Shown: positions 1 through 64,000 of the stretch, piece after piece | Numbering within the stretch: position 1 is the first letter of the stretch | Layout of the letters: every line of letters begins with the position of its first letter | NCBI GenBank assembly: GCA_028715885.1 | Contig: JAQUQX010000004.1 | Span: 1-64,000, forward strand | Source of the DNA: Candidatus Methanoperedens sp. | GTDB taxonomy: Archaea > Halobacteriota > Methanosarcinia > Methanosarcinales > Methanoperedenaceae | DNA: 64,000 bases | Reading direction: 5' to 3' | Notes under the pieces: model-generated | Databases searched by the model: none | What the model was told of the DNA's origin: nothing | Seen by the model: only the letters and a program-made list of their open reading frames with translations | Made by a program: the position numbers and the translations under genes

Positions 1-1
1 C

Positions 2-319
2 ACTCAGAGTGATAGATTTTGTTATACGAAACTTACCGGGGAATTAAAAAGCAGTAAAAACTATGCCGGAGGAGCAACTGCATACAAACTCTCAAATAAC
101 CACATAATTCCTGCGAATAATAGTATTCTGAGTGCTCTCAATACAATCAGGGTCGGCAACAACATAACCCTGAAAGGCTTTTTGGTCAATGTAATTGATA
201 ACACTGCCAGTTACAGCAAAACATGGATTACAAGCCAGAGACGGACTGATATAGGTGAAGGTGCTTGCGAAATCGTTTACGTTACTGACGTAGCAGCCAT
301 GAGAAACCCGCATATATAG
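2..319 (+). CDS. C-terminal part of an uncharacterised OB-fold-like protein
   Basis: The reading frame is open from base 2 and ends at a TAG at 317-319, so the gene starts before the window; about 105 residues are visible. The visible part is beta-rich: a GNNITLKGFLVNV strand pair, then a Trp, then the motif TSQRRTDIGEGACEIVYVT. I know this RTDxGxGACE tail from uncharacterised archaeal and bacterial proteins, but no function is established. The opposite strand also carries open frames here, but they show no recognisable motifs. The start, any signal peptide and any upstream domain cannot be seen. Confidence 0.7.
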   Translation, partial: TQSDRFCYTKLTGELKSSKNYAGGATAYKLSNNHIIPANNSILSALNTIRVGNNITLKGFLVNVIDNTASYSKTWITSQRRTDIGEGACEIVYVTDVAAMRNPHI

Positions 320-380
320 CCACAAAAGCACCTTTCCATTTTGGTTTAATTTCCATAAATCACCCTTTCCTGATAGTTTC

Positions 381-605
381 TTATTCTTTAGGCAATTCTT
401 TTAATTCATGCATGACTTTACGATATTCTGCTGTAAGAACAAAGAAAAGAAAAATAAAACCAATAATTCCAAGATATACTTCAAAAGAATTAGACCCGAG
501 CGTTTGGATATCATATACACTAAGTACAAAAGTTGTTCCCAGAACTCCGGACAACAATATTTTAAGCAGGTCAAGTCGTGCTTTCAAATAATCTGTTTTT
601 GTCAT
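381..605 (-). CDS. Small two-TM membrane protein, unknown function
   Basis: A 74-residue protein with a charged N-terminus (MTKTDYLKARLDLLK), two hydrophobic segments at about residues 15-32 and 42-59, and a basic/acidic C-terminal tail ending HELKELPKE. The predicted topology is a hairpin in the membrane. A good archaeal ribosome-binding site, AAAGGGTGA, lies just before the ATG on the minus strand, which supports translation. The next gene on this strand (707-1114) is the RHH-winged-helix regulator, about 100 bases upstream. I do not recognise the family. Confidence 0.6.
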   Translation of the reverse strand: MTKTDYLKARLDLLKILLSGVLGTTFVLSVYDIQTLGSNSFEVYLGIIGFIFLFFVLTAEYRKVMHELKELPKE

Positions 606-706
606 TTTTCACCCTTTCCTGATACACCTTTAACAGCTCTATTAAGATTACCTCCCCCCTCGACCAAATCAAACCTTGCGGATTGGCAAGGGCGGAGATA
701 AAAGGA

Positions 707-1114
707 TTAAAATAATCTGAACTGTCCGTTGCTTGTCTCAATTATCTCCCCTACCTGCTTTAATTTTTGTATAAAGTCAATAACAGTATCTTTTTTAACG
801 CCTGATTCTTCAGCCTTGGATATAATATCTTCAATAGGCACTGCACCCTTATATTCATCCTGAAGTGACCTGATTATTTCTTTTAAAAACTTAAGCTTGG
901 TGCGCTGCCCCTCGATTTTTGTATCAGAAACAACATCTTCCGAGGGCGTTACGTCTGCTTTAGATTTTTTTGATTTTAATGGTCGTTTGCTCAAATATTG
1001 TCTAATACAATATCTTACAAATTCGGATTCATCAATGAAACCACCTTCAGATATTGCATTCCCAATCTCTTCAAATAAATTATCCGGTATTTCCGCTTGA
1101 ATTACTTTAGGCAT
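707..1114 (-). CDS. RHH DNA-binding protein with MCM-like C-terminal winged helix
   Basis: This 135-residue protein has two parts. Residues 1-45 look like a ribbon-helix-helix (CopG/NikR-type) domain: a short beta strand (KVIQAEIPDNLFEEI) followed by two helices with FIDESEFVRYCIRQYL. After a Lys/Ser-rich linker (about 46-65), residues 70-135 resemble the C-terminal winged helix of archaeal MCM helicase, with EYKGAVPIEDIISKAEESG, a helix ending KLKQVGEI and a wing ending in an aromatic. There is no AAA+ domain. RHH proteins bind operators as dimers; the winged helix could add DNA or partner binding. Its target is unknown. The match to MCM is by eye. Confidence 0.75.
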   Translation of the reverse strand: MPKVIQAEIPDNLFEEIGNAISEGGFIDESEFVRYCIRQYLSKRPLKSKKSKADVTPSEDVVSDTKIEGQRTKLKFLKEIIRSLQDEYKGAVPIEDIISKAEESGVKKDTVIDFIQKLKQVGEIIETSNGQFRLF

Positions 1115-1189
1115 AATTATCAGGTTTATTAAAAGACCTTCTATCTTATATACACAATATCTTCACTCCACCCTTACCAAACCCACATA

Positions 1190-1392
1190 GCCAATAAGCT
1201 TCTTTTGAACCCGACCTTAAAAGAATGTAAATTGCATGTGCGTGCACCAGCGAAGAAAACGGGCGCACAGACGGCGCCGCTTTTCAGAAAAGCCTATTAT
1301 GCCAAAGGATAGGTGTTGGAACATCTACCCGCCGCGCAAATCAGTCCCATGAACCATGCCACAGAAAGTGGAAAAAAGCCAGATAGATTTAT
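1190..1392. other. Hairpin-rich 306-base gap; possible structured RNA
   Basis: The gap 1115-1420 has no convincing protein gene. Its centre is GC-richer than its flanks and holds several short inverted repeats: GTGCG/CGCAC near 1239-1273, GCTTTT/AAAAGC around 1284-1298, CTAT/ATAG around 1298-1320, and CCAC AGAAA GTGG at about 1358-1372. A 38-codon frame rich in Arg runs 1236-1352 on the plus strand but matches nothing I know. A structured RNA is possible; strand and ends are unknown. Confidence 0.2.
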
Positions 1393-1420
1393 TTTATGAA
1401 CATGCGTACGTAAAATCAAG

Positions 1421-1777
1421 ATGATAGATTCACAAAACGCTTTAGAAGCCATCAATGAAATAGCAGTTTTACCACTGGTTATAATTACTTTCGTTATATT
1501 AATGTATGTCGTTGTATTTCTATGGAAAAAAGACCCTGATTTTATAAGAGCAAGGATTTTTTTAAAGTATAGTCAATTTAAAAAAGCTTTTTTATTGCTC
1601 TCGATATTTGCTTTTGTATTAATCCTTCACGTAGGGCTAATCTATGACCCGCATCTTTTTTATTTTATTTTGAATTGTACCTCTTCTTTTGCATATGATA
1701 TACAGCGGTTTTTGGGATTAATTCTCGCTCTAATCATGCTCACTTTTGCGTACATTATACACAGAAATATAAAGTAA
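1421..1777 (+). CDS. Three-TM membrane protein, unknown function
   Basis: A 118-residue protein with three clear hydrophobic segments at about residues 15-36, 52-73 and 93-113, separated by a basic cytoplasmic loop (KKDPDFIRARIFLKYSQFKK) and a short outside loop containing one Cys. It has no enzymatic motif. An AT-rich TATA-like stretch (ATTTATTTTAT, 1386-1396) lies 25-30 bases before the ATG, which fits a leaderless or short-leader transcript. It is isolated: the neighbouring genes are on the other strand. I do not recognise the family. Confidence 0.6.
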   Translation: MIDSQNALEAINEIAVLPLVIITFVILMYVVVFLWKKDPDFIRARIFLKYSQFKKAFLLLSIFAFVLILHVGLIYDPHLFYFILNCTSSFAYDIQRFLGLILALIMLTFAYIIHRNIK

Positions 1778-1823
1778 GTTTTCATGGCTGCGCTGAAACC
1801 ACAGCAGCCTGTTTTGATTGTCG

Positions 1824-2288
1824 CTAACCGTGATAATACGTCGGCTCTTCCTTTTTCTTCTGCTGTGCCTGCTGCTGGAAATTAATCACAGGAACAGGCA
1901 TCGAAGGAGGAAGCCCCAGCGCCTTGGAGAGCAATAATGCCAGAGGCGCAAGATTCGCCACCATATTGTTAGCAAGCTCGTTCTGCACATCGCCCGGCGC
2001 GTTCCCCGCATCCCATTTTTCTTTCAAAGCCCCGAGATTTTCTTCGCTGTAATAATCCGATAACCCCTCAAACCTTATGTGCCCGATATTGGGGCTTAGA
2101 TAATTAATTGCAAAGGTGTACTCAACCCTGAGCACGGACTTTTCCCCGAAAGGAGTGCTCTGCGCCACTATGGAAGGGTTTTTGAGATTGACGTCATAGT
2201 TAATGTTGATGTTCTTGTATTTTCGGATATCTTCTGCCGTGGAATATACCTTGGATTCTACATTTGTGAGCTGGAAGTTTACAATCAT
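1824..2288 (-). CDS. Conserved archaeal protein, SecB-like family possible
   Basis: This 154-residue soluble protein has an alpha/beta N-terminal part with repeated strands (MIVNFQLTNVESKVYS, SVLRVEYTFAINYLSP, IGHIRFEGLSDYYSE) and a helical C-terminal part that includes LAPLALLLSKALGLPPSMPVP, then a Gln/Lys-rich tail. Similar uncharacterised proteins occur in methanogens. The strand-then-helix order and the GLPPxxPxP end recall the archaeal SecB-like group, which would suggest a chaperone role; that is a weak inference. It lies just downstream of the 101-residue protein at 2356-2661, with a 67-base gap, so the two may be co-transcribed. Confidence 0.65.
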   Translation of the reverse strand: MIVNFQLTNVESKVYSTAEDIRKYKNININYDVNLKNPSIVAQSTPFGEKSVLRVEYTFAINYLSPNIGHIRFEGLSDYYSEENLGALKEKWDAGNAPGDVQNELANNMVANLAPLALLLSKALGLPPSMPVPVINFQQQAQQKKKEEPTYYHG

Positions 2289-2355
2289 GTTTTCTCGGCT
2301 TTACTATACATTTTGATGCCTATTAAATTATGGGTTGTGTAGGAAACTTGTGTAT

Positions 2356-2661
2356 TTAAATCTCACGGCTGGTTCCTTTTTTAGCGCTCTTATTGGTTTT
2401 TTGTGTTCTGTTTGTAAGTGTTTCAAGCTTCAGAAGTACGCCCTTCATATCGAATACCGGAAAATCATCGCGATAGTTGGAAATTTCCTGCCAGTTCACA
2501 GCCACGAAATCGAGGGAATTGAGAATCACATATAGCGTCTCGATATCTTTACCTGTGAACCCGGACTTGAGTAGTTTCACCCTCTCATCTCTGGATTCAA
2601 GTATTGCCGAATTAATTACTCCCTTATATTTGTTGCCTTTTTCTTCTTTCACCGCTGGCAT
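2356..2661 (-). CDS. Conserved hypothetical soluble protein
   Basis: A 101-residue, highly charged protein with no signal peptide or membrane segment. The central region, VINSAILESRDERVKLLKSG followed by IETLYVILNSLDFVAVNW, looks like a helical bundle; the C-terminus is Lys/Thr-rich and probably disordered. It lies directly upstream of the 154-residue SecB-like candidate on the same strand and could be its partner. I do not recognise a family, and no catalytic motif is visible. Confidence 0.55.
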   Translation of the reverse strand: MPAVKEEKGNKYKGVINSAILESRDERVKLLKSGFTGKDIETLYVILNSLDFVAVNWQEISNYRDDFPVFDMKGVLLKLETLTNRTQKTNKSAKKGTSREI

Positions 2662-2752
2662 TTTGCTCCATGTGCCATGTTGCCTGGCACGGCTTCGCTC
2701 ACATCCCCGTATGCTACACTGGCTGGGTAGTACCTTATTGAGGTATAATTGG

Positions 2753-2802
2753 GTATAATGGGGTAACGCACTATTAAATATTTTGGTAGTATTATGGGGT
2801 AA
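2753..2802. promoter_or_regulatory. Direct-repeat operator before the RHH gene
   Basis: Two near-identical 14-mers, GTATAATGGGGTAA (2753-2766) and GTATTATGGGGTAA (2789-2802), lie 36 bp apart, and each is followed by an ACTATTAAA-type sequence. A related GGTATAATTGGG precedes the first at 2742. They sit directly upstream of the RHH gene at 2814. Tandem repeats in this position are typical operators for self-regulating RHH antitoxin-like proteins. Confidence 0.5.
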
Positions 2803-2813
2803 TGTGAAGTACT

Positions 2814-3020
2814 ATTAAAATTAAAACCAGTGTTGCCCTTGATGAGAACCTGTTAAAATGGGTTGATTTACAGATTGAAAAGAAGCGATTTGCAAATAGA
2901 ACTCATGCCATAGAATACGCCCTCCAGCAATTAGTTGAGAATGAAACGCACAATAGTTCATCGAAGTATCAACTGATTTTACACGAGGGAAAGGAAACAA
3001 GGTATTCGAAAGGTAAATAA
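2814..3020 (+). CDS. Small RHH (CopG/antitoxin-like) protein, likely AUU start
   Basis: A 68-codon frame encodes a textbook ribbon-helix-helix protein: IKIKTSVALDENLLKWVDLQ, then EKKRFANRTHAIEYALQQLVE, then a short basic tail ending RYSKGK. No ATG, GTG or TTG lies between the upstream in-frame stop (TGA at 2805) and the RHH core. The family usually begins MKIKTSV, and here ATT occupies that Met position, with a GTGAAGT purine stretch just upstream. Either AUU is the start codon or the gene has lost its start. Repeated operator-like sequences precede it. It converges on the DUF362 gene 16 bases away. No toxin partner is visible. Confidence 0.65.
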   Translation: MKIKTSVALDENLLKWVDLQIEKKRFANRTHAIEYALQQLVENETHNSSSKYQLILHEGKETRYSKGK

Positions 3021-3035
3021 ACGTCTTTTTCAGGT

Positions 3036-4175
3036 TCAGGATTGGTTCCTTTGTTTCAATAACCGTCTCCCGAAATAAGATGTTTTCAGCTTTACCGCGC
3101 CGTTCCTGCAAAGTTCGTGGCAGCAGTAGCATTTTATGCACTTTTTCTGGTCAATAAAAGGTTCAGGTTCAAGAGTAATTGCGCAAACAGGGCAGCTTTC
3201 AAAACAGATTCCACATTTCTTGCAGTCTTCCCCGGATATCTCCACTCTCGACATGTTCTCTGCGTTTTTAAACACGAATTTGCCCAAAAAAGCTGGTAAT
3301 TTATAGTATGTGCGGCTTGCTTTCTTAAACTCTATTCTCACGTCATTGATTTTCTCCCCCACAACCTCGATTTTGCCAAGCTCACCCACTCCAAGCTCCC
3401 GTTCATGTGCAAAACACGTGGTCAGAATATCCTTATGCGAAAATCCCATAACTTCCGAGGCAACGGCATCCAGTGCAACGCAATCCGCGCTTGAAAGGAT
3501 TACTCCTGAAGATATCGGCGTTCCACCGGTGGCGCCGTCTCCTTCCATTCCCACTATGCCGTCCATGACAGCAAGCCCCGGCTTCAGGGCTGAGTAGATA
3601 TCCACTACAGCATGGCTTAAACTCTCTTCCGTGGGCGCCTGCCTGTGTATTGCCGCCTTGCCCGAACCCGGGATTACGCCATAAAAATTCTTTACTGCGC
3701 CTGTATATTTCGTGAGCATGTGCGTCTTCATTTTGGGCAGGGAGACAATCACATCGCAATCAATTACAGGTTTTGCAACATTTATAGTAGTCAGAACCCT
3801 GCCGTTTACTTTCACAGGATACGTGCCCGTGGATTCAAAGTTGATAAGCTTCCCCCCAAAATCCTCGCAGGCTTTCTCTATTCCGCTCAACCTGAGCGAC
3901 TGCGCAGTAAAGCCATAAGCACCGGAGCTGTCTCCCACCCATGGAATCCCGCCCGCCTCTTTTACTATTTCGACCATCGCGCCCGCAACGGATGGATGCG
4001 TGGTTGCAGCCCGCCCGGGAAGAAAACCTGCGATTACGTTTACCTTGAGCAGCACGTTGTCGCCCGGTTTTATAACTTTTTCAAGCCCGCCGATGAGTTC
4101 AAGGCTTTCGAGAATAGCGGTTTTGACTTTTGGATGCTCGTAGTTTTCACATTTTACGATTGAAACTTTAGCCAT
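3036..4175 (-). CDS. DUF362 protein with two C-terminal [4Fe-4S] clusters
   Basis: At 379 residues this matches full-length DUF362 (PF04015) proteins with a ferredoxin tail. The DUF362 part spans about residues 1-290 and includes DNVLLKVNVI, THPSVAGAMVEIVKEAGG and KMKTHMLTKYTGAVKNFYG. The C-terminal 80 residues hold two ferredoxin motifs, CKKCGICFESCP and CIKCYCCHELCRNGA, enough for two [4Fe-4S] clusters. The protein is cytoplasmic. The biochemical role of DUF362 is unknown, and a redox function is inferred from the clusters. The gene starts 8 bases after surE ends and is probably co-transcribed with it. Confidence 0.9.
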   Translation of the reverse strand: MAKVSIVKCENYEHPKVKTAILESLELIGGLEKVIKPGDNVLLKVNVIAGFLPGRAATTHPSVAGAMVEIVKEAGGIPWVGDSSGAYGFTAQSLRLSGIEKACEDFGGKLINFESTGTYPVKVNGRVLTTINVAKPVIDCDVIVSLPKMKTHMLTKYTGAVKNFYGVIPGSGKAAIHRQAPTEESLSHAVVDIYSALKPGLAVMDGIVGMEGDGATGGTPISSGVILSSADCVALDAVASEVMGFSHKDILTTCFAHERELGVGELGKIEVVGEKINDVRIEFKKASRTYYKLPAFLGKFVFKNAENMSRVEISGEDCKKCGICFESCPVCAITLEPEPFIDQKKCIKCYCCHELCRNGAVKLKTSYFGRRLLKQRNQS

Positions 4176-4183
4176 TATGTGTA

Positions 4184-4969
4184 TTACAATAATGCATTTA
4201 TCTCTTTAAAATCCACCCTTGCAGTAGAATCAAGCGTTAACGGTGTAACTGATATATGCCCTTTTTTCATGACCGCCCTGACATCTGTCCCCTCTTCCGC
4301 ATCCCTTATCAAATCGCCGTTTATCCAGTAGTACGGTCTTCCCCTGGGGTCATGGCGCTCTTCCACCCCTGTTATGAAAATCTTTTTTGCAAGCCTTGTA
4401 ACCTCGATTTCGGTATCCATAGTCGCATGTCTTGGTATATTGATGTTGAGCAAATCCACACCGTCCGGAAGTCCCAGCTTGATAACGTTTTTAGCAATCC
4501 TGTTCACGATTTTTATACCCACATCAAAATCATAACTGTATGCGCGGTGGTCGTCGAACTTGTCCCCTTCATCCAATACCTGTATGGATGCGGCAATCGC
4601 AGGAATACCGTAGCTTGCAGCCTCAAGCGCAGCCCCGATCGTGCCGCTTGTGGTAACCGTGTCCGTGCTGATGTTCTCGCCCACGTTGAAGCCTGAAAGC
4701 ACCATGTCCGGCGTCTCTTTCATTATCGAGAACAATCCAAGGATGACCGAATCCGTGGGCGTCCCTGCCACTGCATAGGCTTTGAAACCATCCACGCTGG
4801 CTAAGGACACTCGCAACGGCTCGAAAATAGAAATCCCACGTCCCACACCGCTTTTCTGCGATGAGGGAGCAACCACGGTCACTTCTCCAATGTCGCGCAC
4901 GCTTTCATAAGCGGCTTTAAGTCCTGTGGAATATACACCGTCATCGTTGGTTAAAAGAATCCTTTTCAT
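4184..4969 (-). CDS. surE: 5'/3'-nucleotidase SurE
   Basis: SurE hydrolyses phosphate from nucleoside monophosphates. The N-terminal metal-binding motif LLTNDDG lies directly after the start, and GTPTDSV and LSGFNVGENIS follow at the positions expected for the family; the length (about 260 residues) is normal. I chose the ATG at 4969 (MKRILLTNDDG); a GTG four codons farther upstream (4978) is also possible. It is the first gene of a two-gene minus-strand unit with DUF362. A cytoplasmic, Mg/Mn-dependent enzyme is expected. Confidence 0.92.
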   Translation of the reverse strand: MKRILLTNDDGVYSTGLKAAYESVRDIGEVTVVAPSSQKSGVGRGISIFEPLRVSLASVDGFKAYAVAGTPTDSVILGLFSIMKETPDMVLSGFNVGENISTDTVTTSGTIGAALEAASYGIPAIAASIQVLDEGDKFDDHRAYSYDFDVGIKIVNRIAKNVIKLGLPDGVDLLNINIPRHATMDTEIEVTRLAKKIFITGVEERHDPRGRPYYWINGDLIRDAEEGTDVRAVMKKGHISVTPLTLDSTARVDFKEINALL

Positions 4970-5099
4970 TATAACCACATAGGCTTCAAATAAAATAAAT
5001 CTGTGGTTTATGACTCGATACCCTCAAATACTACCGATGAAATCCCAGAAATCTATATGAATGATGGGGTTGTATGCGAAGAAAAATGGAGATTTAACT

Positions 5100-5300
5100 A
5101 TGGGAAATATTAGACCCGGATACATAAAATCATTGGCGCACCAGTTACTTGAAGAGCACAGCGATGTTTTTACTTTAGATTTTGCGCAGAACAAAGAGAA
5201 CGTAACTAAATATACCGATGTTGAGAGCAAGGTTATAAGGAACCGCGTAGCGGGATACATAGTACGCCAGTTAAGAGTAAAGGCTGTCAGAAAGAGATAG
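5100..5300 (+). CDS. rps17e: 30S ribosomal protein S17e
   Basis: The product has 66 residues and reads as archaeal/eukaryotic S17e: [33 protein letters not shown], then [19 protein letters not shown]. It is a component of the small ribosomal subunit and is absent from bacteria, so it marks the window as archaeal. The start at 5100 is chosen because GGAG lies about 9 bases upstream and the family begins MGNIR; the frame is open farther upstream. The gene is followed 5 bases later by dapA; an rps17e-dapA-dapB order is known in methanogens. Confidence 0.95.
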
Positions 5301-5305
5301 GTATT

Positions 5306-6187
5306 ATGATAAAAGGTGTTCTGCCTGCCCTTATTACTCCTTTCACAAAGGATAATAAAGTAGATAAACAGGGGTTGGAGCAGAACATCGGATTTCTGAT
5401 TGAAAACGGTGTCTCAGGCATTGTTCCATGCGGGACGACCGGTGAATCTGCAACTCTTTCTATCAAGGAACATGAAAATGTCATTGAAATTGCGGTTGAC
5501 TGCTCGACCGTTCCTGTCGTTGCCGGTTCAGGTTCAAATAATACGACCGAGGCAATAGAATTAACACGATTCGCGCTGGATGCCGGCGCTGATGCGGCTC
5601 TTTTGATAACCCCGTATTACAACAAGCCCAATGACCGGGGCATGCTGGCTCATTTTAAGAAGGTTGCAAACGAAGTTGATATACCAATCATTTTATATAA
5701 TGTCCCTTCGCGCACAGGCATCAATCTCAAGCCCGAACTGGTGGCAGAGCTTGCAAAAGAAAGTAATATCGTGGGGATAAAAGAAGCAAGCGGAAACCTT
5801 GAACAGGTTACGCGGATTATAGAACTTACGCAGGATGAGGATTTTGTTGTTTTTTCCGGCGACGACGGCTTGACTCTTCCAATCATGGCACTGGGTGGTG
5901 TGGGTGTGATTTCAGTAGTTGCTAATGTCGCCCCGAAACTTACTGTTTCCCTGGTCGAAGCATTCCAGAGAGGAGATATGGCAGAGGCAAGGAAACTGCA
6001 TCTTGGTCTGGCACCCCTTATACGCGCCGTATTCCTTGAGACAAATCCAATCCCGATCAAAAAGGCGGTTGAACTTATAGGGCTTCCTGCGGGGCATTTA
6101 CGCCTTCCCCTCGCGCCTATAAGCGAGGATAACGAAAGAAAACTGAAAGCCGCTTTAAACGACCTTGGGTTAATGCCCCGTATTTAA
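5306..6187 (+). CDS. dapA: 4-hydroxy-tetrahydrodipicolinate synthase
   Basis: DapA condenses pyruvate with aspartate semialdehyde in the diaminopimelate route to lysine. The 293-residue TIM barrel has PCGTTGESATLS near residue 40, the catalytic Tyr region IILYNVPSRTG near 133 and the Schiff-base Lys in VGIKEASGN near 160. It sits between rps17e and dapB, 5 and 18 bases away, in an operon. The last codons and stop lie inside a perfect 20-bp palindrome that recurs at 18338. Confidence 0.96.
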   Translation: MIKGVLPALITPFTKDNKVDKQGLEQNIGFLIENGVSGIVPCGTTGESATLSIKEHENVIEIAVDCSTVPVVAGSGSNNTTEAIELTRFALDAGADAALLITPYYNKPNDRGMLAHFKKVANEVDIPIILYNVPSRTGINLKPELVAELAKESNIVGIKEASGNLEQVTRIIELTQDEDFVVFSGDDGLTLPIMALGGVGVISVVANVAPKLTVSLVEAFQRGDMAEARKLHLGLAPLIRAVFLETNPIPIKKAVELIGLPAGHLRLPLAPISEDNERKLKAALNDLGLMPRI

Positions 6188-6195
6188 ATACGGGG
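6176..6195. repeat. 20-bp palindrome, copy 1
   Basis: CCCCGTATTTAAATACGGGG is a perfect palindrome that covers the dapA stop codon. An identical 20-mer is found at 18338-18357, inside the 3' end of another gene. A half copy (ACCCGTATTTAA) ends dapB. No T-tract follows, so it is not a classical terminator. Confidence 0.8.
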
Positions 6196-6205
6196 ACTGA
6201 TTAAT

Positions 6206-7009
6206 ATGATAAAAATAGCAGTCACGGGCGCCTGCGGAAGAATGGGCGGGCTTATTATTGAAAATGTGCTGAAATCAAAGGATTTGAAGCTCGTCTCTGC
6301 CATAGATGTCACGAATATCGGGAAAGACATTGGCGAGGTAATGAGGGCAGGCAAGTTGAATGTTTTAGTTGAGGATGCAAATAACATCGATGCGGCGCTG
6401 GACAGGTCAAAACCCGATGTGCTTATTGATTTTACCATAGCGCCTGCCGCCGTGAAAAACGTCACCGCCAGCGCGCGAAAAAAAGTAGCTCTCGTTGTCG
6501 GGACTACGGGTTTCACGCCTGAGCAGCGGACGCTCATGGAAAAAGCTATTAAAGAGAATAATGTTTCCGCTGTTATTACGCCCAATTTCTCCATAGGCGT
6601 GAATGTTTTCTGGGGTCTGCTCGCAGAGGCTGCAAAACGTCTCGGGGATTATGATGTCGAGATTATAGAAGCGCACCACAACCAGAAAAAAGACGCTCCC
6701 AGCGGTACTGCCGTGAAAGCCGCCGAAGTTATCTCAAAAGCGCAGGGCGGAAAGGAACTCATTTACGGCAGGCACGGCATTTCCCCGCGCCAGAAAGAGA
6801 TTGGTATTCATGCGGTGCGCGGCGGGGATATCGTGGGCGACCATACGGTATTATTCGCGGGTGATGGCGAGAGGATTGAAATCAAGCACCAGGCGCACAA
6901 CAGGCAGGCGTTCGCAAAAGGCGCCGTGAAGGCTGCTGCGTGGGTTTTTACGGCGAAGCCCGGCGTGTATGAAATGGCGGATGTGCTGGAATTAAGAACC
7001 CGTATTTAA
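6206..7009 (+). CDS. dapB: 4-hydroxy-tetrahydrodipicolinate reductase
   Basis: DapB reduces hydroxy-tetrahydrodipicolinate with NAD(P)H, the step after DapA. The 267-residue protein has the Rossmann motif TGACGRMG at residues 6-13, the VVGTTGF loop near 105-112, and the substrate-binding and catalytic segment EAHHNQKKDAPSGTA near 156-170. Length and domain order are normal. It follows dapA by 18 bases, and the pair with rps17e forms one plus-strand unit that ends before the convergent histidine kinase gene. Confidence 0.96.
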   Translation: MIKIAVTGACGRMGGLIIENVLKSKDLKLVSAIDVTNIGKDIGEVMRAGKLNVLVEDANNIDAALDRSKPDVLIDFTIAPAAVKNVTASARKKVALVVGTTGFTPEQRTLMEKAIKENNVSAVITPNFSIGVNVFWGLLAEAAKRLGDYDVEIIEAHHNQKKDAPSGTAVKAAEVISKAQGGKELIYGRHGISPRQKEIGIHAVRGGDIVGDHTVLFAGDGERIEIKHQAHNRQAFAKGAVKAAAWVFTAKPGVYEMADVLELRTRI

Positions 7010-7054
7010 TTGAGTGTTTGTTTTAAGTTTTTTATTCTGACTTGACCCAAAAAT

Positions 7055-9031
7055 TCATTTCGTGCCTTTTGCCTTCAACGGCAGCATAAAAGTGAAAGTA
7101 CTCCCCTCCCCGAACCTGCTCTCTGCCCATATCCTGCCTCCGTGCAGTTCCACAAGCTGCTTCGTGATGGCAAGACCCAAACCCGTGCCCCCGTATTTCT
7201 CCGAAATCCCTTTCTCAAGCTGCTCGAACTTATGGAAAAGCTTACCAATATTTTCTTCCCTGATTCCTATGCCTGTATCAGAAACAGAAACCTTTGCCAT
7301 ATCGCCTTCTTTTTTCGCAGTTATGGTTACTGTTCCCGCTTCTTCCTTGCTGAACTTTATTGCATTGCTAAGTAAATTGAAAAGAACCTGCTTGAATCTC
7401 TGTTTATCAGCCCATATAAACTCAAGTTCCGGGTCGAATTCCGTTTTCAGGAGCACTTTATGCTTCATGGCTTTTTCTTTTATGAGAGTTAGCGTCTCTT
7501 TGATGGTTACGGGCACGGACATCTTCTCAGGCGCAAGTTCTATTTTGCCCGCTTCTATCTTGCTTAAGTCGAGAATATCATTAATCAGGCTGAGAAGGAA
7601 TGTCCCACTTGTAAAAATATTGTCTATGAAATGCTCCTGTTTTTCATCGAGTTTTCCTGCCGCCCCCTGCTTCATGAGTTCTGAAAAGCCGATGATCGAA
7701 TTCAGGGGGGTGCGAAGTTCATGGCTCATGTTTGCAAGGAATTCGCTCTTGGCTTTGTCTGCGGCTGCAAGTCGCAGGTTTTCAAGGCTTGTTTCTTCTG
7801 CCTTCTTGCGCTCAGTGATGTCCTTATCCGTGGATACGAAGTGCGTGATATTTCCCTGCGGATTTTCCACTGGCGTGATTGTTTTTTCCGCATAGTAAAA
7901 TTCGCCATTTTTTTTCCTGTTGATTAAATCGCCGTGGAAAACCCCGCCCGATAGAATTGTTTCCCAGAGTACCCTGTAAAACCTTGCATCCTGCTTGCCT
8001 GACTTGAGTATTCTGGGATTTTTGCCAATCGCCTCTTCTCTGGCGTAGCCTGTAACTTTTTCAAATGCAGGATTGACATATTCTATGTTGCCGTTTTTAT
8101 CCGTGATGATAACTATGTCTGCACTCTGTTCGATTGCATTCGAGACTTTCTGCAATTCCTCGCCAGTTTCTTTGAGTTTCACATAGGGTCTATGAACAGA
8201 TTCGATAAATACGCCATAATATATCAGGTAAAAGGCAACAATCTTGTAAATGTGCCCCAGTAAATTGTATGTGTCAAAGGCGCTTTTGTACAGCGTGAAA
8301 GCAAGTTCACTGAATACGCTGATGATAAGCGCACTTAAAAATAGGATGTGAACGGTATTTCCAGTTTTCAAGTGGAGTTTCAGGTACACAAAAAAGGCTG
8401 CAGTAAAAAGTCCAACTGTTAGGTATTCTAAATATATTTTTAAAGTAGTAAGACCTGCGCCTTCGATGAACATCGGAGGAATATAAGAAGGATAATAGAT
8501 TGCGCCCGCAAAAACCAACGCTACTATTGTAAACGAGAAAGCCAGCAGGCTATATTTCGAGAGCAAGCGATTTTTTGCATCGGCATAGATATAAGCGCTG
8601 GCAAGGAATGCTGCCGCCGAGAAAAGACGTGCAGAAATCCAGAACAGGATACCTTTGTTTGTGCTGCTGGGGGTTATAAAATCCGGCATCCCCGGGAAAC
8701 TGAGCGTATGCATGAAATCAATTAAACCTATGGCTAAGAAAGAACAGCTCAGGAAGAGCGAATGTTTGTTTTTGGACTGGCTGTACGTGTACCATCCTAC
8801 GCTGAAGATGGACAGTGAAACTATAATGCTGAAAAATTCAGCGATGTTGTGAAATACAAGATACGTGGCGGCATCAAACCTGCGGTAAAGCGTTTGCTGA
8901 AGCAGCTCCACCACCAGAAACAGAGATAACGACAGCAGGAATACCAGGGCAAGTACAGCGCGCGGCGACATTCTGAATCTACGGAGCATATCCCCAATAT
9001 AATTATAAGTCTTGCCTTGTATTTCGAGCAT
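7055..9031 (-). CDS. MASE3-PAS sensor histidine kinase
   Basis: A membrane sensor kinase of about 660 residues. Residues 20-285 hold about seven hydrophobic segments and match the MASE3 sensor domain (FHNIAEFFSIIVSLSIFSVG, GLIDFMHTLSFPGM). One PAS/PAC domain follows at about 295-410 (IITDKNGNIEYVNPAFEKVTGY), then HisKA with the phospho-His in MSHELRTPLNSIIGF near 437, and HATPase with an N-box NLLSNAIKF, DTGIG and GGTGLGL. No response regulator is adjacent, so the output is unknown. The start is either ATG 9031 or GTG 9037; GAGGTG lies just upstream. It is monocistronic and convergent with dapB. Confidence 0.93.
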   Translation of the reverse strand: MLEIQGKTYNYIGDMLRRFRMSPRAVLALVFLLSLSLFLVVELLQQTLYRRFDAATYLVFHNIAEFFSIIVSLSIFSVGWYTYSQSKNKHSLFLSCSFLAIGLIDFMHTLSFPGMPDFITPSSTNKGILFWISARLFSAAAFLASAYIYADAKNRLLSKYSLLAFSFTIVALVFAGAIYYPSYIPPMFIEGAGLTTLKIYLEYLTVGLFTAAFFVYLKLHLKTGNTVHILFLSALIISVFSELAFTLYKSAFDTYNLLGHIYKIVAFYLIYYGVFIESVHRPYVKLKETGEELQKVSNAIEQSADIVIITDKNGNIEYVNPAFEKVTGYAREEAIGKNPRILKSGKQDARFYRVLWETILSGGVFHGDLINRKKNGEFYYAEKTITPVENPQGNITHFVSTDKDITERKKAEETSLENLRLAAADKAKSEFLANMSHELRTPLNSIIGFSELMKQGAAGKLDEKQEHFIDNIFTSGTFLLSLINDILDLSKIEAGKIELAPEKMSVPVTIKETLTLIKEKAMKHKVLLKTEFDPELEFIWADKQRFKQVLFNLLSNAIKFSKEEAGTVTITAKKEGDMAKVSVSDTGIGIREENIGKLFHKFEQLEKGISEKYGGTGLGLAITKQLVELHGGRIWAESRFGEGSTFTFMLPLKAKGTK

Positions 9032-9258
9032 TTCCACCTCACATCAGCAATACAGTATCACAACTGCCCCATCGTGATGATAATTATTGTTATGGGGGAA
9101 CATCTATAAAAAACTTTTGTTGATATATAATTCACTGATATAATATTAGTTCAATCGTATAACATTGATTTTTAAAAAGTTTAGAGCGTATAAGCACCTT
9201 GGAGCTTGTTACCAAAACAATTAAATTCCATTGAGCCTATGCTTAACCAAGGGATAAC

Positions 9259-9795
9259 ATGGACGTCTTAGAAACAATCAGGAACAGGTGCGCAGTCCGC
9301 CAGTTCAAATCCGAAATCATTCCGGACGATGTTCTGCGAAAGATACTTGAGGCTGCACGATGGGCGCCAAGCCCGTTCAATACCCAGCCCTGGGAATTCA
9401 TAATCATCAGGGATAAAGAGACATTGAAATCCATCTCAAAATACGCCAGGTATTCAGGTTATCTTGAGAATGCACCCATGGCAATTGCGGTTGTGGTGCC
9501 GCCTGTACATGCAAAATTCTCATGGGTTGATGGCATTGGTGAAACAAAATTCGCTGCAGCCATGGCTGTCCAGAATATGATGCTTGCGGCATGGGAACTG
9601 GGAATCGGGACATGCTGGGTGAGCATAGAGAGGGAGAAGGTGGGAGAGATTCTCAAAGTGCCCGGGACGCATTTCGTATTGACGGTTATCCCGATTGGAT
9701 ATCCGGAGACTGCGCCGCAGAAACATGATGAGAGTTTCAGGAAAAATCTTAAGGATATGATATTCCACGAAAAGCACGGCAGGAGAGGTGATTGA
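9259..9795 (+). CDS. Nitroreductase-family FMN oxidoreductase
   Basis: The 178-residue product is a nitroreductase-like flavoprotein. It opens with the family's FMN-binding motif TIRNRCAVRQFKSE, continues with ILEAARWAPSPFNTQPWEF, and has NMMLAAWELGIGTCWVS and VIPIGYPE near the C-terminus. Members use FMN and NAD(P)H or reduced partners on nitro, quinone or other acceptors; the substrate cannot be read from sequence. The end overlaps the start of a TusA-like gene, which suggests translational coupling and a possible link to sulfur transfer. Confidence 0.92.
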   Translation: MDVLETIRNRCAVRQFKSEIIPDDVLRKILEAARWAPSPFNTQPWEFIIIRDKETLKSISKYARYSGYLENAPMAIAVVVPPVHAKFSWVDGIGETKFAAAMAVQNMMLAAWELGIGTCWVSIEREKVGEILKVPGTHFVLTVIPIGYPETAPQKHDESFRKNLKDMIFHEKHGRRGD

Positions 9796-10048
9796 ATTGA
9801 GCGAAGAAGAAAAAACCAAGCCTGATAGATTCCTCGACTGCGTTGGGCTATACTGCCCTGTTCCGATTTTTAATACCACGCAGGAAATGGAAAACCTGAA
9901 ACCCGGCGAAGTGCTGGAGATGGTTACAGGCGACCCCGCAGCAGTGCAGGATATACCGAGATGGGCAAAGAGGGCGGGGCATCAGTTCTTGAAGCTTTTT
10001 AAGGAAGGCGAGAATTATCATTTTTTGATTAGGAAAGGGACTGTGTAA
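9788..10048 (+). CDS. TusA/SirA-family sulfurtransferase-like protein
   Basis: The 86-residue protein has the TusA fold signature LDCVGLYCPVPIFNT, with the sulfur-carrier Cys in CPxP at about residue 23, and the EVLEMVTGDPAAVQDIPRWA segment typical of the second half. It probably carries persulfide sulfur to a partner. It overlaps the nitroreductase gene by 8 bases if the GTG at 9788 is used; a TTG at 9797 behind GGTGAT is an alternative. Both starts leave the motif intact. Confidence 0.9.
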   Translation: MIELSEEEKTKPDRFLDCVGLYCPVPIFNTTQEMENLKPGEVLEMVTGDPAAVQDIPRWAKRAGHQFLKLFKEGENYHFLIRKGTV

Positions 10049-10087
10049 CGCAATCCCTATATTCAATATAGCCCATTAGTTCCAATC

Positions 10088-11293
10088 ATGCTCGTAAACG
10101 CAGACCTCCACATCCATTCAAAATACAGCATGGCAACCTCCCCGAAGATGGATTTGCCAACTCTTGCTTCGGAATCAAGAAAGAAAGGCATCCAGCTTGT
10201 GGCTACCGGCGACTGCCTGCACCCGAAATGGCTTGCAGAGATAAAAAACCTGGAAGAACAAAACGGGGTTTTCAAACACAATGACACATACTTCGTATTG
10301 ACAACAGAGGTGGAGGATGCAAACCAGGTTCACCACCTGCTTATAGTACCCTCGGTTTCAAAAGCGGAAGAACTGTACGAGTTCATGAAACCCAGGTCCA
10401 ATAACATAGACTCGGACGGCAGACCCGGCGTAAAGTTAAACGGCGAGGAGATTGCACAGGCTGCGCACGATGCAGGCGCGCTTGTAGGTCCTGCTCATGC
10501 TTTCACGCCGTGGACTGCCATGTATGCGTACCATAACTCTCTCAAGGAGTGCTACGGGGCTCTGGCAGGGCGTATTTATTTCCTGGAACTGGGCTTGAGC
10601 GCCGACACTTCGTATGCCGACCGCATCGCAGAGCTTCAATGCCTGACTTTTCTTACAAATTCCGATGCGCATTCCCCTTACGTGAACAAACTGGCGCGGG
10701 AATTCAACCGCTTTGAGATGGAAAATATCAGCTTTGATGAATTGAAAATGGCAATAATTCGCGAGAAGGGAAGGAAACCTGTTCTCAATGTGGGCATACC
10801 GCCGGAAGAGGGGAAATACAATGAAAGCGCCTGCATCCGCTGTTATAAGCATTACACGTTTCGGGAAAGCATCATAAAAAGCTGGAAATGCTCATGCGGG
10901 GGAACAATCAAAAAAGGCGTGAAGGACAGGGTGAACGAACTTGCATCGTTTGACATGCCGAAACACCCGGCTCACAGACCGCCCTATCTTCACCTGATAC
11001 CCTTATCTGAAATCATCGCAATGGCGCTGGGAATAGGAACCGGCACAAAGAGCGTGCAGGGGATTTGGAACACGCTTATAGAACGATACGGCACTGAGGT
11101 TTCTGTGCTGGTGGATGCGGATATAAAGAATTCGGGTGTGGATGCATGCGTTATCAATGCAATAATCGCTTTGCGGTGCGGGAAGGTTAAGATGCATCCC
11201 GGCGGCGGAGGGCAGTACGGACGCATTGAATTATCGGCAAAGCCTGAGAAAAATAACAATTGCGAACCGCAGAAATCGTTGCTTGATTTCTAA
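10088..11293 (+). CDS. PHP-domain phosphoesterase with internal zinc ribbon (TIGR00375-like)
   Basis: The 401-residue product has an N-terminal PHP domain: DLHIHSKYS at 6-14, a second metal site around VATGDCLHPKW, PAHAFTPW and TNSDAHSP near 190. After it lies a zinc ribbon (CIRCYKHY ... WKCSCGG) and a C-terminal region with HLIPLSEIIAMALGIGT, as in the TIGR00375 family often linked to helicases. A metal-dependent phosphoesterase or nuclease-like role is inferred; the substrate is unknown. It stands alone, 40 bases after the TusA gene. Confidence 0.88.
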   Translation: MLVNADLHIHSKYSMATSPKMDLPTLASESRKKGIQLVATGDCLHPKWLAEIKNLEEQNGVFKHNDTYFVLTTEVEDANQVHHLLIVPSVSKAEELYEFMKPRSNNIDSDGRPGVKLNGEEIAQAAHDAGALVGPAHAFTPWTAMYAYHNSLKECYGALAGRIYFLELGLSADTSYADRIAELQCLTFLTNSDAHSPYVNKLAREFNRFEMENISFDELKMAIIREKGRKPVLNVGIPPEEGKYNESACIRCYKHYTFRESIIKSWKCSCGGTIKKGVKDRVNELASFDMPKHPAHRPPYLHLIPLSEIIAMALGIGTGTKSVQGIWNTLIERYGTEVSVLVDADIKNSGVDACVINAIIALRCGKVKMHPGGGGQYGRIELSAKPEKNNNCEPQKSLLDF

Positions 11294-11351
11294 AATCAGC
11301 AGTAAGACACCACCAACAGCGTAACATTTATCATTGTGTATAGATACTATA

Positions 11352-12548
11352 ATGCTGGGCATTATGAAAGTATCAAAAATATTATTTTATCTGGTATTAA
11401 TCTCAATATTTTCAGTTCCTGTATCTGCTGACCTTAATATCGAAAGCGTTTCTATTATCAACACCAGTGGTAAAGAAGCATGGGGTCCGGCATGGAGTCC
11501 TGATGGGAATTCCATAGCTTACATTGCTTACGATAGTTCCCATAACCAGCAGGTTTTCACTATAAATATTGACGGCACAGGGAAAAAACAGGTCACCAAC
11601 GACACGATTCTAAAATGGAGCATAGAATGGCTGCAGGATGAGATTTCTTTCATTTCCTATGATACAGATGGCCTGCAAAAGATATTCCTTGTTAAACCGG
11701 ACGGTTCGGGCAGGAGAAAACTCCTCGATGATAAGGCCAGGCAGGGAAGAGCTGAGGAAGACAAACCCCCTGCCCTAGGCGGAGCATCGTGGAACCCTGT
11801 AACAAAAACAATACTGTTTACCTCAATTGACCCAAAGGGAGATGAAAAGATAAATCTGGTAAACCTGGACGGAACAGGCAAAAAGCAGGTAATAGCCGAC
11901 GATTTCCGCCAGTGGAACCCGCAGTGGAGCCCAGACGGCAACTCCTTTGTATATTTCTCTTATGACGGCAAATACAGGACACAGCTTTTCACTATAAATG
12001 CCGATGGCACAGGCAAAACGCAGATAACTTTTGACGATATTAAAAAATCCGACCCGGACTGGGGTACTGATGGCATCCTGTACGTGTCTTATGAAAACGC
12101 ATCGTCAAGCGGTACAAAAATATTCATTATTAACCCTGACGGCACAGGGAAAAAACGTCTTACAGCAAATGGTTTTAAAGAGAGAAACCCGAGATGGAGC
12201 AGGGATGGGAGTAAAATAATTTATGAGGATATTACTACCCAGGGACTCGTGACGTTTAAGGTATTGAACCTGCGAAAGACTGCCGCTAGTATAACGCCTG
12301 CTGCAACACCCACTGTTGCTGCTACAAGTACAGGTACACCAATTGCGACTGCAATAGCGTCTCCTGACGTGACTGGGACGGCAACTACGGCGCCAACCTC
12401 CGCCGAAACTCCAAAAATTGCGGAAACCCCTCCGATAAAAAGCGCTTTAAAAGAGGTTATGTCTTCAATGCTTATAGTATTAGTTGCAATAGTTGTAGTA
12501 ATGCTTGTTATTCTGGCAATTTCAAATACTTTCTCCAGGAAGAAATAA
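11352..12548 (+). CDS. Secreted TolB-like beta-propeller, C-terminally anchored
   Basis: A surface protein with a signal peptide (MKVSKILFYLVLISIFSVPVSA) and a propeller of TolB/WD40-like repeats: SPDGNSIAY, INIDGTGKKQVT, VKPDGSGRRKL, VNLDGTGKKQVI, INADGTGKTQIT and INPDGTGKKRLT. A Thr/Pro/Ala-rich stalk (about residues 315-365) and one C-terminal membrane helix ending FSRKK follow, so it is likely displayed outside the cell. The ATG at 11352 follows an ACATTTAT box by 20-28 bases, as expected for a leaderless mRNA; ATG 11364 is an alternative. The C-terminus has no PGF motif. The ligand is unknown. Confidence 0.88.
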   Translation: MLGIMKVSKILFYLVLISIFSVPVSADLNIESVSIINTSGKEAWGPAWSPDGNSIAYIAYDSSHNQQVFTINIDGTGKKQVTNDTILKWSIEWLQDEISFISYDTDGLQKIFLVKPDGSGRRKLLDDKARQGRAEEDKPPALGGASWNPVTKTILFTSIDPKGDEKINLVNLDGTGKKQVIADDFRQWNPQWSPDGNSFVYFSYDGKYRTQLFTINADGTGKTQITFDDIKKSDPDWGTDGILYVSYENASSSGTKIFIINPDGTGKKRLTANGFKERNPRWSRDGSKIIYEDITTQGLVTFKVLNLRKTAASITPAATPTVAATSTGTPIATAIASPDVTGTATTAPTSAETPKIAETPPIKSALKEVMSSMLIVLVAIVVVMLVILAISNTFSRKK

Positions 12549-12549
12549 T

Positions 12550-13665
12550 TCAGTCAACCTTGAAGGGCAGTAATCCTTTCTTTTTTATCCACCAGTAAGC
12601 AATCCATGTGGAGAAAATCGTAGCCACCACAAGCATGATTGAATACCAAACCTTGTCCTGTGGCCCCATTTCAAAGGCAGGATTGCTGAATACAGTTGCA
12701 AGGGTGTTCGGCACGAGCACAGCAGTTCCGAGTATTGTAAGCCATGTAATGACAAGCTGAAGTCTGTTGTTCAGTATCTGGAGCTGGTTGTTGTAGATGC
12801 TCTGCAGCACCTCAAGACCCGAAGCCAGGACATCCGACATATGCTCGCTGAGCGCTATGTGCCTGTTGACGTCATCGGAGAGTATGCCCAGGCGGGCAAG
12901 TAACTTAGGGCTGTCGCTTATCAGTTCGGCGTCGCCGTGCCTGAGTGAATTTACCACATCAAGGGTTGCCCACAGCGTATCCATATAGCTTATAAGGGCA
13001 TGTTTCATGTTATAAATCTCAGGACCTATCAATCCTCTTGGAGTACTCGTATCGGTCAGGATCTTGCTCAATTCATCTCCCTGCGCCTCTATCTCGCGCA
13101 GATGGTCAAAATTCCTGTTAATATTTTCATCTATTATTCTTGTCAGGATGATTGTTAATTTGTCCTCATTTATGAGGGTGGGTTTGATTTTTCTCATGAA
13201 GGCGTCTGCGTAGCGGGATAGCCTGATCAAACGGTTGACGTTCTCTTCATGTATGGTGAGAATCAGGTCTTTTCTTATCAGGATCAATATCGGGCTGATG
13301 AGAACATCAAACTTCTTCACAGCAACTGCGGGAAGCATCAGCCCCATTTCTGTGTCCCGGTCTTCGTATGCCGAAAGATAACTGGAGAAAAGAGTGGGTA
13401 CAAGGGTTGAACTGAACCCGAGAGACATTGCGATTATCTCTGCGTCTTTCTTTATGTCTTTTACCGGGAAGTTTAACCATGCTACTGATGATTCTTTAAG
13501 GAACTGTAAAAAATCATGCGGGTTATCGCCTGTTAATTTTAATGGTTTCCCTCCGGATACCGGAAGTGCGACGCAGAAAGCACGATTAACATCGGATTTG
13601 GGCAGGATAACTGCTATTTGTTCTTTTTTTTCTTCCGGTGCCGGCACAGGTTTTTCCTCGTTCAT
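12550..13665 (-). CDS. CorA-like divalent metal ion transporter
   Basis: The 371-residue protein has the CorA layout: a cytoplasmic alpha/beta domain, a long helical stalk (RIIDENINRNFDHLREIE) and two C-terminal membrane helices at about 305-325 and 342-362 with a basic tail. CorA channels carry Mg2+, Co2+ or Ni2+ as pentamers. The usual GMN motif at the end of TM1 is not present; the equivalent stretch reads TVFSNPAFEMG, as in divergent archaeal CorA-like proteins, so ion selectivity is uncertain. The start is 14 bases downstream of the end of argH on the same strand. Confidence 0.88.
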   Translation of the reverse strand: MNEEKPVPAPEEKKEQIAVILPKSDVNRAFCVALPVSGGKPLKLTGDNPHDFLQFLKESSVAWLNFPVKDIKKDAEIIAMSLGFSSTLVPTLFSSYLSAYEDRDTEMGLMLPAVAVKKFDVLISPILILIRKDLILTIHEENVNRLIRLSRYADAFMRKIKPTLINEDKLTIILTRIIDENINRNFDHLREIEAQGDELSKILTDTSTPRGLIGPEIYNMKHALISYMDTLWATLDVVNSLRHGDAELISDSPKLLARLGILSDDVNRHIALSEHMSDVLASGLEVLQSIYNNQLQILNNRLQLVITWLTILGTAVLVPNTLATVFSNPAFEMGPQDKVWYSIMLVVATIFSTWIAYWWIKKKGLLPFKVD

Positions 13666-13679
13666 ATAGCTTCCTCAAA

Positions 13680-15146
13680 TCATGAATATTGCCCGCAAAC
13701 CCGGGCAAGCTTTTCTTTCGCTTTATTAATCTTTTTGTGAATAAGGTTAATCTCATTTCCGCTTTCCACCAGTTTTTTCTTGATTACTGCTATTTGCCGT
13801 TTTGTTTCTACGGGAGCGGGCCCTCCTGAGACGGTACGTTTTTTTATGTTTAGCATAGGGTCAAGAGCTTCTTTAACGGCTTTTTCAGAAAGTCCCCGGT
13901 CACTCAATTTTTCACCGAGGATTTTTAATGAAATCCCATTCAGCGCTGAAAGGGTCGGGGTTTTTCCTGTCTTTGCGATTGAGCCCACGATATGATGGGC
14001 GGTCCTGAAAGGTATGCCTGTTGCCCGGACAATAGTATCCGCAAGTTCGGTTGCGGTCATGAATCCCGTATCTGACGCAAGCCTCATCGTTTCCTTTTTG
14101 AGCTTCATCGTACTGACCATGCCCTGCGCCATACGCGTAGAAGCCCGTACGGCGTCGATAGCGCGCCATAGGTGGGGTGTAGCCTCCTGCAGGTCGCGGT
14201 TGTAGCTGTACGGAAGAGCCTTGCATATAGTTAAAACCGACATGAGTGCGCCGTGAACCGTTCCGGTTTTTGCGCGCAAAAGTTCCGCAATATCGGGATT
14301 TTTCTTTTGCGGCATTATGGATGACGTGGACGAATACCTGTCATCCAGTTCGATGAAACCGAATTCGGATGAACTCCACAGGATTAGCTCTTCTGCCATG
14401 CGGCTTAGGTCTGTCATTATATTGGCAAAGCAGCTTATGCTTTCAATCATGAAATCGCGCGTGCTCACCGCATCCATGGAATTCAAAAGCGCCGAGTCAA
14501 ATCCCAGAAGTTCCGTCGTCCTTTCCCTGTCTATCGGAAAGCCCGTAGATGCAAATGCAGCGGCGCCGAGTGGATTCCGGTTCGTGCGGTCGTAAGCTCC
14601 TTTTATCCGTTCGATGTCGCGCAAAAGCGCGTTTGCATGCGCCAGGAGATGATGAGCCAGCGTGGTGGGCTGGGCGTGCTGTGTGTGTGTGTATCCGGGC
14701 ATAATGGTTTCATGATGTTTTCCAGCAGATGCGAGAAGGGCTGAAACGAGGTCGTGCGTCTCTTCCATGAGAGTTATAAGTTCCCTGCGCAGCGTGAGGC
14801 GTATGCAAGTCGCAACTTCATCATTGCGCGAGCGCCCGGAATGCATCCTGCCGCCCGTGTCTTCCCCGGCAAGCTCTATAAGTCTTGCCTCAAGGGCGAT
14901 ATGGACGTCTTCGTATGAGGTATCGAGAGATGCAATGCCTTCATTTTGTATCTTACCAAGACCGCAAAGAATAGCCGAACAATCCTTAGCATTTATGATG
15001 CCCTGCTCTTTCAGCATGACAACATGGGCTCTATCCACCTCGATGTCAGCCTCGAATATGCGCTTATCCGCATCAAGAGATGAAGTGAAATTCATGATGT
15101 CTTCATCGGGTTGTATGGAAAGCCGCCCTCGTCTTAAGATATTCAT
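13680..15146 (-). CDS. argH: Argininosuccinate lyase
   Basis: ArgH splits argininosuccinate into arginine and fumarate. The 488-residue protein has the fumarase/aspartase-superfamily signature SSIMPQKKNPD near residue 275, plus HSGRSRNDEVATCIRLTLR near 102 and GYTHTQHAQPTTL near 150. It is cytoplasmic and homotetrameric. It is followed 14 bases later by the CorA-like gene. A duplicated hairpin-rich repeat lies directly upstream of the start codon, in the promoter region. Confidence 0.96.
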   Translation of the reverse strand: MNILRRGRLSIQPDEDIMNFTSSLDADKRIFEADIEVDRAHVVMLKEQGIINAKDCSAILCGLGKIQNEGIASLDTSYEDVHIALEARLIELAGEDTGGRMHSGRSRNDEVATCIRLTLRRELITLMEETHDLVSALLASAGKHHETIMPGYTHTQHAQPTTLAHHLLAHANALLRDIERIKGAYDRTNRNPLGAAAFASTGFPIDRERTTELLGFDSALLNSMDAVSTRDFMIESISCFANIMTDLSRMAEELILWSSSEFGFIELDDRYSSTSSIMPQKKNPDIAELLRAKTGTVHGALMSVLTICKALPYSYNRDLQEATPHLWRAIDAVRASTRMAQGMVSTMKLKKETMRLASDTGFMTATELADTIVRATGIPFRTAHHIVGSIAKTGKTPTLSALNGISLKILGEKLSDRGLSEKAVKEALDPMLNIKKRTVSGGPAPVETKRQIAVIKKKLVESGNEINLIHKKINKAKEKLARVCGQYS

Positions 15147-15148
15147 AA

Positions 15149-15302
15149 AGCGACACCTCGCTTTATGCGGTGTCCACGTATGGCTTCGCCATACGTGTTG
15201 TCTTTAATAAACTTTTCTAAAAGTTTAGCGACACCTCGCTTTATGCGGTATAGGGGTATGCGCAGCATACCCCTTCTTTTGATAAAACTTTCATAAAGTT
15301 TT
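15149..15302. repeat. Two-copy 78-bp hairpin repeat upstream of argH
   Basis: The 23-mer AGCGACACCTCGCTTTATGCGGT occurs at 15149-15171 and exactly again at 15227-15249; only its halves are quoted together here as AGCGACACC and TCGCTTTATGCGGT. Each copy is followed by a different strong hairpin (CACGTATGG/CCATACGTG at 15174-15197; AGGGGTATG/CATACCCCT around 15252-15275) and then by an AAACTTT/AAAGTTT inverted repeat. The order is conserved, so the unit has been duplicated while the hairpin arms diverged by compensating changes. Confidence 0.75.
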
Positions 15303-15396
15303 TTCATAATCCCTGTTATTTCATGTCATTATGTATAAATATAGACTATCCGATTCCATAGAAACCTATTTAATTCTTGAAATTAGCATCTGACCT

Positions 15397-15909
15397 GTGT
15401 CATTACTAACACTTTTAATCACATGTTTTCTTGCGGGCTCACTGGTTAAACTGACCGATGACATCGAGGACAAAAACCTGCCCATCAACCGTCTTTTTGC
15501 CCTGCCGTTAGGGATTGCTTACGGGCTGCTGATGGGGTATTTGATGCTTGTGAATACCGATGCTTCACTTCTTTTCGGAGGGATTGTCATCGGATGCCTC
15601 ATAACAGGCAAGATAAACAGCATCGGGCATTATTTTGGTCTTTCCGCAATACTTGCCGTTGTTTTTCTATACGGGATAAAACTCTCCCCCCTGGTATTTC
15701 CGATTGCAGCCCTTGCAGCGCTTGACGAAATGAAAAGTATATTCCGGCTTTCCAGACTGAACATAGTATTTGATTACAGGTTAGTACTGAAACTCGGGAT
15801 ATTGCTGCTTGTTATCGTAAATATGCTGGGATTGAACGCTCTGCTCATCCTTATCGCATTTGATTCTGCTTACATCATAACCGGGCGAATAAATTCGAGG
15901 TTCTCATGA
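15397..15909 (+). CDS. Polytopic membrane protein of the lipid/archaeosortase operon
   Basis: A 170-residue protein with about six hydrophobic segments (for example LTLLITCFLAGSLVKL, LFGGIVIGCLITG, LSAILAVVFLYGI and LNALLILIAFDSAYIITG). It starts with GTG. Its stop overlaps the ATG of the geranylgeranyl-reductase-like gene in an ATGA arrangement, which points to translational coupling. No catalytic motif stands out. Its position at the head of an operon with a GGR-like reductase, archaeosortase A and archaetidylserine enzymes suggests a role in lipid or surface-anchor biology. Confidence 0.7.
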   Translation: MSLLTLLITCFLAGSLVKLTDDIEDKNLPINRLFALPLGIAYGLLMGYLMLVNTDASLLFGGIVIGCLITGKINSIGHYFGLSAILAVVFLYGIKLSPLVFPIAALAALDEMKSIFRLSRLNIVFDYRLVLKLGILLLVIVNMLGLNALLILIAFDSAYIITGRINSRFS

Positions 15910-16913
15910 AATACGATGTCGCGGTCATTGGCGCAGGACCTTCAGGCTCGTTTGCCGCGGAAAAACTCTCAGCCCTTGGCTTTAAAACGCTGGTAATAGA
16001 CCCGTGTGATAGAAAAAAAGTATGCGCTGGAATCCTTACAGCCCAGTATGTGAGAAAATATGGGATAAACGATTCGTTTGTGGAAAAGGAGTTAAAGGGA
16101 GTAAGAATCTCATATCACGATGTCGATGCGGAGATAACCTACAGGAATGCAGTCGAATATTCCATAAACCGCGCTTCTTATGATTCTCTTAACCTCAATT
16201 GTGCTGTTGGTGCAGGAAGTGAATTAATAAAAGACATGGCGCTATCGGTAAAAGAAAAAGATTCGTATGTAGAAATCAAAACAAAAAAAGCGGCTGTTCT
16301 TGCGGACTATGCGATTATCTCAGCCGGGGTATCAGACCTCAGCCGCTCCCTTGGCGGGGTGAAACTGTATGCATATTGTGTGCAGCAAAAGAAAGACCAG
16401 AAACCTGATGATTATTTTGAAATGGATTTGCTGACGGGCGGTTACTCATGGACCGTGCCTAAAAAAGACCATGTGGTGGTTGGAACATCGTCGCTTACAG
16501 GTTACCCGGATATCCCCGGGGAAAAGGGACTGATACCAGTTAATGGTCCTGTTAAAAACACTTTTTCCAGAAGAACGCTGCTGGCAGGCGATGCTGCCGG
16601 ATTCGTATCCCCGTTTGAAGGCGAGGGGATATATTATGCGAGGCGTTCAGGAGAAATAGCTGCAGAGGTATTATCCGATGTGCTCTCAGGTAAGAATAAA
16701 TTGAACGATTATGAAAAACGCTGGAAAAAGGAATTCGATTTTTCAACTCTGAATAAGCTTTCCACGTTATTATCAAACAGCATGGTTTTGGAAGCGTTTG
16801 TACGTGAAATCAGGGACAATGAGAGATTTAATAAACTTGTAGAGGATATTCTGACAAAAGAAAATAAGTTTCAGGTAAAAGATATAGCCTCATTGATTAA
16901 AACACTGGTTTAG
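15906..16913 (+). CDS. Geranylgeranyl-reductase-family flavoprotein
   Basis: The 335-residue product is an FAD-dependent GGR-like enzyme. It starts with the dinucleotide-binding motif YDVAVIGAGPSGSFAAEKL, has a second FAD motif (TLLAGDAAGFVSPFEGEGI near 222-240) and a CAG motif at KVCAGILTAQY near residue 39. The family saturates prenyl chains of archaeal lipids. It is shorter than the main archaeal GGR, so the substrate may differ. The gene overlaps its upstream neighbour by 4 bases and abuts artA. Its place with ArtA and archaetidylserine enzymes suggests it makes or trims a lipid used in surface-protein anchoring (inference). Confidence 0.87.
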   Translation: MKYDVAVIGAGPSGSFAAEKLSALGFKTLVIDPCDRKKVCAGILTAQYVRKYGINDSFVEKELKGVRISYHDVDAEITYRNAVEYSINRASYDSLNLNCAVGAGSELIKDMALSVKEKDSYVEIKTKKAAVLADYAIISAGVSDLSRSLGGVKLYAYCVQQKKDQKPDDYFEMDLLTGGYSWTVPKKDHVVVGTSSLTGYPDIPGEKGLIPVNGPVKNTFSRRTLLAGDAAGFVSPFEGEGIYYARRSGEIAAEVLSDVLSGKNKLNDYEKRWKKEFDFSTLNKLSTLLSNSMVLEAFVREIRDNERFNKLVEDILTKENKFQVKDIASLIKTLV

Positions 16914-16922
16914 TTGATCCAA

Positions 16923-17735
16923 ATGATAGAAAACATTATCTGGCTGGCGCTTGGAATGCTTGTTATAGCCTCCGTTTTGCCGCAGAGCAATTATAAACTG
17001 ACGCTCGCCGGCGGCGGATGGATGTTTTTTTCAGTGCACTGGGCTTTACAGTGGCGGCATTATTTTGAGCTTGGGGATTATCTCAATGTGCTTTTAACAG
17101 TGCTCGCTGCGGTATTCAGCGTTTTTATTGGTTTTGTACTGATACGACAGGACAAGCTCCTTATGAAGAACATTAACGGCGTTAGCACCATAACCTCAAT
17201 TACCATGGCTACGACCGCATCTGCTGTAGGCGGACTCTCATATTTTATATTTTCAGAAATCCCTGCCATGAATACGTGGCTAATTTCAACAGTGACCGAC
17301 CAGACCATCTGGCTTGCATCGGTTTTTAGCGTGGCGATTACAAGACTGGACTGGAATATTATCGCGGTAAACGGTTATAAAGTCGAGATAATACTTGCAT
17401 GCACAGCAATTGAAAGCATAGCATTATTCATAGGGATTATCGCAAGCGTCAACGCCCCATTTAAACGACTGGCTCCGGCGTTTCTTGTCTCGGTTCCCGT
17501 AATATACGGCTTGAATCTTATCAGAAACGTTTTTGTGATTGATGCCTATGGAATGACATGGTTTGGCGACCCTGAAATGAGTTTTTATATCGCACATACG
17601 GTTATTGCAAAGATTGGCTCGCTTGCCGCGTTATTCGTAATCGCGTATGCAGTGTTAAAAATACTTCCTGAGATTATCGATATGATTGACGGGATTTTGA
17701 ACCTTGTTGGAGGCATTTTCAGGCATGCTGGCTAA
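16923..17735 (+). CDS. artA: Archaeosortase A
   Basis: ArtA is a polytopic membrane transpeptidase-like enzyme that processes PGF-CTERM proteins and is required for their lipid attachment. About eight hydrophobic segments are present. The catalytic Cys lies in EIILACTAIESIALF, the Arg in GLNLIRNVFVI, and the third conserved region in FYIAHTVIAKIGS. The ATG at 16923 is preferred over a TTG at 16914. The gene overlaps the archaetidylserine decarboxylase downstream. At least one PGF-CTERM protein (33912-35174) and two cytochromes with related tails lie in this window. Confidence 0.93.
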   Translation: MIENIIWLALGMLVIASVLPQSNYKLTLAGGGWMFFSVHWALQWRHYFELGDYLNVLLTVLAAVFSVFIGFVLIRQDKLLMKNINGVSTITSITMATTASAVGGLSYFIFSEIPAMNTWLISTVTDQTIWLASVFSVAITRLDWNIIAVNGYKVEIILACTAIESIALFIGIIASVNAPFKRLAPAFLVSVPVIYGLNLIRNVFVIDAYGMTWFGDPEMSFYIAHTVIAKIGSLAALFVIAYAVLKILPEIIDMIDGILNLVGGIFRHAG

Positions 17736-18366
17736 AGGTTCATTCTCATGGATTGCTGGAATGCTGCTGTTCACCATTTTGACAGGTTATATTTCAAAAG
17801 ACCGCTCAGGGCTTGTTTTTGTGACTTTTTTTATTTTATCCATTATAGGAAGCCTTTTGACTCTGTTTTTTTTCATATTCTTCAGAGACCCCGAACGCTC
17901 ACCCCGCGGGGACGAGGACGATGCTGTCTCGCCTGCTGACGGCAGGGTGATTTCCATAAAAGACAGGACTATATGCATTTTCATGAACATCCATGATGTC
18001 CATGTGAACCGCGCTCCTCTTGCAGGCATGGTTACGCGTATCGATTATAAACCCGGCGGTTACATACCTGCGTTTAATAAGGATTCGGATGTAAACGAGA
18101 GAAACCATGTCGTGATAAATACGGATTCGGGAATTCTTGAATTAACCCAGATTGCCGGCGTCCTGACCCGGCGCATCGTCTCGTATATCAGCATGGGCAG
18201 CCATGTGAAGAGGGGAGAACGCATTGGGATGATTCGTTTTGGTTCGCGTGTGGATGTGATAGTGCCGGATGGGTATGAGTTTGCAGTCCGGGTGAATGAC
18301 ATGGTGAAGGCAGGGGAGACCATAATCGCAAAAAAGACCCCGTATTTAAATACGGGGATTACGTAA
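17725..18366 (+). CDS. pssD: Archaetidylserine decarboxylase (PssD/Psd family)
   Basis: The enzyme converts archaetidylserine to archaetidylethanolamine using a pyruvoyl group made by self-cleavage. Two N-terminal membrane helices are followed by FFRDPERSPRG, SPADGRV, MNIHDVHVNRAPLAG, ELTQIAGVLTRRI and the self-cleavage segment IRFGSRVDV, with Ser as the future pyruvoyl residue. The ATG at 17725 overlaps artA by 11 bases; a TTG at 17704 is possible. The last ten codons lie in a 20-bp palindrome shared with dapA's 3' end. In Haloferax, PssA and PssD are needed for ArtA substrate anchoring. Confidence 0.93.
   Translation: MLAKGSFSWIAGMLLFTILTGYISKDRSGLVFVTFFILSIIGSLLTLFFFIFFRDPERSPRGDEDDAVSPADGRVISIKDRTICIFMNIHDVHVNRAPLAGMVTRIDYKPGGYIPAFNKDSDVNERNHVVINTDSGILELTQIAGVLTRRIVSYISMGSHVKRGERIGMIRFGSRVDVIVPDGYEFAVRVNDMVKAGETIIAKKTPYLNTGIT
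18338..18357. repeat. 20-bp palindrome, copy 2
   Basis: CCCCGTATTTAAATACGGGG, identical to 6176-6195, lies wholly inside the coding end of the archaetidylserine decarboxylase gene, where it encodes part of the tail TPYLNTG. Both copies are at gene 3' ends in the same orientation relative to the gene. Confidence 0.8.
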
Positions 18367-18370
18367 GGAG

Positions 18371-19060
18371 ATGAAAATGGGAGACAGTATCCTGAAACTT
18401 ATCAAGCCGGCAGATGTTATTACGCTTGTCAATGCGCTTCTCGGGTTTGCCTCGATAATAATGACAATCCGGGGAGAAACGGAAAGCGCGCTTGTGCTGA
18501 TTCTCATTGCAGTGATAGCTGACGGCGCTGACGGCGCGGTGGCGCGTTATTCGGGAACCGGGGTTCTTGGCGCTAATCTTGATTCGCTTTCGGATGTGAT
18601 TTCTTTTGGAGTCGCGCCTGCCGCTTTGGCATTTGTTTTCCTTATCAATCTGGGATTTCTTGCATGGATATTTTCAGGTCTTTTCCTTGTTTGCGGCATA
18701 CTGCGCCTTGCCAGGTTCAACGCGGCGGGAAAAAAGGACGGTTTTGAGGGGATTCCCATAACAGCCGGAGGTCTTGTTGTGGCTTTGTTCCTGCTGGTCA
18801 AAGAGCCTGTCCCGTATTTTGATTATACGTTTGCGGCTCTTCTCGTTATATTATCTTTTCTGATGGTAAGCACGATAAGTTACCCAAAATTGAACCAGCC
18901 TGTTATTCTTGCACCAATGGCGCTTGTTCTTGTTTTTGACATTGTTGTTTTTTACCTGGGGTATCCTGATATGGTAAAAAAAGCGTCATTGCTTCTGCTG
19001 CTCATGATTTTTATATACGTCCTGAGCCCGCTTGGAAGGAGAGTTTATGGAAATCAATAA
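18371..19060 (+). CDS. pssA: Archaetidylserine synthase (CDP-alcohol phosphatidyltransferase)
   Basis: A membrane enzyme of 229 residues with the CDP-alcohol phosphotransferase motif in DGADGAVARYSGTGVLG followed by NLDSLSDVISFG, i.e. D-G-x2-A-R-x8-G-x3-D-x3-D. In archaea this family joins L-serine to CDP-archaeol. About seven hydrophobic segments are present. It starts 4 bases after the decarboxylase that uses its product and behind an AAGGAGATG ribosome site, and it overlaps mptD. The synthase assignment rests on the operon with the decarboxylase. Confidence 0.92.
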   Translation: MKMGDSILKLIKPADVITLVNALLGFASIIMTIRGETESALVLILIAVIADGADGAVARYSGTGVLGANLDSLSDVISFGVAPAALAFVFLINLGFLAWIFSGLFLVCGILRLARFNAAGKKDGFEGIPITAGGLVVALFLLVKEPVPYFDYTFAALLVILSFLMVSTISYPKLNQPVILAPMALVLVFDIVVFYLGYPDMVKKASLLLLLMIFIYVLSPLGRRVYGNQ

Positions 19061-19400
19061 CCGTGACAGGGCTGTGTTTGAGGCTGGCATCAAGCTGGGC
19101 GCGCTGTACCACCAGTTCGTGGGAACGCCTATAAATGAAAACACTGTTGACGGTCTTGAAAGAATTATTGAGGAGAGCATCGGAGTCCAGCCGTTTGTCC
19201 GAAGCGTGAGCGTCTCCATTGACCGCGAGATGGTCGGGAGAAAGCAAAACCCGAAGTTCAAATACTGCGAGCTTGAAGGGCGCATGCTGCATGTGAGTTT
19301 GCAGGTGCTTTATAAAAATATCATAGCGACGGTGGAGCTGGCGTATGATGAGGAACAGGATTACCCGTTGATGAGTATTAAGATGATTGGAGAGATGTGA
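19047..19400 (+). CDS. mptD: Archaeal dihydroneopterin aldolase MptD
   Basis: MptD makes hydroxymethyl-dihydropterin on the route to methanopterin/sarcinapterin, the C1 carrier of methane metabolism. The 117-residue product matches the family (PF04038): RDRAVFEAGIKLGALYHQFV, GTPINENTVDGLERIIEES and the C-terminal TVELAYDEEQDYPLMSIKMI. The ATG at 19047 sits behind AAGGAGAG and overlaps the 3' end of pssA by 14 bases. It is probably the last gene of the lipid operon. Confidence 0.92.
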   Translation: MEINNRDRAVFEAGIKLGALYHQFVGTPINENTVDGLERIIEESIGVQPFVRSVSVSIDREMVGRKQNPKFKYCELEGRMLHVSLQVLYKNIIATVELAYDEEQDYPLMSIKMIGEM

Positions 19401-19538
19401 GCGGCGTATCTATGACAATTTTTTATCCTCTTTGAGATAGTAATCTCGTAGTTTCGACGACTCCATGTAGCAAAATGTAAACCCATTCTGATTCTATATC
19501 AGGCATCTCTTTAACCCGACCGTATTTACTCCAGCCAG

Positions 19539-20285
19539 TCAAAACCTCACTCTCTCCCCGCACTCATTCCTCCTGTAAACCCCGAACTCCGTCTTCTTCA
19601 AAACCTCCCCTGAAAACACAGGTCCGTCCTTACAAACCCTCAGCCCGTCCACGCAGCACGCGCCGCATATCCCTATGCCGCATTTGATATACCTGTGGAG
19701 GCTGAACTGCGCTTTTGATGGGGCGACCATGTCGAGGACTTTCTTCATCATGTTCTCAGGTCCGCAGCAGTATATCTGGCTGTACTTCTTCGAATCTTCA
19801 ATCAGTTGTGTTACATAACCGTGTTTGCCTTCAGATCCATCATCAGTGGCAATCCTGACGTCCCCGGCAGCCTCGAAGCGTTCCCTGAACAGTATTTCAT
19901 CATTTGTCCTGGCGCCCAGCAACGTTGTTACCTCAACTCCTGCCGAACCTGCCTTTTCAGCCAGAGGCGCGAGGGGGGCGGCGCCGACGCCTCCTGCGAC
20001 CAGCAAAATGCGCCCTTTCGTTATATCAAACCCATTGCCGAAAGGTCCGCGGATGCCAATCGAATCGCACTCACCGAGTTCAAACAGCGCCGATGTTGCA
20101 GGTCCGACTTTCTGGACTGTTATCGCATTCTCATAGGGAAGCGCCATCGGGATCTCATCCACGCCCCGAATCCACACCATCACGAACTGCCCCGGGATTA
20201 ATTCAAAGGAGGTATCAAAGAAAAAAGTCCTGATAGTAGGGGTTTCATCCACCACTTTTGTTATCACTGCGTTAACAGGTTTCAT
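19539..20285 (-). CDS. pyrK: Dihydroorotate dehydrogenase electron-transfer subunit
   Basis: PyrK passes electrons from the catalytic PyrD to NAD+ through FAD and a [2Fe-2S] cluster. The 248-residue protein has a ferredoxin-reductase-like FAD region (PGQFVMVWIRGVDEIPMALP), an NAD region (RILLVAGGVGAAPLAPLAEKA) and the C-terminal cluster motif CGIGICGACCVDGLRVC. The start overlaps the end of pyrD by 4 bases, so the two subunits are translationally coupled in one minus-strand operon. Confidence 0.95.
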   Translation of the reverse strand: MKPVNAVITKVVDETPTIRTFFFDTSFELIPGQFVMVWIRGVDEIPMALPYENAITVQKVGPATSALFELGECDSIGIRGPFGNGFDITKGRILLVAGGVGAAPLAPLAEKAGSAGVEVTTLLGARTNDEILFRERFEAAGDVRIATDDGSEGKHGYVTQLIEDSKKYSQIYCCGPENMMKKVLDMVAPSKAQFSLHRYIKCGIGICGACCVDGLRVCKDGPVFSGEVLKKTEFGVYRRNECGERVRF

Positions 20286-21175
20286 ACTTCGTGCGCCATC
20301 CCGTATATGTCATCGAGGGTCCACTCTTTTTCGGTCAAAAATGCGTCCATGCATGAGGAAATATCACTGAATATGTCAATATTTTCACCAACAGCAGAGC
20401 CAATCTGCACTGCTCTGGCGCCTGCCATGATAAACTCCACCGCATCCTTCCAGTCGGAAATACCCCCAACGCCGATTACGGGAATGTCCAGCGCTTCGTA
20501 AAGGTCGTAAACGCATTTTATCGCCACAGGTTTAATAGCGCGGCCTGAAATGCCGCCGAATTTGTTGCCCAGTATGGGATAGCCGCTCTCTATGTCGATA
20601 GCCATGCCCCTTACGGTATTAATTGCCACTACAGCATCAGCCCCTCCTCGTTGTGCAGCCAATCCGATACTCTTTATATCTGTGACATTGGGTGTGAGTT
20701 TCACCCACACAGGCGCATTCACAGCGCTTTTGACTGCATGTGTAATTTCCTCCACAAGCTTCGGGTCTGTCCCGATTTCAGCGCCGTATCCTCTGGCGTG
20801 CGGGCAGCTCACGTTAAGTTCAAAGGCATCGGCGCAGAGCGCGCCCGCAATCTCTGAAAACTCATCCGCAGAGCCCCCGAAAATGCTTGCAATCACGGGA
20901 ACCTCACTTTCTTTTGCCTTATCGATTTCTTCCTGGAAGTTTTTATAAGACGGATTGGGAAGACCCATTGCATTCAGGTAACCGCAATCCACATCTACCA
21001 TGCTCGGGTTGCTGTGCCCTGCCTTCGGCGCAATCCCGATGGATTTTGTGACAACTGCGCCTGCTCCAGCCTGAGCAGCCCTTTTGAGTGAGCCGCCAGT
21101 CGTTCCCATGATTCCCGCCGCCAGCATCATGGGGTTTTTAAGTTTTAGTCCTGTTACGGTTGCTGCAAGCATCAT
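20282..21175 (-). CDS. pyrD: Dihydroorotate dehydrogenase B, catalytic subunit
   Basis: PyrD oxidises dihydroorotate to orotate in pyrimidine synthesis, with FMN in a TIM barrel. The 297-residue protein has KNPMMLAAGIMGTTG at the N-terminus, the active-site region ELNVSCPHARGYG near 118, VKLTPNVTDI near 160 and the phosphate/FMN site VIGVGGISDWKDAVEFI near 245. Together with pyrK it forms class 1B. Pairing by a 4-base overlap and normal length make the assignment firm. Confidence 0.96.
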   Translation of the reverse strand: MMLAATVTGLKLKNPMMLAAGIMGTTGGSLKRAAQAGAGAVVTKSIGIAPKAGHSNPSMVDVDCGYLNAMGLPNPSYKNFQEEIDKAKESEVPVIASIFGGSADEFSEIAGALCADAFELNVSCPHARGYGAEIGTDPKLVEEITHAVKSAVNAPVWVKLTPNVTDIKSIGLAAQRGGADAVVAINTVRGMAIDIESGYPILGNKFGGISGRAIKPVAIKCVYDLYEALDIPVIGVGGISDWKDAVEFIMAGARAVQIGSAVGENIDIFSDISSCMDAFLTEKEWTLDDIYGMAHEV

Positions 21176-21184
21176 ACAAAGCTT

Positions 21185-21403
21185 TTAAAGTTTATTCTCA
21201 TCAGCGAACTTAACAAGCGCCTCTCCAAGTGCCCGCACATACTTCGGGTTGAGGTTGAACCTTCTCTGCTTCTGCCCCCCCCTTTCCTTGGCAATCTCTA
21301 CATATTCCTTCTCTTCCTCAAACCTGTCGCTCTTTTGAAGCGAGATGGTCATGAACCATCCCGAACTCATTTTTATTTCCATAAAACCTTTTTCGTCGTT
21401 CAT
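21185..21403 (-). CDS. Small conserved protein between pyrD and the AcnX small subunit
   Basis: A 72-residue soluble protein: GFMEIKMSSGWFMTISLQKS, a charged middle (EEEKEYVEIAKERGGQKQRR) and a C-terminal helix YVRALGEALVKFADENKL. It overlaps the phosphomevalonate dehydratase small-subunit gene by 4 bases and is followed 9 bases later by pyrD, so it belongs to that minus-strand operon. It contains no Cys and no catalytic motif. I do not recognise it; the fold looks like strand-strand-helix. Confidence 0.65.
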   Translation of the reverse strand: MNDEKGFMEIKMSSGWFMTISLQKSDRFEEEKEYVEIAKERGGQKQRRFNLNPKYVRALGEALVKFADENKL

Positions 21404-21822
21404 AGAATCTCCACTCTTCCTACAATTGCATCCACTAAAACCTTATCCCCGGTCTTTATCGCATAGACAGGATTCTTTTCAACGCAATCCACGAGAGGTA
21501 TATCCGAGATGATGGCGCCCACTGCAACAATAGGCTCAGCTTTGATGGTTATCATGGCAGAAGGAGCAGCGCCGTTCTTTTTTAGCTGGTAAATCGCATA
21601 AGAACCCACAGTCGAACCTTTCCCACCCGGAAATACAAGCACTTTTCCTTTTATGCTCTTTCCTTCAAGTTCGTGCCCTTTTTCAATTACAACGCCCGTT
21701 TTCATATCCACGCTGCCCAGAAATGAAATGGGTTGCGAGGTAACAAGAGCCTCGCCTTCGGCACAGCCGCGGGAGACTATATGGGATTTGAGTCTGGTCA
21801 TTTTGTCCTGCTCCATAACCAA
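21400..21822 (-). CDS. Phosphomevalonate dehydratase small subunit (AcnX swivel, DUF126)
   Basis: This 140-residue protein is the swivelling small subunit of the aconitase-X family: LKSHIVSRGCAEGEALVTSQ, LEGKSIKGKVLVFPGGKGS and a Ser loop GSTVGSYAIYQL. In archaea the two-subunit enzyme dehydrates mevalonate 5-phosphate to an anhydromevalonate phosphate in the archaeal mevalonate pathway to isoprenoids. The large subunit (DUF521) is not in this window. The start could be at the third Met (MTRLKSH). It lies upstream of the 72-residue protein, pyrD and pyrK. Confidence 0.88.
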   Translation of the reverse strand: MVMEQDKMTRLKSHIVSRGCAEGEALVTSQPISFLGSVDMKTGVVIEKGHELEGKSIKGKVLVFPGGKGSTVGSYAIYQLKKNGAAPSAMITIKAEPIVAVGAIISDIPLVDCVEKNPVYAIKTGDKVLVDAIVGRVEIL

Positions 21823-21829
21823 TAGCTAT

Positions 21830-22825
21830 TTATTTTTTCTTTCCTGCCTGTTTAGCGTATTCCTGCCACTGGTCTCCTCCGGTAATTACGGGAAGACCGC
21901 TTAAAGGCGCATGAGGATTGGTATGGCAATCTTTACATCCTGCCACATAACCGTGACAACTGGAGCATCTGCTTCCAGAATGAAAGGGACCATGTGGTAC
22001 ATGGCAGTCCATACACGATTTTGCTTTTTTGTGTTGTGGATGGCAGTTGGTACAGGAGGGTACATTTTTATTATGTTTGCTGTCATATATCGTTAATGTC
22101 TGGTAAACCCTGTTGTGACAGACAGAACACATTTCTTTTGTAATAGCGCCTTTGAAAACACTGTCTTTGACCGGAAGATGCGGGTCATTATGGCACCCCA
22201 GGCAAACACTCCTGTCCCACTGTGCGCCTTTTTGATGAGGCGTATGGCATTTGGTGCACTGGGGCAATTCATCCAACCGTGTGACATCAGTGCCGTGGCA
22301 GTCACTGCAGGTTCTGTTTCGATGCCCTCCTTCTCCAATACGTTTCCAGAAACTTACTTCTTGTTTTGGCGGTTCTTTATGAAAAATATGGCATTTTTCA
22401 CAGTTAGAAGCATTGGAATGATTTAGCGTTTGTATTTTTATTTTTTTTATATCATGGCATTTGGTACAGTTAGCTGTGAGGATTGAAAATTCTGATACAT
22501 TCAAGCTTGTATTGTAACTGGTGTTAGATGCGAATAATTTGTTAATTACTGGATATGTTTTATTTAAAATTATGAAATCCAAAACAATCCTTTTTGCTGC
22601 CAGATTTCCCTGCAAGCCCTGTTGTGAGTGGCATTCGATGCAGGTGATGTTGTTTTCTTTATGGGCGGGAAGGACTGAATTGTTGCCGGGTGCAAGGTAG
22701 TTCTTATACTCGGTTGCATGGCAGCCGGCACACAAAAGCGGGTCGTTTATACTGCGAAGTATTGCGGAGGAGGCGTACGCTGAGAGCGCAATGAGCAAGA
22801 ATGCCAGTATTAGCCATTTTTTCAT
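21830..22825 (-). CDS. Dodecaheme c-type cytochrome
   Basis: A secreted 331-residue cytochrome. A signal peptide (MKKWLILAFLLIALSAYASS) is followed by 12 CXXCH heme-binding motifs, beginning CAGCH and CIECH and ending CSSCH and CKDCH. The spacing is tight in the second half, with many extra His residues for bis-His ligation (for example HKAKSCMDCHVPH). There is no C-terminal anchor: the tail is hydrophilic and Lys-rich. It may carry electrons outside the membrane. It is divergent from the tetraheme cytochrome gene at 23038, with a shared 210-base promoter region, so the two may be co-regulated. Confidence 0.93.
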   Translation of the reverse strand: MKKWLILAFLLIALSAYASSAILRSINDPLLCAGCHATEYKNYLAPGNNSVLPAHKENNITCIECHSQQGLQGNLAAKRIVLDFIILNKTYPVINKLFASNTSYNTSLNVSEFSILTANCTKCHDIKKIKIQTLNHSNASNCEKCHIFHKEPPKQEVSFWKRIGEGGHRNRTCSDCHGTDVTRLDELPQCTKCHTPHQKGAQWDRSVCLGCHNDPHLPVKDSVFKGAITKEMCSVCHNRVYQTLTIYDSKHNKNVPSCTNCHPQHKKAKSCMDCHVPHGPFHSGSRCSSCHGYVAGCKDCHTNPHAPLSGLPVITGGDQWQEYAKQAGKKK

Positions 22826-22988
22826 GTTGTTCGGTTGGATGGTAATTATAATTTAAATATGCCACTGGTTAAATCAGCAATGTTTACTTAAGTATTATGA
22901 TAATATATTGTTATTCTTTTCTCTTCATCTTAAATGAACGTAAACTATATATCCCATCAAGAACAATTACTAATTATACCCAAATTAA

Positions 22989-23013
22989 GCCCAAATTGGG
23001 CAAATATAAATAA
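22989..23013. promoter_or_regulatory. Palindrome and TATA box before the tetraheme cytochrome gene
   Basis: GCCCAAATTGGGC (22989-23001; arms GCCCAA/TTGGGC around one A) abuts the TATA-like AAATATAAAT at 23002-23012, which lies about 26-36 bases before the ATG at 23038. A related CCCAAATTA precedes the palindrome. A repressor or activator bound here would touch the BRE/TATA region. This divergent intergenic region also serves the dodecaheme gene. Confidence 0.5.
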
Positions 23014-23037
23014 TGGATAGGAAAAGAGGTGAATAAA

Positions 23038-23679
23038 ATGAACAACAAAATACTATTGTTAGCAATCGCAGTGATATCAGTGGGTCTATTTGCAATGCCG
23101 AGCACACTGTCTTTGTTCGCAGGGCAGCACACGTTCTATAATGGTAGTCAGGTGAACTGTAACAAGTGCCATCAGGATATTTATAATGAAATGACTTCTG
23201 CTGGCGTAAGTACAGCACACAGAACTACGGCTTTGCAGGCATGCCAAGGTTGCCACCTTACAGGCAATATATCTCAGGTGCCTTTTAACGCGACTAGTAA
23301 CATGTCATGGTACAATAATAGCATCGCAGGCAATCCTAATGCCCATGCAGCAATAACTCTGGAATGCGTAGCATGTCATCAGGGTGTTCCCGCAGAGTTT
23401 AACAATACGGCAGAAGCCCATGTGCCATTCTACCTGAACTCTTCGTATACTATAAATACTTCCGCCGGGTTAAATGCAGTAAACCAGACTGTAATTCAGT
23501 TGAATGGTGCAAACACTGCTTGCGTAGGATGCCATACCCACATTGCTATGAATGTTACATGGATAAGGACGAAAGGCTATAGCATCGTGGCAAATGAAAC
23601 CACTGGCAGCTACAGCATAACATACAGTACCAACACTACAGCAAACAATCTACAGATTAACTACTCAGCCGGGTCGTAA
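23038..23679 (+). CDS. Tetraheme c-type cytochrome, secreted
   Basis: The 213-residue product has a signal peptide (KILLLAIAVISVGLFAMPS) and four CXXCH motifs (CNKCH, CQGCH, CVACH, CVGCH). It is unusually rich in Asn and Thr with many N-x-S/T sequons, typical of glycosylated archaeal surface proteins. The C-terminus has neither a membrane helix nor a PGF motif. The ATG at 23038 follows AAGAGGTGA by 5 bases. It stands alone, ended by a hairpin-T terminator and divergent from the 12-heme cytochrome. It is probably part of an extracellular electron-transfer chain. Confidence 0.92.
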   Translation: MNNKILLLAIAVISVGLFAMPSTLSLFAGQHTFYNGSQVNCNKCHQDIYNEMTSAGVSTAHRTTALQACQGCHLTGNISQVPFNATSNMSWYNNSIAGNPNAHAAITLECVACHQGVPAEFNNTAEAHVPFYLNSSYTINTSAGLNAVNQTVIQLNGANTACVGCHTHIAMNVTWIRTKGYSIVANETTGSYSITYSTNTTANNLQINYSAGS

Positions 23680-23698
23680 ACCGGTTGGGTCTTTTTTT
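23667..23698 (+). terminator. Hairpin and T-tract after the tetraheme cytochrome gene
   Basis: AGCCGG (23667) pairs with CCGGTT (23681) across the stop codon, and a CTTTTTTT tract follows at 23691-23698. Poly-T is the usual archaeal termination signal. Confidence 0.6.
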
Positions 23699-23945
23699 AT
23701 TTATTTGCCTTTGCGTAGCTGGCTAAATCTATAGTAGAGTTTTTAATTTTTCATAATTGCAAATATTGACATATTATTTTTGATAGAATAACCAGATTTG
23801 ACTGGGTGAATCCCGTTAATCCTGTCAGACCACGAAGCTTTTTATTCAAGGCTATGATTATTACCTTTACAGCTCTGCGGTGAATAAAATCACACACCAC
23901 AAAGGCACTAAGTACAAAGTAATCATAAGAATATGTTTGGAGTTC

Positions 23946-24365
23946 TTAATTATAATATATTGTGATTTCTTTTAAACCCACAGCTACGACCTTATAATTC
24001 GGATCCATTACCCTGACAATTACTCTCACAGTTTCCCCTTCATTCAGAGGTTTTGTCAAACCAACTGTTATATTGTAAAATCCTTCCCCCTTATAAGGCA
24101 CAGGAGTCCAGTCTCCTATAATCTCTTTGTTCTGCAAAACCAATACCGTTAAACTAGGCGCTGTTAGAAGATTACCCTTTGGCACCCTGATTTTGTTTAT
24201 TAATTCCGAATACGCTGTAATATTCTCGATTGTTGTAGTACTGATATCGCCCTTTATCTTAACCTGAACCTGCAGAACTGCAGCATCGTCCCTTTGACCA
24301 AGGTAATAAAAGATTATCACTGATATGGCAATAATTAATATAATACCAAGTAAGATTTTTTTCAT
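23946..24365 (-). CDS. Membrane-anchored extracellular protein, unknown
   Basis: A 139-residue protein with one N-terminal membrane helix (ILLGIILIIAISVIIFYYLG) and a beta-rich outside domain (VLQVQVKIKGD, LTVLVLQNKEIIGDW, EGFYNITVGLTKPL, VRVIVRVMDPNYKVVAVGL) that reads like an Ig- or fibronectin-like fold. Two N-x-T sequons are present. It is flanked by the IMPase operon on the same strand 117 bases downstream and by an AT-rich gap upstream. No function can be assigned. Confidence 0.6.
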   Translation of the reverse strand: MKKILLGIILIIAISVIIFYYLGQRDDAAVLQVQVKIKGDISTTTIENITAYSELINKIRVPKGNLLTAPSLTVLVLQNKEIIGDWTPVPYKGEGFYNITVGLTKPLNEGETVRVIVRVMDPNYKVVAVGLKEITIYYN

Positions 24366-24481
24366 CTATCTAAGTTTAAATTCGTAACTTATAAATATTG
24401 TGACTTGTTTTCATTATGCGAACACTAAGCTATGGATATCAAACACACATAAAGCAAAAATTTGGGGTAGTCTTTCATTTT

Positions 24482-25282
24482 TCAGTTTTGGTTCAATATT
24501 TTCACAATCCTGTCATGAAGCTCTTTATTTTTTGTCCCGATTAGGGATAACCCTGTCACTTTCACGTCGCTTGATAGTATTCCACCCTCAATATCACTCA
24601 GGAACCCTCCTGTCTCTTTCAATACAAGGGCTGACGCCATTATATCATACCCGCTCACAAGCCCGCGCGTATCAATGACCCCGTCAAGCGTCCCGTCAGC
24701 CACGTAGCACATATCCAGCGCAATGCTGCCCAGCGCCCTGACTATGATTGATTTCTCAAGCTCAATAAGCCCGGAGGGGACGTGCGGTACGCCGTACGAA
24801 TATACCGAAACAACAGGCTTCGGTCTTGTGCCGCGCTTTTTGCTGTTAATCCGTTTACCGTTTAAAAAAGCGCCCTTCCCCTTTTCTGCATAATAGGTAT
24901 TATTCTGTATATCACAAATTACTGCCATGCTTATATCATCAAGTGTGGCGATATCCGTTTTTTCAGTGTACGCAAGCGATGTGCAAAAAAAAAGAATGCC
25001 GCATGTGGCATTGGTGGAACCGTCGATAGGGTCAAAGACCAGCATGAATTCAGGGCGCTCGCCAACTGTGCGGTCTCCAAGCTCTTCGGATATTATTCTC
25101 GCCGACAAACCACGGGTTAAAAGCGCATTATCAAGCGCATGTTCTGCAGCCATGTCCATCTTACGCGTGATATCCTTTGGTCGCTTCACGACCATCTCGC
25201 CGTAATCCTCGTTCTCCTTGATGAAGGAGCGGATTACATTCCTGATTTCAATTCCTATATCAATAAGGGTTTCAATTTCCAT
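24482..25282 (-). CDS. Inositol-monophosphatase-family phosphatase
   Basis: A Mg-dependent, Li-sensitive-type phosphatase of 266 residues. The metal site is visible: EELGD near 90, DPIDGSTNA near 107-115 and GYDIMASALVLKETGG near 215. In archaea the family covers inositol-1-phosphatase, fructose-1,6-bisphosphatase and CysQ-like PAP phosphatase activities. The ATG at 25282 has GGAG 5 bases upstream. It is the last gene of an operon with an APS-kinase-like gene, a sugar-kinase-like gene and ahcY. Next to an APS-kinase-like protein, a PAP phosphatase role is worth considering, but the sequence does not decide. Confidence 0.9.
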   Translation of the reverse strand: MEIETLIDIGIEIRNVIRSFIKENEDYGEMVVKRPKDITRKMDMAAEHALDNALLTRGLSARIISEELGDRTVGERPEFMLVFDPIDGSTNATCGILFFCTSLAYTEKTDIATLDDISMAVICDIQNNTYYAEKGKGAFLNGKRINSKKRGTRPKPVVSVYSYGVPHVPSGLIELEKSIIVRALGSIALDMCYVADGTLDGVIDTRGLVSGYDIMASALVLKETGGFLSDIEGGILSSDVKVTGLSLIGTKNKELHDRIVKILNQN

Positions 25283-25300
25283 GTTTTTCTCCAACCGCCA

Positions 25301-25876
25301 TCACGCCTCCGGGGGGCGTATCAAGCTTTCGGCTTGACTATTTTTAAATAGAGCGATAATGGCATCGGCAGCTCTTTTTGCGCTCTCTTCAGGCTTCATT
25401 TTATCACTGTCAATTACTATTTCAGGCATTAGAGGTTCTTCATAAGGAACATTTACGCCCGGGACGGTTGCACCCGTACCTGCCGATTTTTTGTAAATCC
25501 CCTTTGGTGAAAAGAGAGCTTTCCTGTGCGCCTCGCGTTCCATACATATTGAAAGCGAGCACCGGATGAACGCCTCCGCAAATTGCGGGATCAGGCTGCG
25601 GGCAGCGTCGCGGTATTTTCTCCTGTTCGCGGTTGCATCGATAAAAACATTAATACCGGATTCGGTAAGGAGCTTTGTCATATAGGCGAGTGATGCATAA
25701 ACAATATCCCGCTCTTCATCCGTGTACTTTGGATCAGGGGTAAGAACCCTGCGTATCTCGTCAAGCTGGAGGATTTTGACATTAATACCTTTTTTTTTGA
25801 GGATAGCTGCCGCGCGGGATGCAATCGCTGTTTTTCCGCTCCCGGGAAGACCGGTGAACCATATTGCAAAAGCCAT
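25301..25876 (-). CDS. APS-kinase-like P-loop kinase
   Basis: The 191-residue product has a Walker A (FTGLPGSGKTAIA at 8-20), LQLDEIRRVLTPDPKYTDEERD, a loop FIDATANRRKYRDAARS and the CysC-like GATVPGVNVPYEEPLMPEIV near 140-160. The C-terminal lid motif fits adenylylsulfate kinase (CysC), but the usual DGDNxR is DEIRR and the second loop differs, so another substrate is possible. It lies 6 bases upstream of the IMPase gene and 7 bases downstream of the aminoglycoside-phosphotransferase-fold gene, in one minus-strand operon. Confidence 0.85.
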   Translation of the reverse strand: MAFAIWFTGLPGSGKTAIASRAAAILKKKGINVKILQLDEIRRVLTPDPKYTDEERDIVYASLAYMTKLLTESGINVFIDATANRRKYRDAARSLIPQFAEAFIRCSLSICMEREAHRKALFSPKGIYKKSAGTGATVPGVNVPYEEPLMPEIVIDSDKMKPEESAKRAADAIIALFKNSQAESLIRPPEA

Positions 25877-25883
25877 TTTTACC

Positions 25884-26972
25884 CTATGACAGATACGAAT
25901 TCACATTCTGGTAATCGAATTCTTCGCTGGAGAGCACATTATTGATAAAATTAAAGAGCTTTGTCCGCACGCCCGGGTCAAGATTCGGATACCAGATAGG
26001 GCTTGCCACTACAACGCTGCGGAAGACATAGAAAGGCTGTATGACCTTCAATAATTCCAAATCGCCGGTTTTTTCAAGGTAATTACTAAAGAAGAGTTCG
26101 TACAACTCCTTAAACGGTCCTGCCAGTTCCCCGTATTTTTGCAGGGAGTAGAAAAGGTAATTCATTGTTATTGAAGAAACGTCATCTGCAGCCTCGCCCC
26201 ATTCTCCACGGCTTCTGTCCAGCACTGTGAAATCCACCCCTTCGCGGAACATGATGTTCCACGGATGGAAATCGCCGTGGGTCATGCAGAGGCGATGTGT
26301 CTTTCCTTTGATTTTATAACGCCAGTCCATGCATTTTTTCTCTATTTCGCACAGGTCATCCCAGCTTACAAAATCCAGGTTATCAGGATAGCTGTCGGTC
26401 AATCCCATGATACATTCACCATGCCCCACGGTATCCCTGATTTTACGTAAGTACAGTTCACAGTCATCGTGCTTGCTGGCATGGATTTTTGCAAGATACG
26501 ACGATAATGCCTTTGCCCTCTCCTTATCAAGAGATGTGAGTTTTCCATCTTTCTTTATTCTCTCAAGGTCAAGGAAATACTCTTTTCCCTCGATTTTTTC
26601 CATTAAGATGAAATATTCATCGGCTTTGCCTGCCGAGAAAAGCCCCCCTTCATGCGTGAAGTATCCCACGTCAAGTGAACGAACATGCCCTGGCAGGTTA
26701 TTAAAAACCGAATTCTGCCAGATGAGAATCGCCGCCCTGTCGGAAAAATGGTCGTGCCCGAAACCTTTCTGCACGCGCATGGAAGAAAGGACTACAGACT
26801 GCTTTTTCCCAATTGCCTCGAACTCTATGAGATATGGTTTACCATAGCCGAATCCTTTTATTCCTTCCTCTATCTCAACCGGCATCCCGCCTAGTTCGCT
26901 TATGCCGGTGACTTTTGCTTTGCCGTACAGCCCCGATAAATAGGTCTCGACCGCTTTTATCCGAAGCTGCAT
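25884..26972 (-). CDS. APH-fold small-molecule kinase
   Basis: The 362-residue protein has the aminoglycoside phosphotransferase/choline kinase fold. The Brenner-type motif LCMTHGDFHPWNIMF near 225-240 and the metal motif DFTVLDRSRGEWGEAADD near 246-263 are present, together with a kinase N-lobe (GYGKPYLIEFEAIGKKQSVV). The usual second motif is D-x-D/E; here it is LDRSRGEWGE, as in some archaeal homologues. The substrate is unknown. It is separated by only 1 base from ahcY upstream and 7 bases from the CysC-like gene downstream. Confidence 0.87.
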   Translation of the reverse strand: MQLRIKAVETYLSGLYGKAKVTGISELGGMPVEIEEGIKGFGYGKPYLIEFEAIGKKQSVVLSSMRVQKGFGHDHFSDRAAILIWQNSVFNNLPGHVRSLDVGYFTHEGGLFSAGKADEYFILMEKIEGKEYFLDLERIKKDGKLTSLDKERAKALSSYLAKIHASKHDDCELYLRKIRDTVGHGECIMGLTDSYPDNLDFVSWDDLCEIEKKCMDWRYKIKGKTHRLCMTHGDFHPWNIMFREGVDFTVLDRSRGEWGEAADDVSSITMNYLFYSLQKYGELAGPFKELYELFFSNYLEKTGDLELLKVIQPFYVFRSVVVASPIWYPNLDPGVRTKLFNFINNVLSSEEFDYQNVNSYLS

Positions 26973-26973
26973 C

Positions 26974-28230
26974 CTATGTCCCCATTGTCCATGAGTGGAG
27001 ATATTTATCCTGCTCTTCTGTCAGTGTTTCTATCTCAATGCCCATAGCCTCAAGCTTGAGTTTAGCCACCCTGCTGTCGATTTCAGCAGGAACCCTGTAA
27101 ACATTGTTCTCAAGAGTCTCGCCTTTTTCAGCAATGTACTTCACAGCAAGCGCCTGGTTTGCAAAGCTCATATCCATGACCTCGGGCGGGTGCCCGAAAG
27201 CACTTGCAAGGTTCACAAGCCTGCCCTCTGCAAGCAGGTATATTCGTCTGCCGTCTTTCAATGCGAATTCCTGCACATCGTTCTTTATCTGGTTTACTTT
27301 ATTTGATAACTTTGTAAGCCCGGGAATATCAATTTCAACATTGAAGTGACCCGAATTGCACACAATCGCCTGGTCTTTCATTAACTTGAAATGCTCATCA
27401 CGGATGGCTGAGATGTCGCCTGTTACCGTTATGAACAGGTCTCCGACACGAGCCGCTTCCTTCATGGGCATGACCCTGAATCCATCCATGACCGCTTCCA
27501 GCGCCTTTCTCGGCTCGACCTCGACTACCACGACATTTCCTCCGAGTCCCCGCGCCCGCGACGCTACGCCGCGTCCGCACCAGCCGTAACCTGCGACCAC
27601 AACAGTTTTTCCTGCAAACAGGATGTTCGTGGCGTTCATTATACCGTGTATGGTGCTCTGCCCCGTGCCATAGCGGTTATCGAACATCATTTTGGTCTCG
27701 GCGTCGTTTACAGCGACAACCGGGTACTTAAGCGCGCCTTCAGCAGCCATTGCCCGCAGCCTGATAACGCCTGTCGTTGTCTCCTCGCATCCTCCTTTTA
27801 TGTCTTTTATAAGGTTCAGGTGTTTTGAATGGACAAGCGCTATGGTATCCGCGCCATCATCGAGGGTGACGTGGGGTTTAATCTTGAGGGCTTCTTCGAG
27901 GCACTCGTAATACTGCTTCTCATTCTCGCCTTTTATCGCAAAGGTTTTAATCCCTTCGGAAGCAAGCGCAGCGGCAACATCGTCCTGCGTGCTCAGCGGG
28001 TTTGAGGCGGCAAGTGCGATATTTGCGCCGCCGGCTTTCATCGTATAAATGAGATTGGCGGTTTCAACGGTCACATGAAGGCACGCAACGACATTGATGC
28101 CCTCGAGCGGCTTTTCCTTTTCGAACTGCTCTTTTATTTTATGGAGCACGGGCATGTGCCTGCGCGCCCATTCGATTCGCTGTTTTCCCTCATCAGCAAG
28201 TTTTATGTCTTTTATGATATAGTCTTTCAT
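26974..28230 (-). CDS. ahcY: Adenosylhomocysteinase family (S-inosyl/adenosylhomocysteine hydrolase)
   Basis: This enzyme recycles the product inhibitor of methyltransferases to homocysteine; methanogen members may prefer S-inosylhomocysteine. The protein has about 418 residues with [13 protein letters not shown] near 117, ETTTGVIRL near 147, the NAD Rossmann motif [17 protein letters not shown] near 210 and [11 protein letters not shown] near 292. The ATG at 28230 is preferred behind AAAGTGATTT; GTG 28239 is possible. It is the first gene of a four-gene operon with two kinases and a phosphatase. Confidence 0.95.
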
Positions 28231-28306
28231 CAAAATCACTTTAATTTTAAAACAGATGCCAAATGCCTTATATACTTATTAAATCTGTTGGTTTTATTTA
28301 TTTTTA

Positions 28307-28421
28307 TGCGGCTGCCGGGATTCGAACCCGGGTTAGAGGCTGTTTCCCGTCTTTTGGTCAAGCTTTTGCCTGCAAAAGGTTGGTTGGGAAGCCCCTGTCA
28401 TAACCGCTGGACCACAGCCGC
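28307..28421 (-). tRNA. tRNA-Gly(CCC) with a 43-base intron
   Basis: Read on the minus strand from 28421. The acceptor stem GCGGCTG/CAGCCGC, D arm GTC-CAGCGGTTAT-GAC, anticodon stem GGGGC/GCCTC, and T arm CCGGG-TTCGAAT-CCCGG all pair perfectly; the discriminator is A and CCA is not encoded. Exon 1 is 28385-28421 and exon 2 is 28307-28341. The intron (28342-28384) sits after position 37. TTCC of the exon pairs with GGAA of the intron to give the 4-bp central helix, with 3-nt bulges CAA and ACA: a canonical bulge-helix-bulge. Splicing gives the loop TTCCCAA, anticodon CCC. Confidence 0.95.
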
Positions 28422-28472
28422 ATGGTTTGTTTCATTGATTTTGCTTAGTCCAATCGAGCGAAGCGAGATGGA

Positions 28473-28518
28473 CACGCCCTCCAGAGGCGTGACTCGGGCC
28501 GCTCTGGACCACAGCCGC
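28473..28518 (-). pseudogene. Truncated tRNA-like fragment (5' half)
   Basis: The first 15 bases of tRNA-Gly (GCGGCTGTGGTCCAG) are repeated exactly at 28504-28518 on the same strand, 97 bases upstream. The fragment continues AGCGGCC and reaches a 6-bp hairpin with a 7-base loop at 28473-28491 (CACGCC TCTGGAG GGCGTG) that resembles a tRNA anticodon arm, close to that of a proline tRNA but with C instead of U at position 33. No T arm or 3' acceptor strand follows. It looks like a decayed or partly duplicated tRNA. Confidence 0.55.
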
Positions 28519-28555
28519 AAATGCTTGTTTAATACTGATTCAAGCAATATATCGT

Positions 28556-29572
28556 TTATGGTTTGTCAAACGTCAGTGCGCCAACTGACATATTGATGGC
28601 AATCTCCGCAATGTCCCCGCTGTAACTTGCTATTCTCCCAAGGCTGTCAAGCATGGCTTTTTGCAGGATAGCAGATTGAATATTTTGTGGTTGTAGCAAT
28701 TCGTTTGAAAGGTCGGAATGAGATTTTTTAATCTCTTTGAGCTCATGGAAAATTTTCTCAGCCATTGCGTTATTTCTTGTAAATAACGCATGAACCGATT
28801 TTTCGAAAATTACAATTATATCGTTATTGAGCTTTATAAAATCATTCAGCGGTGTATCCTTCTGGACTTCCAATAATTGAATATAGCTCTTTGCTATATT
28901 TTCAATATGGTCTGCAATCCGCTCAAGCGCTTTGACTGCAATCCTGTACCCAAGGCAATCTCTCTGGTTCTCTATTCCCAGCTTTTCTGCAATCTGCTGG
29001 TATTCCACTGCGCTCTTAAGCTGCCTCACCACCAGAAAATAAAGCCTGTCAATTTCCCGCTCTCTTATCATTACGTCTTTTGCAAGCCCGATATCCACGG
29101 TTTTCAGGGCTTTGCCGAGGTCAAGAAGCATCGACCTGTTGATGGAATACATTCTCTGGAGTATCTGCATGGTGCTCATACGTTTGTAATCCACCATTAT
29201 CTCAAGAGTCATTGCATCGTCTGTGTCCTCGACTATCTCTACACCTATCAGATAGTCCATGACCTTGCGTATGCTCTTTCTATATGGAAGATGGTCTTTC
29301 CTGTCCAATTTAATCCTGATTGTGTCATAACCCACAAGATAAAACGCAATAATTATACGTTCAAGAGCCTCGTTCGATGTTACTTGTGAGATTTTAATCT
29401 CCTTCACCTGCGACTCTTTTTCAATAACACTGGTTTCGATCAGTAATGAACTGCCATGTTCCGTAACCACCAGCGAGTCTCCAGGCTTCAGGTTAGTCTT
29501 CGTAACCCATTTTTTGGGTAGTGAGATTACATAGGTTGAGCCGCCACTTACATAGACTTTTCTTGCTTCCAT
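28556..29572 (-). CDS. AbrB-PhoU fusion, probable phosphate regulator
   Basis: The 338-residue product joins a SpoVT/AbrB-like DNA-binding domain (residues 1-50: KVYVSGGSTYVISLPKKWV, LKPGDSLVVTEH) to a PhoU-like helical region (about 125-335) with two PhoU repeats, including GYRIAVKALERIADHIENIA and KAMLDSLGRIASYSGDIAE. PhoU proteins sense the state of phosphate uptake; with a DNA-binding head this protein is a likely transcription regulator of the phosphate island that follows. A TATA-like CTATAAAATATC (minus strand, near 29600) puts the start of transcription next to the ATG. The shared element at 29584 lies directly upstream and overlaps that promoter, so autoregulation is likely. Confidence 0.92.
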   Translation of the reverse strand: MEARKVYVSGGSTYVISLPKKWVTKTNLKPGDSLVVTEHGSSLLIETSVIEKESQVKEIKISQVTSNEALERIIIAFYLVGYDTIRIKLDRKDHLPYRKSIRKVMDYLIGVEIVEDTDDAMTLEIMVDYKRMSTMQILQRMYSINRSMLLDLGKALKTVDIGLAKDVMIREREIDRLYFLVVRQLKSAVEYQQIAEKLGIENQRDCLGYRIAVKALERIADHIENIAKSYIQLLEVQKDTPLNDFIKLNNDIIVIFEKSVHALFTRNNAMAEKIFHELKEIKKSHSDLSNELLQPQNIQSAILQKAMLDSLGRIASYSGDIAEIAINMSVGALTFDKP

Positions 29573-29583
29573 ATTTATCTTGT

Positions 29584-29640
29584 AATCTACTGATATTTTA
29601 TAGTATATATAGATTCTTGTGACAAAATATATACTTTATA
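29584..29640. promoter_or_regulatory. Pho-box-like element A (divergent promoter)
   Basis: AATCTACTGATATTTTATAG is followed by TATATATAGATTCTTGTGAC and AAAATATATACTTTAT. AATCTA and TAGATT form an inverted repeat with 20 bases between them. The element is shared, with strong identity over about 55 bases, with 32630, 33709 and 35312. Here it lies between the AbrB-PhoU gene (minus) and the microprotein gene at 29668 (plus). Confidence 0.75.
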
Positions 29641-29667
29641 ATTAGAATTATCAGTTTGGTGAAAGAA

Positions 29668-29793
29668 ATGATAGAAACAGAAGTACTGAGAAAAACAATG
29701 CCATGCAACTCATTCATAGAGGAATTTGAGGAAATGGGAAAAGAAGACCGGGAGCTATACCTGTTCCTGCGCGGCGGATTTGCTGCCAAATGA
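29668..29793 (+). CDS. 41-residue acidic microprotein in the Pho island
   Basis: ATG at 29668 sits 6 bases after GGTGA, behind Pho-like element A and its TATA box. The product has 41 residues: MIETEVLRKTMPCNSFIEEF, then an acidic stretch EEMGKEDRELYLF and a basic end LRGGFAAK. There is one Cys and no membrane segment. It is divergent from the AbrB-PhoU gene and is the first of a row of short plus-strand genes. No family is recognised. The good Shine-Dalgarno and promoter position argue for a real gene. Confidence 0.6.
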   Translation: MIETEVLRKTMPCNSFIEEFEEMGKEDRELYLFLRGGFAAK

Positions 29794-29852
29794 GAAAACA
29801 CAGGGGGGCGAAGATTTAACAAAATAAATTTCTTCGAATTTCAGGTGTAGAA

Positions 29853-30074
29853 ATGGTACAAACAGAGAACTATGAAACAGGATTCATTGATTACAGCAGT
29901 GATACCGAAAGTTTGTATCTTTTGCGAAGAGGCAAGCTTAGAATATTAATTTCGATTGAAAAAAACAGGGAAAACATTCCTGCAAGTGGAGATAAAGATT
30001 ATCCCGTTTCTCCGTATGAAGGTTTGATCTCAATGATGAAAATATTGAAAGGGGAACCGAATGCAAAGATTTAG
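29853..30074 (+). CDS. 73-residue hypothetical protein in the Pho island
   Basis: A soluble protein of 73 residues (MVQTENYETGFIDYSSDTES, LYLLRRGKLRILISIEKNRE, ending SMMKILKGEPNAKI) with an acidic start and basic middle. CAGGTGT lies 6 bases before the ATG. The end overlaps the start of the 25-residue membrane microprotein at 30061 in another frame, which suggests coupled translation. No family is recognised. Confidence 0.6.
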   Translation: MVQTENYETGFIDYSSDTESLYLLRRGKLRILISIEKNRENIPASGDKDYPVSPYEGLISMMKILKGEPNAKI

Positions 30075-30138
30075 CAAAATTGAATTTTTCCTATTAACTC
30101 TTCTTTTCATACTCGCATTCTGGATGGTGGTTAAATGA
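30061..30138 (+). CDS. 25-residue single-TM microprotein upstream of psiE
   Basis: The frame ATG 30061 to TGA 30136-30138 encodes MQRFSKIEFFLLTLLFILAF plus a short WMVVK end: a basic start, one hydrophobic helix and a Lys end. It overlaps the preceding gene by 14 bases, and its stop overlaps the psiE start codon in an ATGA arrangement. The double overlap and membrane-helix composition argue that it is translated. Membrane microproteins next to transporters or PsiE could act as subunits; this is inference. Confidence 0.55.
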   Translation: MQRFSKIEFFLLTLLFILAFWMVVK

Positions 30139-30550
30139 TAGACCATCCAAAAATGTTCAAAAAAATTACTGATTCCATTGTTACCATCGTCCTGTATGTA
30201 CTGTTGTTGGCTCTCATTGCAGGAACGCTGCGGATATTACTTGATATCCACACTGTTGCGATAGACTCGCTCGATGGTGGTTTTAACAAAATAGTTACTA
30301 ACGTTCTCACGCTTTTTATTGTGATTGAGTTCTTCAAGACCTTTGCAGACTATTCCAAACATGAAAGAATCAAGCTCACCGACATAACCGACGTCACGAT
30401 TTTAATAGCTATGCGTGAGGTCACTGTCGGGCTTTATTCCAAATCGTTGGATTCGAAACTATTTTCGCCCTATCTGCGCTGCTACTGGTGCTTGGAGTGA
30501 TAAGGGTGCTGGCTGTCAGGTACTCGCCGGAGAAGGTTTTAGTAACATGA
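30135..30550 (+). pseudogene. psiE: psiE-family gene with a -1 frameshift
   Basis: PsiE-family proteins are four-helix membrane proteins induced by phosphate starvation. The first 105 residues match: ALIAGTLRILLDIH, TNVLTLFIVIEFFKTF and ITDVTILIAMREVTVGLYSK. In the annotated frame the protein then ends early after a non-family tail, SPYLRCYWCLE. From 30449 the frame shifted by -1 continues as GFETIFALSALLLVLGVIRV and LAVRYSPEKVLVT, which is the missing fourth helix and the usual C-terminus. One base has been lost around 30445-30455, in the genome or in sequencing. No classic slippery site is seen. The start overlaps the 25-residue gene. Confidence 0.8.
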
Positions 30551-30602
30551 ATAAGCCTCAGGCATTAAGTTATACGTATGCTGCAAAATAAGATATATCT
30601 AA

Positions 30603-30992
30603 ATGATTACCATAAAACCATTGAAAGAAGAAATGCGACAGTTAAAAACCGATACGTATGCCCTTTATTTATCCTATAAAGATCCAAGAGTCCCCTGGTA
30701 CGCGAAGGTCATAATAGCCGCAACTGTAGGTTATGCTTTGAGCCCTATTGATTTGATCCCGGATTTTATACCAGTCCTGGGGCTGCTTGACGATTTAATT
30801 ATTGTACCAATAGGGATTTCCCTGGCGCTAAAAATGATGCCAAAGGAAGTTCTTGATGAATACAGGGAGAAGGCTCAATCTGAACTTAATGGTAGCAAAC
30901 CAAAAAACTGGGTTGCTGCGTTTATAATAGTTTTAATCTGGTTGCTGGTAGTTTATTTATTTTTAAGATATGTTTATAAATTACTTCTGTAA
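30603..30992 (+). CDS. DUF1232 (YkvA-like) membrane protein
   Basis: The 129-residue product has the DUF1232 core YKDPRVPWYAKVIIAATVGY with ALSPIDLIPDFIPVLGLLDD directly after it, a hairpin-like membrane segment typical of the family, and an additional C-terminal membrane helix (WVAAFIIVLIWLLVVYLFL). The function of DUF1232 is not known. It follows the psiE locus on the same strand by 52 bases, and may be part of the Pho island. Confidence 0.88.
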   Translation: MITIKPLKEEMRQLKTDTYALYLSYKDPRVPWYAKVIIAATVGYALSPIDLIPDFIPVLGLLDDLIIVPIGISLALKMMPKEVLDEYREKAQSELNGSKPKNWVAAFIIVLIWLLVVYLFLRYVYKLLL

Positions 30993-31062
30993 ATGTGTAA
31001 TATTTACATTTAAATTTGTTATAAACATAACATTTAAATATCATATACTTGTTCTAAGATAT

Positions 31063-31599
31063 ATGAAATGGATATTACTGATAATTAAATCGACAAATGT
31101 TTCATCAAGAGACCGGATGTTCATCTGGAGGAATATCAAAAATACTGGTGCAGTTTCGTTATCTCATTCAGTCTATATATTGCATGATACGGAAGACAAC
31201 AGAGCTACTGCTATAGATATTGCCAGAATAGTACATGAAAGAAATGGTGAAGTTTTACAATTTTTTGCCGATACTCTTAATGAAGAGCGGGAGCAGAAGT
31301 TAAATAAACTGATTGCAGAAGAAATTGCAACAGAAATTAGAGAATTCTCTAAAGAGTGCGAAGATTTTATTGACGATTTAACTAAGAGAATTTCAAATAA
31401 AAAATTCAAGGTTTTTGAATTAGAGGAACTGAGCGACGACATTCATAAACTTGACAGGTGGAGAATAAAGCTGATTCAGAAACACAGCCCTGGCACAGCC
31501 AATATTGAGATTTTGAACAAAGAAATTGGAAAATGTAAAGAAAGATTAAACGAGTTCGAAGAAAAAGTTCTCCAGAAAGGCAAAGCAGCGGGTCATTAG
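31063..31599 (+). CDS. ChrB-N-terminal-domain-like protein
   Basis: This 178-residue protein begins MKWILLIIKSTNVSSRDRMF, then WRNIKNTGAVSLSHSVYILH, which matches the N-terminal domain of the chromate-resistance regulator ChrB. The rest is a long charged helical region, probably coiled coil (LTKRISNKKFKVFELEELSD, ILNKEIGKCKERLNEFEEKV). The catalytic-like ChrB C-terminal domain is absent. The ATG at 31063 is preferred because a TATA-like CATTTAAATATC lies about 30 bases upstream (leaderless). It is 7 bases from the transporter gene that follows, so the two form an operon. Confidence 0.8.
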   Translation: MKWILLIIKSTNVSSRDRMFIWRNIKNTGAVSLSHSVYILHDTEDNRATAIDIARIVHERNGEVLQFFADTLNEEREQKLNKLIAEEIATEIREFSKECEDFIDDLTKRISNKKFKVFELEELSDDIHKLDRWRIKLIQKHSPGTANIEILNKEIGKCKERLNEFEEKVLQKGKAAGH

Positions 31600-31606
31600 T
31601 CATCTT

Positions 31607-32539
31607 ATGCTCTATGATGCTTTTTACCAGTCACTTGATTACCTTCTCACCATAATCCCCGTAATGGTGATAGGAGTTGTTGCAGCAGAATTCCTTGTTG
31701 AGATCGGCTGGATACACAAGATCGGTTTCATGGTTTCGCCTTTGACAAGATTTGCGCATCTTCATGAAGAATGCAGCATAAGTTTCATCACAGCATTCGG
31801 TTCTCCCGCCGCGTCCAATTCGATGCTCAAAAAATTATATGATGACGGGCGGATTGAAAGAAAAGAGCTTATTGTAGCCTCCCTGATAAATTCATTTCCA
31901 TCCATAATAATGCATTGGAGAACGCTTTTACCTGTTTTTATTCCTCTTCTTGGTATGGCGGGCATGATATATCTTGGAATACTGACAGCAGTAGGGCTTT
32001 TAAGAACGTTCGTTACTCTAATGATCGGACACTTCCTGCTGGACAAAAAGCAGTATATTCCAGATAAAACCATGTATCAGCCTCCTTTATTTTTAAATGC
32101 ATTTAAACTAAGTATTAAAAAATCCAAAAAAACCATATTTCGAATTATCACGATGACTATTCCGGTTACTGTACTGGTATTTGTCCTGATCGATGCGGGA
32201 TTTTTCGAGGTTCTGGCTGGTTTTTTAAAGGAACATGCCGTTTTCATACCTGTGCCTGGTGAAGCGCTTCCCATAATAGCAGCGCAATTTACAGCCAACA
32301 TTGCAGCTTATACTATTGCAGGAAACCTTCTTTCAGCAGGCATTCTCAACACGAAGGAAATAGTATTATCCCTGCTTGTCGGAAAGATTCTTTCAAGCAT
32401 TGTGAGTATAAGAATTCTTATTCCATATTACGTGGGAATATTCGGTTCAAAGCTCGGCTCACAAATAATGATATATTCTGCAATACTCAGGGAGGGCATA
32501 CTGGTCGTTGCTACTGTTATTCTGGCATTCTCGTGGTAA
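31607..32539 (+). CDS. Nucleoside-recognition (Gate) domain membrane protein
   Basis: The 310-residue protein has about eight hydrophobic segments and two Gate-like repeats. FGSPAASNSMLKKLYDDGRI lies near residue 65, and AAQFTANIAAYTIAGNLL lies near 225. Family members include SpmA/B and the FeoB core. The archaeal stand-alone proteins (COG3366-like) are presumed transporters with unknown substrate. It is coupled by 7 bases to the ChrB-N-like gene and is the last gene of the first half of the phosphate island; a phosphorus-compound substrate would fit but is not shown. Confidence 0.83.
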   Translation: MLYDAFYQSLDYLLTIIPVMVIGVVAAEFLVEIGWIHKIGFMVSPLTRFAHLHEECSISFITAFGSPAASNSMLKKLYDDGRIERKELIVASLINSFPSIIMHWRTLLPVFIPLLGMAGMIYLGILTAVGLLRTFVTLMIGHFLLDKKQYIPDKTMYQPPLFLNAFKLSIKKSKKTIFRIITMTIPVTVLVFVLIDAGFFEVLAGFLKEHAVFIPVPGEALPIIAAQFTANIAAYTIAGNLLSAGILNTKEIVLSLLVGKILSSIVSIRILIPYYVGIFGSKLGSQIMIYSAILREGILVVATVILAFSW

Positions 32540-32629
32540 GAGTGATTTAAGCGAATGGGGTTTTTTATAGCCCTCTAATTAGACGCTTTGATATCATGAT
32601 GGCTGAGCCGCCACATACATGGCCCCCAT

Positions 32630-32685
32630 AATCTACTGACTTTATTTAGTATATATAGATTATTGAGATAAAATATATAATATTT
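32630..32685 (+). promoter_or_regulatory. Pho-box-like element B
   Basis: AATCTACTGACTTTATTTAG is followed by TATATATAGATTATTGAGAT and AAAATATATAATAT. It aligns without gaps with elements A, C and D. AATCTA/TAGATT flank 20 bases. The AATATATAAT end is a TATA box about 26 bases before the ATG at 32704, so the TIM-barrel gene should be leaderless and directly controlled. Confidence 0.78.
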
Positions 32686-32703
32686 AGAGTAAAGCTATAG
32701 CGC

Positions 32704-33591
32704 ATGAATACAAAAACAGGCATAAACTCTCCTCAGATAAAAGATTTTGGAGGAGCCATAGATCCATGTGAAGTGGAAATTATTGAGCTTGGTCTCGACA
32801 GGGTGAATTTTTTAGAAAAACAGAAAGAGGAGGAGATATTATCCAAAGCTGCACATCTCGCCTCGTCTTTTGGCACCGAATTTACTATTCATGCTCCACA
32901 TATCGATTCCAGGATAGAGGAAATAAGGATAGACTTTTCAGTAATCAACGCAAAAAATTTTATAATCATGGGAAACGTTTTCGAAATTGCCTCAAAAACA
33001 GGGGCAAAATACATAGTTGTTCACCCGGGTCATCAGAACGGCTCAAAAAAATGCTTTAATTTCAACATACTTAATTTAATTAAACTGTGTAAAGTAGCTG
33101 AGGAATACGGTGCTACCCTTCTTTTAGAAAACCTGTTTGACAGGCAGGGAGGAAATAAAATTGGTGTGTTGCCGGGCGAAATTTACCGTATAATTGAAAT
33201 GGTAGAGTCAGAAAATTTAAAGATTAATCTTGATATTGGACATGCGTTTATTGCATCAACTGCATACCGGTTGCCAATGGAAGATTATTTTGAGCTCGGC
33301 GAGTACGTATATCAAATGCATCTTCATGATAACTTTGGTACTCTGGAGTCTGAAGCAACGATGTTCGGGGATCGCCATCTATCTTTAGGACAGGGGAAAA
33401 TAAATTTCGGGGAAGTATTTAAAAACATTTTAAAAACTAATGTAAGGAACCTGATTCTTGAAGTTAAACACGCATCAAAAGAGGAAATCCTCAAAAGCCT
33501 TGCACAAATAAGAGATTTTCGCAATTTGAAAGCTGGTTTAATGTCTCCCAGAATAACCTGTTGCGTTAAGCCTGCTGTGGTATGCTTTTAG
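32704..33591 (+). CDS. TIM-barrel sugar-isomerase/AP-endonuclease-like protein
   Basis: The 295-residue product has the xylose-isomerase-like (AP endonuclease 2) barrel: EFTIHAPHID near 58, YIVVHPGHQNG near 102, LLLENLFDRQGG near 140, LDIGHAFIAS near 178, YQMHLHDNFG near 205 and LILEVKH near 255. The His/Glu/Asp set fits three divalent metals. Members are sugar epimerases or endonuclease IV-like nucleases; the substrate is not known. It starts right behind Pho-like element B, so it probably responds to phosphate. The C-terminal 25 residues, with two Cys, lie outside the barrel. Confidence 0.85.
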   Translation: MNTKTGINSPQIKDFGGAIDPCEVEIIELGLDRVNFLEKQKEEEILSKAAHLASSFGTEFTIHAPHIDSRIEEIRIDFSVINAKNFIIMGNVFEIASKTGAKYIVVHPGHQNGSKKCFNFNILNLIKLCKVAEEYGATLLLENLFDRQGGNKIGVLPGEIYRIIEMVESENLKINLDIGHAFIASTAYRLPMEDYFELGEYVYQMHLHDNFGTLESEATMFGDRHLSLGQGKINFGEVFKNILKTNVRNLILEVKHASKEEILKSLAQIRDFRNLKAGLMSPRITCCVKPAVVCF

Positions 33592-33598
33592 GAGGAAA

Positions 33599-33718
33599 AT
33601 GAAAGCAAGAGTTGTTTATATCGAGCCTGAGAAAGCAAAGAGGATTAATGAAATTCTTGCAGCAGAAAGAGAATTTCATGAAGCAAAGGAAAACGTTTGG
33701 AATCCTAAAATTTACTGA
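33599..33718 (+). CDS. 39-residue microprotein after the TIM-barrel gene
   Basis: The frame from ATG 33599 (behind AGGAGGA) to TGA 33716-33718 gives 39 residues: MKARVVYIEPEKAKRINEIL, then AAEREFHEAKENVWNPKIY. It starts 7 bases after the TIM-barrel stop, so the two are likely one transcript. The helix is highly charged. Its last codons are also the first bases of Pho-like element C. No family is recognised. Confidence 0.6.
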   Translation: MKARVVYIEPEKAKRINEILAAEREFHEAKENVWNPKIY

Positions 33719-33765
33719 TTTTATATAACATCTATAGATTATTGGGAGAAAGTATATATTATTTT
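33709..33765 (+). promoter_or_regulatory. Pho-box-like element C
   Basis: AATTTACTGATTTTATATAA is followed by CATCTATAGATTATTGGGAG and AAAGTATATATTATTT. It is nearly the same as element D upstream of pstS, and the similarity continues into the first codons of the pstS copy at 33796. The inner ATCTATAGAT is a perfect palindrome. Confidence 0.78.
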
Positions 33766-33795
33766 ATGCCAAAACTCCCGCTGTGATTAGACAAA

Positions 33796-33912
33796 ATGAA
33801 TCGATTAAAAACAATACAAATTTTGATTCTGGCAGGCGTACAGCCTGCGGTACAGCCGACTGCAACAGTGCAGCCCAAAAAATCTCTGGAAAAATATGGG
33901 GGTAAAGAATAA
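33796..33912 (+). pseudogene. Truncated pstS 5' copy acting as a leader ORF
   Basis: This 38-codon frame begins MNRLKTIQILILAGV, like PstS (MNRLKIILILVLAGV), then jumps to the PstS linker (QPTATVQP) and ends KSLEKYGGKE. The lipobox Cys has been deleted, so it cannot be a lipoprotein. About 130 bp, from element C through the signal sequence, match the pstS upstream region at 35312-35444. Its stop TAA overlaps the ATG of the S-layer gene by one base (TAATG), so it now acts as a coupled leader for that gene. Confidence 0.8.
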
Positions 33913-35174
33913 TGTGTAAAAAAATAACAGCAGTTGCATTAGTAACGTTAATGCTATTAGCAGCTTTACCCGCAAATGCAGCTATACAAGCAACAAAAGT
34001 GGAAATTCGAGGAGCGACAGCGAGCACGATAGAAAAAACGATTCCGTCTGGCGGCTTTAACCTGACCAACATTGTCAATGCACCGGTTAACTGGACGCCA
34101 CAGGGCTTTGCAGGTTTCTACTACGACCTGAAAGACGAGCTGGGCAGAGAGGAATTGGAGATACTCCAGACAGACCTATCAAAGAATCAGAGAGCTGTTG
34201 GAGAAAATAACTTAGTTTACAGAACTACTGCCCAGAAAAAGAAGCTGAAGGTTGTAAACGATGGGTTTAATGGTAGTGCAAGTGCGGCAACAGAAGCAGG
34301 TCTGGAGAAAGTAGGAAGTGCGTTTACCAGCAGCGGTGAATACCTCATCATGGGTTGGCAGGGAGAGAAATATATAGCCGTGAACAACAAGATTGATATA
34401 ATCAGCAAGCTTCTCTTTGAGCATGGAGCCACTGCTAATGAGAAGAAAACCTTAGCTGTAGGAGAGAAGTGGGATATAGGCGATGGCTGGGAACTCATTG
34501 CCCAGAGCATAGACGCTAAAGCATCACCAAGACAGGTATGGCTCACGTTGAGCTATAAGGGACAGAAGCTTGATGATAAAGTAGTCGCCCAGGGTAAAAT
34601 ATACACTTACGTTGAGAAGAGTATCGCAGAGGAGAGCGATGTGCCCATGTTCGTGACCAAGGTTGATAGCGTATTCGCAGGCGCAGATGGCGACATGGCT
34701 CAGTTAAGATTTACATGGGTGGTCTCTCGCAATGTAACAAAAATCAAGTCAGGAGAAACGATTGGAGCATTCAAAGTCAAGGACATAAACCAAACAGGTC
34801 TGCGTCTGGAACTTAAAAACGAGAAAATAATAACTCTTGACCAGAATGCGGTTATTGATCTAATTGGCAATATTAAATTAAAGGTGGCGGATAAAGCAGA
34901 TGTGCTCAGGCTCTACCCCAAGGTCGACTACGAGATGGCAAGCGCAAAACCAGCCACAACATCAACTATAACACCAATTGCAACGCCAACCATAATAGAA
35001 ACTGTAGCAACCAAAGCATTATCCATAACACCAACTATAACATCAACACCAGCGATTAACACTCCTGCACCGCCTGAGCCTCGTGTAACGTCGACTCTCG
35101 AAATGCCGGGATTTGAGGCTGTGTTCGCAATTTCAGGCTTGCTTGCGGTGGCATACCTTGTGCTGAGAAAGTAA
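33912..35174 (+). CDS. S-layer-family protein with PGF-CTERM anchor
   Basis: A surface protein of 420 residues: signal peptide (KITAVALVTLMLLAALPANA), an S-layer-duplication domain like those of Methanosarcina S-layer proteins (VNWTPQGFAGFYYDLKDELG, SSGEYLIMGWQGEKYIAV, WDIGDGWELIAQSIDAK), a Thr/Pro-rich stalk (about 340-395) and a C-terminal PGF-CTERM segment, EMPGFEAVFAISGLLAVAYL followed by basic VLRK. It should be processed by archaeosortase A. The gene is coupled to the truncated pstS leader and lies under Pho-like element C, so it may be a phosphate-controlled S-layer variant. An 8-bp hairpin terminator follows. Confidence 0.9.
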   Translation: MCKKITAVALVTLMLLAALPANAAIQATKVEIRGATASTIEKTIPSGGFNLTNIVNAPVNWTPQGFAGFYYDLKDELGREELEILQTDLSKNQRAVGENNLVYRTTAQKKKLKVVNDGFNGSASAATEAGLEKVGSAFTSSGEYLIMGWQGEKYIAVNNKIDIISKLLFEHGATANEKKTLAVGEKWDIGDGWELIAQSIDAKASPRQVWLTLSYKGQKLDDKVVAQGKIYTYVEKSIAEESDVPMFVTKVDSVFAGADGDMAQLRFTWVVSRNVTKIKSGETIGAFKVKDINQTGLRLELKNEKIITLDQNAVIDLIGNIKLKVADKADVLRLYPKVDYEMASAKPATTSTITPIATPTIIETVATKALSITPTITSTPAINTPAPPEPRVTSTLEMPGFEAVFAISGLLAVAYLVLRK

Positions 35175-35177
35175 GTA

Positions 35178-35210
35178 TGAAGGGTGTAACCCTTCACATT
35201 TTCTTTTTTT
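35178..35210 (+). terminator. Strong hairpin terminator after the S-layer gene
   Basis: TGAAGGGT-GTA-ACCCTTCA (35178-35196) is a perfect 8-bp stem, followed by ATTTTCTTTTTTT. It insulates the S-layer unit from pstS. Confidence 0.8.
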
Positions 35211-35311
35211 GTTAACTTTGGGCGCACAGGATAGCGCGGCTTTAAGTGCAAGCTATAAGGGTGCACTCCTATGAATCCGCGTATCTGGAAAACAAACGTT
35301 CAGAATTTTAA

Positions 35312-35368
35312 AATTTACTGATTTTATATAGTATCTATAGATTCTTGGGAGAAGCTATATATTATTTG
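35312..35368 (+). promoter_or_regulatory. Pho-box-like element D (pstSCAB promoter)
   Basis: AATTTACTGATTTTATATAG is followed by TATCTATAGATTCTTGGGAG and AAGCTATATATTATTT. The CTATATATTAT end is the TATA box, giving a leader of about 25 bases before pstS at 35400. It is one of four copies, each next to a phosphate-island gene. Confidence 0.82.
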
Positions 35369-35399
35369 ATGCTAAAACTCCTGCTGGTGATTAAACAAA

Positions 35400-36515
35400 A
35401 TGAATCGATTAAAGATAATTCTAATTCTGGTTCTGGCAGGCGTGTTGATAGCTGGATGTGTAAGCAAGCCGCCTGCCGAAGTACAGCCTACAGTGCAACC
35501 GACTGCAACCGTGCAGCCCACAAAAGCCCCGTCAACCTTAACTTTAAACGGCGCAGGTGCAACATTCCCATATCCCCTTATATCCAAATGGAGTTCGGAA
35601 TATAACAAAATAAAGCCGAATGTCCAGATCAATTACCAGAGCGTGGGAAGCGGCGCTGGTATAAAGCAAATAACCGAAAAAACAGTAGATTTTGGCGCCA
35701 GTGATGCGCCTCTCTCAGATAAGGAATACGCAAATGTTTCGGGACTCCTGCAAATACCCGAGTCCATAGGCGCGGTAGTTGTGGCATACAACCTCCCCGG
35801 CATACAGAAGGGAGTGAAATTGAGCGGCGATGTGGTCGCAGACATTTTCCTCGGGAAAATCACAAAATGGAACGACCCCAGGATTGTTTCGCTTAATCCC
35901 GGCATCCAGTTCCCGGCAAAGGACATTATCGTAGCGCACAGGAGTGATGGAAGCGGCACAACTTTCGTCTTCACGGATTATCTTTCAGCGGTAAGCCCTG
36001 ACTGGAAATCAAAAGCTGGAAAGGGTAAATCCGTCAACTGGCCTGTCGGTCTTGGCGGGAAAGGCAACGAGGGCGTTGCAGGTCTCTTAAGCCAGAACCC
36101 TTATGCCATAGGATATATCGAGCTGGCTTATGCTAAACTCCAGAACATCCCATATGCGTATATAAAGAACAAAGCAGGAAAGTTTATCGAGCCCACGCTT
36201 GAGACAACTGCAAGTGCTGCGGCAGGCGCAGTGTCAACGCTGCCCGCAGGCGATGCAAGCTGGTCATCCGTAAGTATTGTGGATGCACCGGGAGATAATT
36301 CATATCCCATCGGCAGTTTTACCTATCTTCTTGTCTACAAAGACCAGGCAGATAAGACAAAGGGTAAAGCACTGGCTGAATATCTCTGGTGGGTAATACA
36401 CGATGGTCAGCAATATTCCGCAGACCTGCTGTATGTACCATTGCCAAAAGAAGTCGTAAGCTTGAATGAAAAAACCATAAAGCTTATGAACTATAATGGG
36501 CAACCACTGATTTAG
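35400..36515 (+). CDS. pstS: Phosphate ABC transporter substrate-binding lipoprotein PstS
   Basis: PstS binds phosphate outside the cell and delivers it to PstCA. The 371-residue protein has a lipobox (LIAGC, Cys20), a Pro/Thr linker (about 22-42) and the PBP domain: LNGAGATFPYPLISKWSSEY, NYQSVGSGAGIKQI, DFGASDAPLSD, AHRSDGSGTTFVFTDYL and a C-terminal VYKDQADKTKGKALAEYLWW. The phosphate loops SGAG, SDAP and SDGSGTT are intact. It is the first gene of pstSCAB-phoU, behind element D. Confidence 0.97.
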   Translation: MNRLKIILILVLAGVLIAGCVSKPPAEVQPTVQPTATVQPTKAPSTLTLNGAGATFPYPLISKWSSEYNKIKPNVQINYQSVGSGAGIKQITEKTVDFGASDAPLSDKEYANVSGLLQIPESIGAVVVAYNLPGIQKGVKLSGDVVADIFLGKITKWNDPRIVSLNPGIQFPAKDIIVAHRSDGSGTTFVFTDYLSAVSPDWKSKAGKGKSVNWPVGLGGKGNEGVAGLLSQNPYAIGYIELAYAKLQNIPYAYIKNKAGKFIEPTLETTASAAAGAVSTLPAGDASWSSVSIVDAPGDNSYPIGSFTYLLVYKDQADKTKGKALAEYLWWVIHDGQQYSADLLYVPLPKEVVSLNEKTIKLMNYNGQPLI

Positions 36516-36516
36516 G

Positions 36517-37476
36517 ATGGATAGACCAAAATTGTCTTTTTTCAGTATCCGCCGGAGTAAGCTCTCCGGCGATTTTATTTTTGAAGCTGTTGTTGGTTTA
36601 TTTGCCCTGGGCGTAATAGTCCTTGCATTTTTATTATTCAGGGAGCTTTTAATTGAGTCTCAGCTTTCGTGGAATACTTTTGGCATGGGTTTTTTGACTG
36701 GCTCGACCTGGGACCCCGTGAGCGAGATATTCGGCGCCCTGCCTTTTATCTTCGGGACTCTGGTTTCATCGTTCCTTGCCCTGCTCATAGCTGTTCCCTT
36801 CAGCATTGGGATAGCGATATATCTCTCAGAACTTGCCCCGGAAAAGCTGAGGACGCCATTATCTTTCATCATCGAACTGCTCGCTGCCGTCCCGAGCGTC
36901 ATCATCGGGCTCTGGGGCATATTCATTCTCGCCCCGTTCATCCGCGACTATCTTGCTCCGCCCCTTTCCACTTACCTTGGTTTCCTGCCGCTCTTCCAGG
37001 GACCCATGTACGGTCTGTCCATGCTCACAGGCGGCGTGATACTTGCAATCATGATAATCCCGATAACTTCATCGGTATCAAGGGAAGTCATTATGACAGT
37101 GCCCTTACAGCAGCGGGAAGCAGCCCTCGCTCTTGGCGCTACGGGATGGGAGACCACACGGATTGCAGTTCTTCCTTACGCCAGATCAGGAATATTCGGC
37201 GCTGTGATTCTAGGCTTTGGCAGGGCGATAGGTGAAACGATGGCAGTAACAATGGTCATCGGGAACAGTCCCAGGATTTCGGAATCCCTTTTCTCGCCAT
37301 CATATACGATGGCTTCTGTTATAGCAAATGAGTTTGTGGAGGCAACGTCAAAGCTTTACATCTCATCTCTTATCGAGATCGGGTTTTTGCTCCTGCTCAT
37401 CTCGGTCATCATCAACATAGCAGCCAGGATTTTGGTGTGGAAGATGTTTAAAGTAGAGGGAGGCGGGAGAGCGTGA
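36517..37476 (+). CDS. pstC: Phosphate ABC transporter permease PstC
   Basis: An inner-membrane permease of 319 residues with about six helices. The family's EAA-type loop appears as EAALALGATGWETTRIAVLP near 205-225, and PFSIGIAIYLSELAPEKLR and LAAVPSVIIGLWGIF lie in the first half. It starts 1 base after the pstS stop and overlaps pstA by 4 bases, so the operon is tightly coupled. The length and motif order are normal. Confidence 0.96.
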   Translation: MDRPKLSFFSIRRSKLSGDFIFEAVVGLFALGVIVLAFLLFRELLIESQLSWNTFGMGFLTGSTWDPVSEIFGALPFIFGTLVSSFLALLIAVPFSIGIAIYLSELAPEKLRTPLSFIIELLAAVPSVIIGLWGIFILAPFIRDYLAPPLSTYLGFLPLFQGPMYGLSMLTGGVILAIMIIPITSSVSREVIMTVPLQQREAALALGATGWETTRIAVLPYARSGIFGAVILGFGRAIGETMAVTMVIGNSPRISESLFSPSYTMASVIANEFVEATSKLYISSLIEIGFLLLLISVIINIAARILVWKMFKVEGGGRA

Positions 37477-38306
37477 AATGGAATAAAAGAAGATTGATTG
37501 ACAGGATCATGTCAATCCTGACCGCTGCCTGCGTTGTAATTGCCATAATCCCACTGCTGAGCATCCTCTATACGGTAATCATCAATGGGATATCTGCTAT
37601 AGACCTGGATTTTCTTACACAGCTCCCCAAACCTGTTGGCGAAGCGGGAGGCGGGCTTGGGAATGCAATCCAGGGGACATTTATTGTTGTGGGGATTGCC
37701 TGCTTAATCGGGCTTCCTGTAGGCATTCTTTCAGGGATCTATCTTTCAGAATACGGGGAAAACAGGTTCGGCAGAATGGTAAGCTTTGTGGCTGATGTCC
37801 TCACTGGCACACCCTCTATAGTGGCAGGGATGTTCGGTTATACTTTCATAGTCCTTTATTTCGGAAGCTTCTCGGCAATCGCAGGCGGGGTGGCGCTGTC
37901 GGTATTGATGATACCAGTCGTCACAAGAACCACCGAGGAATCACTCAAACTTGTACCGGCATCAATTAAAGAGGCTTCGCTGGCGCTTGGAATACCAAGA
38001 TGGAAAACAACGCTGCATATCGTTCTAAGTACCGCAAGAAGCGGCATAATTACGGGTGCATTACTGGCAATTGCAAGGATATCGGGTGAGACCGCGCCTC
38101 TCCTTTTCACTTCCTTCGGGAATATGTTCTGGGCTAACGGGGTAGACAAACCAATATCCACCCTGCCGGTTCAGATTTATACATATGCAGTAACACCCTT
38201 TCCCGACTGGCATGCCAAAGCGTGGGCTGGGGCTCTCGTTCTGATTATCCTGATTCTTATCTTGAATATTAGCGTGAGGTTCGCAACTCGAAGAAAATAT
38301 GGTTAA
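37473..38306 (+). CDS. pstA: Phosphate ABC transporter permease PstA
   Basis: The second permease, 277 residues and about six helices. [16 protein letters not shown] near 85, [17 protein letters not shown] near 110 and the EAA loop [20 protein letters not shown] near 165-185 identify it; [16 protein letters not shown] is also typical. It begins with GTG (GTGAAATGG) overlapping the pstC stop, and is followed 13 bases later by pstB. Confidence 0.96.
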
Positions 38307-38319
38307 AAGGAGTATCAAC

Positions 38320-39078
38320 ATGCAGAATAAAATAACAGTAGAAAATCTCAATGCATCGTTTGGAGCTAAACAGGTACTGCATGACATCAATATTGGTATC
38401 GAGAAAAACGGGATAACCGCCATCATAGGTCCTTCAGGATGCGGAAAATCCACATTCATCCGGTGCCTCAACAGAATGCATGAAGTTGTATCCAAAGCAA
38501 GAGTTTCAGGAAAAGTGCTGGTTGATGGCAAGGATATCTACGATAGCGATATCGACCCTGTGGACATAAGAAGGCGCATAGGCATGGTATTCCAGAAGCC
38601 TAACCCCTTTCCCACTATGTCTATATACGATAATGTTGCGGCTGGATTGAAGCTCAATGGCATAAATGATAAGGAAATCCTTGATAAGACAGTTGAGGAA
38701 AGTCTTAAAAAAGCCGCCCTCTGGGATGAAGTTAAGAACGACCTCAATAAATCGGGTGTAAGTTTATCAGGGGGTCAGCAGCAGCGCCTCTGCATAGCAA
38801 GGGCATTAGCCGTTGAGCCGGAAGTCATCCTGTTTGACGAGCCCTGCTCAGCTTTAGACCCTATCTCTACAAGTAAGATAGAAGATTTAATGACAGGGCT
38901 TAAGGAAAAATATACCCTTGTTATAGTAACGCATAATATGCAGCAGGCTGCAAGAGTAAGCGATTATACAGCGTTCTTTTTATATGGAAAGATGATAGAG
39001 TTTGGAGAAACAAATCAGATATTTAAGAAACCAAAGGAGAAAAGTACTGAAGATTACATAGTCGGGAGGTTTGGATAA
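38320..39078 (+). CDS. pstB: Phosphate ABC transporter ATP-binding protein PstB
   Basis: The ATPase of phosphate import, 252 residues. Walker A ([17 protein letters not shown] near 38), the Q-loop region [18 protein letters not shown], signature [16 protein letters not shown] near 150 and Walker [14 protein letters not shown] near 170 are all present, as is the PstB-specific [10 protein letters not shown]. The ATG at 38320 follows AAAGGAG. It is followed at once by phoU, whose ribosome site lies in the pstB end. Confidence 0.97.
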
Positions 39079-39079
39079 C

Positions 39080-39733
39080 ATGACACGGGAAGCATATCAC
39101 AAAGACCTGCACAAATTAAGGGAGGAAGTGCTTAACATGGGAAGCCTTGTAGGCAAGACGATAGGAGATGCCGTATTATCTCTTAAGAATCGGGATGTTG
39201 AGTTGGCACAGAAAGTTATTGATATGGATAAAGAAATTGACGGCATCGATCACACCATTGAGGAAGACTGCATGCGCCTTCTTGCGCTCCAGCAGCCTAT
39301 GGCGAGGGATTTGAGGCTTATAATCTCGGTATTGAAAATGAGCATCGACCTTGAAAGGATGGGCGACCTTGCCCTGGAAATAGCTGTTATTACAAAGATA
39401 ACAGCTAATGTACCCCCCGTAAAACCCCTTATAGATATACCAAGAATGTCAGAGATATGTCAGCAAATGCTGGCAAATACCATGAACGCCTTTGAAAACA
39501 AGGACGTTGAGCTTGCAAAGGCTGTTGCGAAGCGGGATGATGAGATAGATATGCTCTTTGATCAGATAAGAAGAGAACTGATTTCTTATATGATCGAAGA
39601 CCCGAAAAAGATAACCGGCGCCCAGCATCTGACGTTTGTGGCGAGGTATCTTGAGAGGATAGGGGATCACATAACGAATCTCTGCGAAAATGTGGTTTTT
39701 ATGGTGACAGGGGAACGGGTTGAATTGAATTAA
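39080..39733 (+). CDS. phoU: Phosphate-uptake regulator PhoU
   Basis: A 217-residue all-helical protein with two PhoU repeats: DHTIEEDCMRLLALQQPMAR with LRLIISVLKMSIDLERMGDL in the first, and AQHLTFVARYLERIGDHITN in the second, with the E/DxxxD metal-binding clusters intact. PhoU restrains Pst transport and signalling. The ATG at 39080 follows GGGAGG. It ends the pstSCAB-phoU operon. It is distinct from the AbrB-PhoU fusion at 28556 and the DUF47 protein at 39827, so the locus carries three PhoU-type proteins. Confidence 0.95.
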   Translation: MTREAYHKDLHKLREEVLNMGSLVGKTIGDAVLSLKNRDVELAQKVIDMDKEIDGIDHTIEEDCMRLLALQQPMARDLRLIISVLKMSIDLERMGDLALEIAVITKITANVPPVKPLIDIPRMSEICQQMLANTMNAFENKDVELAKAVAKRDDEIDMLFDQIRRELISYMIEDPKKITGAQHLTFVARYLERIGDHITNLCENVVFMVTGERVELN

Positions 39734-39826
39734 TATCGACGTTCCACGCATAAATCTATTAAATCAAAATAGAAAAACATAATAGCAAGGGTGTTATTAC
39801 GTTTATTAAAAAAGGATGATTGAAAT

Positions 39827-40456
39827 ATGGGACTGAAAGAATGGATTCTTCCCCAGGATAAACACTTCTTCAACATGCTGGAGAATGAATCGCAAAACGT
39901 GCTGGACGGCTCAAATGCCTTCCTTGATATGCTTAAAAATTATAGTAACATAAAGGAAAAGCAGCAAAAAATAAAAGATATCGAACATCAGGGCGACGAT
40001 TTTGTCCATGAGATATTTGAAGAGCTAAATAAGACCTTCATAACCCCTATAGATCACGAGGACATCTCCGCGCTGGCGTCAGCATTTGACGACGTGCTGG
40101 ATTATATTGACGGCACCGCAACACGCCTTGTCCTGTATGAAATTGAAAAACCTGAAGAAGGCATGATAAAATTAGCCGAAGTGCTTGTGAAGCAGGCTAC
40201 TGAGCTGAATATCGCGCTTGCAGGTTTACGCAACATTAAGAATCCCAGAGAAATAGAAACTAGGTGCATCGAGGTCAACCGGCTTGAAAATGTTGCAGAT
40301 GATATTTATAAAACATCAGTGGCGCAGCTTTTCAAACGGAAAGATGCGATAGAGATAATGAAACTGAAAGAGGTATATGAGCGCCTCGAGTTTGCAACCG
40401 ATAAGTGCGAGGACGCTGCAAACGTTATCAGCGATATTGTTGTAAAGAACAGCTAA
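39827..40456 (+). CDS. DUF47 (PhoU-like) accessory protein of Pit
   Basis: The 209-residue helical protein matches the DUF47/TIGR00153 family, which regularly pairs with Pit phosphate transporters. Typical segments are IEHQGDDFVHEIFEELNKTF, ITPIDHEDISALASAFDDVLDYID (here read in two parts) and RLEFATDKCEDAANVISDIV. It lies 11 bases before pit, with a 93-base gap and no obvious Pho-like element upstream. It probably gates the Pit transporter. Confidence 0.93.
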   Translation: MGLKEWILPQDKHFFNMLENESQNVLDGSNAFLDMLKNYSNIKEKQQKIKDIEHQGDDFVHEIFEELNKTFITPIDHEDISALASAFDDVLDYIDGTATRLVLYEIEKPEEGMIKLAEVLVKQATELNIALAGLRNIKNPREIETRCIEVNRLENVADDIYKTSVAQLFKRKDAIEIMKLKEVYERLEFATDKCEDAANVISDIVVKNS

Positions 40457-40467
40457 AAGGTGGTATT

Positions 40468-41469
40468 TTGCAAGAATTCATAATATTTACTATAATATTA
40501 GCTTTGTTTTTTGATTTCATCAACGGATTCCATGACTCCGCTAATGCGATTTCAACAGTCGTAGCCACCAAGGTATTGACGCCAATAAGAGCTGTCGGCA
40601 TGGCTGCGGTGGGAAACCTCATCGGACCGCTATTCTTTTCTACGGCAATAGCAGCAACTATCGGGAAAGGGATACTGAAAATAGAACTGGCGCCGAATAA
40701 TGATATTCTTGTTTTAATGATATTTTCCGCACTGGTCGGGGCTATTATCTGGGACCTGATTACATGGTATTTTGGACTTCCGACTTCAAGCAGTCATGCG
40801 TTAGTGGGCGGGCTTGTAGGCGCAGGATTGGCTGCAATTGGAAGCACGTCTGTTAACCCTGCTGGGGTTGAAAAAGTAGTTGCGTTTATGGTTATCTCGC
40901 CTATTATCGGAATGGTCGCTGCATTTATTCTAACTGTTTTTGTTATCAGGGCATTTTATCGCGTTTCGCCCTCAAAGATTAACAAATATTTCAAACGCCT
41001 TCAGTTACTCTCAGCTTTTTTTTACTCTGTCACACACGGCACCAATGACGCGCAAAAAACAATGGGTATAATCACAGTACTTCTGGTGGCGGATGGTTCT
41101 CTTAAAACTTTCCAGGTCCCTTTATTGGTTATCCTTGCAGCCCACATATCCATATCACTCGGCACTTTTCTGGGCGGATGGAGGATAGTAAAAACCATGG
41201 CGCAAAGAATCACAAAGCTAAGACCCTACCAGGGTTTTTGCGCCGAGACCTCAGGCGGCGTTGTGCTTGCAGGGATGGCAGCACTTGGAATTCCTGTCAG
41301 TACCACGCATGTGATATCCTCCTCGATAATGGGTGTGGGAGCCACGGATAAGCTCTCTGCTGTGAGATGGGGCATCGCGCGGAAGATTGTGGGGGCATGG
41401 ATACTGACAATACCCGCAACAGCGTTAATTTCCGCTTTTACTTTTCTAATTATTGAAACTATATTTTGA
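40468..41469 (+). CDS. pit: Low-affinity inorganic phosphate transporter Pit
   Basis: A 333-residue membrane carrier with the two Pit signatures: FINGFHDSANAIST near residue 20 and VTHGTNDAQKTMGI near 190, plus GLPTSSSHALVGGLVGAG near 105 and GIPVSTTHVISSSIMGVG near 280. It symports metal phosphate or phosphate with cations. The TTG at 40468 behind AAGGTGG is the chosen start, since a longer frame begins inside the DUF47 gene. It is co-transcribed with DUF47. Confidence 0.96.
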   Translation: MQEFIIFTIILALFFDFINGFHDSANAISTVVATKVLTPIRAVGMAAVGNLIGPLFFSTAIAATIGKGILKIELAPNNDILVLMIFSALVGAIIWDLITWYFGLPTSSSHALVGGLVGAGLAAIGSTSVNPAGVEKVVAFMVISPIIGMVAAFILTVFVIRAFYRVSPSKINKYFKRLQLLSAFFYSVTHGTNDAQKTMGIITVLLVADGSLKTFQVPLLVILAAHISISLGTFLGGWRIVKTMAQRITKLRPYQGFCAETSGGVVLAGMAALGIPVSTTHVISSSIMGVGATDKLSAVRWGIARKIVGAWILTIPATALISAFTFLIIETIF

Positions 41470-41542
41470 ATTTTTTATTGAATTAAAACGAAAGAATTAT
41501 ATGCTGATAACGAAATAAACCGTAAAAAACGGAGTGTGTAGT

Positions 41543-42505
41543 ATGAGATTATTGAGAATAATATGTTTATTATGCGCTATGGCAGTACTAGTAACGACAA
41601 CGTATGCCGCTGAACCCGTTTTTTCAGCATCATCTCTGACAGCAAAGGATGTGAATTGTAAGAAATGCCATACGCAAACTCCTCATATAATACATGCTCA
41701 AAAGCCGGTGGATTGCGTCAATTGCCATGGCGACAAATCATCGGTGTTAATACCACAATGTACAAAGTGCCATGACGGACCGATTCATAAGGTTCATGCA
41801 GGAAAAGTTGACACACAGGCATGTTCCTATTGCCATAAAAATATAGCGCCGGTGCATAATACGATTATAGGGGAAACTGTCTGTTCTCATTGCCACAGTG
41901 ACCTTATAAACGTTCACGGGAAGGATTCCTCCTGTCAGAAATGCCATAAATCCCCGCCCGGGATTGTGAAACCCGTAAAATCGCAGGACATGACTCTGAT
42001 ATGCCAGGACTGCCATGCAAAACCCAGCGTAGCGACCATACACGGAGAGGTCAATGATAAAAAAGGATGTTATAACTGCCACAAGGGGACATCAGAAGCC
42101 AAAGGCAGTGAAATCCCACATATAATTCATGCAAATAAGGTAGATTGCAATAAATGCCACCAGGAGAACGGTAAAGTCGTTGTCCCGCAGTGCACGAAAT
42201 GTCACGACATAGACCAGATTCATGCCTTCAGCAAGATAGGTAAATTAACGGCACAGAGCGGATTGCAGTGTACGGCGTGCCACGCTGAAGAAGCAAAACC
42301 ATCCGGAACCGTCGTAGCTGCGCCACCGGAAACGATAAAGACCTCAACTCCAGCGCAGACTGTGGTCTCAACCCCCGCAGAAACAGTTAAAACCGAAACT
42401 ACCCGGACACCTCAGGAGACGGCAGCCGTAAAAACAGGTGGATTTGAAGCCGTACTGGCAATAGCGGCATTTCTGGGATATGCGGCAAGAAAACGCAGAG
42501 CTTGA
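41543..42505 (+). CDS. Undecaheme c-type cytochrome with PGF-CTERM-like tail
   Basis: A 320-residue surface cytochrome. A signal peptide (LLRIICLLCAMAVLVTTTYA) leads to 11 CXXCH motifs (first CKKCH, last CTACH), interleaved with HIIHA-type His pairs. A Thr/Pro/Val stalk (about residues 262-295) follows, then TGGFEAVLAIAAFLGYAA and basic RKRRA, which resembles a PGF-CTERM anchor with GGF in place of PGF. If processed by ArtA it would be lipid-anchored outside. The ATG at 41543 follows CGGAGTG. It stands alone, downstream of pit. Confidence 0.92.
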   Translation: MRLLRIICLLCAMAVLVTTTYAAEPVFSASSLTAKDVNCKKCHTQTPHIIHAQKPVDCVNCHGDKSSVLIPQCTKCHDGPIHKVHAGKVDTQACSYCHKNIAPVHNTIIGETVCSHCHSDLINVHGKDSSCQKCHKSPPGIVKPVKSQDMTLICQDCHAKPSVATIHGEVNDKKGCYNCHKGTSEAKGSEIPHIIHANKVDCNKCHQENGKVVVPQCTKCHDIDQIHAFSKIGKLTAQSGLQCTACHAEEAKPSGTVVAAPPETIKTSTPAQTVVSTPAETVKTETTRTPQETAAVKTGGFEAVLAIAAFLGYAARKRRA

Positions 42506-42585
42506 GAACAATTCCCCCGCAATTCACTTTTTTTCCCAACCAGATGTTAGAAAAGTATTATTAGTTTTAAAAAGATAACAGTAAC

Positions 42586-42882
42586 ATGATGTTAAAAGAT
42601 AAAGCCAGGCTCGTCTTCTGGCCTGTGTATCTGGATGCCACAAAATCAAGGGCTGAAGGCAGGATTCTTTCCATGAAAGATTCTGTAAAATCGCCGGTCT
42701 TAAAAGAGATTGAGAAAGCGGCATCGGAATTGAGCCTTGCTCCCGTTGTTGAAGCGGATAAAGCCCACCCGAAATCATGGTGGGTGGTAAGCGGCAGGGT
42801 GCTTGTGGATAAGAAAGCTCCGAAGTCCGTTATAGCAAAACAGATTGCACAGAAAATAAATAAAACGCGGGGACAGAAATGA
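42586..42882 (+). CDS. srp19: Signal recognition particle 19-kDa protein
   Basis: The 98-residue SRP19 binds helices 6 and 8 of the archaeal SRP RNA and prepares it for SRP54. The family pattern is clear: LVFWPVYLDATKSRAEGRIL, SPVLKEIEKAASELSLAPVV, HPKSWWVVSGRVLVD and a basic C-terminus. Its RNA partner is encoded at 63192 in this window. The end overlaps the PHP gene by 4 bases. Confidence 0.95.
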   Translation: MMLKDKARLVFWPVYLDATKSRAEGRILSMKDSVKSPVLKEIEKAASELSLAPVVEADKAHPKSWWVVSGRVLVDKKAPKSVIAKQIAQKINKTRGQK

Positions 42883-43523
42883 TAGACCTTCATACACACT
42901 CCACATTCAGCGACGGCGAGCTTATTCCGAGCGAACTTGTGCGCAGGGCTGTTTTTCAGGGCTATACTGCAATAGCAATAACAGACCATGTGGATTTCAC
43001 CAATATCGAGCATGTCCTGTCATGCGTAAAGAAGGTAAAGTCCCTTGAAGACGATTATGACATCAGGATATTCGCAGGCGTGGAATTGACCCATGTCCCG
43101 CCGGGAAAAATGCCGGAGCTTGTCAAGAAAGCGCGCAGTCTTGGCGCTGAGATAATCGTGGTGCACGGTGAGACCACGGTTGAACCCGTCCCCGAAGGCA
43201 CCAACCATACGGCAGTGACGCTGGACATCGATATCCTGGCTCATCCCGGTCTTATAACCATGGAGGATGCCAGGCTTGCAAGAGAGAACGGGATAGCCCT
43301 TGAGATAACCTCGCGCAACGGGCACAACCGCACCAACGGTCATGTGGTGAGGATTGCAAATGAAACTGGCGCAAGCCTTGTTGTCGATACCGATTCGCAT
43401 TCGCCCCACGACCTTATTTCAGATGAGACCGCATTCACGATTGCATTGGGCGCAGGACTGGATGAGAAAGGCGCGAAAAAGGCTACGGGCGCAAATCCGT
43501 TGAATTTGATAAAAAGGCTTTAG
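42879..43523 (+). CDS. PHP-domain phosphatase, histidinol-phosphatase-like
   Basis: The 214-residue product has the PHP metal motifs: DLHTHSTFSDGELIPSELVR at 3-22, AITDHVDFTNI near 37, VELTHV near 70, VVHGETTVEPV near 90, DILAHPGL near 113 and DTDSHSPHDL near 168. Stand-alone PHP proteins of this size in methanogens are histidinol-phosphatase-like or nucleoside-phosphate phosphatases. It overlaps srp19 by 4 bases (ATGA), as in related archaea. The substrate is not settled. Confidence 0.88.
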   Translation: MIDLHTHSTFSDGELIPSELVRRAVFQGYTAIAITDHVDFTNIEHVLSCVKKVKSLEDDYDIRIFAGVELTHVPPGKMPELVKKARSLGAEIIVVHGETTVEPVPEGTNHTAVTLDIDILAHPGLITMEDARLARENGIALEITSRNGHNRTNGHVVRIANETGASLVVDTDSHSPHDLISDETAFTIALGAGLDEKGAKKATGANPLNLIKRL

Positions 43524-43551
43524 TGCCAATTGCTAAGGCTATGGGATATTA

Positions 43552-44496
43552 TCACACAAGGTCTTCACTAAGTATTTTATCTGTCTCTGTTCTAATGTAT
43601 TTTTCTAATTCTGGACTTTCATTACCATATAAAATGCGTTTATTTAATAATTTATCAGAAAAATCTATTTTGGTACTTTTATCCAGTTTAGGTAAGACCA
43701 TGAATGCTTTTTCAAATAAAGTTGATAACTCCATAACAGGTTTAGGCTCGATTGATGCCATCATACTTGCATCTATGTTCAATGCAAGCTGATAGGTATA
43801 ATGATACATCTGATGAATATAAGCATCAATAATCGGAGCACCTGCTGTAACTGTATTATAATACGTTTCAAGATCTTCCCAATATTCTTGAAGTGGTGAA
43901 AACATGGCATATTTGGCAGGGAAATAATCGTGTATATATGTTATTTTAGAAATGTATCTTTCTGGTAAAGGATAATATTTATGAACTGTTCTGGAAGAAC
44001 ATATTATTGCATCTATATCCTCCATTTCAAAGTCCATACAAGTATCACACAGTACCGATTCTTTCTCACGACTACACGCATTTAGAATAAGAGGAACTAT
44101 ATCTTTCTGCTCATAACTTTTTAATTGTTTCCTGCAATATTTTATTTTTTCAATACCTGCTTTCAATTTTTTTAGTTCTTTAATTCTTTTCTTTAAGTAT
44201 TTCCTGATATTATTTATATCAAAATCCCCAGCGCAGATATGTTCTTTTAATAGCGGATTTTTATCTAAAAATTCTCTTGTATATTCGATGTTAGTAAAGT
44301 TATATCCTTTAGATTCAAGTTTGCTTCTGTTGAATATAATGGCTGTATCTCCATGCGTTATACCGAGTGGCATACCTCTTGAAAAAGATAGATATTTCTT
44401 GCCTTTTATAAACTCGTCATCTAAAATATTCGGGGCTTCATCACAAAAACACAAATGTACTAGATGTTCATCATCATTTTCCAATGTATTAATCAT
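43552..44496 (-). CDS. Uncharacterised protein, possible ART/PBECR-like N-terminal domain
   Basis: A 314-residue soluble protein with base composition noticeably richer in A+T than its neighbours. Residues 33-80 (KYLSFSRGMPLGITHGDTAI, then IFNRSKLESKGYNF and EYTREFLDKN) recall the core of phage or toxin ADP-ribosyltransferase/PBECR-type domains (LSxxR, GxxxxFDRxKL). A Lys-rich helical region (about 95-135) and a Cys pair CDTCMDFE (about 150) follow, and the C-terminal half is helical. GGAGGAG precedes the ATG by about 10 bases. It sits alone between conserved genes and may be acquired. The function is unknown and the domain resemblance is weak. Confidence 0.55.
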   Translation of the reverse strand: MINTLENDDEHLVHLCFCDEAPNILDDEFIKGKKYLSFSRGMPLGITHGDTAIIFNRSKLESKGYNFTNIEYTREFLDKNPLLKEHICAGDFDINNIRKYLKKRIKELKKLKAGIEKIKYCRKQLKSYEQKDIVPLILNACSREKESVLCDTCMDFEMEDIDAIICSSRTVHKYYPLPERYISKITYIHDYFPAKYAMFSPLQEYWEDLETYYNTVTAGAPIIDAYIHQMYHYTYQLALNIDASMMASIEPKPVMELSTLFEKAFMVLPKLDKSTKIDFSDKLLNKRILYGNESPELEKYIRTETDKILSEDLV

Positions 44497-44588
44497 AGAA
44501 AAACTACTCCTCCATTTTCATTTGTTTTTCTTATAATATTTTTTCCTCTTTTTTTATACTGTTGACGATGCATAGCGTGAAAATAATC

Positions 44589-46367
44589 TCAATTCCGTGG
44601 CTGGTAAAACAGCACAACCCTGTATTCACTTGGCTCCCTGTCCATCTTCCTGTACAGCAGATAATCCAGCGTAATATCCGAAGGCTTGAACCAGTACCAT
44701 GACATCTTCGCGCTGTCAAGCCTCTCGTAATCGGTGCGCAGACGGCGCTTGACGATATCGGGTTCATGTTTTTCATCGGAATCATGCACTACAATCAGGG
44801 GCGCATCCAGTTCCGAGTCGATACTCACTCTCCATTTTATATTGGCATAATGCCGCATATACCACAGGAACTGCGTATCCATCTCATCATCGGTAAGCTG
44901 GATTTCAGTGGACTGGTTGCGGTACTGGGACGAGATTTCGGTTATTTTATCGAGGAACAGGGAAAACTTCTGCGGCGGCTGCGCAGCCTGGATTAAAGGC
45001 TCTGCAGGGTTTGTATAATCGTAGTAGTTTAAGAAGACGCTTGAATAAACAAAATAAGATGAACTTATAACAAGAAATATAATTGCAGCCGTTCCGGCTA
45101 TGGATTTAAACTTTAATTGCGGCAGCAGTTCATTCAGATACGCAGCGGCTATAATCGTTAACGGCAAAAGAGGATTTAATACAAGCCAGGGAACTTTTTC
45201 CTGTATATACGAATAAACCATAAGATTGGTCAATGCCCAGTACGTTAAAAAATCAAAAAACAGATTTCGTCCTTTCAAAACCGCGGCAATTCCAAATACC
45301 AGCAATGGGAAAAATACAACGATAGCCGAAGGAATATATGACGTTGGCAGGAATCTGCTTGATTCGGGATAATAATCTGAAATGAGATACATAATATCTA
45401 CTGCGACCCAGTAGGCGAGGAATAGGGTCAGCATCTTTTCTTTTTTGTTTTTGCAGTAGCTGTAGTACACTATTCCCAGGATGCCAAAGACCAGTATCGG
45501 AAGCTCATATAGTGCGATTATTGGCAAATAAAAAAAATAGGGCCCTCCTATCCGCTGTATCCTGTGCATCTCATACCAGTGGGATACAGCTTTTTCAACC
45601 GCTGCGTACATTCCATGAATATCGAGCGGCTTTCCCGTATAAAAAAGCGAAAAAGCTACAAGCAGGACGAGAATGAAAAAAATCCCTTCTGCAGCCGTAA
45701 TCATTAGTTTTTTATCAAATCTCCTGATTTTTCCTGTTAAACCGATGTAGCCTCTTTCCCTTATAAAAAGCAGAACCAGGAAAAAAGCTATTAAAACCAT
45801 TGCAATGTATGCGTTTTCTTTAAGCGCAGCCATAGATGCAAGCGCCAAAGCCCCTAAAAACAGATATAATATCCTCGCGACAGAATACCGCTCCTCTGTG
45901 TGTTTTTCTGCATATTTAACCGCGCATACCAGCATTAGAATGGTAAAGAAGGCAATGAAAATATCCTCCCTGTAGAAACGCGAATAATAAAGGAAAGACG
46001 ACGAGATTGCAAAAAAGAATGCTGCAATCACCATGCCGGCATTTCCGGTATATTTCCGCAACGGGAACAGCAGGAAAAGCATTGCAGCGCCGAAAAGCGC
46101 GGGAAGCAGGCGCGCTGAATATATGCTGTCCCCCAGGCGCCTGAACACCTCGGTTGTAACATAGTACATGAAAGGACCGTGGAAGGAAGGGTCATAGGAG
46201 TATATATTGTCGTTGAATAACTTATATGTAAAATAACCTACTGCCGCTTCGTCGTGGTGAAATACCCTTTCGTCGAGGTGATAAAGCCGCAGGAAAAAAG
46301 CAAGGGCGACTAAGAGAATAAATGCAATATACAATGCAAAGTCTTTTTTATTCATCGCACTCATCAT
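44589..46367 (-). CDS. Membrane glycosyltransferase, PMT/ArnT-like (TIGR03663)
   Basis: A large polytopic protein of 592 residues with about 12 helices and the GT-C layout: the first outside loop holds LDERVFHHDEAAVGYFTYKL (catalytic-type Asp-Glu), followed by SFHGPFMYYVTTEVFRRLG; a large C-terminal soluble region (about 455-592) follows the last helix. Members use polyprenyl-linked sugars on proteins or lipids outside the membrane. The TIGR03663 family is found in methanogens and ANME. Possible starts are the first or the third Met (MNKKDF). It is isolated on the minus strand. Confidence 0.85.
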   Translation of the reverse strand: MMSAMNKKDFALYIAFILLVALAFFLRLYHLDERVFHHDEAAVGYFTYKLFNDNIYSYDPSFHGPFMYYVTTEVFRRLGDSIYSARLLPALFGAAMLFLLFPLRKYTGNAGMVIAAFFFAISSSFLYYSRFYREDIFIAFFTILMLVCAVKYAEKHTEERYSVARILYLFLGALALASMAALKENAYIAMVLIAFFLVLLFIRERGYIGLTGKIRRFDKKLMITAAEGIFFILVLLVAFSLFYTGKPLDIHGMYAAVEKAVSHWYEMHRIQRIGGPYFFYLPIIALYELPILVFGILGIVYYSYCKNKKEKMLTLFLAYWVAVDIMYLISDYYPESSRFLPTSYIPSAIVVFFPLLVFGIAAVLKGRNLFFDFLTYWALTNLMVYSYIQEKVPWLVLNPLLPLTIIAAAYLNELLPQLKFKSIAGTAAIIFLVISSSYFVYSSVFLNYYDYTNPAEPLIQAAQPPQKFSLFLDKITEISSQYRNQSTEIQLTDDEMDTQFLWYMRHYANIKWRVSIDSELDAPLIVVHDSDEKHEPDIVKRRLRTDYERLDSAKMSWYWFKPSDITLDYLLYRKMDREPSEYRVVLFYQPRN

Positions 46368-46417
46368 AGTTTAAACGTATTCATAGCATTTATGGTTTTG
46401 AAAAATAAAGAGATGCC

Positions 46418-46690
46418 ATGCCAAAAATCAGGGTCAAGCTGTTTGCAAATTTCAGGGAATTTACAAAAACAAAGGAGCTTATAATAGAAGGCGGTACGGT
46501 CAGGGAAATTCTTGGAGCACTCTGTAAAAAGTTCCCGGGTTTGGAAAACATGGTTTTCAAGGACAGGAATTTACAACCTTATATCAATGTTTTTTTAAAT
46601 GGAAGGAACATTCTCGAATCCGGCGGGTTGGATACACCCCTGAAGCAGGATGACGAGATTGCGATATTTCCTCCGGTATCGGGTGGCTGA
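46418..46690 (+). CDS. moaD: MoaD/SAMP ubiquitin-like protein
   Basis: The 90-residue beta-grasp protein ends in the di-glycine FPPVSGG required for thiocarboxylation or for protein conjugation. RVKLFANFREFTKTKELIIE and DDEIAIFPPVSGG are typical of MoaD. It serves as sulfur donor in molybdopterin synthesis, or as a SAMP modifier. It overlaps the start of moeA by one base, which supports the molybdenum-cofactor role. Confidence 0.9.
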   Translation: MPKIRVKLFANFREFTKTKELIIEGGTVREILGALCKKFPGLENMVFKDRNLQPYINVFLNGRNILESGGLDTPLKQDDEIAIFPPVSGG

Positions 46691-47868
46691 TGTTTAAAAA
46701 AAGAATGAATGCCGACGAGGCAAAGGATTTATTTTTGAAGGCGTTCTCCCCTATTTCTGAAACTGAATCGTTGCCAATCGAGGCTTGTGATGACAGGATA
46801 ATCGCCGAAAGTATAACAGCAAATGTTGATGTGCCCCATTACCGCCGTGCAGCTATGGACGGTTTTGCAGTCAGGGCTTCTGATACGCTGGGCGCTGGCA
46901 GCAATTCCCCTGTGATTCTAAGAGTTGGGAAAAATGTTGAAAAAGGGAAATGCGTATGGGTGCATACAGGCTCGCCTGTGCCGGAAGGCGCGGATGCCGT
47001 TGTGATGATGGAAGATGCGGTTTTACGCGGCGACAGCGTGGAAATATTTTCCCAGTTGCCTCCTTCCAGGAATGTAGGGGAAATTGGCGAGGATATCCAG
47101 AAAGGCGAAATTATTTTAAAAGAAGGTCATAAACTTCGCCCCTGCGATATTGCCGTTCTCACTTCACTTGGTATTGGAGATATAAAGGTTTTCAGGAAAC
47201 CTGTCGTAGCAATAATTCCCACAGGCGAAGAACTCGTTCCGAGGGGAAAGAAGGAGCCGGGAGCGGGCGAGGTCTATGAAACCAACGGATTGATGGCGGC
47301 GATGTATATCATGAAATGGGGCGGAGCTTCACGGCTGCTTGACATCGTTACCGACGCGCCGGAAAAGATAAAGGAAGCCATTATGTCAGCTCTCGATGCC
47401 GACATGATTATAATAAGCGGTGGAACGTCGGTGGGAAAACGCGATTATGTTCCTGAAGTGGTAGGCACGCTGGGAGATTTACTTGTCCACGGCGTGGGCA
47501 TAAGCCCGGGCAAGCCTGCGGCGCTTGGCATAATAAACGGCAAACCAGTGGTGTGCATGCCGGGTTATCCGGTCGCTGGCATGGTGGCGCTGTATTTTTT
47601 TGCAAGGGCGGCGCTCCGGAAGCTTGGTCGCATACCCGATGAGCCTGACAGGACAGTTCGTGCGGTTTTGTCTGAAAAAATAGTTTCGAGAATAGGATAT
47701 AAAACATTTGCGCGAGTTAAGTTGAGCAATTGTACAGCCATTCCTCTTGCAACATCGGGTGCAGGGATATTGAGTTCTGTTTCAAAGGCGGATGGGTTTG
47801 TGATTATACCTCCGAATGTTGAGGGTTATGAAAAGGGGGAAGAGGTTGACGTGGTGTTAATAGAATAA
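46690..47868 (+). CDS. moeA: Molybdopterin molybdenumtransferase MoeA
   Basis: MoeA inserts molybdate into adenylylated molybdopterin. At 392 residues it is the normal length. It shows DVPHYRRAAMDGFAVRASDT near 48, TGSPVPEGADAVVMMED near 96, IPTGEELVP near 177, the MoCF-binding SGGTSVGKRDYVPEVV near 240 and GKPAALGIINGKPVVCMPG near 277. It is translationally coupled to moaD by a one-base overlap. Mo/W enzymes such as formylmethanofuran dehydrogenase would need this cofactor. Confidence 0.95.
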   Translation: MFKKRMNADEAKDLFLKAFSPISETESLPIEACDDRIIAESITANVDVPHYRRAAMDGFAVRASDTLGAGSNSPVILRVGKNVEKGKCVWVHTGSPVPEGADAVVMMEDAVLRGDSVEIFSQLPPSRNVGEIGEDIQKGEIILKEGHKLRPCDIAVLTSLGIGDIKVFRKPVVAIIPTGEELVPRGKKEPGAGEVYETNGLMAAMYIMKWGGASRLLDIVTDAPEKIKEAIMSALDADMIIISGGTSVGKRDYVPEVVGTLGDLLVHGVGISPGKPAALGIINGKPVVCMPGYPVAGMVALYFFARAALRKLGRIPDEPDRTVRAVLSEKIVSRIGYKTFARVKLSNCTAIPLATSGAGILSSVSKADGFVIIPPNVEGYEKGEEVDVVLIE

Positions 47869-47943
47869 TTAATAGCTCTAAGCCAAAAACAATATTGAGG
47901 ATAGAAATTCATTGAACAAAAAGAGATTTTATTTTACAAAATT

Positions 47944-48435
47944 ATGTCACACTCCAAAAACGTGGTCAAAAAAGTTTTAAATTTTCTGAATATTAAAGAA
48001 CATCCGGCGAAGAAACACATCGACAGAAAGCTCATTTTTCGGATAAGGGTATTTTATGTGATAGTAACCATCCTGACCGGGTTTATGCTGTATGATGTCC
48101 TGGAAGGTATTATCGGCATCGAGTTATCTCTTGGCGGATTTCTCCTGGGATTATTCCTTGGGTTCGTTGCCACTCGAATGTTTATTATTCACTGGCATGA
48201 AGAGAGGGCAAAAGTTGTTTCTCGTTTTGATACGATTGGCATTATTGTAATGCTATTATATGTGGCTTTTTCCGTATCAAGAACATGGCTTTTTGGGCAT
48301 TGGATACAAGGCTCTGTTCTCACTGCCTTCACTTATAGTATTCTTGCAGGAGTAATGATGGGAAGAATTGTAGGGATGCGTTTGAAAATAAAAAATATAC
48401 TGTCTGAGCAGTGTATTTCTGTTGAAAAAATGTGA
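47944..48435 (+). CDS. Membrane protein with about four TM helices, unknown
   Basis: The 163-residue protein has a basic N-terminal cytoplasmic stretch (residues 1-35), then hydrophobic segments at about 36-55, 58-80, 97-115 and 120-140, and a short basic C-terminus. A conserved-looking WHEERAKVV loop follows TM2. There is no enzymatic motif. It is separated by 75 bases from moeA and by a small gap from the convergent DUF2892 gene. I do not recognise the family; it may be an SMR/TM regulatory protein. Confidence 0.6.
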   Translation: MSHSKNVVKKVLNFLNIKEHPAKKHIDRKLIFRIRVFYVIVTILTGFMLYDVLEGIIGIELSLGGFLLGLFLGFVATRMFIIHWHEERAKVVSRFDTIGIIVMLLYVAFSVSRTWLFGHWIQGSVLTAFTYSILAGVMMGRIVGMRLKIKNILSEQCISVEKM

Positions 48436-48530
48436 GAGAATCATTGAGAGGGGAACAGGATTGCGCCAGCCCTTGTTGATTTACTTGAAACTTGAAATAG
48501 CAGAAAAAGAAAAAAACCAAAATATCCTGT

Positions 48531-48737
48531 TTATTTTGGCTTACTTGCAGTGTTTATTTTCAGTACCGGATACAGCGGGCAGTAGGCAAGTGCCGCAGTG
48601 ATCAGCATCATCAGACCAAGTATCCCTGCCACATACATAGCAATTCCCTGAACCATACCCGTCGCGACTGCATACAACAGGATTATTCCGATTACAACTC
48701 TTACAATACGGTCAACCGTTCCAGCATTTTTTTCCAT
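48531..48737 (-). CDS. DUF2892 (YgaP TM-like) small membrane protein
   Basis: A 68-residue protein with the DUF2892 pattern: MEKNAGTVDRIVRVVIGIIL as the amphipathic start and first helix, then GIAMYVAGILGLMMLITAAL, and ACPLYPVLKI-like end (here YCPLYPVLKI), with the conserved Cys-Pro-Leu-Tyr. Stand-alone members are thought to be inner-membrane proteins, often near rhodanese or thiol-redox genes. A GGAGGA site precedes the ATG. Confidence 0.85.
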   Translation of the reverse strand: MEKNAGTVDRIVRVVIGIILLYAVATGMVQGIAMYVAGILGLMMLITAALAYCPLYPVLKINTASKPK

Positions 48738-48818
48738 AATTCCTCCTCTGGAGTTTCCATAGGTGTAGAAACTTCAATGATTGTACGTGATAATTTAATA
48801 TAAATAGATTTCGAGACA

Positions 48819-49292
48819 TTAGAAAATGATCTGCCTGATATTCCCGGCATTATTTCTCAAAAATCCCAATACATCTCTCAGATAAGGTTCTGTTCCCGGA
48901 ACAACGACAGCACGGTTTTTCCCCCAGCTATCAATGCATTTCTCAATGGTCTCTCTACCGCCCTTTATCCGCTCCTTATTCTCGCAAATATTATCGACAG
49001 CAAGATGCAGATAGTAACACCTGATATATTCTTTTCTCGCTGCCAGCAGCCATTTCAGGTCTTCTTTTATCACCCATTCCTTTTTTCCCCTCTCGTTTAA
49101 CTTTTCACTTCCCATCAAAGTCCTGATTGACACATTCAGGTGCCCGCACACGAATATCTTATTTTCGGTATTGTGAGCTTCAAAATCCTCTGGAGGATTC
49201 ATATCATTCATGAATCGATTGATCTCTTCAGATATGACAGATGGTATTCCTGCCATTTCTGCTATTTTATCGTGTTCTGCGTATCCTGCCAT
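48819..49292 (-). CDS. Conserved hypothetical soluble protein
   Basis: A protein of about 157 residues, helical and charged: MAGYAEHDKIAEMAGIPSVI, then SEEINRFMNDMNPPEDFEAH, KIFVCGHLNVSIRTLMGSEK, LKWLLAARKEYIRCYYLHLA and a final FLRNNAGNIRQIIF. It contains three Cys residues but no CxxC pair. I chose the ATG at 49292; an upstream TTG (49316) would add eight residues. It sits between DUF2892 and a divergent nitroreductase gene. No function is recognised. Confidence 0.55.
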   Translation of the reverse strand: MAGYAEHDKIAEMAGIPSVISEEINRFMNDMNPPEDFEAHNTENKIFVCGHLNVSIRTLMGSEKLNERGKKEWVIKEDLKWLLAARKEYIRCYYLHLAVDNICENKERIKGGRETIEKCIDSWGKNRAVVVPGTEPYLRDVLGFLRNNAGNIRQIIF

Positions 49293-49376
49293 TTTTACTT
49301 CATTTTCACTTCCCAATTACCTTAATCTTATCTATTACAAAAATCAATATTTGAAGAAATAAAGGATAGAAGATAT

Positions 49377-49892
49377 ATGGATGTGAGCACAGCAATACGA
49401 TCAAGACGCAGTATAAGGGCATACGATCCCCGTGAAGTGGAAGAAGATAAACTGATGAGAGTCCTGGATGCAGGCAGACTTTCACCCTCTGCAAGTAACC
49501 GACAGGAGCGCAGGTTTATTGTAGTTAAAGATGCAGGGAAACGACAGCGGCTATCAGAAGCGGCAAAGAATCAGAAATTCGTGGCTGAGGCGCCAGTGGT
49601 AATCGCTGTTTGTTCGGTTGAACAGGAATATGTCATGGCATGCGGTCAGCCTGCCTATCCCATTGACACAGCGATCGCTGTTGATCATATGACACTTCAA
49701 GCTGTTGAAGAGGGACTCGGAACCTGCTGGATAGGGGCATTTTATGAAAAAAAAGTCAAAGAAATATTGAATATTCCTGCCAATGTACGGGTCGTTACTC
49801 TTTTGCCTATTGGCTATCCTTCCATTATCCCCGACCCCACGCCTCGAAAAAGTCTGGATGAGATCGTAATGCAGGAGAAATGGGGTATTTGA
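49377..49892 (+). CDS. Nitroreductase-family FMN oxidoreductase
   Basis: A second nitroreductase, 171 residues: AIRSRRSIRAYDPREVEEDK at the FMN site, VLDAGRLSPSASNRQERRF, and AVDHMTLQAVEEGLGTCWIG followed by VVTLLPIGYPS. It is distant from the copy at 9259. These FMN enzymes reduce diverse small acceptors; no partner gene is adjacent apart from the flavoprotein pair 145 bases downstream. The substrate is unknown. Confidence 0.92.
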   Translation: MDVSTAIRSRRSIRAYDPREVEEDKLMRVLDAGRLSPSASNRQERRFIVVKDAGKRQRLSEAAKNQKFVAEAPVVIAVCSVEQEYVMACGQPAYPIDTAIAVDHMTLQAVEEGLGTCWIGAFYEKKVKEILNIPANVRVVTLLPIGYPSIIPDPTPRKSLDEIVMQEKWGI

Positions 49893-50037
49893 AGGTTTGA
49901 TATCAACAGTATAAAATTATCATTAGCCGGTTTCAGTTTATCCGTGTTCAATTTCTTGTTCCAAAGTAACGTTTGACACAAACCAATACCTTTTTTATGC
50001 CAAACCCCACTATGAGCATTCCACAGAGAGAAACCAC

Positions 50038-50883
50038 ATGCCATTTAAAATCTTAAAAAAACAGGAGCTTGTTCCCACAATCCACTTGATGGACATAAGC
50101 GCGCCCCGCATAGCAAAAAAAGCACAGCCGGGACAGTTTGTCATACTCAGGACAGATGAAAAAGGGGAGAGGATACCTCTTACTATCGCTGATTTCGACA
50201 GGGACACGGGAACTATCACCATGATATTCCAGGCTGTGGGCAAGACCACTACGGCGCTGGCAAATCTGAAAGCAGGCGATGAACTTCTGGATTTCATAGG
50301 ACCGCTTGGAAACCCCGCACACATCGAAAACTTCGGGACTGTAATCCTGGTGGGCGGCGGCGTTGGGGTGGCTCCCATCTTCCCTCAGGTGCGGGCTTTT
50401 AAGGATGCAGGGAACAAGGTTATTTCAATCATCGGGGCGCGCAGCGCAAACCTGCTTCTCTGGGAAGACAGGATGCGTGAAGTTAGTGATGAACTGTATA
50501 TTACAACAGACGACGGGACAAAAGGTCATCATGGTTTTGTGACCGATATAGTCAAAAAGCTCCTTGAAGGCAGCAAGAAAGCGGACAGGGTCGTGGCTAT
50601 CGGACCTCCTGTAATGATGAGGGCGGTGGCTGGCGTCACGCGACCTTTCAATGTAAAAACAATAGTAAGCCTGAATTCCATCATGGTTGACGGCACGGGG
50701 ATGTGCGGAGCATGCAGGGTGCTTGTGGGCAACGAGACAAAGTTCGCCTGCGTGGACGGACCTGAATTCGATGCGCATCTTGTGGATTTTACGCTGCTTA
50801 TGAACCGCCTCTCCATATACCAGCCTGAGGAAAAGCTCGCCCTTGAAAAGTACAAATGCGAGAGGGAGGGATGCACATGCTAG
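50038..50883 (+). CDS. NfnA/SudB-like FAD-NAD(P)H-[2Fe-2S] subunit
   Basis: The 281-residue subunit of a ferredoxin-NADP+ oxidoreductase or sulfide dehydrogenase pair: FAD part (AKKAQPGQFVILRTDEKGER), NAD part (TVILVGGGVGVAPIFPQVRA), and the [2Fe-2S] Cys motif GTGMCGACRVLVGNETKFAC near 225. C-terminal cysteines (CEREGCTC) are also present. It overlaps the large subunit by 13 bases. Pairs like this either exchange electrons between NADPH and ferredoxin or supply glutamate synthase; without other genes the reaction is not certain. Confidence 0.92.
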   Translation: MPFKILKKQELVPTIHLMDISAPRIAKKAQPGQFVILRTDEKGERIPLTIADFDRDTGTITMIFQAVGKTTTALANLKAGDELLDFIGPLGNPAHIENFGTVILVGGGVGVAPIFPQVRAFKDAGNKVISIIGARSANLLLWEDRMREVSDELYITTDDGTKGHHGFVTDIVKKLLEGSKKADRVVAIGPPVMMRAVAGVTRPFNVKTIVSLNSIMVDGTGMCGACRVLVGNETKFACVDGPEFDAHLVDFTLLMNRLSIYQPEEKLALEKYKCEREGCTC

Positions 50884-52250
50884 AGCGCCAGAAGATGCCC
50901 CTGCAGGACCCGAAGGTTCGCGCCACCAATTTCAATGAAGTTGCTCTGGGTTTTACGAAAGAGCAGGCTGTCGAGGAAACAAAACGGTGCCTCCAGTGCA
51001 AGAAGCCAAAATGTATGGAAGGCTGCCCTGTTGAAGTGAAAATCCCGGGTTTCTTAAAGTACATTAGTGAGGGTGATTTTGACAGTGCAATAAAAGAAAT
51101 AAAGGTTGACAATGCTCTCCCGGCGGTCTGCGGACGCGTGTGCCCACAGGAGACGCAGTGCGAACAGGTCTGTGTGTTGAGCAAGAAAGGAGCTTCTATT
51201 TCGATAGGCAGGCTTGAGCGTTTTGTGGCTGATTACGAACGAAAGAAAGGAGTTGAAGCCCCAACTGCGCCTGAGCCGTCAGGAAAGAAGGTGGCTGTCG
51301 TGGGTTCAGGACCTGCAGGACTTACAGCCGCAGCAGACCTTGCGAAAATGGGTCATTCGGTAACAATCTTCGAGGCGCTTCATGCAGCAGGAGGCGTTCT
51401 CACATACGGAATCCCCGAATTCCGGCTTCCCAAAGAGATTGTGCGCGCCGAGGTGGAATATGTGAAGAAACTGGGCGTTACAATCCATCTTGATTCCGTC
51501 ATCGGCAAAATAGACACAGTTGACGAACTGCTTTCCGAATTTGACGCTGTCTTCCTCGGAACGGGCGCAGGATTGCCGATGTTCCTGAATATTGACGGCG
51601 AGAACCTGAACGGCGTGTATTCTGCGAACGAATTCCTCACGCGCGTTAATCTCATGAAATCCTACATGTTCCCCGATTACGATACGCCAATCAAGAAAGG
51701 AAAACGGGTTGTTGTGGTCGGCGGCGGGAACGTGGCTATGGACTCTGCACGATGCGCCCTCAGGCTGGGAGCGGACGAGGTCACTATCGTTTACAGGCGC
51801 GGTGAAGAGGAGATGCCTGCTCGCGCCGAGGAGATTGAGCATGCAAAAGAAGAAGGCATAAAGTTCCGCCTTCTCACAAATCCTGTACGGATAATAGGCG
51901 ATGGCAAGAACTGGGTCACTCATATAGAATGTATCAACATGTACCTGTGCGAGCCTGATGAATCTGGCAGGTGCAAACCCATGCCGTCAGCGGGAACAGA
52001 GCATAAGATAGAGACTGACGTGGTGATTATCGCTATCGGAACATCACCCAATCCACTTGTGCCGCGTACAACGCAAGGGCTTGAAATTACAAAACACGGA
52101 ACGATTATCGCAAAAGAGGACGGCGCGACCACCAAAAAAGGCGTATATGCGGGTGGAGATGCAGTCACTGGCTCGGCTACCGTGATAAGCGCTATGGGAG
52201 CTGGGAAGAAGGCTGCGCGGGCGATAGATGAGTATTTACGGGCGAAATAA
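50871..52250 (+). CDS. NfnB/SudA/GltA-like flavoprotein large subunit
   Basis: This 459-residue protein has N-terminal [4Fe-4S] Cys motifs (RCLQCKKPKCMEGCPV and CGRVCPQETQCEQVC), a first nucleotide motif KVAVVGSGPAGLTAAADLAK (FAD, near 145) and a second RVVVVGGGNVAMDSARCALR (NADPH, near 285), and ends GAGKKAARAIDEYL. It corresponds to the small subunit of glutamate synthase and NfnB/SudA. The ATG at 50871 follows GAGGGAGGG. It forms the pair with NfnA. Confidence 0.93.
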   Translation: MHMLERQKMPLQDPKVRATNFNEVALGFTKEQAVEETKRCLQCKKPKCMEGCPVEVKIPGFLKYISEGDFDSAIKEIKVDNALPAVCGRVCPQETQCEQVCVLSKKGASISIGRLERFVADYERKKGVEAPTAPEPSGKKVAVVGSGPAGLTAAADLAKMGHSVTIFEALHAAGGVLTYGIPEFRLPKEIVRAEVEYVKKLGVTIHLDSVIGKIDTVDELLSEFDAVFLGTGAGLPMFLNIDGENLNGVYSANEFLTRVNLMKSYMFPDYDTPIKKGKRVVVVGGGNVAMDSARCALRLGADEVTIVYRRGEEEMPARAEEIEHAKEEGIKFRLLTNPVRIIGDGKNWVTHIECINMYLCEPDESGRCKPMPSAGTEHKIETDVVIIAIGTSPNPLVPRTTQGLEITKHGTIIAKEDGATTKKGVYAGGDAVTGSATVISAMGAGKKAARAIDEYLRAK

Positions 52251-52283
52251 TTATCTATCGTTAATCACATTCATCAGGTAGTT

Positions 52284-53039
52284 ATGAAATACCCACCAAC
52301 CAACCTCATCCAGGCAGCCGGTCTTGCAGACGCATGGGCGCAGGCTGTGAATTTTGTAATGAAAAACGGTATGGCGTTAAAGACAGAGTACGGTCCCATG
52401 TCAAGGGATATCTGTTCGGTCATCGAAATCCGCGAGCCGTACGCAGAGCCAATGCTGCATCCCCAGTTCCCGACAAAGGAAATGCATGTGAAAGAATACC
52501 TCAAGCAGTGGGAGCGGGATTATGACTGGAAAAAGCAGGGTTTTGAGTACAATTACATGGACAGGCTGATAAACTATCCCTCACGAGGTAAAGACATTGA
52601 GACGCAAAATCCACGCATTGCGGAGCAATGCGTGTATACGACGTCAACTGGCGTAACGGTTGTTGACCAGCTAAAAGCAATAAAAGAGCTGCTGCCTCAG
52701 GGCGTCTCACGGAGGAGGCAGGCTATCACATGGATACCCGAGCGCGACCTTTTCGTGAAAGAAGACCAGCCGTGTCTCCAGAGGCTGTGGGTAAGGGATA
52801 TTGGCGACGGTAACGCCGAGATGCATTGCATGTGGCGCTCGCGGGATTTATTCGCTGCGTGGAACAGCAATATGATTGGTCTATTGACGATGATAAAGCG
52901 CGAGGTGCTTGAACCCAATAACCTGAAGCTTGTCAAAGTGGTGGATTTCTGCAATTCGATGCATATATATGAAGCAGACTGGGAAGCAGCATCGAAGGTG
53001 AAGCCGCTGCCGAAGAGCCCGCAGATGATGAGGTATTAA
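52284..53039 (+). CDS. thyA: Archaeal-type thymidylate synthase
   Basis: ThyA methylates dUMP to dTMP. This 251-residue form is the divergent archaeal type found in methanogens, which use methanopterin rather than folate. The catalytic Cys is in KEDQPCLQRLWVRD near 161; WRSRDLFAAWNSNMIGLLTM near 185-205 contains the conserved Asn region, and VVDFCNSMHIYEADWE near 225 the nucleotide site. It ends 4 bases inside the convergent TrkA-N gene. Confidence 0.93.
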   Translation: MKYPPTNLIQAAGLADAWAQAVNFVMKNGMALKTEYGPMSRDICSVIEIREPYAEPMLHPQFPTKEMHVKEYLKQWERDYDWKKQGFEYNYMDRLINYPSRGKDIETQNPRIAEQCVYTTSTGVTVVDQLKAIKELLPQGVSRRRQAITWIPERDLFVKEDQPCLQRLWVRDIGDGNAEMHCMWRSRDLFAAWNSNMIGLLTMIKREVLEPNNLKLVKVVDFCNSMHIYEADWEAASKVKPLPKSPQMMRY

Positions 53040-53683
53040 CGTATTTCTTCCTTAAATCTCGAAATCTGCTCGCAATTCCCGATAATCGCCAGCGTCATCC
53101 CCTCCCGTATTATAATCGAAGGATCAACATCAGTAGTAGTCTTCCCGTTCTCCTCAATCCCTATTATGGTGCATCCTATCCTCGATCGAATCCTTGCTTC
53201 AGCTATTGTTTTCCCAACAAGGGGCGAACCTGAAGTTATATGATGCCTTGCTATTTCCAGTCCCTCAAGCATCATTATGTTCTCCTCATCATGCCCGATA
53301 GCTATGTGTGCCAGCATCTGCCCAGCCACGATGGAAAGCGACGCCACATAATCCGCTCCCGCCCTGTAAATCTTATCAATCGACTTCGTTGTGTTTGCCC
53401 TTGCGAGTATTATAGAATGGGGATTGAGGTTCCGCGTAACGAGCGTGGTAAAAATAATGTCGGCATCGTTGTTCAGGACTATGATAACGGTCGAGGCGGT
53501 TTGAACTCCTGCGTTTTTAAGAATCTCCTCATCTGCGGCGTCGCCTGCCACAAAATCAAAACCTTTGCCCTTAAGCTTAGCCTCATTCTTATCAATCACA
53601 ACAAAATTTACGTGGGCTTTTTCTAAAACCTGCGCTATGCTCCTGCCCACATCGCCATACCCGATAAGAATAAATCTTTTCAT
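53036..53683 (-). CDS. TrkA-N/TrkA-C (RCK) regulatory protein
   Basis: The 215-residue RCK protein has an N-terminal NAD Rossmann domain (MKRFILIGYGDVGRSIAQVL) and a TrkA-C domain (about 140-215; TIAEARIRSRIGCTIIGIEE). It is cytoplasmic and probably regulates a K+ channel or transporter by NAD(H) or nucleotide binding. The first codon overlaps the end of the channel gene upstream by 4 bases, so the two are coupled. Confidence 0.92.
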   Translation of the reverse strand: MKRFILIGYGDVGRSIAQVLEKAHVNFVVIDKNEAKLKGKGFDFVAGDAADEEILKNAGVQTASTVIIVLNNDADIIFTTLVTRNLNPHSIILARANTTKSIDKIYRAGADYVASLSIVAGQMLAHIAIGHDEENIMMLEGLEIARHHITSGSPLVGKTIAEARIRSRIGCTIIGIEENGKTTTDVDPSIIIREGMTLAIIGNCEQISRFKEEIR

Positions 53684-54681
53684 AAAGCCTCTGTCAATTT
53701 TTTTAATGCTTCAAGCTGCTTTTCAGTGCCAACTGCAAGAAGCACAGAATTTTCTCTTATTATATCATCCGGCTGCGGGTTAAGCGATAACTTTCCTCCG
53801 CTCCAGAGTCCTACGATATTTGCGCCTGTTTTTTGGTGGATTACAGCATCCTTTAATTTTTTCCCGATAAGAACGCTGCGGGGATAGATAGGAAGTTCCA
53901 CGATGCTCAAATCCTCAAAGAACTTTGTAGCGCCCGCAAGATGGTCTGTTAAGGGGTCGATGGCTTTTCTGCCTATATACATCCCGAATAAGTTTTTCGG
54001 GGAGATTACGCGGTCTGCACCTGCATACTTTAAGTAACCCGCTTTTGCCGCGTTTTCCACAAGGGATATTACCTGTACATTGCTCAGTTCCTTTGCAGTA
54101 AGAATTATACTGGCATTTTTCTCATCGCTCTGGTTCGCTATCAGCATCCTTGCAGACAGGATATTGGAATTCAGCAATACATTTTCATCCACATCGTCTC
54201 CATAAACACAGATGATTTTCCTGGAAATAAGTTGCTTGATGTTCTTTTCATTTTCATCAATAACCATGAACGGAATTTTGTACTCATCAAGTTCCACAAC
54301 AAGGGTTTCTACAAGCTGGTTATAACCGCATATAATTATGTGTTCCTTCAGGTCAGCCGGAACCTTTGCAGGCAGCTCTTTTCGAAATGCCTCCTCAAGC
54401 CGCGGGGTGAGTACGAGAGGAAAAAGATAACCGAATATCATTATCACCCCAGACAGGATTACAACCGTGCTGAATACGTGTCCTGCAGCGGAATTAAAAT
54501 AAATATCGCCATAACCAACCGTGGTCATGCTCACGATTACCCAGTAAATGGCGGTTATAAATTCGTAATTCCTGTTCTCGTAGGTACGCATCAGGTACAG
54601 GAAAACTATGCTGTATATCAGAACGAGGAATATAAAAACTGAAATGTAGTATATAGATTTGCTTATTCGAAATTTAAACAT
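53680..54681 (-). CDS. Two-TM potassium channel with RCK domain
   Basis: A 333-residue MthK/Kch-like channel. TM1 (about 12-32), a pore loop with the selectivity filter TTVGYGD (53-59), TM2 (about 67-88), a TrkA-N domain (IIICGYNQLVETLVVELDEY, near 112) and a TrkA-C domain (about 250-330). Its coupling with the stand-alone RCK gene downstream suggests the two RCK proteins form a mixed gating ring; this is inference. The minus-strand transcript begins at an AT-rich region near 54700. Confidence 0.94.
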   Translation of the reverse strand: MFKFRISKSIYYISVFIFLVLIYSIVFLYLMRTYENRNYEFITAIYWVIVSMTTVGYGDIYFNSAAGHVFSTVVILSGVIMIFGYLFPLVLTPRLEEAFRKELPAKVPADLKEHIIICGYNQLVETLVVELDEYKIPFMVIDENEKNIKQLISRKIICVYGDDVDENVLLNSNILSARMLIANQSDEKNASIILTAKELSNVQVISLVENAAKAGYLKYAGADRVISPKNLFGMYIGRKAIDPLTDHLAGATKFFEDLSIVELPIYPRSVLIGKKLKDAVIHQKTGANIVGLWSGGKLSLNPQPDDIIRENSVLLAVGTEKQLEALKKLTEAL

Positions 54682-54860
54682 CCTTACTATTATCGTATTG
54701 CGTGGTTAATAATATTGCTGGTTCTAATAATGCTAATTCTTTATACATGTAGCAGTATATTAGTATTGTTTGAATCATGATTGAACTTTATCTTTTATCT
54801 GCGATTTAAATCTGTCTCATGACAATCTTTTTATCGCTTCAGCCTCTTTATAGGGTTTTA

Positions 54861-55685
54861 ATGACAACAGACCTTGAAAGCAAAAAGATAGGGTTCATCG
54901 GCACGGGAAAGATGGGCGAAGCCCTGATTAAAGGCATATTATTAGCCCGGCTCGTTCCTGCAGAGAATATCTTTGCCAGTGATGCGGATTTTGCAAAGCT
55001 ACAGTTCCTTGAAAAAGAATATAAAATCAACACCTGTAAGGACAACTGCTCTACCGTTCTCGGTTCAGACATCATTATAATTGCGGTCAAACCTCAAATT
55101 GTCCCTGAAGTTTTAAAAGAAATTAATAATTCAATAAAGAAACAGCTGATTGTATCAATAGCAGCAGGCGTTAAAATCGAAACTTATGAAAACGCCCTGC
55201 CCCGCGGCACAAAAGTTGTGAGGGTAATGCCTAACATTGCGGCGATTGTGAGAGAAGCCGCTTCTGCCATCAGCCCCGGGAGCGCGGCATCAAAGGATGA
55301 CCTCGCAATTGCATCCAGGATTTTTAATGCCATAGGCAAAAGCGTAATACTGCCAGAGTACCTCATGGACGCAGTTACGGGATTATCGGGAAGCGGTCCT
55401 GCTTACATTTTCACAATAATCGAAGCGCTGGCAGACGGCGGGGTTTACGAGGGGCTTGACAGGAACACAGCAAGATTGCTTGCAGCCCAGACTGTTCTGG
55501 GTGCCGCCAAGATGGTGCTGGATGACGGAAGCCACACAGCAGAATTAAAAGATATGGTAACCTCACCCGGTGGAACCACTATCCGTGGGCTCAGGGTAAT
55601 AGAAGACAGGGGTGTTCGCATCGCAATGATGGACGCTGTAATCGAGGCGTGCGAGCGCTCAAAGGAACTCGGCAAAAAGACTTAA
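54861..55685 (+). CDS. proC: Pyrroline-5-carboxylate reductase
   Basis: ProC performs the last step of proline synthesis with NAD(P)H. The 274-residue protein has the Rossmann motif IGFIGTGKMGEALIKGILL at 9-27, the AVKPQIVPEVL loop, the SIAAGVKIETYE strand and the C-terminal dimer/active-site helix LSGSGPAYIFTIIEALADGG near 175-195 with MVTSPGGTTIRGL. The start at 54861 is chosen by family length; an upstream ATG (54819) would add 14 residues. It is followed 1 base later by mtxX. Confidence 0.95.
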   Translation: MTTDLESKKIGFIGTGKMGEALIKGILLARLVPAENIFASDADFAKLQFLEKEYKINTCKDNCSTVLGSDIIIIAVKPQIVPEVLKEINNSIKKQLIVSIAAGVKIETYENALPRGTKVVRVMPNIAAIVREAASAISPGSAASKDDLAIASRIFNAIGKSVILPEYLMDAVTGLSGSGPAYIFTIIEALADGGVYEGLDRNTARLLAAQTVLGAAKMVLDDGSHTAELKDMVTSPGGTTIRGLRVIEDRGVRIAMMDAVIEACERSKELGKKT

Positions 55686-55686
55686 A

Positions 55687-56505
55687 ATGCCTGAAAAATC
55701 CCTCCTTTCTGACATCGAAAGAAAAGCAAGGAAGAATCACGCAAGAATAGGGCTTGGGATAGGGAAACTTTCGGAGAAACTGATTAAGAGCGCTGAAGCT
55801 GCGCGCGAGTATGCCGATGTTGTGCTTGTGGGTGATGAAAAAGAGATTATGGCGGTAGGCACCGAGCTTGAGGTAATACATTCAACAGAGCCGTCAAAGA
55901 AACTAATTGAATTACTGGCTGGCGGGAAGATTGACGGCGCGGTCAGGGGCACGCTCAGCGCAACCAAAACGCTTTCAGAATTGAAAAAATCGTTCAATAT
56001 TAAAAAATTATACAGGGTAGCATTGCTGGAAACTGCGGACGGTAAACCTTTTTTCCTTGCGCCTGTAGGTATTGATGAAGGCAATTCGGCAGAAGATAAG
56101 GTTGAGTTAATAAAACGCGGCGCAGAGCATTTCAGGCGTTTTGGCATCGAGGCAATGGTGGGGATTCTCTCGGGCGGGCGTTTTGAAGATAAAGGCAGGG
56201 ATAAAACCGTGGACAGGACGCTTGCTGAGGCTGAGAGCGTCACGAAAAAAGTGCGTGAAATGGGAATAAACGCAAAGAATTATTCAATCCTGATAGAGGA
56301 TGCAATTGCAGAGGCAAATTTTATAATCGCGCCTGACGGGATATCCGGGAATCTTATTTTCAGGACACTTGTGTTCCTGGGCGGGGGATACGGTCACGGC
56401 GCTCCTGTGCTGATGGAAAAGGTGTTTGTGGATACGTCACGGGTGGGCGGGCATTATACAAGAGCCATCATGCTTGCCAGCGCGCTTAAAAAGCCGGAAA
56501 TTTAG
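55687..56505 (+). CDS. mtxX: MtxX (methanogenesis marker protein 4)
   Basis: The 272-residue product matches MtxX/methanogenesis marker 4, a phosphotransacetylase-fold protein once called a methyltransferase, found in methanogens and ANME archaea: [60 protein letters not shown] and [20 protein letters not shown]. The function is not known. It sits between proC (1-base gap) and trm5 (12-base gap). It is one of the best indicators that the host has the methanogenesis/reverse methanogenesis toolkit. Confidence 0.92.
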
Positions 56506-56517
56506 ATTTCTGTAAAT

Positions 56518-57312
56518 ATGTCCCTTCATGACTTCCTGAAAGATAAACTGCCAGAAGAAAAATTGGCGCTTGTGCCGAAGGGCTTTGAAGTAATTGGAGA
56601 CATAGCAATTATCAACATCCCGCCCGCCCTGGATGAGGATAAATATCTTATCGCAGACGCGCTGGCATCCCACAGTAAAAACCTCAAAACCGTGCTCCGC
56701 AAGCTCCATAAGATAAATGGCGCGGCGCGGGTAGGAGAGTTTGAAATACTGTATGGGAACAGGACAACCACGCTGCACAGGGAGAACAACTGCGTATATC
56801 ATGTAGATGTTGCAAAAACATATTTTTCAGGCAAAATGGCGCATGAGCGAAACAGGATTGCGCAAAAAGTAAATGATGGGGAGGATGTGCTGGTATTGTT
56901 CGCCGGAGCAGGTCCTTTTCTGATATCGATTAAGAAAACGAAAAACGTCAATATAACAGGACTTGACAATAATCCTGCTGCGTGTTCCTTTTTAAAGAAA
57001 AACATAGAACTTAATGAGATCGAAGCGGGTGTTATCCTTGGCGATGCGAATTCGGCAGGGCATCTTTTTAAAAAATCATTTGACAGGATAGTGATGCCCA
57101 TTCCTTATGGTCAGGACTATTTCCTTAATCTTGCCCGCCCGATATTGAAACCCGGTGGCTTCGTTCATTTTTATACGTTCAAGAAAGATTTTGAGATTCC
57201 CCATTTTAAAAGGCTTCTTGAGGAAAAAGGATGGCATATTGAATTATACAGGAATTGCGGCGATGTTGCGCCGCGGGTTAGCAGGTATGTTTTTGATTTG
57301 CGGGAATGTTAA
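56518..57312 (+). CDS. trm5: tRNA (guanine37-N1)-methyltransferase Trm5
   Basis: A 264-residue archaeal Trm5-type SAM methyltransferase that makes m1G37 next to the anticodon. The N-terminal D2-like domain has VIGDIAIINIPPALDEDKYL. The SAM-binding part has EDVLVLFAGAGPFLISI near 125, GLDNNPAACSFLKKNIELNE near 150 and the active-site DRIVMPIPYG near 190. It lacks the D1 domain of the longer Trm5, as in archaeal Trm5a/b short forms. It is co-transcribed with proC-mtxX. Confidence 0.93.
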   Translation: MSLHDFLKDKLPEEKLALVPKGFEVIGDIAIINIPPALDEDKYLIADALASHSKNLKTVLRKLHKINGAARVGEFEILYGNRTTTLHRENNCVYHVDVAKTYFSGKMAHERNRIAQKVNDGEDVLVLFAGAGPFLISIKKTKNVNITGLDNNPAACSFLKKNIELNEIEAGVILGDANSAGHLFKKSFDRIVMPIPYGQDYFLNLARPILKPGGFVHFYTFKKDFEIPHFKRLLEEKGWHIELYRNCGDVAPRVSRYVFDLREC

Positions 57313-57362
57313 TTCAATACGATAATTTAAATACGTTCTGAACCGACTCTTATCTTGAGACT

Positions 57363-57731
57363 ATGTTTCCGATGAACTCTCCATCCGGCACGATATACGG
57401 TTTTGGGTTATATCTTCTTGTTATGCTGGTTTTCCTGGGAAGCGCTGTGGGATTGCACGAATTCGGTCATATCCTTTATGCAAAATACCATCATCTCGAT
57501 TACAGGATTTTGTTCGAGAAGGGAAATATAACGGTTTCCACAAATTGGGAAAGTCTCGGGAAAATAAGAATATATGGCAATATACTCGGTATTATTTTCG
57601 GGCTTCCGCCAGTAATAGTTGCAGGATGGCTTTATTATACACCCGTTTTTTTGTTGTTGTATTTGCTTTCGTGTTATGATGATTTCAGCGAGGTCGTCGC
57701 AGAGCTTGCAGATTATAAAAAAGTATTTTGA
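57363..57731 (+). CDS. Small membrane protein with HEFGH metalloprotease-like motif
   Basis: A 122-residue protein with three or four hydrophobic segments. In the first, GLHEFGHILYAK contains HExxH, as in M50 site-2 protease-like or DUF3267-type proteins. The second half shows LGIIFGLPPVIVAGWL and LSCYDDFSEVVAEL, which could provide the third metal ligand (Asp/Glu), but the usual NxxPxxxxDG motif is absent. It is much shorter than real M50 proteases. A TATA-like TTTAAATAC lies near 57325. The protease activity is not certain. Confidence 0.7.
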   Translation: MFPMNSPSGTIYGFGLYLLVMLVFLGSAVGLHEFGHILYAKYHHLDYRILFEKGNITVSTNWESLGKIRIYGNILGIIFGLPPVIVAGWLYYTPVFLLLYLLSCYDDFSEVVAELADYKKVF

Positions 57732-57811
57732 GCGGGTTCGCAAGGTTGCGCAGTCCCAAAAACTTTAAATAAAAACAAGTTTATTAATTACTAAGAGGAG
57801 GGTAAACTATC

Positions 57812-59077
57812 ATGAAATATCCAAAAAATATTTGTCTTCTGCTTATATTTGCCATGCTATTTTCCATAGCTACCCAGCAGGTATATGCAAAAGACTACGT
57901 AATCGGCGAACATAAAGTTCCGGTAACGAAACCCGATCCGGCATCAACGTATGTAGGGTCGGAAAAATGCAAGACCTGCCATATGGAAAAATACAATGAT
58001 TGGAAAACATCCGGGCATCCGTATAAATTGAATACACCGGCTGAAGAACAGGCTTTTAACTCCCCACCCATACCGGCGCCTGACGGATATACTTACAACG
58101 ACATATATCTGGTTATAGGCGGATGGGGCTGGAAGTCAAGATACATGGACATCAATGGTTATATAATCACAAAGACGGGGGCTAACAGGGACAAAAACGG
58201 CTCAAACCAGTATAACATTGCTACAAAGCAGTGGGTTGATTATAAACCCGGGCAGACCCTGAAATTTGATTGTGGAAACTGCCATACAACCGGCTATTCT
58301 CTTGCAGGAAACAAGGATAACAAGAAGGGTATAGTCGGGACGTGGGAGGAGAAGTCTATAGGCTGCGAGGCTTGCCACGGACCCGGCAGCGTGCATGTCG
58401 CCAAGGGCGGCGGGAAAGGCGTGGGCATTATACATAATGAATCTGCCGCAGTGTGCGGAGCCTGCCATACAAGAGGAGCAGACGATACAAAGATAATTGC
58501 AAAGGATGGCAAATTCATAGACCATCATGAGCAGTACCCCGAGTTGCTTAACAGCCCGCATAAAGGACTTAATTGTGTCCAATGCCATGACCCGCATAAG
58601 GGGACACATAACGGGCAGACAAACCCGACAGAAGGCGCAAGCATAAAAGCGCAATGCTCAACATGCCATGCCCAGCAGGATGCTGATTTCACAGGAAGCA
58701 CAATGCAGAAAGCGGGTGTTGAATGTGCAGATTGCCATATGCCAGATACAGGGGAATCTGCAGTAGGAGATGCAGCCAAGTTCAAGGGTGATATAGCGAC
58801 ACATCTATTCAAGATAAACACCGACCCCAATGCAAAGTTCTTCGACGATGCAGGAAAATTTGCCAATGGTTATCTGACATTGGACTGGGTATGCCTGAAC
58901 TGCCATAACGATGAGAATAAGGCATGGGCGGGACAGTATGCGAAGGGCATACATAAATTTGTCAAAGCAGAAGCCACTGCGACAGCAAAGCCGGCGCCAA
59001 CACCAAAAACACCCGCGTTTGAGGCGCTATTAGCAATTTCGGCACTGCTGGTTGCGGTACTGGTTAGAAGAAGGTAA
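57812..59077 (+). CDS. Octaheme c-type cytochrome with PGF-CTERM-like anchor
   Basis: A 421-residue surface cytochrome with a signal peptide (NICLLLIFAMLFSIATQQVY), eight CXXCH motifs (CKTCH, CGNCH, CEACH, CGACH, CVQCH, CSTCH, CADCH, CLNCH), the KCKTCHMEKYNDWKTSGHPY start typical of multiheme family cytochrome c554-like domains, and a Thr/Pro stalk before TPAFEALLAISALLVAVLV with a final RRR. The tail resembles PGF-CTERM with PAF replacing PGF. The promoter has CTTTAAATAAA (57763) and GAGGAGG before the ATG. A strong terminator follows. It is likely exported and lipid-anchored. Confidence 0.93.
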   Translation: MKYPKNICLLLIFAMLFSIATQQVYAKDYVIGEHKVPVTKPDPASTYVGSEKCKTCHMEKYNDWKTSGHPYKLNTPAEEQAFNSPPIPAPDGYTYNDIYLVIGGWGWKSRYMDINGYIITKTGANRDKNGSNQYNIATKQWVDYKPGQTLKFDCGNCHTTGYSLAGNKDNKKGIVGTWEEKSIGCEACHGPGSVHVAKGGGKGVGIIHNESAAVCGACHTRGADDTKIIAKDGKFIDHHEQYPELLNSPHKGLNCVQCHDPHKGTHNGQTNPTEGASIKAQCSTCHAQQDADFTGSTMQKAGVECADCHMPDTGESAVGDAAKFKGDIATHLFKINTDPNAKFFDDAGKFANGYLTLDWVCLNCHNDENKAWAGQYAKGIHKFVKAEATATAKPAPTPKTPAFEALLAISALLVAVLVRRR

Positions 59078-59100
59078 AAATACCTTCTTTCTTATTTTTT
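59067..59100 (+). terminator. 10-bp hairpin and T-tract after the octaheme gene
   Basis: GAAGAAGGTA at 59067 pairs with TACCTTCTTT at 59081 around AAAA, covering the stop codon, and is followed by CTTATTTTTTTT. It ends the octaheme gene and faces the convergent iron operon. Confidence 0.75.
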
Positions 59101-59162
59101 TTATTAAAAATACGGCAAAAGCCGGTAGAATAGAATCGTTGATGGGATAGGAGGAACCTATT

Positions 59163-59297
59163 TTACGGAGCAGGAAATTCATGCCCGCAGTTCGGGCACA
59201 GGATTAAGCCGCATTTCATAAAATGTGGGCAAGCCCGGCAGCCTTTTACCTTTTCACTATCAAATCTGGCTCCGCAGAGAGGGCATTGTGTTTTCAT
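59163..59297 (-). CDS. 44-residue double zinc-ribbon protein of the feo operon
   Basis: A short minus-strand gene 9 bases after feoB. It encodes MKTQCPLCGARFDSEKVKGC, then RACPHFMKCGLILCPNCGHE and FPAP. Two CxxC pairs (CPLC and CPNC) plus CRAC and KCG can bind one or two Zn or Fe ions. Small Cys-rich proteins of this kind occur next to archaeal feoB; a role in metal sensing or in FeoB function is plausible but unproven. Confidence 0.85.
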   Translation of the reverse strand: MKTQCPLCGARFDSEKVKGCRACPHFMKCGLILCPNCGHEFPAP

Positions 59298-59306
59298 AAA
59301 GTTTTT

Positions 59307-61307
59307 TCATAGCAGGTTGTAGTATCCAATGACCCTGTAAGCTATCCCGCCGACTAGTATTGCAAGCGTTGTGGTGAACGCCATGATGCCGCCCGCCCGC
59401 TTCCAGCCAAGCTCGCGCCCAAGCACCGCGATTGTTGCGACGCAGGGGATGTAAATCGTGTTCACAAGCGCATACACAAATAGCTGTGCCGGTGTCATAA
59501 AAAGCAGCAGGTTCTTTGCCCCGCCCCCGTACATGACAACAGCCAGCGTGACCAGTAACTGGAGAGCAAGCTCTTTCCGGAGTACGGCAAATATCAGCGT
59601 CAAACCCGCCACGGCAGGAAGCCCGAGCCACCCTTCCACAACCGGGGATAGCGGCGAAGCAAGTTTCCACAGGTATCCTGTTTCGTACAGTGCGCCAAGC
59701 ACCATCGAGCCCACAAGAACGATAGGGAATGCCACGAACACGAAATCTTTGAACCTGTGCCATGTCTTCTTGACAATATTCGACATCAGGGGCATCCTGA
59801 AGGGGAACATCTCCATGACAAGCCCCGTTGAGCTGCCGGGCATTACTCTGTTCAGACCGATGCCCACGAGAAACACAAGCGCAAGCACGATGATGTATAT
59901 CGCAACCGCAGGCTTCCAGCCCACGAATAATGAGACGGCGCCCAATATGACGGCGGTGCGGGCGCTGCACGGGATGAGCGTGATGAGCGTGCTGGCTATC
60001 GTCCGCTCGCGCATCGTGGTAAGTACCCGGGTACCTATGATGGCGGGCACATTGCACCCCGCGCCTGCCACAAGCGGGATAATCGCGCGCCCGTGGAGCC
60101 CGAATTTGTGCATCAGCCTGTCAGTCAGGAAAGCGACCGAGTTCAGGTATCCTGAATCCTCAAGGAACGCAAGCATGAAATAAAACGTGAGAACATAGGG
60201 AATCCCGACTGCAAGCGCAGCAAGGATGCCTGCATCAAAACCCCATATAAGGGTTTTGCCGATATGACCTTCGCCGAATACATAGAATATCGCGCCATCT
60301 ATTACAGGAGACATATACAATGCCCAGAGACTGCTGAACAGTGTCGAGAGCCAGTCCCCGCCATAAAAAAGGAAAGCGAATATTACTCCAAGAACAACGA
60401 TAAGCAGGGGTATGCCTGTTAGCGGAGATGTGGTATATGCCCAGAGCTTATCCGAGCTTGCCGGCGCAATATCGCCCTGCACGCGCGCCGCTATAGACCC
60501 TGCCAGTCCATGTCTTTCCCGCGCTATTCGAAGCGGGGTTTTTTCGCCGTGTTTCTCTTCAATTTCTCTGCTTATTTTTTTTGCCTCATCGAGTATGGAT
60601 TGAACGTTTGCCTTTTTTACATGGTCTATAAATTCAGAATCCTCTTCAAGAAGCAGTATTGCCAGAGCTCGCGGGTTAATCCCGAAATCATAAGGAGCAA
60701 GTGAATCGCATAGCTTCTTTATGCTGGTTTCGATATCCTCGCCGTAGCGAAGGTCGTATTTGATTTCCTTCTGGTTTGCAACATCAACAGCCTTTTGTAT
60801 GAGGTCGTCAAGTCCTTTTCCGGTTGTTGCTATTGTCTGAGCCACAGGGATGCCAAGGAGCCGGGAGAGTTCAACCGAATCAATTATAATATTTCTTTTC
60901 TCAGCCTCGTCTGTCAGGTTCAAAGCCACAACGAGAGGAATCCCAAGATCGATGAACTGGAGAGTCATATAGAGATTTCTCGCGAGGTTTGTAGCATCGA
61001 GAATCATTATCACGGCATCGGGTTTGCTGTCAAGCACAGCCCTCCGCGCTACCCACTGGTCCTCAGACACCGCACCGAGAGCATAGCTTCCTGGGAGGTC
61101 GATTATGCCTATGCTCAGGTCTTTAAAAGTCGTGGTCGCCATGTTCAGTTCCACGGTCTTGCCCGGATAGTTCGCAGTTACAACCCCCATTCCGGTGAGC
61201 CTGTTGAATATGCTTGATTTACCTACGTTCGGGTTGCCCGCAAGCGCAAAAGTAAAATCCGTGCTACCCTTTATTTCCTTGAGGGCGCCGTGACATGAAA
61301 GAGCCAT
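59307..61307 (-). CDS. feoB: Ferrous iron transport protein FeoB
   Basis: A 666-residue Fe2+ importer with an N-terminal GTPase domain (G1 AGNPNVGKSSIFN near 23, G3 IIDLPGSY near 65, NKxD-type LNLTDEAEK near 130) and a Gate-type membrane domain with about nine helices (GAGCNVPAIIGTRVL near 423; second half RKELALQLLVTLAVV). The gene follows dtxR by one base and precedes the zinc-ribbon gene. No separate feoA gene is present, but the DtxR protein ends in a FeoA-like domain. Confidence 0.96.
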   Translation of the reverse strand: MALSCHGALKEIKGSTDFTFALAGNPNVGKSSIFNRLTGMGVVTANYPGKTVELNMATTTFKDLSIGIIDLPGSYALGAVSEDQWVARRAVLDSKPDAVIMILDATNLARNLYMTLQFIDLGIPLVVALNLTDEAEKRNIIIDSVELSRLLGIPVAQTIATTGKGLDDLIQKAVDVANQKEIKYDLRYGEDIETSIKKLCDSLAPYDFGINPRALAILLLEEDSEFIDHVKKANVQSILDEAKKISREIEEKHGEKTPLRIARERHGLAGSIAARVQGDIAPASSDKLWAYTTSPLTGIPLLIVVLGVIFAFLFYGGDWLSTLFSSLWALYMSPVIDGAIFYVFGEGHIGKTLIWGFDAGILAALAVGIPYVLTFYFMLAFLEDSGYLNSVAFLTDRLMHKFGLHGRAIIPLVAGAGCNVPAIIGTRVLTTMRERTIASTLITLIPCSARTAVILGAVSLFVGWKPAVAIYIIVLALVFLVGIGLNRVMPGSSTGLVMEMFPFRMPLMSNIVKKTWHRFKDFVFVAFPIVLVGSMVLGALYETGYLWKLASPLSPVVEGWLGLPAVAGLTLIFAVLRKELALQLLVTLAVVMYGGGAKNLLLFMTPAQLFVYALVNTIYIPCVATIAVLGRELGWKRAGGIMAFTTTLAILVGGIAYRVIGYYNLL

Positions 61308-61308
61308 T

Positions 61309-61959
61309 TCATTTTACCTTTATCTTCGAAGCCACTTCTCTTCCCAGTGCATATCTGGAGCCTGAGACACAAACAATTAGTGGACCACCGAACGGCGCCA
61401 CTTCTTCCACTTTGACGCACACGTCAGGAATTAATCCGAGGGATGCAAGGTACTGGAGCATTTTCGGGTCTTCTTCAAACACGCTGACGATAATCCCCTT
61501 ATCCATGGCTTTTAATTCCGATAACGGCTTGACTATTTCTTTTATGAATACTCCGTCCTTATCGGGTATGGGATGACCGTGCGGGCATGTCCTGGGGTTT
61601 CCGAGGCTCGCAGCGATTCGGTCTTCCATCTCAGTACTTATTGCATGCTCAAGCCTGCAGGCTTCGTCGTGCACTTCGTCCCATTTGAAACCCAGAATAT
61701 CTGTAAGCAACCTCTCTGAGAGCCTGTGCCTGCGAATGACTTTTTTAGCCATTTTATTGCCTTCTTCTGTCAGGCATACTCCTTTTTCGATTTGGTTCAC
61801 CAGACCTTTGTGCACCAGTTTTTTTATCATCTCGGATACGGACGGCGGTGAGAGTTTCAGATGTTCCGCTAGACGGGATGTGCTTACAGGATGCTGTTCC
61901 TGCTGGAGTTTATAGATTGATTCAAGATACTCCTCAATCCTGGAGGTATCAGCTTCCAT
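61309..61959 (-). CDS. DtxR/MntR-family repressor with FeoA-like C-terminal domain
   Basis: The 216-residue regulator has an N-terminal HTH (SRIEEYLESIYKLQQEQHPV, TSRLAEHLKLSPPSVSEMI), a dimerisation and metal-binding domain (LLTDILGFKWDEVHDEACRLEHAIS, read in parts; GNPRTCPHGHPIP) and an SH3/FeoA-like tail (about 145-216). DtxR proteins bind Fe2+ or Mn2+ and repress uptake genes. A perfect DtxR-type palindrome lies at 62822 in front of ftr1, the first gene of this operon, so autoregulation by iron is likely. It is separated by 1 base from both neighbours. Confidence 0.94.
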   Translation of the reverse strand: MEADTSRIEEYLESIYKLQQEQHPVSTSRLAEHLKLSPPSVSEMIKKLVHKGLVNQIEKGVCLTEEGNKMAKKVIRRHRLSERLLTDILGFKWDEVHDEACRLEHAISTEMEDRIAASLGNPRTCPHGHPIPDKDGVFIKEIVKPLSELKAMDKGIIVSVFEEDPKMLQYLASLGLIPDVCVKVEEVAPFGGPLIVCVSGSRYALGREVASKIKVK

Positions 61960-61960
61960 G

Positions 61961-62800
61961 TCATCTCACCTTCTCCGGTACTTTGAAAGACCTGTAAACA
62001 AACATTCCGATAATTATCCAGTAGCCGATATACGAAAGTACCATTGTCAGTGAAGGGGCTGCGTGGTAGCCAATAAGCGAACCCAGGCCGCCCCCGATAA
62101 GACCATTCTCATGAAGAAGGGGGTAAGAGCCGTCAGGGTTCATGGGCGGGTTCAAATTCCACACATGCTCTACCACGGCGGGTATGATTCCGGTTTCGTT
62201 GAATTCGCCCACAGCAGTAGCTGTCAGCCCGGCTGAGAACAATACCAGCAGTACGCTTGTATATTTGAAAAATTTGGTTACGTCAAGGCTGTGCATTCCT
62301 TTGAACATAACAAATGAAATAAAGACCACAACCACAAGCCCGGCAGCAAAACCGAGAAGTGTATCAAACGGGGACTGGATGGCAAGAGTTCCAAGGAACA
62401 GGACAGTCTCAACCCCTTCCCTGAATACGGCGATAAAGGAGAGGGCTGTAATTCCCATGGTATGGCCTTTCGATATAGAGAGGTCTATCTTTTCCTGGAC
62501 TTCCCCTTTTATCTGTTTTGAATTCTGCGCCATCCAGAAAATCATGTAGGTGAGGACAATTGCTGCTGTTAATGCGGCGGCGCCTTCGAACAATTGTTCT
62601 GCCGTGCCTTCAAATTCGCCATATACTATTTTGAATACAAACGCTACTCCAGCGCTTGCGATTACTGCGCCGATTATTCCTACGTAGATGTAGCTGTTGA
62701 GGTCTTTTCTTCCAATCTTTGCGACATAAGCCGCAATTATTCCGATTATCAGGGCTGCTTCAAGCGCTTCCCTGAATGTTATTAAAAAGCTTGCTAACAT
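61961..62800 (-). CDS. FTR1-family iron permease
   Basis: A 279-residue membrane protein with about seven helices and the two iron-binding REXXE motifs of the FTR1/EfeU family: TFREALEAAL (REALE, residues 10-14) and AVFREGVETVLF (REGVE, near 127-131). In yeast and bacteria this family imports oxidised Fe3+ or transports ferrous iron. The second copy of the repeat is normal. It is the promoter-proximal gene of the iron operon. Confidence 0.95.
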   Translation of the reverse strand: MLASFLITFREALEAALIIGIIAAYVAKIGRKDLNSYIYVGIIGAVIASAGVAFVFKIVYGEFEGTAEQLFEGAAALTAAIVLTYMIFWMAQNSKQIKGEVQEKIDLSISKGHTMGITALSFIAVFREGVETVLFLGTLAIQSPFDTLLGFAAGLVVVVFISFVMFKGMHSLDVTKFFKYTSVLLVLFSAGLTATAVGEFNETGIIPAVVEHVWNLNPPMNPDGSYPLLHENGLIGGGLGSLIGYHAAPSLTMVLSYIGYWIIIGMFVYRSFKVPEKVR

Positions 62801-62821
62801 AAGGTATCCTTTTCCTTTTAC

Positions 62822-62835
62822 TTAGGTATACCTAA
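62822..62835. promoter_or_regulatory. DtxR-type iron operator
   Basis: TTAGGTATACCTAA is a perfect 14-bp palindrome 22 bases upstream of the FTR1 start codon. It resembles metal-repressor operators of the DtxR class. On the minus strand a TATA-like CTTTATAGG lies 15-20 bases farther upstream, so a bound repressor would cover the transcription start. Confidence 0.85.
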
Positions 62836-62897
62836 CTATCTGGTTTTGTTAGCCTATAAAGTTATCGGTGAATTATTTTTGCAATTTCCTCACCGGG

Positions 62898-63134
62898 TCA
62901 TCGCACACTCCGCAGCTTATGGCTGACCTGCTTTCCCAGTTCTGTCAGGGCATATTTCTCTCCGGAAAGTGCTAAAAGCTTTTTCCCGACCAGTTCTTCA
63001 ATACTCTTATCTGTCCCCACTATCCGGGCTGTTTTAGCTATGGTGGCGCTGTCCATTGGTCCCTTTGAATCCAGTACAGCAAGAATCTTGCTTGCCTTTT
63101 GATTGCTTGCAACAAAACCGATTAGTCCTTCCAT
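62898..63134 (-). CDS. Small winged-helix-like DNA-binding protein
   Basis: The 78-residue protein reads as an archaeal wHTH: MEGLIGFVASNQKASKILAV, LDSKGPMDSATIAKTARIVG, then KSIEELVGKKLLALSGEKYA and the wing ending LTELGKQVSHKLRSVR. It occurs directly upstream of the iron operon (about 97 bases) and is divergent from the SRP RNA gene. Conserved copies of this protein type are found in Methanosarcinales. A regulatory role is inferred; the target is unknown. Confidence 0.82.
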   Translation of the reverse strand: MEGLIGFVASNQKASKILAVLDSKGPMDSATIAKTARIVGTDKSIEELVGKKLLALSGEKYALTELGKQVSHKLRSVR

Positions 63135-63191
63135 AATCTTACTCTATAACCTCACTTGAGATAACTTTATTGCATGCAAACAACAATATCA

Positions 63192-63510
63192 CGGCGGCGG
63201 GCTAGCCCGGGTAATTCGGCGTTACCTGTCACCCGAAACCGTCGATAGCGGGGGGCGAAGCCAGAGGAAGAAGTTTTGACTGCTGCCCGGCCCGCAGGTT
63301 CTACTGTGAAACCCCGTCCTGTGGGGCTGGTGTCGATGCAGCGGCTTTCCTGAAGGAAGGTCTTTGCCTCTTAATTGCGGAAAACGGTCTAGGCCCGGAA
63401 GGGAGCAAACCAGCCGTGAACAACTATCGCTCACAGGGGCGCGGGGCGGAGGCGAGTCTGCGGAAAACCGGACAGCGGAAGGGGCTGCGACCCGAGGCGT
63501 GCCCGCTACT
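63192..63510 (+). ncRNA. Archaeal signal recognition particle (7S) RNA
   Basis: The 5' part shows the conserved helix 3/4 loops: GTAATTCGGCGTTACCTGTC, ACCCGAAACCGTCGATAGC, directly comparable to other archaeal 7S RNAs. The helix 8 SRP54-binding core GGTCTAGGCCCGGAAGGGAG with GCAAACCAGCCG lies at 63386-63417. The first bases (GGCGGGC) pair with GCCCGCT at 63501-63507 to close helix 1. The length (about 316) is typical, and a T-rich stretch follows. A TATA-like AACTTTATTG is about 26 bases upstream. The ends are set by helix 1 pairing, to within a few bases. Its SRP19 partner is at 42586. Confidence 0.95.
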
Positions 63511-63604
63511 TTTAATTTTATTTTATCGGAATATCCGCTGCTTGCAGCGGTTGGGTACCAACGTATTCAGAATAGCAATCTCAGACGCCTTATCAGGGCG
63601 AAAC

Positions 63605-63626
63605 CCCACAGCAAAACTGCTGTGGG
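63605..63626. terminator. 8-bp hairpin in the SRP RNA-moaD convergent gap
   Basis: CCCACAGC-AAAACT-GCTGTGGG lies 37 bases after the minus-strand SAMP gene and about 95 bases after the SRP RNA. A second hairpin, CCGCTG-CTTG-CAGCGG, is at 63535-63550. Neither is followed by a long T-tract on the plus strand, so a bidirectional terminator or folded RNA end is possible but not certain. Confidence 0.4.
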
Positions 63627-63662
63627 AAGGGGGGGTCATAATAGAAGGATTTGAAGCGGGTT

Positions 63663-63938
63663 TTATCCCCCGCTCACTGCAGGAAGTATCGAGATTTCAT
63701 CGGCGTCCTTCACAGGGCTGGACAGACCATTTAAATGCCTTATATCCTCGCCGTTCACGTACAGGTTGACAAACCGTCTTACTTCGCCTTTGTCAAGAAT
63801 CCGCTTCTCAAAATCCGCGCCGAACTGTTCAACCAGTTTATCCAGCACAGCCTTTACAGTTGTTTCTCCAAGTTGCAGTGTCGTTTCCCGAGCGTGTGTA
63901 ACATTGCTCAATGCAGAAGAAAATCTTATTTTAACCAT
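63663..63938 (-). CDS. MoaD/ThiS-like SAMP ubiquitin-like protein
   Basis: A 91-residue beta-grasp protein ending LPAVSGG, the di-glycine needed for adenylation and thiocarboxylate or conjugate formation. The family core is seen in RFSSALSNVTHARETTLQLG, FVNLYVNGEDIRHLNG and DADEISILPAVSGG. It differs from the MoaD at 46418 and is not next to moeA, so it may act as a SAMP or as sulfur carrier for another pathway. GGTGAT precedes the ATG, and the partial gene upstream ends about 11 bases away. Confidence 0.92.
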   Translation of the reverse strand: MVKIRFSSALSNVTHARETTLQLGETTVKAVLDKLVEQFGADFEKRILDKGEVRRFVNLYVNGEDIRHLNGLSSPVKDADEISILPAVSGG

Positions 63939-63949
63939 TTATATCACCT

Positions 63950-64000
63950 TTACGAATGTGCAAGAATCGCCTCTTGCTTATGAATCTCAAGTTTTGGCGC
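63950..64000 (-). CDS. C-terminal end of a gene that begins beyond the window
   Basis: The last 16 codons of a minus-strand frame (APKLEIHKQEAILAHS, stop at 63950-63952) run to the window edge. It ends 11 bases before the SAMP gene on the same strand, so it is probably in the same operon. Too little is visible to identify it. Confidence 0.45.
   Translation of the reverse strand, partial: APKLEIHKQEAILAHS

Follow-up and report, generated by a model that had tools for sequence, protein, structure and literature searches.

The locus analysed here, in a window of 64,000 nucleotides (positions 1 to 64,000 of contig JAQUQX010000004.1, Candidatus Methanoperedens sp.), is best read as a known protein-anchoring cluster, artA-pssD-pssA, preceded in one genus by an optional and mobile two-gene module for lipid tailoring; we give this reading a probability of about 0.68. 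Clustering of the trio was already known. What is new is the pair upstream, which consists of a membrane protein of 170 residues (M170) and a short geranylgeranyl-reductase-like protein (GGR-short), together with the M170 family itself, which is undescribed. The features of the window that concern us are the following:

13680 to 15146, minus strand: argH, argininosuccinate lyase (TIGR00838, 562.9 bits), divergent from M170
15150 to 15275, no strand assigned: dispersed palindromic repeat between argH and M170, with two units at a distance of 78 bp
15397 to 15909, plus strand: M170, membrane protein of 170 aa (18-sequence alignment and AF2 prediction)
15906 to 16913, plus strand: GGR-short, FAD-dependent geranylgeranyl-reductase-like protein of 335 aa (TIGR02032, 142 bits)
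16914 (TTG) or 16923 (ATG) to 17735, plus strand: artA, archaeosortase A (TIGR04125)
17725 (ATG) to 18366, plus strand: pssD, archaetidylserine decarboxylase homologue (PF02666, 2.4e-39; NF003685)
18371 to 19060, plus strand: pssA, archaetidylserine synthase homologue (TIGR00473, 133 bits; TIGR04217, 183.7 bits)
19047 to 19400, plus strand: mptD-type archaeal dihydroneopterin aldolase, pterin synthesis (PF04038, 1.8e-42)
33912 to 35174, plus strand: secreted protein with a C-terminal PGF-CTERM signal (PF18204, 9.4e-11 at 35103-35171), probable ArtA substrate

The five open reading frames from M170 to pssA were confirmed at 15397-19060, all on the plus strand, and neighbouring genes either overlap or are spaced by less than 10 bases. 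The initial annotation had described artA as overlapping pssD, with pssA next, and a GGR-like gene and a polytopic protein gene as coupled upstream. Both descriptions were borne out by ORF and family searches: artA and pssD overlap by 11 bases, M170 and GGR-short by 4 (ATGA), and GGR-short abuts artA. A sixth gene that had escaped mention, mptD, starts inside pssA and is the last of the run. Given the gene overlaps, M170 to pssA would be expected to form one transcript. A scan of the locus for bacterial-type promoters returned matches no commoner than chance. The 261-nt intergenic region between argH and M170 has a fold with a z-score of -7.4, and the repeat within it was found in 19 copies (at most 2 mismatches) in its own genome versus 0 for a reversed-pattern control. 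This repeat is REP-like, several of its copies are tandem pairs 75-78 bp apart, and it is also present in related genomes.

Identification of the trio relied on curated family models. ArtA scored 241.9 bits against TIGR04125 over residues 9-267 (cut-off 75); the active-site residues C163 and R204, in the numbering of this ArtA, are kept by 97% or more of 48 archaeosortase rows, in which the ACTAIES motif is also conserved. PssD exceeded the cut-off of the PSD family model NF003685 (246 bits against 183) and stayed below that of the protein-sorting model NF038088 (173 bits against 240); the pyruvoyl-site motif GMIRFGSR(V/A)D, containing the RFGS Gly-Ser site, occurs in 34/34 copies. PssA passed TIGR00473 (cut-off 107) and reached neither of two narrower models, TIGR04217 (183.7 of 200 bits) and NF038086 (93.6 of 200), and the CDP-alcohol phosphotransferase motif DGxxAR...G...D...D is present in all 33 copies. 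The three genes are contiguous at 23/23 named Methanoperedens loci and in 33 of the 34 genomes of the family (Methanoperedenaceae), the exception being G026, where pssA would lie past the contig end; the trio also recurs at most of the other artA loci inspected within the order. mptD follows pssA at 22 of the 23 named loci, and a contig end cuts the remaining one. The gene order at the locus is far beyond chance.

Clustering of artA, pssA and pssD has been published for Methanosarcina, and in Haloferax volcanii both ArtA-dependent processing and lipid labelling need PssA and PssD (Abdul-Halim et al. 2020, PMC7157517); what the initial annotation said of this requirement for lipid anchoring in Haloferax agrees with that work. 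The families found here are the same three as in both systems, contiguous as in Methanosarcina, and PGF-CTERM substrates are likewise present in this genome and window. The locus differs in what surrounds the trio, with M170 and GGR-short upstream, in part of one genus, and mptD downstream. The genome itself holds 19 PGF-CTERM matches at E<=1, the best of which (9.4e-11) falls inside the window, in the product of 33912-35174; this protein of about 420 aa ends in MPGFEAVFAISGLLAVAYLVLRK and is encoded about 16 kb from artA. Two ORFs with CxxCH motifs of the multihaem type were also seen near the operon, on opposite strands (21830-22825 and 23029-23679). Small multihaem cytochromes bearing PGF-CTERM motifs have been reported from methane-oxidising archaea (PMC9012536).

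To follow the two upstream genes, their distribution was scored across the family and beyond. M170 and GGR-short form a strict pair: of the 33 family genomes that could be scored, 18 have both and 15 have neither, some absence calls coming from incomplete MAGs (in G008, G020 and G025 artA lies at the edge of its contig), and the two genes are adjacent in every genome carrying both. The pair lies directly upstream of artA in 13/34 family genomes; in two more, G017 and G018, it is split by contig ends in an order that fits artA linkage, and these were counted as probably linked. The tie of the GGR-like and 170-residue genes to artA therefore extends to other genomes, and conservation of the full five-gene order, which the initial annotation had in view, proved partial: the trio is kept across family and order, whereas linkage of the pair to artA is limited to one genus. 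Three family genomes (G009, G013, G030) carry a whole copy of the pair at a site apart from artA, and G023 has an M170 fragment only, at a contig edge and also away from artA. Outside the family the pair is adjacent in 5 genomes from three other families of the order, never beside artA, and most genomes of the class that have artA lack it. A break in the GGR gene of G011 (locus L004) was considered as an insertion and rejected, since a run of N marks it as a gap in the scaffold.

Genomes without the pair retain the anchoring genes. They keep artA-pssD-pssA, and in several of them (G002, G014, G021, G022, G026 and G031) argH directly abuts artA, an arrangement seen at loci L016 and L018-L021. 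Seven genomes of the genus that are at least 90% complete have no copy of the pair anywhere. Within the genus, among genomes at least 90% complete, the median number of PGF-CTERM matches was 15 with the pair and 16 without (P=0.97; counts at E<=1, some chance matches included). Since pairless genomes combine an intact trio with equal PGF-CTERM counts, the pair is accessory; on the best reading it is optional for ArtA anchoring, which would not depend on the module.

The history of the pair was compared with that of the artA operon. In the artA-operon tree, genomes with a linked pair, with an unlinked pair and with none are mixed among one another, close sister genomes differ in the pair (G027/G002 and G018/G014), and each of the two main clades of the genus has members in which the pair is linked to artA. 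In the pair tree, one clade (100/100) unites the three whole copies that are unlinked. The artA-operon data reject a clade of the three unlinked hosts (p-AU 2.6e-124); placing G013 and G030 with G004, G006 and G024, as the artA operon does, is in turn rejected by the pair data (p-AU 1.8e-100). Both values are optimistic, as the clades were picked after the trees had been seen, but the gaps in log-likelihood (135 and 166) are large. The pair has moved on its own, apart from artA, and its history is separate and horizontally mixed.

GGR-short scored 142.3 bits against TIGR02032, below the curated cut-off of 158.8, and we therefore call it GGR-like and place it outside the curated family. The motifs GAGPxG (FAD-binding), C40 (Cys40-Ala-Gly), YSWxxPK and a GDAAGxVSPFxGEG-type motif are present in 15/15 copies, and the best solved relative is 3oz2, a digeranylgeranylglycerophospholipid reductase. 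Archaeal GGRs (PDB 3oz2; TIGR02032) share FAD-binding and GGR motifs with GGR-short, which is shorter (335-345 aa against about 390-450), forms its own clade (support 100/99) and has M170, not a ferredoxin gene, as partner. Elsewhere in the same genome, a 392-aa GGR gene overlaps a 66-aa ferredoxin gene, and this ferredoxin-linked enzyme, not GGR-short, is likely the bulk archaeol reductase. The same gene arrangement is reported for the GGR of Methanosarcina acetivorans (cited in PMC9385802); there a GGR-family enzyme is likewise coupled to a small partner gene, the partner being a soluble ferredoxin whereas that of GGR-short is a polytopic membrane protein. No link between a GGR and an archaeosortase locus was found in the literature searched.

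M170 had no significant match in Pfam, NCBIfam or PDB sequences. Its alignment (18 sequences) contains 43 invariant columns, with the invariant patterns K..DD..D, K, DE, R...K and D..Y, and residues G14, K18, D21, D25, K72, D110, E111, R128, K132, D156 and Y159 are kept down to 22-25% identity, in homologues from another class of the phylum. The AF2 model (pLDDT 88) has seven short helices, with a predicted N-out/C-in topology and a charge bias of 11 versus 1 K+R; most of the invariant polar residues and the C-terminus would lie on the side that bears the positive charges and is predicted to face the cytosol. Among membrane lipid enzymes, the protein was compared with UbiA, CDP-alcohol transferases, CarS and MraY. 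Its best structural matches score no better than unrelated helical bundles, from which a new fold does not follow; hits to holin, aquaporin and NCX were rejected as chance level, and an assignment to UbiA through a DDxxD-like motif was dropped, since neither sequence nor fold supports it. M170 represents an undescribed and deeply conserved family of membrane proteins with active-site-like residues. Its distant homologues (L105-L108, L137-L147) are about 200 aa long and carry the motifs G.GLK(Y/F)IDD.FDE and DE.GNDY; many have a FilR1-type regulator upstream and a convergent gene for a KaiC-domain protein of roughly 1000 aa. A candidate conserved operon of distant M170 and GGR in another lineage (f11) was rejected, as the nearby GGR genes are on the opposite strand, behind a KaiC-domain gene, and a FilR1-type regulator is encoded upstream.

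Going by family membership and by the anchoring model of PMC7157517, which is itself partly speculative, PssA would make archaetidylserine from CDP-archaeol and serine, PssD would decarboxylate it to archaetidylethanolamine, and ArtA would cleave PGF-CTERM proteins and transfer them to archaetidylethanolamine. GGR-short would be a flavin-dependent enzyme that reduces double bonds in the isoprenoid chains of a special lipid substrate. M170 would be its obligate membrane partner and may bind or process the polar head of the substrate at the cytosolic face, through the invariant acidic and basic cluster. The relationship to GGR points to an isoprenoid lipid as the target, and the module would thus tune a membrane isoprenoid lipid; placed under the artA promoter, it may draw on the pool of CDP-archaeol and archaetidylethanolamine. 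That the module touches the ArtA anchor lipid is possible. An enzymatic role for M170 is guesswork, because its fold has no convincing relative.

The partnership might instead be structural, with M170 serving as a non-enzymatic membrane anchor or stabiliser of GGR-short. Strict co-occurrence and adjacency of the two fit such a role, as does the absence of a recognised catalytic fold in M170. However, eleven residues, nearly all polar, that stay invariant at about 22% identity form the pattern of an active site, and distant M170 homologues exist without an adjacent co-oriented GGR; we consider a purely structural role doubtful. It is unlikely that the module works on a different isoprenoid, for instance the side chain of menaquinone or a carrier of the dolichol type, and sits beside artA incidentally. 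Relatives of GGR do act on quinones (GGR-short scores 49 bits against the NCBIfam MenJ model), other GGR-like genes of this genome are fused to UbiE-type methyltransferases, and unlinked copies of the pair adjoin nitrogenase-like, Hdr-like and other unrelated genes; but no quinone-biosynthesis gene lies beside any annotated copy, and artA linkage in both main genus clades exceeds what an incidental position would lead one to expect.

Shared operon membership is weak evidence for a shared function here, because mptD, a pterin gene, is a more constant neighbour of artA than the pair is. Nearly all genomes with M170-type genes also have artA, and a looser functional tie of the pair to surface anchoring is conceivable; this co-occurrence is uninformative, as artA is almost universal in the class. 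The initial annotation had proposed the GGR-like enzyme and the 170-residue protein as candidates for missing parts of the attachment pathway. In such a role they would be dedicated to ArtA lipid attachment and would saturate or present the anchor lipid. In its favour, the pair is tightly coupled to artA in 13 genomes (with 2 more split across contigs), the overlaps lead one to expect co-expression with the trio, and the chemistry fits, archaetidylethanolamine needing saturated isoprenoid chains. This proposal is nonetheless improbable, as the pair is missing from many genomes whose trio is intact and whose substrate load is the same, most genomes of the class with artA are without it, whole copies lie away from artA in 8 others (3 of the family and 5 of other families) and its history is independent of artA.

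Lastly, it is improbable that M170 belongs to a new class of enzymes of membrane lipids and, with GGR-short, makes a chemically distinct isoprenoid lipid that serves as the ArtA anchor in some Methanoperedens; if it did, the lipid borne by surface proteins and by multihaem cytochromes would differ between strains with and without the pair. Comparing genomes that have the module with those that lack it bears on the chemistry of the ArtA lipid anchor. Close relatives with and without the pair (for example G027/G002 and G018/G014) offer a natural comparison for effects on the anchor or on membrane lipids.

The same genome carries a second archaeosortase gene, artA2, whose product is 52% identical to ArtA (G000:C1:122313-123074; L045 9808-10608). 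It lies in a cluster that comprises FtsX/MacB-type permeases, an ABC ATPase, a 121-aa protein, artA2, a ThiS-like protein of 97 aa and a DUF63 membrane protein, without pssA or pssD. The cluster is also found in a relative (L062), and the order artA2-ThiS-DUF63 in a third genome (L064). Two genes of about 610 aa, each a fusion of a GGR-like protein with a UbiE-type methyltransferase, flank the cluster (L045 2061-3896 and 14001-15827), and their domain composition suggests quinone-like or other isoprenoid chemistry.

Follow-up and report, generated by a model that had tools for sequence, protein, structure and literature searches.

Outside the haloarchaea, little has to our knowledge been described of how archaea switch their phosphate genes. 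An initial annotation of 64,000 nucleotides of a Candidatus Methanoperedens contig (the window) described four copies, A to D, of a Pho-box-like promoter element, each at the promoter of a phosphate-island unit, and named an AbrB-PhoU fusion protein as the natural candidate to bind them. This raises the question of whether the element is the operator of an archaeal Pho regulon and which protein reads it. We confirmed that four gapless elements exist at these positions, all on the + strand, and that each lies at the promoter claimed for it (Table 1). The promoter region of the divergently transcribed AbrB-PhoU gene also overlaps element A. Within the operon behind D, pstA was assigned from its position and from homologs in the pst operons of relatives.

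Table 1. Promoter elements, parts of element A and genes at the locus (positions in the window).
Feature	Position	Strand	Description
Element A	29584..29633	+	Promoter (operator with BRE/TATA) of the microprotein-psiE operon
Element B	32630..32679	+	Promoter of the TIM-barrel gene; equivalent position before TIM homologs at 13 sites
Element C	33709..33758	+	Duplicated pstS promoter, now 5' of a truncated pstS and the S-layer gene
Element D	35312..35361	+	Promoter of pstSCAB-phoU; pre-pstS placement at 31 sites
Left half-site of A, TACTGATATT	29588..29597	+	Profile columns 13-22, strongly conserved
Right half-site of A, TATAGATTCTTG	29608..29619	+	Profile columns 33-44
BRE-like ACAAAA and TATA box TATATA of A	29622..29633	+	Profile columns 47-58; at start-codon spacing
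Candidate TATA box of the AbrB-PhoU gene, within operator A (putative)	29604..29611	-	TATATATA
AbrB-PhoU fusion, proposed regulator	28556..29572	-	Pfam MazE_antitoxin (PF04014) 32.8 bits, cut-off 24.7; PhoU (PF01895) 75.5 bits in two stretches, above cut-off
Conserved microprotein, 41 aa, ends LYLFLRGGFAAK; first gene behind A	29668..29793	+	Homologs behind 27 sites
PsiE-family gene in the A operon	30135..30500	+	Pfam PsiE 32.6 bits, cut-off 23.9
AP_endonuc_2 TIM-barrel gene behind B	32704..33591	+	Pfam 102.5 bits
S-layer protein with PGF-CTERM behind C	33912..35174	+	Pfam S-layer 169.8 bits
pstS, pstC, pstA, pstB, phoU behind D	35400..39733	+	NCBIfam equivalogs PstS, PstC, PstB and PhoU above cut-off

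The four elements are identical to one another at 47-57 of 65 positions, and 40 of 67 alignment columns are invariant. By weight matrix they score 80-85, while the next-best site in the window scores below 8. A sequence-only model built from A-D (R1) was searched against the entire genome (2.09 Mb, 95% complete) and matched these four alone (E 8e-18 to 3e-16); the next match had an E value of 0.13. C and D are not independent of each other (57/65 identical), the promoter, leader and first pstS codons having been duplicated. Since C and D are duplicates, the window holds at most three independent copies.

When the search was extended to relatives, R1 matched in 33 of 34 genomes of the Methanoperedens family, with 2-13 sites per genome. 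These comprise all 31 genomes of the genus, our own included, and two of three other family genomes; the only family genome lacking a site is 67% complete. From the 33 genomes we collected 119 sites, 115 of them distinct, and read the first gene outward from each, gene identity playing no part in choosing the sites. The first gene was pstS at 31 sites, a microprotein of 41-53 aa at 27, a second AbrB-PhoU paralog at 14, a TIM-barrel gene at 13, a DUF47-pit gene at four, and PsiE and alkaline phosphatase at one each. Another 18 sites adjoin a divergent AbrB-PhoU gene and keep BRE and TATA without a recognised forward gene; a small RNA behind these was considered and rejected, as the downstream DNA of 14 such or similar sites aligned without any conserved block. 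PHA synthase subunit E-like genes lie behind two sites, a reading frame of unknown function behind three and an HTH protein behind one, and the remaining four sites are within Pho gene islands or beside AbrB-PhoU. The divergent layout seen at A is preserved at 32 sites. Altogether about 95% of the 119 sites are Pho-linked (pstS, microprotein, TIM-barrel, AbrB-PhoU paralog, pit or divergent AbrB-PhoU). Thus the element is neither spread evenly before unrelated genes nor absent from the pst promoters of close relatives, nearly all of which carry it. In other relatives, weaker sites precede alkaline phosphatase (phoA) and polyphosphate kinase genes. The targets being almost purely phosphate genes, their content is that of a Pho regulon. 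The sequence, the constant spacing and a placement that in many archaea is almost solely in front of phosphate genes strongly imply that the element is the operator of an archaeal Pho regulon.

The 119 sites share one ungapped consensus of about 48 positions, TnTACTGATTTTaTATAGtATaTATAGATT(A/C)TTGgGAnAAAnTATATA. The conserved operator consists of two direct half-sites, TACTGATTTT and TATAGATTaTTG, 20 bp apart and abutting a BRE; the left half-site is a direct repeat of the right at +20, and self-similarity of the profile is greatest (0.66; second best 0.50) for a direct shift by 20 bp, which sets TACTGATTTT against TATAGATTaT. The initial annotation had seen an inverted repeat of AATCTA and TAGATT in A and B. 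It is literally there, but of the 115 distinct sites only 6 contain AATCTA and only 4 have all six complementary base pairs. What is conserved is therefore not an inverted repeat but the direct repeat at 20 bp. Likewise the shared final ATATA box is present but is the TATA box of the core promoter: columns 47-52 match RNWAAW, the BRE pattern of archaea, and the TATA box occupies columns 53-58, in the order of an archaeal core promoter, whose TATA box is expected about 25 bp ahead of the start site. Start codons of the pstS, TIM and paralog genes follow about 27-45 nt downstream of the TATA box; automated microprotein starts fall at 28 nt, on a TTG, and the likelier start is an ATG behind GGTGA at about 40 nt. 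Upstream of the BRE, conservation continues for about 35 bp in the form of the two half-sites. At every site the operator is upstream of BRE/TATA and never over or behind the start, with a single spacing and orientation. On the other strand, TATATATA is conserved in the reverse view about 39 nt 5' of the AbrB-PhoU ATG.

Is this one of the known phosphate operators? In PMC6560208, a pho box (P-box) is reported in the promoters of the two Pst transporters of Halobacterium salinarum, where it is attributed to PhoU regulators (Furtwangler 2010, cited there) and is essential for upregulation under low phosphate. The suggestion that no archaeal Pho operator of this form had been described therefore needs qualifying: an archaeal pst pho box was known, while in the openly accessible literature we found nothing that describes the present operator, how far it reaches or its reading by AbrB-PhoU. 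What is new is this widely conserved operator and its unusual breadth. The Halobacterium box and the present element are both archaeal cis elements in pst promoters, the latter at 31 pstS sites in the family and at pst promoters of other families and Bathyarchaeota. A scan of five AbrB-PhoU loci of haloarchaea showed no clear copy of the Methanoperedens element. The bacterial Pho box is likewise a direct-repeat operator, which in pst, phoA and related genes sits just 5' of the core promoter. However, its 7-bp CTGTCAT-type repeats recur every 11 bp, whereas here the repeat unit differs and the period is 20 bp. The proposed reader is also unlike PhoB, an OmpR-family protein, in being a one-component fusion, and a PhoB-type output domain (Trans_reg_C) was found in none of 31 relatives, although 10 of 14 control genomes have one. 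The self-similarity peak and this absence rule out a bacterial Pho box read by PhoB.

AbrB-PhoU belongs by its N-terminal domain to the AbrB/MazE/SpoVT-fold regulators and by its C-terminal half to the PhoU family, with two three-helix domains. Unlike other regulators of this fold, it joins the AbrB domain to a middle domain and PhoU domains and is proposed to read a long, fixed operator. In the predicted structure the C-terminal half matches PhoU crystal structures 1t72 and 4q25 (Foldseek E 2.5e-6), a likeness to the PhoU of the bacterial Pst complex; bacterial PhoU has no DNA-binding domain and signals through PhoR. The middle domain is predicted as beta-alpha-beta-alpha-beta-beta, and its best matches, which are weak (best E 4.5e-3), are Alba DNA-binding proteins, with SepF and other folds close behind. 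For the AbrB part, the monomer model is poor. Among 17 homologs, residues 1-24 are 54% invariant compared with 3-14% elsewhere, a conservation that is partly the general signature of the AbrB superfamily.

Beyond the family, the core precedes pst operons ending in AbrB-PhoU in family f3 of the same order, often with the TIM-barrel gene inside, and precedes pstS in genus g10 of family f5. Families f2 and f4 and other f5 genomes have diverged forms at pst or AbrB-PhoU promoters. In some AbrB-PhoU genomes, in parts of f2, f4 and f5, the element is only diverged or not recognisable. An exact scan of 84,980 genomes for the core pattern gave 45 stretches, mostly Methanoperedens. Matches outside Methanoperedens were without the left half-site and chance-like, with two exceptions. 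One is a complete element on a Patescibacteria-labelled contig, which is probably misbinned. The other, on a Bathyarchaeal contig, lies between an AbrB-PhoU gene (35% identical) and pstS and is directed at pstS; this protein and that of the window share 79% of residues 1-24 and 30% of the PhoU part. Virus-borne copies were rejected, since viral contigs did not match the full pattern and their two matches to the core were chance-like.

Two sets were searched with model R2, relatives of the Bathyarchaeal genome and the home phylum (394 genomes). In eight of nine phylum genomes outside the order (E<=1e-3), and in seven of 11 on the Bathyarchaeal side (E<=0.01), the site was at the promoter of a pst or pit gene. 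At these pst and pit sites AbrB-PhoU is mostly on the opposite side. A reversed-column control model matched in 2 of the 394 phylum genomes compared with 18 for R2, and no Pho homologs were found near the matches in those two. This control and the specificity in the own genome rule out chance AT-rich similarity.

Our analysis supports the interpretation of the initial annotation, a Pho operator with AbrB-PhoU as candidate binder. AbrB-PhoU probably reads the element, and we consider it likely that the element is a phosphate-responsive archaeal promoter whose operator is read by this one-component protein, probably as an activator. The promoter would be two fused parts, two direct half-sites two helical turns apart followed without a gap by the BRE-like stretch and TATA box. 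The AbrB domain may bind the half-sites as a dimer or tetramer (dimer-of-dimers) on one face of the DNA, and the PhoU part may transmit the Pst/phosphate signal. Under low phosphate, AbrB-PhoU seated beside the BRE would assist TFB/TBP and raise expression of pst, psiE, pit, phoA and related genes. Such a switch would need no PhoR-PhoB relay, the signalling and DNA-binding roles being united in one protein. In the divergent layout AbrB-PhoU would cover the TATA box of its own gene; as the candidate TATA box lies inside operator A, autorepression is predicted. Pho genes (pst, phoA) do increase under phosphate starvation in Methanosarcina mazei (PMC6864096). Counting against an AbrB-PhoU switch are the f2, f4 and f5 genomes that have the protein with only a diverged or unrecognisable element, the five haloarchaeal loci, and the 18 AbrB-PhoU-adjacent sites that keep BRE/TATA without a recognised forward gene.

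The main rival leaves the operator and AbrB-PhoU unchanged but makes the protein a repressor, which would cover the BRE and block TFB when phosphate is present and be released on starvation. This mode fits almost as well as activation, and we regard it as possible but less likely. In its favour, repression is a common role of AbrB-family proteins, and the operator is in contact with the BRE, at which the right half-site ends; bacterial PhoU, too, acts negatively when phosphate is high. However, the position of the operator, always upstream of BRE/TATA at fixed spacing and orientation, is as for an activator contacting TFB/TBP, and the pho boxes of Halobacterium are required for upregulation (PMC6560208).

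The protein rather than the mode might be wrong: a different, unlinked transcription factor could bind the element, AbrB-PhoU being merely a co-regulated neighbour. Binding by AbrB-PhoU is something we infer, and several AbrB-PhoU genes are themselves positioned as targets. Nevertheless, AbrB-PhoU recurs beside the element in distant families and in another phylum, PhoB-type proteins are absent from the 31 relatives, and AbrB-PhoU is best conserved at its DNA-binding end, all of which makes an unlinked factor improbable. It is harder still to see the repeat as a strong core promoter only, an extended BRE/TATA spread by duplication without a regulator. The repeat does contain BRE and TATA, and C and D are duplicates, but ordinary promoters of the same genome do not score, conservation in two half-sites stretches some 35 bp upstream from the BRE and the targets are almost purely phosphate genes; we judge this reading very improbable.

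Returning to activation through AbrB-PhoU, this switch would explain phosphate-gene control in archaea without the bacterial PhoB system. The analysis offers a precise operator, a specific candidate regulator and a target list (uptake, phosphatase, polyphosphate, PHA synthase, S-layer). We give about an even chance to an ancient switch common to the Methanoperedens phylum and Bathyarchaeia, with one operator type and one protein, AbrB - Alba-like domain - PhoU, sensing the Pst/phosphate state and acting directly at the BRE. If true, it would predate or cross phylum boundaries and, in methane-oxidising archaea, would govern genes for uptake, phosphatase, polyphosphate and PHA storage. Since the partners are conserved in an order that includes cultured methanogens, the question is directly testable. 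For uncultured methane-oxidising Methanoperedens, the element is a ready marker of phosphate status in metagenomes and metatranscriptomes.

Full-length AbrB-PhoU homologs are also found on haloarchaeal plasmids, annotated 'phosphate uptake regulator PhoU', and three of the five haloarchaeal homologs examined are near phosphatase or phosphonate-transport genes. TK2157, an AbrB-PhoU protein of Thermococcus, is listed among chromosome-associated proteins (PMC7325993).

Homologs of the 41-residue microprotein lie behind 27 sites (copies of the Pho-type promoter element) in relatives, and share a near-invariant tail, E-LYLF(L/M)RGGFxAK. Searches of Pfam and NCBIfam gave no matches for the window microprotein. 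At 18 sites adjoining the gene for the AbrB-PhoU fusion protein the half-sites, BRE and TATA box are all kept and no gene was recognised in the forward direction. Here either the element serves AbrB-PhoU alone or a short transcript is produced. The predicted fold of the AbrB-PhoU middle domain resembles Alba DNA-binding proteins, a weak match (best E 4.5e-3 with the predicted structure), and this domain is possibly a second nucleic-acid-binding part.

In a related family (L229, L230 and L231) a metallophosphoesterase gene and a TIM-barrel gene lie within the pst operon, which suggests a phosphate-related role for the window TIM-barrel gene. The window S-layer gene with PGF-CTERM is now downstream of a duplicated pstS promoter and signal region, an apparent promoter capture found in this genome only among those examined.

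In two relatives the gene behind the element encodes a protein whose match to PHA synthase subunit E lies slightly over the Pfam cut-off, hinting that carbon storage is tied to phosphate starvation in Methanoperedens. A complete Methanoperedens-type element was also found on a contig labelled Patescibacteria; the label is probably a binning error.

Coordinates of the features discussed
Feature	Position	Remark
Microprotein, 41 aa	29668-29793	first gene behind element A
AbrB-PhoU	28556-29572 (-)	middle domain, residues 55-130
TIM-barrel gene	32704-33591	
pstS-promoter duplicate/S-layer gene	33697-35174	
PHA synthase subunit E-like	L079:2781-3860; L099:2992-4080	
Element, Patescibacteria-labelled contig	L179:6771-6794	
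Sites next to AbrB-PhoU	L078, L104, L107, L132, L135, L138	forward gene not recognised

Follow-up and report, generated by a model that had tools for sequence, protein, structure and literature searches.

The stretch of Candidatus Methanoperedens sp. DNA analysed here (the window; 64,000 nucleotides, contig JAQUQX010000004.1 of GenBank assembly GCA_028715885.1) carries an S-layer gene that lies between two copies of the start of pstS, directly behind what resembles a phosphate-gene promoter. The arrangement raises the question of how a cell-surface gene came to occupy this position, and whether it now answers to the phosphate state of the cell. The features on which the argument depends are collected in Table 1.

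Table 1. Features of the window that bear on the S-layer gene and the phosphate genes around it.
Feature	Position	Strand	Evidence
Candidate regulator: fusion of PhoU with an AbrB-type DNA-binding domain	28556-29572	-	PF04014 E 6.7e-8; PF01895 E 4.4e-21
Third operator copy, with the minus-strand AbrB-PhoU gene on one side and the psiE side on the other	29584-29642	+	R1 E 6.7e-14
Fourth operator copy, before TIM-barrel gene 32704-33591	32630-32688	+	R1 E 7.1e-14; gene PF01261
Left copy of duplicated pstS promoter and start, at the ancestral pstS position	33691-33882	+	Alignment to 35294-35525; flank 33500-33690 matches, at 87-89%, sequence leading directly into pstS in G010
Pho-type operator/promoter before leader and S-layer gene, putatively captured (operator, purine-rich BRE-like stretch, TATA box)	33709-33767	+	R1 52.3 bits, E 8.8e-14
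Degenerate pstS signal sequence, 38 codons, without lipobox	33796-33912	+	ORF list, alignment
Cassette of the S-layer gene, with ribosome site (GGGGGT), coding sequence and terminator of its own; without native promoter and 5' leader	33890-35210	+	DNA homology to S-layer paralogs
S-layer protein of 420 aa with one S-layer domain and a PGF-CTERM anchor	33912-35174	+	PF07752 E 7.8e-50; PF18204 E 4.4e-10; TIGR01567 E 1.2e-47
Hairpin then T-run, likely S-layer terminator	35178-35215	+	Terminator scan; shared with paralogs to 35210
Mosaic tail: start fragment of an unrelated gene (35234-35266) and fragment of a nitrate-reductase-delta (NarJ-type) gene (35261-35298)	35234-35298	+	Joints GTGCAC, AAACG
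Pho-type operator/promoter of complete pstS	35312-35370	+	R1 59.4 bits, E 5e-16
pstS, phosphate-binding lipoprotein, first gene of pstSCAB-phoU	35400-36515	+	TIGR00975 E 2.7e-123; PF12849

The two pstS starts are repeats of one another, with an identity of about 87% over ~192 nt in a gapped alignment, and a whole-genome BLAST search with 33691-33790 as query recovers the pstS copy at E 3.2e-28, far beyond chance. The duplication proposed in a sequence-only reading of this DNA is thus real, but longer than the 130 bp given there. At the ribosome site of the leader a single G is absent from the left copy (GGTGAT to GTGAT), and an in-frame gap of 39 nt after 33837 has removed the pstS lipobox codons (LIAGC) together with the codons that follow, so that the lipobox cysteine expected of a PstS lipoprotein was lost by deletion, as that reading had supposed. 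The arrangement is known from one draft assembly (2.09 Mb, 78 contigs), a circumstance that would favour an artefact in which an S-layer contig was wrongly joined into the pst locus; however, repeats with differences at 12% of their positions, and two deletions besides, would not mislead an assembler, and the junctions contain unique mosaic sequence while the left copy has private mutations, which makes such an artefact highly improbable.

What remains of the pstS reading frame in the left copy is the 38-codon leader, the TAA of which (33910-33912) shares one base with the ATG of the S-layer gene (33912) in the overlap TAATG described earlier. The possibility that the leader is a conserved gene in its own right was considered and rejected, as no relative has the sequence except as the start of a pstS gene; the alignments identify it as a pstS start in decay. 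The one-base stop/start overlap and the in-frame nature of the deletion do preserve a 38-codon ORF, which could be read as a functional upstream ORF whose translation, ending in TAATG, couples to and tunes that of the S-layer gene. We consider this unlikely, as the S-layer gene keeps its own ribosome site like its paralogs, the ribosome site of the leader is short of one G, and polar residues interrupt the hydrophobic core of the signal. Since the S-layer gene has a ribosome site of its own, the TAATG overlap may be incidental.

The S-layer gene itself is intact, and encodes a signal peptide, a full S-layer domain (PF07752 positions 8-259 of 259, 169.8 bits against a cutoff of 30; TIGR01567, 162.5 against 121.9) and a PGF-CTERM anchor (PF18204, 39.6 bits against 18.8; TIGR04126 slightly under its cutoff, 22.1 against 24.5). 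These are the traits of the PF07752/TIGR01567 S-layer family of Methanosarcinales, from which the window protein departs in that it has only one domain and that its promoter does not resemble those of the paralogs. Many paralogs in the genus match the S-layer domain twice in one open frame, an arrangement that is common there and not required for membership; the window protein has one stretch only, and single-domain relatives do exist (G000:C25, G016:C92). No close ortholog of the protein was found, the best matches reaching 56-59%. At the DNA level, homology to the paralogs starts at 33890 and, in several loci, stops at 35209-35215. Upstream of the equivalent of 33890 a 5' leader, TCTTGCCGTAAAATCGGCATCTCGAAGGAG...CCATATAAAAATATGGAGG, is shared by the paralogs; all but its final portion, which includes the ribosome site, is missing from the window. 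Because paralog homology is limited to 33890-~35210, the cassette extends from ribosome site to terminator and the native promoter is gone; with the native 5' region ending at 33890 and the donor promoter present in duplicate, the locus has the form expected of promoter capture. The native 5' leaders (L153, at G000:C3 about 84050-84350; L228, L229, L233 and L235) have short inverted repeats (GCCG..CGGC, CCATAT..ATATGG) next to the ribosome site, and gave no match in Rfam.

The promoter that now precedes the S-layer gene belongs to a class that can be recognized across the genus. A profile of 45 elements (R1, alignment A1) detects four strong sites, and no more, in the 2.09-Mb assembly (29585, 32631, 33710 and 35313), with E values of 5.0e-16 to 8.8e-14 and a next best site at E 1.3, and places one of these at promoter distance from the S-layer gene. 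The supposition that a 60-bp element was confined to two places did not hold, as two further copies are found at 29579 and 32625. The element is present in 31/31 Methanoperedens genomes searched. Clustering of the genes behind 114 sites in Methanoperedens genomes gives, as first gene, pstS in 26 genomes, a psiE-type gene in 17 (often several hundred bases downstream), a TIM-barrel gene in 15 and a second AbrB-PhoU gene in 13, with a few PhoU_div genes as well; in many genomes a divergent AbrB-PhoU gene, too, has the element roughly a dozen bases upstream. Among all of these sites in the 31 genomes, the S-layer gene of the window is the only one of its kind behind the element. The presence of PsiE in the window was confirmed by PF06146, and the psiE-type gene at 30135-30500 has an apparent frameshift near its 3' end with respect to relatives of 135 aa. 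Outside the genus it is the core of the element, TT(C/A)TTGGGAnAAnnTATATA with an AT-rich operator upstream, that recurs: 19 sites were fetched from other genera and families of the order (L256-L274; the best-scoring sites rather than a random sample), of which 15 are upstream of pst genes, two are beside AbrB-PhoU genes, one of them also preceding a PhoU_div-Pit operon, and two are unlinked. These associations make a strong link between the element and phosphate genes. In a Methanosarcina-type genus the core model gave weak matches only, unlinked to pst promoters, and we therefore do not claim the element for the whole order; it appears to be an as yet undescribed Pho operator common to several of its families.

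The order of genes before the insertion is visible in a relative (G010), in which the TIM-barrel gene and a small ORF run directly into a Pho element and a complete pstS. Because this flank, without the insert, matches window positions 33500-33700 at 87-89%, it is the left copy that occupies the ancestral pstS position. The earlier proposal that a phosphate promoter was placed on the S-layer gene is borne out in that the element is a phosphate-gene promoter and the native promoter has been lost, but the promoter was not simply copied forward, as the left copy keeps the ancestral pstS neighbourhood. On the far side of the cassette, 35234-35266 matches the start of an unrelated gene in three relatives (G017, G029 and G026), and 35261-35298 matches the interior of a nitrate-reductase-delta gene, at 92% in G019 (that gene, PF02613 E 7.8e-27). 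The two fragments share the overlap GTGCAC, the second meets the pstS repeat at AAACG (overlaps of 5-6 bp), and neither was found elsewhere in the genome.

The simplest reading of these joints is that one template-switching excursion made the repeat and the insert together. Starting from the order TIM-barrel gene, small ORF, Pho promoter and pstSCAB-phoU, the mosaic rearrangement that we infer would have left the pstS start at about codon 43, added the S-layer cassette from its own ribosome site to its terminator, continued through short pieces belonging to two further genes and returned to the locus 18 bp ahead of the Pho element. This would leave an intact pst operon behind a second promoter, and the first promoter, with a broken pstS start, would stand before the S-layer gene. 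An alternative route with the same regulatory outcome is single-crossover integration, at pstS, of a circle that carried a pstS start and the S-layer gene and came from a related strain or an extrachromosomal element. Direct repeats do flank the insert, and the pstS start is prone to recombination: in five relatives (G001, G002, G003, G004 and G016; L140, L144, L146, L147 and L150) the promoter and leader are the same but the pstSCAB genes that follow are of another type, as if transporters had been swapped behind a fixed promoter. Yet the left copy has no special kinship to any other genome (79-86% to several), and the patchwork tail with its short overlaps fits microhomology joining better, so that integration of a circle is a possible, though distinctly less favoured, route. 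The same geometry has arisen independently in G003 (L147:12039-13557), where a 310-bp repeat, comprising the end of the TIM gene, the Pho promoter and the pstS start, flanks a PIN-domain toxin-type cassette. The locus at the pstS start is prone to such rearrangements.

Whether the promoter before the S-layer gene still functions may be judged from the substitutions that it has accumulated. Comparison with relatives assigns all five operator differences to the S-layer copy as derived changes, vs 0 for the pstS copy, so that this copy has diverged the faster of the two; because all five are derived there, the constraint on the S-layer copy of the element is weaker than, or different from, that on the pstS copy. 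The operator nevertheless has a motif score of 73.2, above 27/45 elements, whereas sets of five substitutions drawn at random average 57.2; only 0.12% of such sets score as well (p about 0.001), in a test that concerns a single locus and five substitutions and depends on the motif model. The five substitutions fall at positions that are variable in other elements too, and since these are tolerated positions the operator probably still works. Substitution rates of operator and leader within the copied segment do not differ clearly; it is the kind of substitution that differs. The leader, by contrast with the operator, is without its lipobox and part of its ribosome site, a pattern that fits a retained promoter in front of a decaying reading frame.

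From the genomic evidence, we regard regulatory capture of the S-layer gene by the phosphate regulon as the probable explanation. After the rearrangement, the broken pstS start would have decayed through the lipobox deletion and the weakening of its ribosome site, with the operator staying within functional limits; the S-layer gene would be transcribed under phosphate limitation via the pst regulator and translated from its own ribosome site. A rather unlikely alternative is that the cassette is a passive passenger, which entered the pst locus fortuitously and brings no benefit by its transcription from the residual Pho promoter, or is itself heading for decay. The decay of the leader, the five operator changes and the restriction of the arrangement to this genome would all be in keeping with a passenger, and the PIN-domain cassette between similar repeats in the same slot of G003 is more suggestive of an insertion hotspot than of selection for an S-layer gene. 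Against this stand the intact S-layer ORF, complete from signal peptide to anchor, and the avoidance of conserved positions by the operator substitutions. Under regulatory capture, the S-layer protein is probably expressed alongside the pst system under phosphate scarcity, and might then either replace the ordinary S-layer or add to it, with a possible effect on the cell surface.

A candidate for the regulator is encoded in the window itself. The AbrB-PhoU gene is divergent beside one Pho element (28556-29642), and a second fusion of this type is the one counted behind the element above; the regulator shared by pst and the S-layer gene is most plausibly an AbrB-PhoU protein. In the related Methanosarcina mazei, pstSCAB-phoU is upregulated 2.5-6.3-fold under phosphate starvation (PMC6864096), the induction proposed here for the pst operon of Methanoperedens, and the passages of that source considered here name no operator or regulator. 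As the element was not convincingly found in a Methanosarcina-type genus, this induction lends support by analogy only and is no test of the operator. The literature searched, with subscription papers largely outside reach, gave no description of an archaeal Pho operator, an AbrB-PhoU regulator or a phosphate-controlled S-layer. The full account, in which a phosphate-starvation-specific S-layer was built by capture of a Pho promoter in a single microhomology-driven mosaic rearrangement, with an apparently undescribed multi-family operator read by an AbrB-PhoU fusion, is put forward tentatively, and as a whole is less likely than the capture itself.

Both halves of this proposal have bacterial counterparts. 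In the Cit+ lineage of the E. coli long-term experiment, a tandem duplication reportedly put citT under the rnk promoter, and there as here a duplicated segment puts a gene under the promoter of another; the Cit+ innovation is also the subject of PMC5918244. The Methanoperedens case, known from sequence alone, differs in that it concerns an archaeon and a mosaic insert, with the Pho promoter and the first codons of the host gene left before the moved surface gene. Phosphate-controlled envelope proteins are likewise familiar from PhoE of E. coli and OprP/OprO of Pseudomonas, which are made under phosphate starvation with the pst system, as is proposed for the Methanoperedens protein; those are porins, whereas the latter is an S-layer lattice protein of an unrelated family, for which phosphate selectivity is not implied.

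In this locus, from a methane-oxidising archaeon not yet in culture, regulon recruitment can be seen clearly, and a relative still displays the arrangement that came before it. For phosphate control in Methanoperedens and in methane-oxidising archaea related to it, the analysis yields a candidate operator and, encoded next to it, a candidate regulator. Finally, a phosphate-controlled S-layer, if true, would tie the nutrient state of these cells to their electron-exchange surface.
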